Shown here piece after piece: positions 1 to 7,520 of a stretch of DNA of 7,520 nucleotides. Within the stretch, counting starts at the first letter, position 1; every line of letters starts with the position of its first letter. The notes under the pieces are model-generated. The model had not been told where the DNA came from and did not search any database. It saw nothing but the letters and a program-made list of their open reading frames with translations. The stretch spans positions 1-7,520 of the forward strand of contig JAHFFU010000042.1 in the NCBI GenBank assembly GCA_023247835.1, read 5' to 3'. The DNA is from Candidatus Bathyarchaeota archaeon. GTDB taxonomy: Archaea; Thermoproteota; Bathyarchaeia; 40CM-2-53-6; FEN-987. The position numbers and the translations under genes were made by a program.

Positions 1-114
1 GATAAAGCGACAAGAGACCTTATGCGAATCAGAAGTATGCGTGGAGTGAGCTTTGACCGAGAATGGCATGAGCTGAAGGTCGGGAACAACTTCGAAGTCA
101 CCCTCCAAAAGTAG
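1..114 (+). CDS. C-terminal end of a RecA/KaiC-like protein (5' end outside window)
   Basis: Only the last 37 codons are present, in frame 1 and ending with TAG at 112-114. The peptide contains the motifs RIRSMRG and REWHELKV. Aligned without gaps to the last 37 residues of the complete protein encoded at 294-1055 (RVRSLKG, SSWHEIEV), it matches at 13 positions, with many conservative changes. It is therefore most likely a tandem paralogue of that gene. The R-x-R-S-x-(R/K)-G followed by an H-E-(I/L)-x-V strand resembles the end of the KaiC/RadA-type core, where an MRG-like turn precedes a final beta strand. Nothing can be said about its Walker motifs, start or function from this fragment. Confidence 0.75.
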   Translation, partial: DKATRDLMRIRSMRGVSFDREWHELKVGNNFEVTLQK

Positions 115-180
115 CTATTAAGTCCGCAAGGTTCTGGAGGAGTTGTTAGGGGATTCTTCCCATAAAGACATGAAGGCTAT

Positions 181-221
181 TTTAGTGTGTGTGTGTGGGT
201 CTAGTGGTGCGCACACACACA
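181..221. repeat. TG-rich intergenic repeat, copy 0, with inverted CA arm
   Basis: The copy begins TTTAGTGTGTGTGTGTGGGT and continues with CTAGTGGTGCG, the same block seen three more times after position 1064. This copy alone continues into a CACACACACA tract (212-221), which can pair with TGTGTGTGTG at 186-195. That gives a 10-bp stem with a 16-nt loop. It lies 66 nt downstream of the stop of the truncated paralogue. No oligo-T follows, so it does not look like a classical terminator. Alternating purine-pyrimidine DNA of this kind could also adopt unusual structures, but that is inference. Confidence 0.7.
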
Positions 222-293
222 GAATGAAGCTCCCCGAAATGTTCATCTCGCAAGGCTAATTGGTGAGAAATCGGATTCTTTCAAGGGTTAAGG

Positions 294-1055
294 TTGCCTT
301 CATCTGAACGTTACAATATTCCTATCCTTTCGCAGTTAGTCCCGGATGGAATCAAGCCCGGTACAATTTTCGTTGTCGAGTTCGATCCTGACTCTCAATG
401 GTTGTCCGTTGCCACAACCATCGTAGCACGGAACCTGCAAGAAGACGGTAACTCTAGCTATTTGGCATTGGCTAGACCCATTGAAGATGTCAGGATTGCC
501 CTTTCCTCATTAGGAGTCGATGTTCTATCAGCCATCAAGGCGGGCCGTCTCGCCATTGACGACTGGTACACCGCGTCGCTAACAGGAGGCCGTATTGACA
601 CTGAGCCTGGAAGAGTATCCTGGTTCGAGCCGATCGAGAGTGGTGACCGCGTGCGCTCTCTGAAAATTGCTGACCTCAGCGTCGAATTTCTCAGGTGGAC
701 CAAGGAAGAAGCAGAACCTAAGCCGGGCGCGTTGGTTTTGGTGGATTCTTGCTCAACGTACTTGCGTTTCAACGAAGAGAAACCGTTTGTGGAATGGATG
801 GAGAGCAGAGTAAACCCAAACCAGCGCAGGAACAAGTTCATTACGATGCAGGGTTTCGCTCGTGGTGTTCATAGTGAATGGTTATACAAGCGCTTGGAAG
901 CGGCGAGTGATGGCGTAGTAGATATTAGAGTCATAGAGAAGGAGGGTAGGGCAAAGGATTTCCTGAGAGTGAGAAGCCTCAAGGGACAGCCTCGTGATTC
1001 TTCTTGGCATGAGATCGAGGTCAAACCAAACGGCGAAGCAGTGTTGAGCAGTTAG
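294..1055 (+). CDS. RecA/KaiC-like domain protein with degenerate Walker A (RAD55-like family)
   Basis: A 253-residue soluble protein. Its layout follows the KaiC/RadA-type RecA core. A lead-in (IPILSQLVPDGIKPG, 9-23) precedes a first strand (TIFVVEF, 24-30). Where the nucleotide-binding GxxGxGKT loop is expected there is FDPDSQWLSV (30-39), with no Gly-Lys-Thr/Ser. Next come a second strand (SYLALARP), an AGRLAIDD segment (83-90), a Walker B-like strand LVLVD (147-151) and a C-terminal RVRSLKG/SWHEIEV block (225-243). I infer a RecA-fold protein that has probably lost ordinary ATP binding and may act in regulation or as a partner of an active paralogue. TTG at 294 is the only start codon between the in-frame stop at 264-266 and the domain; the first internal ATG is far inside. 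No clear Shine-Dalgarno or TATA box is visible. A paralogue ends at 114. Family assignment rests on fold pattern, not on a search. Confidence 0.75.
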   Translation: MPSSERYNIPILSQLVPDGIKPGTIFVVEFDPDSQWLSVATTIVARNLQEDGNSSYLALARPIEDVRIALSSLGVDVLSAIKAGRLAIDDWYTASLTGGRIDTEPGRVSWFEPIESGDRVRSLKIADLSVEFLRWTKEEAEPKPGALVLVDSCSTYLRFNEEKPFVEWMESRVNPNQRRNKFITMQGFARGVHSEWLYKRLEAASDGVVDIRVIEKEGRAKDFLRVRSLKGQPRDSSWHEIEVKPNGEAVLSS

Positions 1056-1063
1056 GTGGGCGG

Positions 1064-1115
1064 TTTAGTGTGTGTGTGGGTATGGTGGTGTGGGCGTCGT
1101 AATTTGAACCGTCAT
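1064..1115. repeat. TG-rich tandem repeat, unit 1
   Basis: The unit starts TTTAGTGTGTGTGTGGGT and ends with AATTTGAACCGTCA. It begins 9 nt after the stop of the RecA/KaiC-like gene and is directly abutted by unit 2 at a 52-nt period. The core is shared with the copy at 181, and the AATTTGAAC tail is shared with unit 2. Confidence 0.7.
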
Positions 1116-1164
1116 TTTAGTGTGTGTGGGTCTAATGGTGCGAGCAACCGAATTTGAACTCTGA
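1116..1164. repeat. TG-rich tandem repeat, unit 2
   Basis: The unit starts TTTAGTGTGTGTGGGTCTAA, then TGGTGCGAGCAACCG and AATTTGAACTCTGA. Its GGGTCTAATGGTGCG block is the closest match to GGGTCTAGTGGTGCG in the copy at 181. The TG run is one dinucleotide shorter than in unit 1. It is followed by unit 3 at a 49-nt period. Confidence 0.7.
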
Positions 1165-1205
1165 TTTCGTGTGTGTGTGGTAATCGTGGCGCGAGCAGGG
1201 AAGTT
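1165..1205. repeat. TG-rich tandem repeat, unit 3 (diverged)
   Basis: The unit starts TTTCGTGTGTGTGTGGTAAT, then CGTGGCGCGAGCAGGGAAGTTC. It keeps the TG core and the GCGAGCA element of unit 2 but is more diverged at its end. It stops about 15 nt short of the citrate synthase stop codon. The three units fill most of the 165-nt gap between two convergent genes. Confidence 0.6.
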
Positions 1206-1220
1206 CCGGCCTATAACGGT

Positions 1221-2345
1221 CTAGCGTTTGTCGATTAGGACAACCTTTCTGTCCCGTGGCCCTGTGTACTCCGTTTCGGGTCGAATCAACCTGTTGTTGG
1301 CTACTTGTTCAAGCACGTTCGCTGACCATCCCACGCTTCGGCTCGCGGCAAACGTGGCGGTGAACAGGTCAGGTGGCAATCCGACTGAATCCATGACGAC
1401 AGCGGAGTAGAATTCCACGTTAGTGTACAATTTCCGGTCAGGCCTCTTCTCCTGCAGGATGCGGATTCCCGTTTCCTCAACACGGCGCGCCAAATCAAAG
1501 AACGACTTGTCGGCCGTCTTGCTTGCAATGTCTCGGAGGATTTCAGCGCGCGGGTCCGTGGTCCTGTATACCCGGTGCCCAAACCCCATCAACCTTCTCC
1601 CCGCCTTCAACTCGTCCCTCATCCACGATTCAGCGCGTTCAGGCTTCCCGATATCCTTCAGCATTTGCAGAACAGGCGCCGGCGCCCCGCCATGGAGCGG
1701 GCCCTTCAAGGCTCCGATGGCTGCCGTTATGGCCGAGTACATGTCCGACCAAGTTGAAGCCACAATCCTCGCTGTAAAGGTCGAGGTATTCATGCCGTGG
1801 TCGGCTAGCAGGATTAGGTATTTGTTCAGGGCGTCAACCCTGATTGGATCCGGTTCTTTCCCTGTGAGCATGTAAATGTAGTTCGCGGCATGCCCGAGCT
1901 CAGACCGCGGTTCAACTGGTTCTTGGCCTCGGCGAAGCCGGTCAAATGCGGCGTTGATTGTTGGCATCTTGGCGGTGATCGTAATTGCGTCTGAGATGTC
2001 CGGTTTCTTAAGGGGAGTGCCAGTTCCCAGTGTGGATATGGCGGTTCGAAGTACGTCTAGAGTGTTTGATGTGCGCGGAAGGTTGCGTATCATGGTCTTC
2101 AGGTTTGGCGGGATCGGGCGCTCTTCTCCCAAACGCTTCTTCAGGTCAGCGACCTGGGCCCGTGTCGGTAGGTCCCCATTCCAGAGAAGGTGAGCGACTT
2201 CTTCGAAGGTTAGGTTCGCGGCTAGGTCGTGAATGTCATACCCTCGATAGATGAGACGCCCCGCATTCCCATCAATCAGGCATATGCCACTAGTGTCAAT
2301 GATGACGCCCTCCAACCCCTTCGCAACCGCCTTTGCAACCGTCAT
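1221..2345 (-). CDS. gltA: Citrate synthase
   Basis: It condenses oxaloacetate with acetyl-CoA to citrate, the entry step of the citric acid cycle; cytosolic. The 374-residue length is typical of the short archaeal/Gram-positive type. Family landmarks are present. ADHGMNTSTF carries H183 and GPLHGGA carries H218. MGFGHRVYRTTDPRA carries the catalytic H257 and R266, and RLIRP (352-356) supplies a substrate Arg. The catalytic Asp normally found in the N-V-D-F-Y-S motif is Glu here (NVEFYSA, E311, codon GAA). The usual AHVLEQ reads ANVLEQ (N343). Both changes were checked at codon level. A 2-methylcitrate synthase cannot be excluded from sequence alone. The ATG at 2345 gives the family-typical N-terminus (GLEGVIIDTSGICLIDG). 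A same-strand MFS transporter lies 62 nt upstream. A TATA-like CGTAATAAGC about 37 nt before the ATG suggests that it may also have its own promoter. Confidence 0.93.
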   Translation of the reverse strand: MTVAKAVAKGLEGVIIDTSGICLIDGNAGRLIYRGYDIHDLAANLTFEEVAHLLWNGDLPTRAQVADLKKRLGEERPIPPNLKTMIRNLPRTSNTLDVLRTAISTLGTGTPLKKPDISDAITITAKMPTINAAFDRLRRGQEPVEPRSELGHAANYIYMLTGKEPDPIRVDALNKYLILLADHGMNTSTFTARIVASTWSDMYSAITAAIGALKGPLHGGAPAPVLQMLKDIGKPERAESWMRDELKAGRRLMGFGHRVYRTTDPRAEILRDIASKTADKSFFDLARRVEETGIRILQEKRPDRKLYTNVEFYSAVVMDSVGLPPDLFTATFAASRSVGWSANVLEQVANNRLIRPETEYTGPRDRKVVLIDKR

Positions 2346-2376
2346 GGCTCAAATCACGCCCCCTGCCACTCCCCCG

Positions 2377-2389
2377 CTTATTACGTAAT
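2377..2389 (-). promoter_or_regulatory. Possible TATA box for citrate synthase, within a 10-bp palindrome
   Basis: On the minus strand the sequence reads ATTACGTAATAAG. ATTACGTAAT (2380-2389) is a perfect palindrome. The TAATAA part is centred about 37 nt before the citrate synthase ATG, the same spacing seen for the transporter, phosphoribosyltransferase and rhodanese genes here. It sits in the 62-nt gap after the transporter stop. The match is weak and could be chance. Confidence 0.3.
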
Positions 2390-2407
2390 CTCGCAACGGT
2401 TCGCACC

Positions 2408-3601
2408 CTACTTCCGGCTGGTGTTCTTCCGGCCAAACAAGATCGCGAGGCCTACGGAAATTGCTGCGTAAACAGGGCTCAGCAGCCATGGTAGGTTTGC
2501 GTTCCCTGTAAGTTGCCAAATTGTCCCGCCGAGTAGGGGCGACACGTTTCCCCCGATGTTCAGGAAGAGGCTGAAGGCGCCCACATACATCCCACGTTCG
2601 GCTTCGGGTGCGATTTCTGTTACAAGCGTTTGTGCGATGGGGAAGAACATGTTCTCGCCAAGGGTCATGATGACAACGGCCCCGAGAAGCCAATAGAAGG
2701 TTGGGGCCAAAGCCAGGCCTGTAATGCCGATTGCCAGGATTACTACGCCAAGAATGTACCCGGTCTGCTTAGGGAATTTCTCCAGCCAACTCGAAGTGGG
2801 AAACTGAAGCGCCACGACGGTTGCACCTGAAATAGAGAATAGTGCTCCAACCTGCAGGGTGCTCAAACCCTTGACCTGTGTTGCGAAAATCGGCAGCAGC
2901 GAGTAGAACTGCGTGTAGAACAGCATGGTGAACAGCGAGGCAATACAAAGAACGAGTAAATCCCTATCACGGAGTACGCCAATTTTTGGCAACCTCGGCC
3001 TCTCTAGGCCCATTTTCCGTGATTCAGGTACAAGGCCTATGAAAATTAGAAGGCCAATCAGGCCAAGGAACGAGGAGACTATGAAGAGGGGCAGAAAGGT
3101 CCCAGAATTTGCCAGTATGGCCCCGCCCATCAGTGGGGCCACGATCCATGCAGCGTTGCCGACAATCCTGCTCACCCCATAAGCCGTATTCCTCTTACTC
3201 TCCTCCACCTGGTCCGCGATTATGGTAGTCTCGGAGGCCCGGCCGGCTGAATTCATGACACCGGAGACGGTTATGATTGGGAACACTTGGCTGAAGGTGC
3301 TAGCTGTGGAGAGTGCGGCAGGAATTATTGCCGCGCTTGAGTTTCCAAAGGCGTATACTTTCCTTCTTCCCACCCTGTCAACAAGCCAGCCCATCAGCAG
3401 TGTTGTGAAGGTTCCGATGAGGCCGCTGACAAAGTATAGGAAGGAGACAGCGCCCACCGAGATGCGAAGCTGCTTGTTTAGGAATACGGGCAGGAACGGG
3501 CCGAGCATCGTGGAAGCAAGGCTCGTGACCGCCACGTTCAGCATGAGGTACCAGAAATGCCTGACCCTCGGCACGTTGGAAAGGTACCTTCCACGACTCA
3601 T
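2408..3601 (-). CDS. Major facilitator superfamily transporter (12 helices, DHA1-like)
   Basis: A 397-residue integral membrane protein of the usual length for a 12-helix MFS carrier. The first helix starts near residue 15 (FWYLMLNVAVTSLAS). The diagnostic MFS motif A follows the second helix: GWLVDRVGRRK at 71-81, with D75, R76, G78 and R79-K81. A motif C-like AYGVSRIVGNAAWIVAPLMGG lies in helix 5 (140-160). A basic central loop (ESRKMGLERPRLPK, 193-206) separates the two six-helix halves. The second half continues to LAILFG followed by a basic tail. This pattern fits proton-coupled drug/metabolite exporters, but the substrate cannot be read from sequence. The ATG at 3601 is the only start after the in-frame stop at 3623-3625. 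It is followed by citrate synthase on the same strand, so export or import of an organic acid is possible but unsupported. Confidence 0.9.
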   Translation of the reverse strand: MSRGRYLSNVPRVRHFWYLMLNVAVTSLASTMLGPFLPVFLNKQLRISVGAVSFLYFVSGLIGTFTTLLMGWLVDRVGRRKVYAFGNSSAAIIPAALSTASTFSQVFPIITVSGVMNSAGRASETTIIADQVEESKRNTAYGVSRIVGNAAWIVAPLMGGAILANSGTFLPLFIVSSFLGLIGLLIFIGLVPESRKMGLERPRLPKIGVLRDRDLLVLCIASLFTMLFYTQFYSLLPIFATQVKGLSTLQVGALFSISGATVVALQFPTSSWLEKFPKQTGYILGVVILAIGITGLALAPTFYWLLGAVVIMTLGENMFFPIAQTLVTEIAPEAERGMYVGAFSLFLNIGGNVSPLLGGTIWQLTGNANLPWLLSPVYAAISVGLAILFGRKNTSRK

Positions 3602-3632
3602 CGCCGAATCCGTCCCGTAGCCTTATGCCGCG

Positions 3633-3641
3633 AAATAAATA
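3633..3641 (-). promoter_or_regulatory. TATA box of the MFS transporter gene
   Basis: The minus strand reads TATTTATTT in GC-rich surroundings, centred about 36 nt before the transporter ATG. With the usual archaeal spacing of about 26 nt from TATA to transcription start, the leader would be about 10 nt. Confidence 0.5.
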
Positions 3642-3686
3642 GCTTGCAACGTCGATCGACGGCGGTGCCGGCTGCCAGTTATTTGC

Positions 3687-3700
3687 AATATTTCTTAAAC
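3687..3700 (+). promoter_or_regulatory. TATA region of the phosphoribosyltransferase/lipoyl-TusA operon
   Basis: The plus strand reads AATATTTCTTAAAC, the most AT-rich stretch of the 131-nt divergent intergenic region. The CTTAAA element is centred about 36 nt before the TTG start at 3733, implying a leader of about 10 nt. It is back to back with the transporter promoter, so the two transcripts could share regulation. Confidence 0.45.
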
Positions 3701-3732
3701 AAGTCAACCGTTCTATTGCGCAGGTTGGAAAG

Positions 3733-4761
3733 TTGACGTATCAGATTGGTGGCCGTGAGTCCGGAGTTGTCGTCTTCAAAGAGAACGATGAAGTTAGAGT
3801 GAACGACGATGCCGCTTTAGCACCGGACGCAGTCCGCGGTGAGGTTGGGACGATAGTGAAGATTAACCGGTTTCTGAGCGAGCCAACTCAACTCTCCGAG
3901 GACCTCATCGCGGTCGACCGGTACCAGCAACTTGTCAAGCAGCCCAGGGAGACCGAGATACTCGGCTTCGCCCTCCAGGTTTTCTTTCCCAAGATCGGAG
4001 ACGCGCTACTCGTGGCCTCAAACGAAGTAACTCTTCTCTCAAAATTCCAAGAAAGAATCGACAAACTAGAGGAGAGGCTCATCGCGCACCTCACGGACCC
4101 CCAACAATTCTCCGTTCTTGGAGATGGCGGGCTGGATGTCCCATTCATCAACCAGAATTTTGACGCGCCATTCTTTGGCGACCTAGTCCGATATGTGTTG
4201 AGGCCAAAGCTCGGCAGAAATTCAACGAAGGTTCTCTCACCGGAAGCCTCCGGGCCACCATTGGCGGCGGTATACGCGAGTATGGCCGGCCTCAGCTTCG
4301 TCCGCGCAGTGAAAGTCTATGATATGGCAAGGCCGCAGGTCCCTGGAACCTGGCGCGGGACTGTAGTGGGAGATGTGAAGGTTCCATCCGCCACGAAGAA
4401 AACTGAGCACTATTTCGCAATACCCGAAGGCTCAGTGAGCTCAGAAGACCGCGTGATCATATTCGACGACGTAGGCTTCACAGGAAGGACACGAAACGCC
4501 TGCATACAACTGATAGAGAAAGTTGGAGCTAAGGTTTCTGCGATCGTGAATGTTGTGGAGAAGGCGTACGGTGAGACACGCAACGTAACCGTGAACTCCA
4601 AAGCAATTCTCGGAATAACCGGGTTCGAACCCGAAACCGACAAAACCTGCCGATTGAAAATCAACGAACTGCTCATGAAGCGGCTTGAATCCCCACGCAT
4701 GGTCGGCGGAGTGAAGTACGAGCCGAAGCGATACCTCTCGACCCTTCGCGGCCAGGAATAG
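3733..4761 (+). CDS. Phosphoribosyltransferase-domain protein with long N-terminal extension
   Basis: A 342-residue protein. The C-terminal half (about 165-280) carries a type I phosphoribosyltransferase fold. SPEASGPPLAA (169-179) resembles the E-A-R-G loop of adenine/xanthine phosphoribosyltransferases. It is followed by a hydrophobic strand and lysine (FVRAVKV, 189-195). The PRPP-binding signature VIIFDDVGFTGRT occupies 241-253, with D245 and D246. The first 160 residues are not part of that fold. Residues 14-65 (FKENDEVRVNDDA, GEVGTIVKI) look like a small SH3/KOW-type beta barrel. Residues 100-120 (LLSKFQERIDKLEERL) are probably helical. At nearly twice the length of adenine phosphoribosyltransferase, it may be a regulator or a base-specific enzyme; I do not recognise the exact family. 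TTG at 3733 is the first usable start and fits the TATA spacing. The next gene follows after 21 nt, suggesting one operon. Confidence 0.75.
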   Translation: MTYQIGGRESGVVVFKENDEVRVNDDAALAPDAVRGEVGTIVKINRFLSEPTQLSEDLIAVDRYQQLVKQPRETEILGFALQVFFPKIGDALLVASNEVTLLSKFQERIDKLEERLIAHLTDPQQFSVLGDGGLDVPFINQNFDAPFFGDLVRYVLRPKLGRNSTKVLSPEASGPPLAAVYASMAGLSFVRAVKVYDMARPQVPGTWRGTVVGDVKVPSATKKTEHYFAIPEGSVSSEDRVIIFDDVGFTGRTRNACIQLIEKVGAKVSAIVNVVEKAYGETRNVTVNSKAILGITGFEPETDKTCRLKINELLMKRLESPRMVGGVKYEPKRYLSTLRGQE

Positions 4762-4782
4762 CGCTTCAAGGAAAAGCGTGAG

Positions 4783-5448
4783 TTGCAAATAGAATACTGC
4801 GATTTCCCAGAAGATGCCCTATACGACCTCGACAACAGCGTATGGGTTAGGCTGGTAAACAAGAACCTTGCCGCTCTTGGCATCACCAGCGTCCACGCTG
4901 CCCTGGCTGGACGACTCAGCAAAGTGAACTTCAAGCCTGTCGGCTCCGCGGTCCGGAAAGGGCAGAGCGTCGCAACCATAGAGAGCGGCAAATACTTCGG
5001 GGTCGTCCGAACCCCGCTTTCTGGGATACTAGTTGAAAGCAACGCTGTTCTAGAAAACCAACCGAAGCTCGCGAACGATTCGCCCTATGAAAACGGTTGG
5101 TTCGTGAAGATTGAAACGAGCTTGCTCCCAGAGGAAATGAGCTCCCTACGTGACTTGGCGAGTGCTCGGGAAACGATAAGGTCGCAGATTAGTCAGCTCA
5201 GGGTTAGGTGTTTCAAGGCTTACCCGGATTATGAGATGTGGGAGATAGGCGTCGAATGCGCCGCCGTCCTCGTCAGGTTGAATGAACTTCTCGAACGTTG
5301 CGCATTGAACGAGGTAATTCACGTGGTTTCTGACGACCCTACTGCGGATATCGAGATGGAGAGGTGGTCTGATCAAACAGGTCAGGCCGTTTTGGAATCA
5401 AGAAAGGAAGGAAAGCTGATGCACTTCATCGTAAAAAAGGTGAAGTGA
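4783..5448 (+). CDS. GcvH-like lipoyl domain fused to TusA-like sulfur-carrier domain
   Basis: A 221-residue cytosolic protein with two recognisable modules. Residues about 10-112 follow glycine-cleavage H protein: a SVWVRL/LGITSVHAAL start, then VATIESGK with K70 where the lipoyl lysine sits, and then PLSGILVESNAVLENQPKLA and SPYENGWFVKI. Residues about 148-220 follow TusA/SirA: an EIGVEC strand with C159 at the sulfur-carrying cysteine, a helix (VLVRLNELLE), IHVVSDDPTADIE with the conserved DDP (184-186), a WSDQTGQAVLES helix and strand, and a final LMHFIVKK strand. The TusA CPxP motif is reduced to CAAV. In known systems lipoate-binding GcvH-like proteins and TusA work in sHdr-type sulfur oxidation, so a sulfur-transfer role is inferred over glycine cleavage. 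TTG at 4783 is the only start codon between the upstream stop (4759-4761, same frame) and the domain; AAGGA at 4769-4773 may serve as ribosome site. A rhodanese gene converges from downstream. Confidence 0.8.
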   Translation: MQIEYCDFPEDALYDLDNSVWVRLVNKNLAALGITSVHAALAGRLSKVNFKPVGSAVRKGQSVATIESGKYFGVVRTPLSGILVESNAVLENQPKLANDSPYENGWFVKIETSLLPEEMSSLRDLASARETIRSQISQLRVRCFKAYPDYEMWEIGVECAAVLVRLNELLERCALNEVIHVVSDDPTADIEMERWSDQTGQAVLESRKEGKLMHFIVKKVK

Positions 5449-5453
5449 AAAAA
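5433..5453 (-). terminator. Oligo-T tracts, probable terminator of the rhodanese gene
   Basis: Read on the minus strand, the region just past the rhodanese stop holds two runs of six T (5448-5453 and 5433-5438). The second lies inside the 3' end of the convergent lipoyl-TusA gene. Short T-runs without a required hairpin are the usual intrinsic termination signal in archaea. The matching plus-strand gene has no comparable T-run in the 26-nt gap. Confidence 0.45.
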
Positions 5454-5474
5454 GAGGGGGGATTCCTTAACCAG

Positions 5475-6341
5475 TTAGGGTTTCTCAATCGGGTTGCGGA
5501 CCATGTTGCCCCACTCGGTCCATGATCCGTCATAGTTCTTGACCTTCGGATAGCCGAGGAGATATGTCAGAACGAACCAGCTGAAGGACGACCTCTCGCC
5601 GATTCTGCAGTAGGTGATGACTTCCTTGTCTGCCGTTACGCCTTTGCCTTGGTAGAGTTTGCTTAGTTCTTCGGCGGTTTTGAAGGTCCCGTCTTCTTTC
5701 ACGGCTTGCGACCAGGGTATGTTGAACGCGCCGGGGATGTGGCCTCCTCGCTGCGCATGCTCGTTTGGGTATTCAGGTGGCGCTGTTATCTCGCCGGTGA
5801 ATTCAGCTGGGCTTCGGACATCGACAAGCACCTTGTCTCCGTGGCCGAGCGACTTCTTCACATAATCCAAGTAGGTTCTGATCTCTTCGTTCGGGCCTTT
5901 GGCTTTGTACGAGGCTCTGCTATGGGTGGGTGTGTCCTTCGTTACTTCCCTGTCTTCGGCGAGCCATTTCTTTCGGCCGCCGTTCATCAAGACAACCTTC
6001 TCTACGCCATAGTACTTCAGAATCCAGAAGGCGAAGGCCGCGAACCAATTGTTGAAGTCGCCGTAGAGCACAATGCTCGTATCGCTGCTAACGCCGGATC
6101 GGGAGAGTAGTTCTCCGAGCTGTTGGTTGCCGACTATGTCTCGTGCTAGGGGGTCGTTCATGTCCGTTTTCCAGTCGAAGAGTACTGCGCCGGGTATGTG
6201 GCCGAGGTTGTAGTTGGCGGTAGGGTCGTAATCAACTTCGGCTATGCGTACTGCGCTATCCTTGAGGTGTTGGCTCACCCAGTCAGTTTCGACAAGAACT
6301 TCGGGATGCTTGTATGACAGTTGAGGGCGTGCAGTTGACAA
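5475..6341 (-). CDS. Thiosulfate sulfurtransferase (two-domain rhodanese, CysA2-like)
   Basis: The enzyme transfers sulfane sulfur from thiosulfate, or a related donor, to an acceptor through a cysteine persulfide; cytosolic, with no signal peptide. The 288-residue length fits tandem rhodanese domains. The N-terminal inactive domain spans about 14-130 (GHIPGAVLFDW, VVLYGDFNNWFA with D95 at the cysteine position, MNGGRKKW). The C-terminal active domain spans about 155-285 (VLVDVRSPAEF, GGHIPGAFNIPW, active loop YCRIGERSS with C245, NYDGSWTEWGN). C245 is the only cysteine in the protein. The CRIGERSS loop and the WFVLTYLLG helix resemble mycobacterial CysA2/CysA3. TTG at 6341 is the only start between the in-frame stop at 6348-6350 and the domain. 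The gene converges on the lipoyl-TusA gene with 26 nt between stops, and a palindrome lies in its promoter, suggesting regulated expression. Confidence 0.92.
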   Translation of the reverse strand: MSTARPQLSYKHPEVLVETDWVSQHLKDSAVRIAEVDYDPTANYNLGHIPGAVLFDWKTDMNDPLARDIVGNQQLGELLSRSGVSSDTSIVLYGDFNNWFAAFAFWILKYYGVEKVVLMNGGRKKWLAEDREVTKDTPTHSRASYKAKGPNEEIRTYLDYVKKSLGHGDKVLVDVRSPAEFTGEITAPPEYPNEHAQRGGHIPGAFNIPWSQAVKEDGTFKTAEELSKLYQGKGVTADKEVITYCRIGERSSFSWFVLTYLLGYPKVKNYDGSWTEWGNMVRNPIEKP

Positions 6342-6360
6342 TTCGTTTCACGGCTGGCGG

Positions 6361-6378
6361 ATATGCCATATGGCATAT
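6361..6378. promoter_or_regulatory. Perfect 18-bp palindrome, candidate operator of the rhodanese gene
   Basis: ATATGCCATATGGCATAT equals its own reverse complement over all 18 bases. It begins 20 nt upstream of the rhodanese TTG. It overlaps the downstream end of the likely TATA box and covers the space between that box and the expected transcription start. A dimeric repressor bound there would block promoter assembly. The regulator is not in this window. Confidence 0.5.
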
Positions 6379-6382
6379 TTAA
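6375..6382 (-). promoter_or_regulatory. TATA box of the rhodanese gene
   Basis: The minus strand reads TTAAATAT, centred about 37 nt before the TTG at 6341, so the predicted leader is about 11 nt. This is the same geometry as the transporter and phosphoribosyltransferase promoters. Its last four bases are shared with the 18-bp palindrome. Confidence 0.5.
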
Positions 6383-6440
6383 CCTCACCTTAGTAACCCC
6401 CAACTGCTTCCATTAGCGCGAACTTGCGATGGTCCAGTCA

Positions 6441-6450
6441 AAGTTTAAAT
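6441..6450 (+). promoter_or_regulatory. Possible TATA box for guaB
   Basis: AAGTTTAAAT is the best plus-strand TATA-like element in the gap before guaB. It would place transcription start near 6473 and give guaB a leader of over 100 nt, long for this genome's other promoters. A weaker alternative is ATATTATT at 6482-6489. The 245-nt gap (6342-6586) otherwise holds the rhodanese promoter and a short open frame at 6488-6571 of doubtful meaning. Confidence 0.3.
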
Positions 6451-6574
6451 TCGAACGAGAAGCTGCGGCACAGTAACGGGCATATTATTGACGCCCGGTG
6501 AATCAGGAATTTTCCAAACGTTACTTGAAGCTCTTCTGAGGCACGGCGCCACTCTGCCTCGTTCCAACTAAACT

Positions 6575-6580
6575 GGTGAT
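6575..6580 (+). promoter_or_regulatory. Shine-Dalgarno that sets the guaB TTG start
   Basis: GGTGAT is complementary to the AUCACC stretch at the 3' end of archaeal 16S rRNA. It ends 6 nt before TTG at 6587, an ideal spacing, and so supports a non-ATG start for guaB. Confidence 0.65.
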
Positions 6581-6586
6581 TCAATT

Positions 6587-7520
6587 TTGTCAGACAAGAT
6601 CATTGACGGTTTAACCTTTGACGATGTCTTACTAGTCCCTAAGCGGTCGACGGTCCGATCTCGAAGGGAAGTATATACGACGACGCGCCTCTCACGCGGT
6701 ATCGAGTTGCGTGTCCCTATTGTCAGCGCACCTATGGACACTGTGACTGAACATTCGATGTCCATTACGATGGCGCGTGCTGGTGGGATCGGAATCGTCC
6801 ACCGCTTCATGACCATCAACCAACAGGTTGAGGAAGTCCTCAAAGTGAAACGGTCCGAGAGCATCGTCATAGAACAACCTTACAGCCTAACCGCCGACCA
6901 GAAACTCAAGGACGCGAAGCGGCTGATGTCCCAGCATGGAGTATCAGGTCTCCTCATCCTAGATGAGCGGAATCGCCTTCAAGGAATCTTGACGACTCGG
7001 GACATTCAATTCGAACGCGATCCAGAGAAGAAAGTCTCCGAGATAATGACCGGGATCAATGACATGGTGACAGCCCCCGCCGAGATAACGCTTCAGGAGG
7101 CAGAGCGGATCCTACACAAACACAAGCTCGAGAAACTTCCCTTAATCGATAAGGACGGGAAGCTGCGAGGTCTCATTACGAGCAGGGACATGCTCAGCCT
7201 CGAACAGTACCCCAACGCGTCGAAGGACGCGAAGGGGCGTTTGATGGTGGGCGCAGCCGTTGGCGTAAAAGCAGGTTACCTAGAAAGGGCTAAGGCGCTG
7301 CATGAAGCCGGCGCCGACGTGCTCGTCCTCGACGTGGCCCACGCACACTCCGACATAACACTAAACGCAACCCGCAACATCAAGAAGGCACTACCAAAAG
7401 CGGAACTAATCACGGGAAACGTCGCCACCAAGGAGGGAACCGAGGATCTCATCGCGGCAGGAGCCGATGCCGTGAAGGTGGGAATTGGTTCAGGGTCAAT
7501 ATGCATTACGAGAATCGTGA
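6587..7520 (+). CDS. guaB: IMP dehydrogenase, N-terminal 311 residues (3' end outside window)
   Basis: It oxidises IMP to XMP with NAD+, the committed step to guanine nucleotides; cytosolic, normally tetrameric. The frame is open from TTG at 6587 to the window edge. The N-terminus is diagnostic: [14 protein letters not shown] (8-21), [13 protein letters not shown] (43-55), [12 protein letters not shown] (63-74). Two CBS domains sit inside the barrel at about 95-145 ([18 protein letters not shown]) and 155-207 ([21 protein letters not shown]); they usually bind adenine or guanine nucleotides for control. The barrel resumes with VGAAVG (221-226), LDVAHAHSD (248-256) and ITGNVAT (275-281). It reaches the active-site loop GSGSICIT with catalytic C306. 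Family length is about 485 residues, so roughly 175 are missing, including the flap. TTG is the only start after the in-frame stop at 6569-6571 and has a strong GGTGAT ribosome site. The CBS domains argue against GMP reductase. Confidence 0.95.

Follow-up and report, generated by a model that had tools for sequence, protein, structure and literature searches.

An LbpA-like/TusA-like fusion protein of archaea with a variable lipoyl-lysine position and a rhodanese partner

The fusion gene, its fold and its relatives

The window, i.e. the whole 7,520-nucleotide stretch of DNA analysed here, from contig JAHFFU010000042.1 of a Candidatus Bathyarchaeota archaeon, contains a gene joining an H-protein-like to a TusA-like domain and, convergent to it, a gene for a rhodanese-family protein. 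The features of the locus are:

4783..5448, + strand: fusion gene, 221 aa, GcvH/LbpA-like plus TusA-like domain (frame, Pfam GCV_H and TusA, fold)
4783..5202, + strand: H-protein fold, residues 1–140, with LbpA-type N-terminal cysteine and a closing long helix (125–139)
4798..4800, + strand: codon of C6; cysteine in every homologue covering the position; aligns with the N-terminal cysteine of free LbpA-type proteins
4990..4992, + strand: codon AAA of K70, at the lipoyl-lysine position of H-proteins; K, R, T, V or N across the family
5209..5211, + strand: codon of C143; invariant; aligns with the C-terminal cysteine of free LbpA-type proteins
5218..5442, + strand: TusA-like domain, residues 146–220
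5257..5259, + strand: codon of C159; invariant; aligns with the TusA-family cysteine; CPxP prolines absent
5449..5474, no strand: 26-nt gap between the convergent fusion and rhodanese genes
5475..6341, − strand: two-domain rhodanese-family sulfurtransferase, 288 aa, loop CRIGERS (Pfam Rhodanese, E 2e-35, in two stretches; linkage)
5607..5609, − strand: codon of the rhodanese catalytic cysteine within CRIGERS (sequence)

The frame at 4783–5448 (+) starts with TTG, has zero internal stops and encodes 221 residues, among them K70, C159 and D184-D185-P186 exactly as described in an earlier note on this DNA, which had read the gene as a GcvH-like lipoyl domain joined to a TusA-like sulfur carrier. 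Pfam GCV_H matches residues 17–133 (E 1.4e-27, 96.5 bits, cut-off 22.2), and Pfam TusA matches residues 156–219 with a score barely above its cut-off (E 2.9e-07, 30.7 bits, cut-off 28.6); TIGR00527, the NCBIfam model of GcvH, scores 67.7 bits, below its cut-off of 115.85. Structure prediction, the check suggested at the time, yielded both expected folds: the AF2 model of the window fusion (mean pLDDT 84.3) superposes on the H-protein 1onl with a TM-score by target of 0.93 and on E. coli TusA (3lvj_C) with one of 0.81. The arrangement of the two domains in this model is of low confidence, because residues 146–151 have a pLDDT <50 and the pTM is 0.66. In a homologue with arginine at residue 70, both domains and the linker are predicted to be ordered (pLDDT 92.6, pTM 0.85), and its model again matches the H-protein and TusA folds. 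The hits ranked under H-proteins and TusA relatives in the fold comparison (VIA-align), such as Alba, methyltransferases and others, are regarded as common folds.

A protein search with the fusion as query, which admits only lengths of 0.55–1.75 times that of the query, returned 951 proteins (E ≤ 1e-3), counting that of the window; the residue counts and the tree of 120 proteins discussed below refer to the best 120 of these 951, again with the window included. Precomputed matches to GCV_H exist for 120/120 of them and additional ones to TusA for 106, and 119 are 216–248 aa long, P0082 having 192 aa. The same two-domain order, which the earlier note had proposed to look for in homologues, is kept across these best 120 of 951 relatives, and because they share this build the fusion is not an assembly join; an assembly error is thereby ruled out. 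Pfam matches, predicted folds and conserved relatives agree on a GcvH-like and a TusA-like domain in one chain, which is confirmed as a genuine two-domain gene.

A scan of contigs yielded 22 loci, with both domains covered in 20, hosted by Nitrososphaerales/Nitrososphaeraceae genomes, MAGs labelled Bathyarchaeota and other archaeal MAGs. The nearest named genome to the window is that of archaeon RBG_16_50_20 (L001/G001), whose fusion is 64% identical, and a deep member is found in Candidatus Calditenuaceae archaeon HR02. In a sample of 300 genomes of one phylum, 228 gave matches; at least 26 of the listed matches extend through the TusA half, and the remaining listed ones comprise the H-domain half alone. 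In an H-domain tree built from 20 fusions together with 12 free proteins, the fusions are split from the free ones with a support of 96 (unrooted; 81 after re-rooting), which fits a single origin of the fusions; the branching order of LbpA-type proteins versus GcvH received a support of 31 in the same tree. A profile of the fusions scores LbpA-type proteins with 113–116 bits versus 60–75 bits for canonical GcvHs. Several homologues carry the title "glycine cleavage system H protein", which is probably wrong for them and can cause glycine cleavage or the use of lipoate to be assigned falsely.

The rhodanese partner and the gene neighbourhood

A two-domain rhodanese is encoded in 41 of the 46 fusion loci compared, window included. 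It is adjacent to the fusion in 36, either convergent (22 loci, gap 3–55 nt) or upstream and co-directional (14 loci), and separated from it by one or two frames in the five other linked loci. All 41 linked rhodaneses, including that of the window, contain the loop CRIGER[SA]S. For the five loci without a nearby rhodanese, the protein is encoded elsewhere in four genomes (62–69% identity), and a weak match only was obtained in one. In L071, L073 and L074, rhodanese and fusion genes are convergent and lie ca. 4.3–4.4 kb apart with two genes between them.

In the phylum sample, the rhodanese is found in 25 of the 26 genomes for which a full-length fusion is listed, versus 65 of the 274 others (Fisher p 1.2e-13 over 300 genomes, kinship ignored); as the match list stops near 2e-17, weaker fusions may hide among these 274. 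The fusion is nearly always accompanied by the rhodanese, and the rhodanese also occurs without the fusion; its presence in 65 genomes without a listed full-length fusion implies that it has other roles as well. Three rhodanese matches each were found in G002, G225 and G142, one of those in G225 containing an in-frame TGA.

The neighbourhood comparison comprised the 46 fusion loci and two LbpA-type loci and gave 44 recurring families, 20 of them annotated (rhodanese included). Besides rhodanese, no family recurs in more than 8 of these loci, so that a conserved operon wider than the rhodanese pair was rejected. The annotated neighbours include PhoU-type proteins, a tRNA endonuclease, an ABC transporter, SIS, STT3, MFS, PAC2, ETF and TiaS, among others. 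Within the window, Pfam detected neither an hdr-like nor a lipoate-ligase gene. A phosphoribosyltransferase-like gene at 3733–4761 (342 aa) is located 21 nt upstream of the fusion in the same direction; it is outside every neighbour family common to at least four loci, and its first ca. 150 residues lack a Pfam match. A 253-aa frame at 294–1055 gives KaiC-type matches which are all below cut-off.

Residue 70, the cysteines and the lipoate genes of the hosts

The position of the lipoyl lysine is variable throughout the family. Residue 70 is K in 67, R in 52 and T in 1 of the best 120 of 951 relatives; K in 22, R in 22, V in 1 and N in 1 of the 46 fusion loci (window included in both counts); and R in 18, K in 11, V in 1 and N in 1 of 31 proteins from the loci. 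Arginine is present in 16/16 proteins retrieved with the Calditenuaceae homologue, the query counted, and in the close relatives P0006 and P0018, which share 85% and 84% identity with the window protein. These sets, and likewise those used for the cysteines, overlap partly. At least 18 changes of residue 70 are required on the tree of 120 proteins. The sequence E-S-G-K (67–70), taken as a landmark in the earlier note, is accordingly no family signature, position 69 being Val in 77/120 and position 70 K, R or T. The lysine is kept in 5/5 aligned free LbpA-type proteins (7 fetched) and in 6/6 aligned canonical GcvHs of fusion genomes (7 fetched), and it is described as strictly conserved in all 95 LbpAs of PMC6067878. 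Judged from the alignments, the lipoyl lysine is dispensable across the fusion family.

The three cysteines behave differently. C143 and C159 are present in 120/120 of the best relatives (of 951) and C6 in all 119 which cover the position; all three occur together in 31/31 proteins from the loci, and C143/C159 in 16/16 and C6 in 15/15 of the Calditenuaceae-homologue set. C6 and C143 align with the cysteine pair of five free proteins, labelled LbpA-type for their lysine, this cysteine pair and the ligase and CCG genes close by in two of the genomes. LbpA is described in PMC6067878 as having one N-terminal and one C-terminal cysteine without counterpart in canonical GcvH. C159 aligns with the TusA-family cysteine of 1je3, 1pav and 1dcj in weak pairwise comparisons (E 0.01 to 1.8). 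The signature motif of the TusA family is CPxP. The corresponding motif is CAAV in the window, and the residue following the cysteine is A, G, S or E across the alignments; C159 may therefore behave unlike a standard TusA cysteine. In the H-domain, none of G43, F72, G73, G105 and W106 varies among the best 120 of 951 relatives, and C6 and W106 are also kept in the distant proteins from loci.

Lipoate genes were searched as LplA-type proteins and LipA in fusion genomes which come without completeness values and several of which are small, so that gene absences may be gaps. Of the hdr-like and lplA genes which the earlier note had recommended to look for, a ligase-family (LplA-type) domain above cut-off was detected in 18/33 fusion genomes, in which lipoylation is thus possible, and none over cut-off in 15/33; the CCG (HdrB-type) domain was not found in 11/19, which speaks against a place in sHdr-type sulfur oxidation as a rule. 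LipA was found in 7/20 fusion genomes. GDC-P was found in 3 of the 14 tested and not in the other 11. Lysine at residue 70 is not linked to the presence of a ligase (33 genomes: lysine with ligase 8, lysine without 4, other residues with ligase 10, without 11; Fisher p 0.47), and Lys-70 fusions occur in G004, G008, G267 and G283, where no ligase was detected.

In seven genomes (G002, G004, G009, G225, G207, G267 and G293) the fusion is the sole GCV_H protein found, and searches detected neither LplA above cut-off nor LipA nor GDC-P/GcvP in them, G004 and G293 giving weak LplA matches below cut-off; their residue 70 is R, K, R, V, R, K and R, respectively. The best evidence for absent lipoate genes comes from G225 and G207, whose fusion contigs measure 2.84 and 1.58 Mb. 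In the nearest named genome, G001, LipA is accompanied by two proteins of the lipoate-ligase family, and a canonical GcvH is encoded separately from the fusion; on this account the K70 of the window itself may be lipoylated. The Calditenuaceae-type genomes G126 and G227 contain a canonical GcvH of 148 aa, an orphan H-protein without detected ligase, LipA or GDC-P; an absent match is thus no proof of absent lipoylation. According to PMC3904984, a survey of 147 archaea, the five Thaumarchaeota included lack the lipoylation pathway, and LipB is reported in Caldiarchaeum. Since, in addition, some sponge-associated and deep-sea Thaumarchaeota are reported to possess glycine cleavage and lipoate genes (PMC7848895, PMC7265257), the absence of lipoate is not general in these groups.

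A possible thiol-based sulfur relay

Sequence and prediction establish both folds and their fusion, the three invariant cysteines, the replaceable lysine, the lack of detected lipoate genes in several hosts and the rhodanese linkage, and from these we infer a movement of sulfur, an order of its hand-off and a role of C6 and C143. Because the lipoyl lysine is so often replaced, a sulfur relay based on cysteines appears probable and a lipoate arm does not. In its full form, to which we assign a probability of roughly 0.5, our proposal is that the fusion acts as an LbpA-type/TusA-type sulfur carrier which works on its cysteines, does not need lipoate and is loaded by the rhodanese. The cysteine of the CRIGERS loop would pick up a sulfane sulfur, with thiosulfate or a small persulfide as donor, and hand it to C159, where the first TusA helix begins. 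C143, which closely follows the final helix of the H-domain, and C6, close to the N-terminus, might constitute a second thiol site, which would accept a persulfide, or form a disulfide and thereby release the sulfur, and so replace the dithiol lipoyl arm of true LbpA. The H-protein fold would be retained as docking surface or scaffold, with residue 70 mostly basic. The predicted ordered two-domain unit of the Arg-70 homologue would favour a short hand-off between fixed sites over a long swinging arm. With no CCG domain in 11/19 genomes, sHdr is unlikely as general acceptor.

Alternatively, the fusion could be a biosynthetic sulfur carrier for tRNA thiolation, molybdopterin or Fe-S assembly which locally substitutes for free TusA. 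This would suit the 8/19 fusion genomes in which it is the sole detected TusA-family domain as well as the frequent lack of a CCG match, but the other 11/19 contain at least one further TusA-family match, and the 20 annotated of the 44 recurring neighbour families include no gene for thiolation, molybdopterin or Fe-S assembly. Moreover, SufS scores over cut-off in 14/14 fusion genomes tested, so that no missing desulfurase is replaced and a function as stand-in for a cysteine desulfurase is ruled out. We consider such a biosynthetic role unlikely.

Slightly less likely again is a metal or Fe-S centre bound by the three cysteines, which would turn the protein into a redox or sulfide sensor or a scaffold rather than a carrier. 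The invariance of all three cysteines amid mostly variable positions and the ordered two-domain unit predicted for the Arg-70 homologue would be compatible with it; however, C159 aligns with the TusA-family cysteine, C6 and C143 correspond to cysteines of LbpA, a sulfur-pathway protein, and the partner is a sulfurtransferase-family protein.

The earlier note had favoured a further scenario, in which K70 is lipoylated and its dithiolane arm takes sulfur from a C159 persulfide within the chain, as an LbpA–TusA variant of lipoate-based sulfur metabolism. The window does possess K70 and the H-protein fold, and its nearest named genome the proteins for lipoylation mentioned above, but K70 is replaced in 53/120 of the best relatives (of 951), even in the close P0006 and P0018, and the lysine does not follow the presence of a ligase and persists where none was detected. 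From the earlier interpretation, the sulfur-transfer protein remains, as the rhodanese neighbour and the LbpA-type cysteines suggest; the lipoyl arm as the mechanism shared by the family is abandoned in view of the at least 18 changes of residue 70, the uniform arginine of the Calditenuaceae set and several hosts without detected ligase, LipA or other H-protein. We regard the lipoylated arm as improbable, more so than a metal centre. That the H-domain is merely a decaying relic and the TusA half alone is used, as the frequent loss of the lysine might indicate, is very improbable given the invariant G43, F72, G73, G105 and W106 and the persistence of C6 and W106 in distant loci.

Extending the proposed cysteine-based relay to its history is more tentative, at somewhat below even odds: it could be an old archaeal one, in which thiols replaced lipoate in an LbpA-type H-domain fused to a TusA carrier and fed by rhodanese, even in Nitrososphaeria-type archaea without detected lipoate genes. 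If this were true, a working H-protein family without the cofactor would exist, in which the LbpA scaffold acts via its two cysteines alone. A relay on thiols only would separate the role of lipoate from that of the two LbpA cysteines and would provide a lead on how sulfane sulfur is moved in Nitrososphaerales and related archaea.

Among the closest known systems is LbpA, the lipoate-binding protein of the sHdr pathway, which PMC6067878 describes as a separate protein encoded in or beside hdr-like clusters. The fusion shares with it the H-protein fold and the cysteine pair, C6 and C143, but differs by its non-conserved lysine, the attached TusA domain and the CCG domains and ligases which are often not found. 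Strictly speaking, it does not belong to LbpA, since neither a conserved lysine nor a setting among hdr and ligase genes characterises the family; its function may well follow the LbpA principle of protein-bound sulfane sulfur. With TusA/SirA proteins it has the fold, the cysteine position and a Pfam match in common, whereas the fused H-domain, the replaced CPxP prolines and the marginal Pfam score set it apart. With canonical GcvH it shares the fold and a match, below cut-off, to the GcvH models, and it differs by the extra domain and cysteines, by the dispensable lysine and by hosts in most of which (11/14) GDC-P was not found. As in the rhd-tusA-dsrE2 sulfur-trafficking clusters described in PMC4175335, a rhodanese gene adjoins that of a TusA-type carrier; here, in contrast, the carrier shares one chain with an H-domain, and no DsrE is found among the 20 annotated of 44 neighbour families. 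A literature search over titles and abstract openings, with few subscription papers and with preprints outside its range, gave no report of an H-domain/TusA fusion. The free LbpA-type genes at L064 and L069 are arranged as tandem pairs, in which one copy has both cysteines and the other neither, the lysine being present in both.
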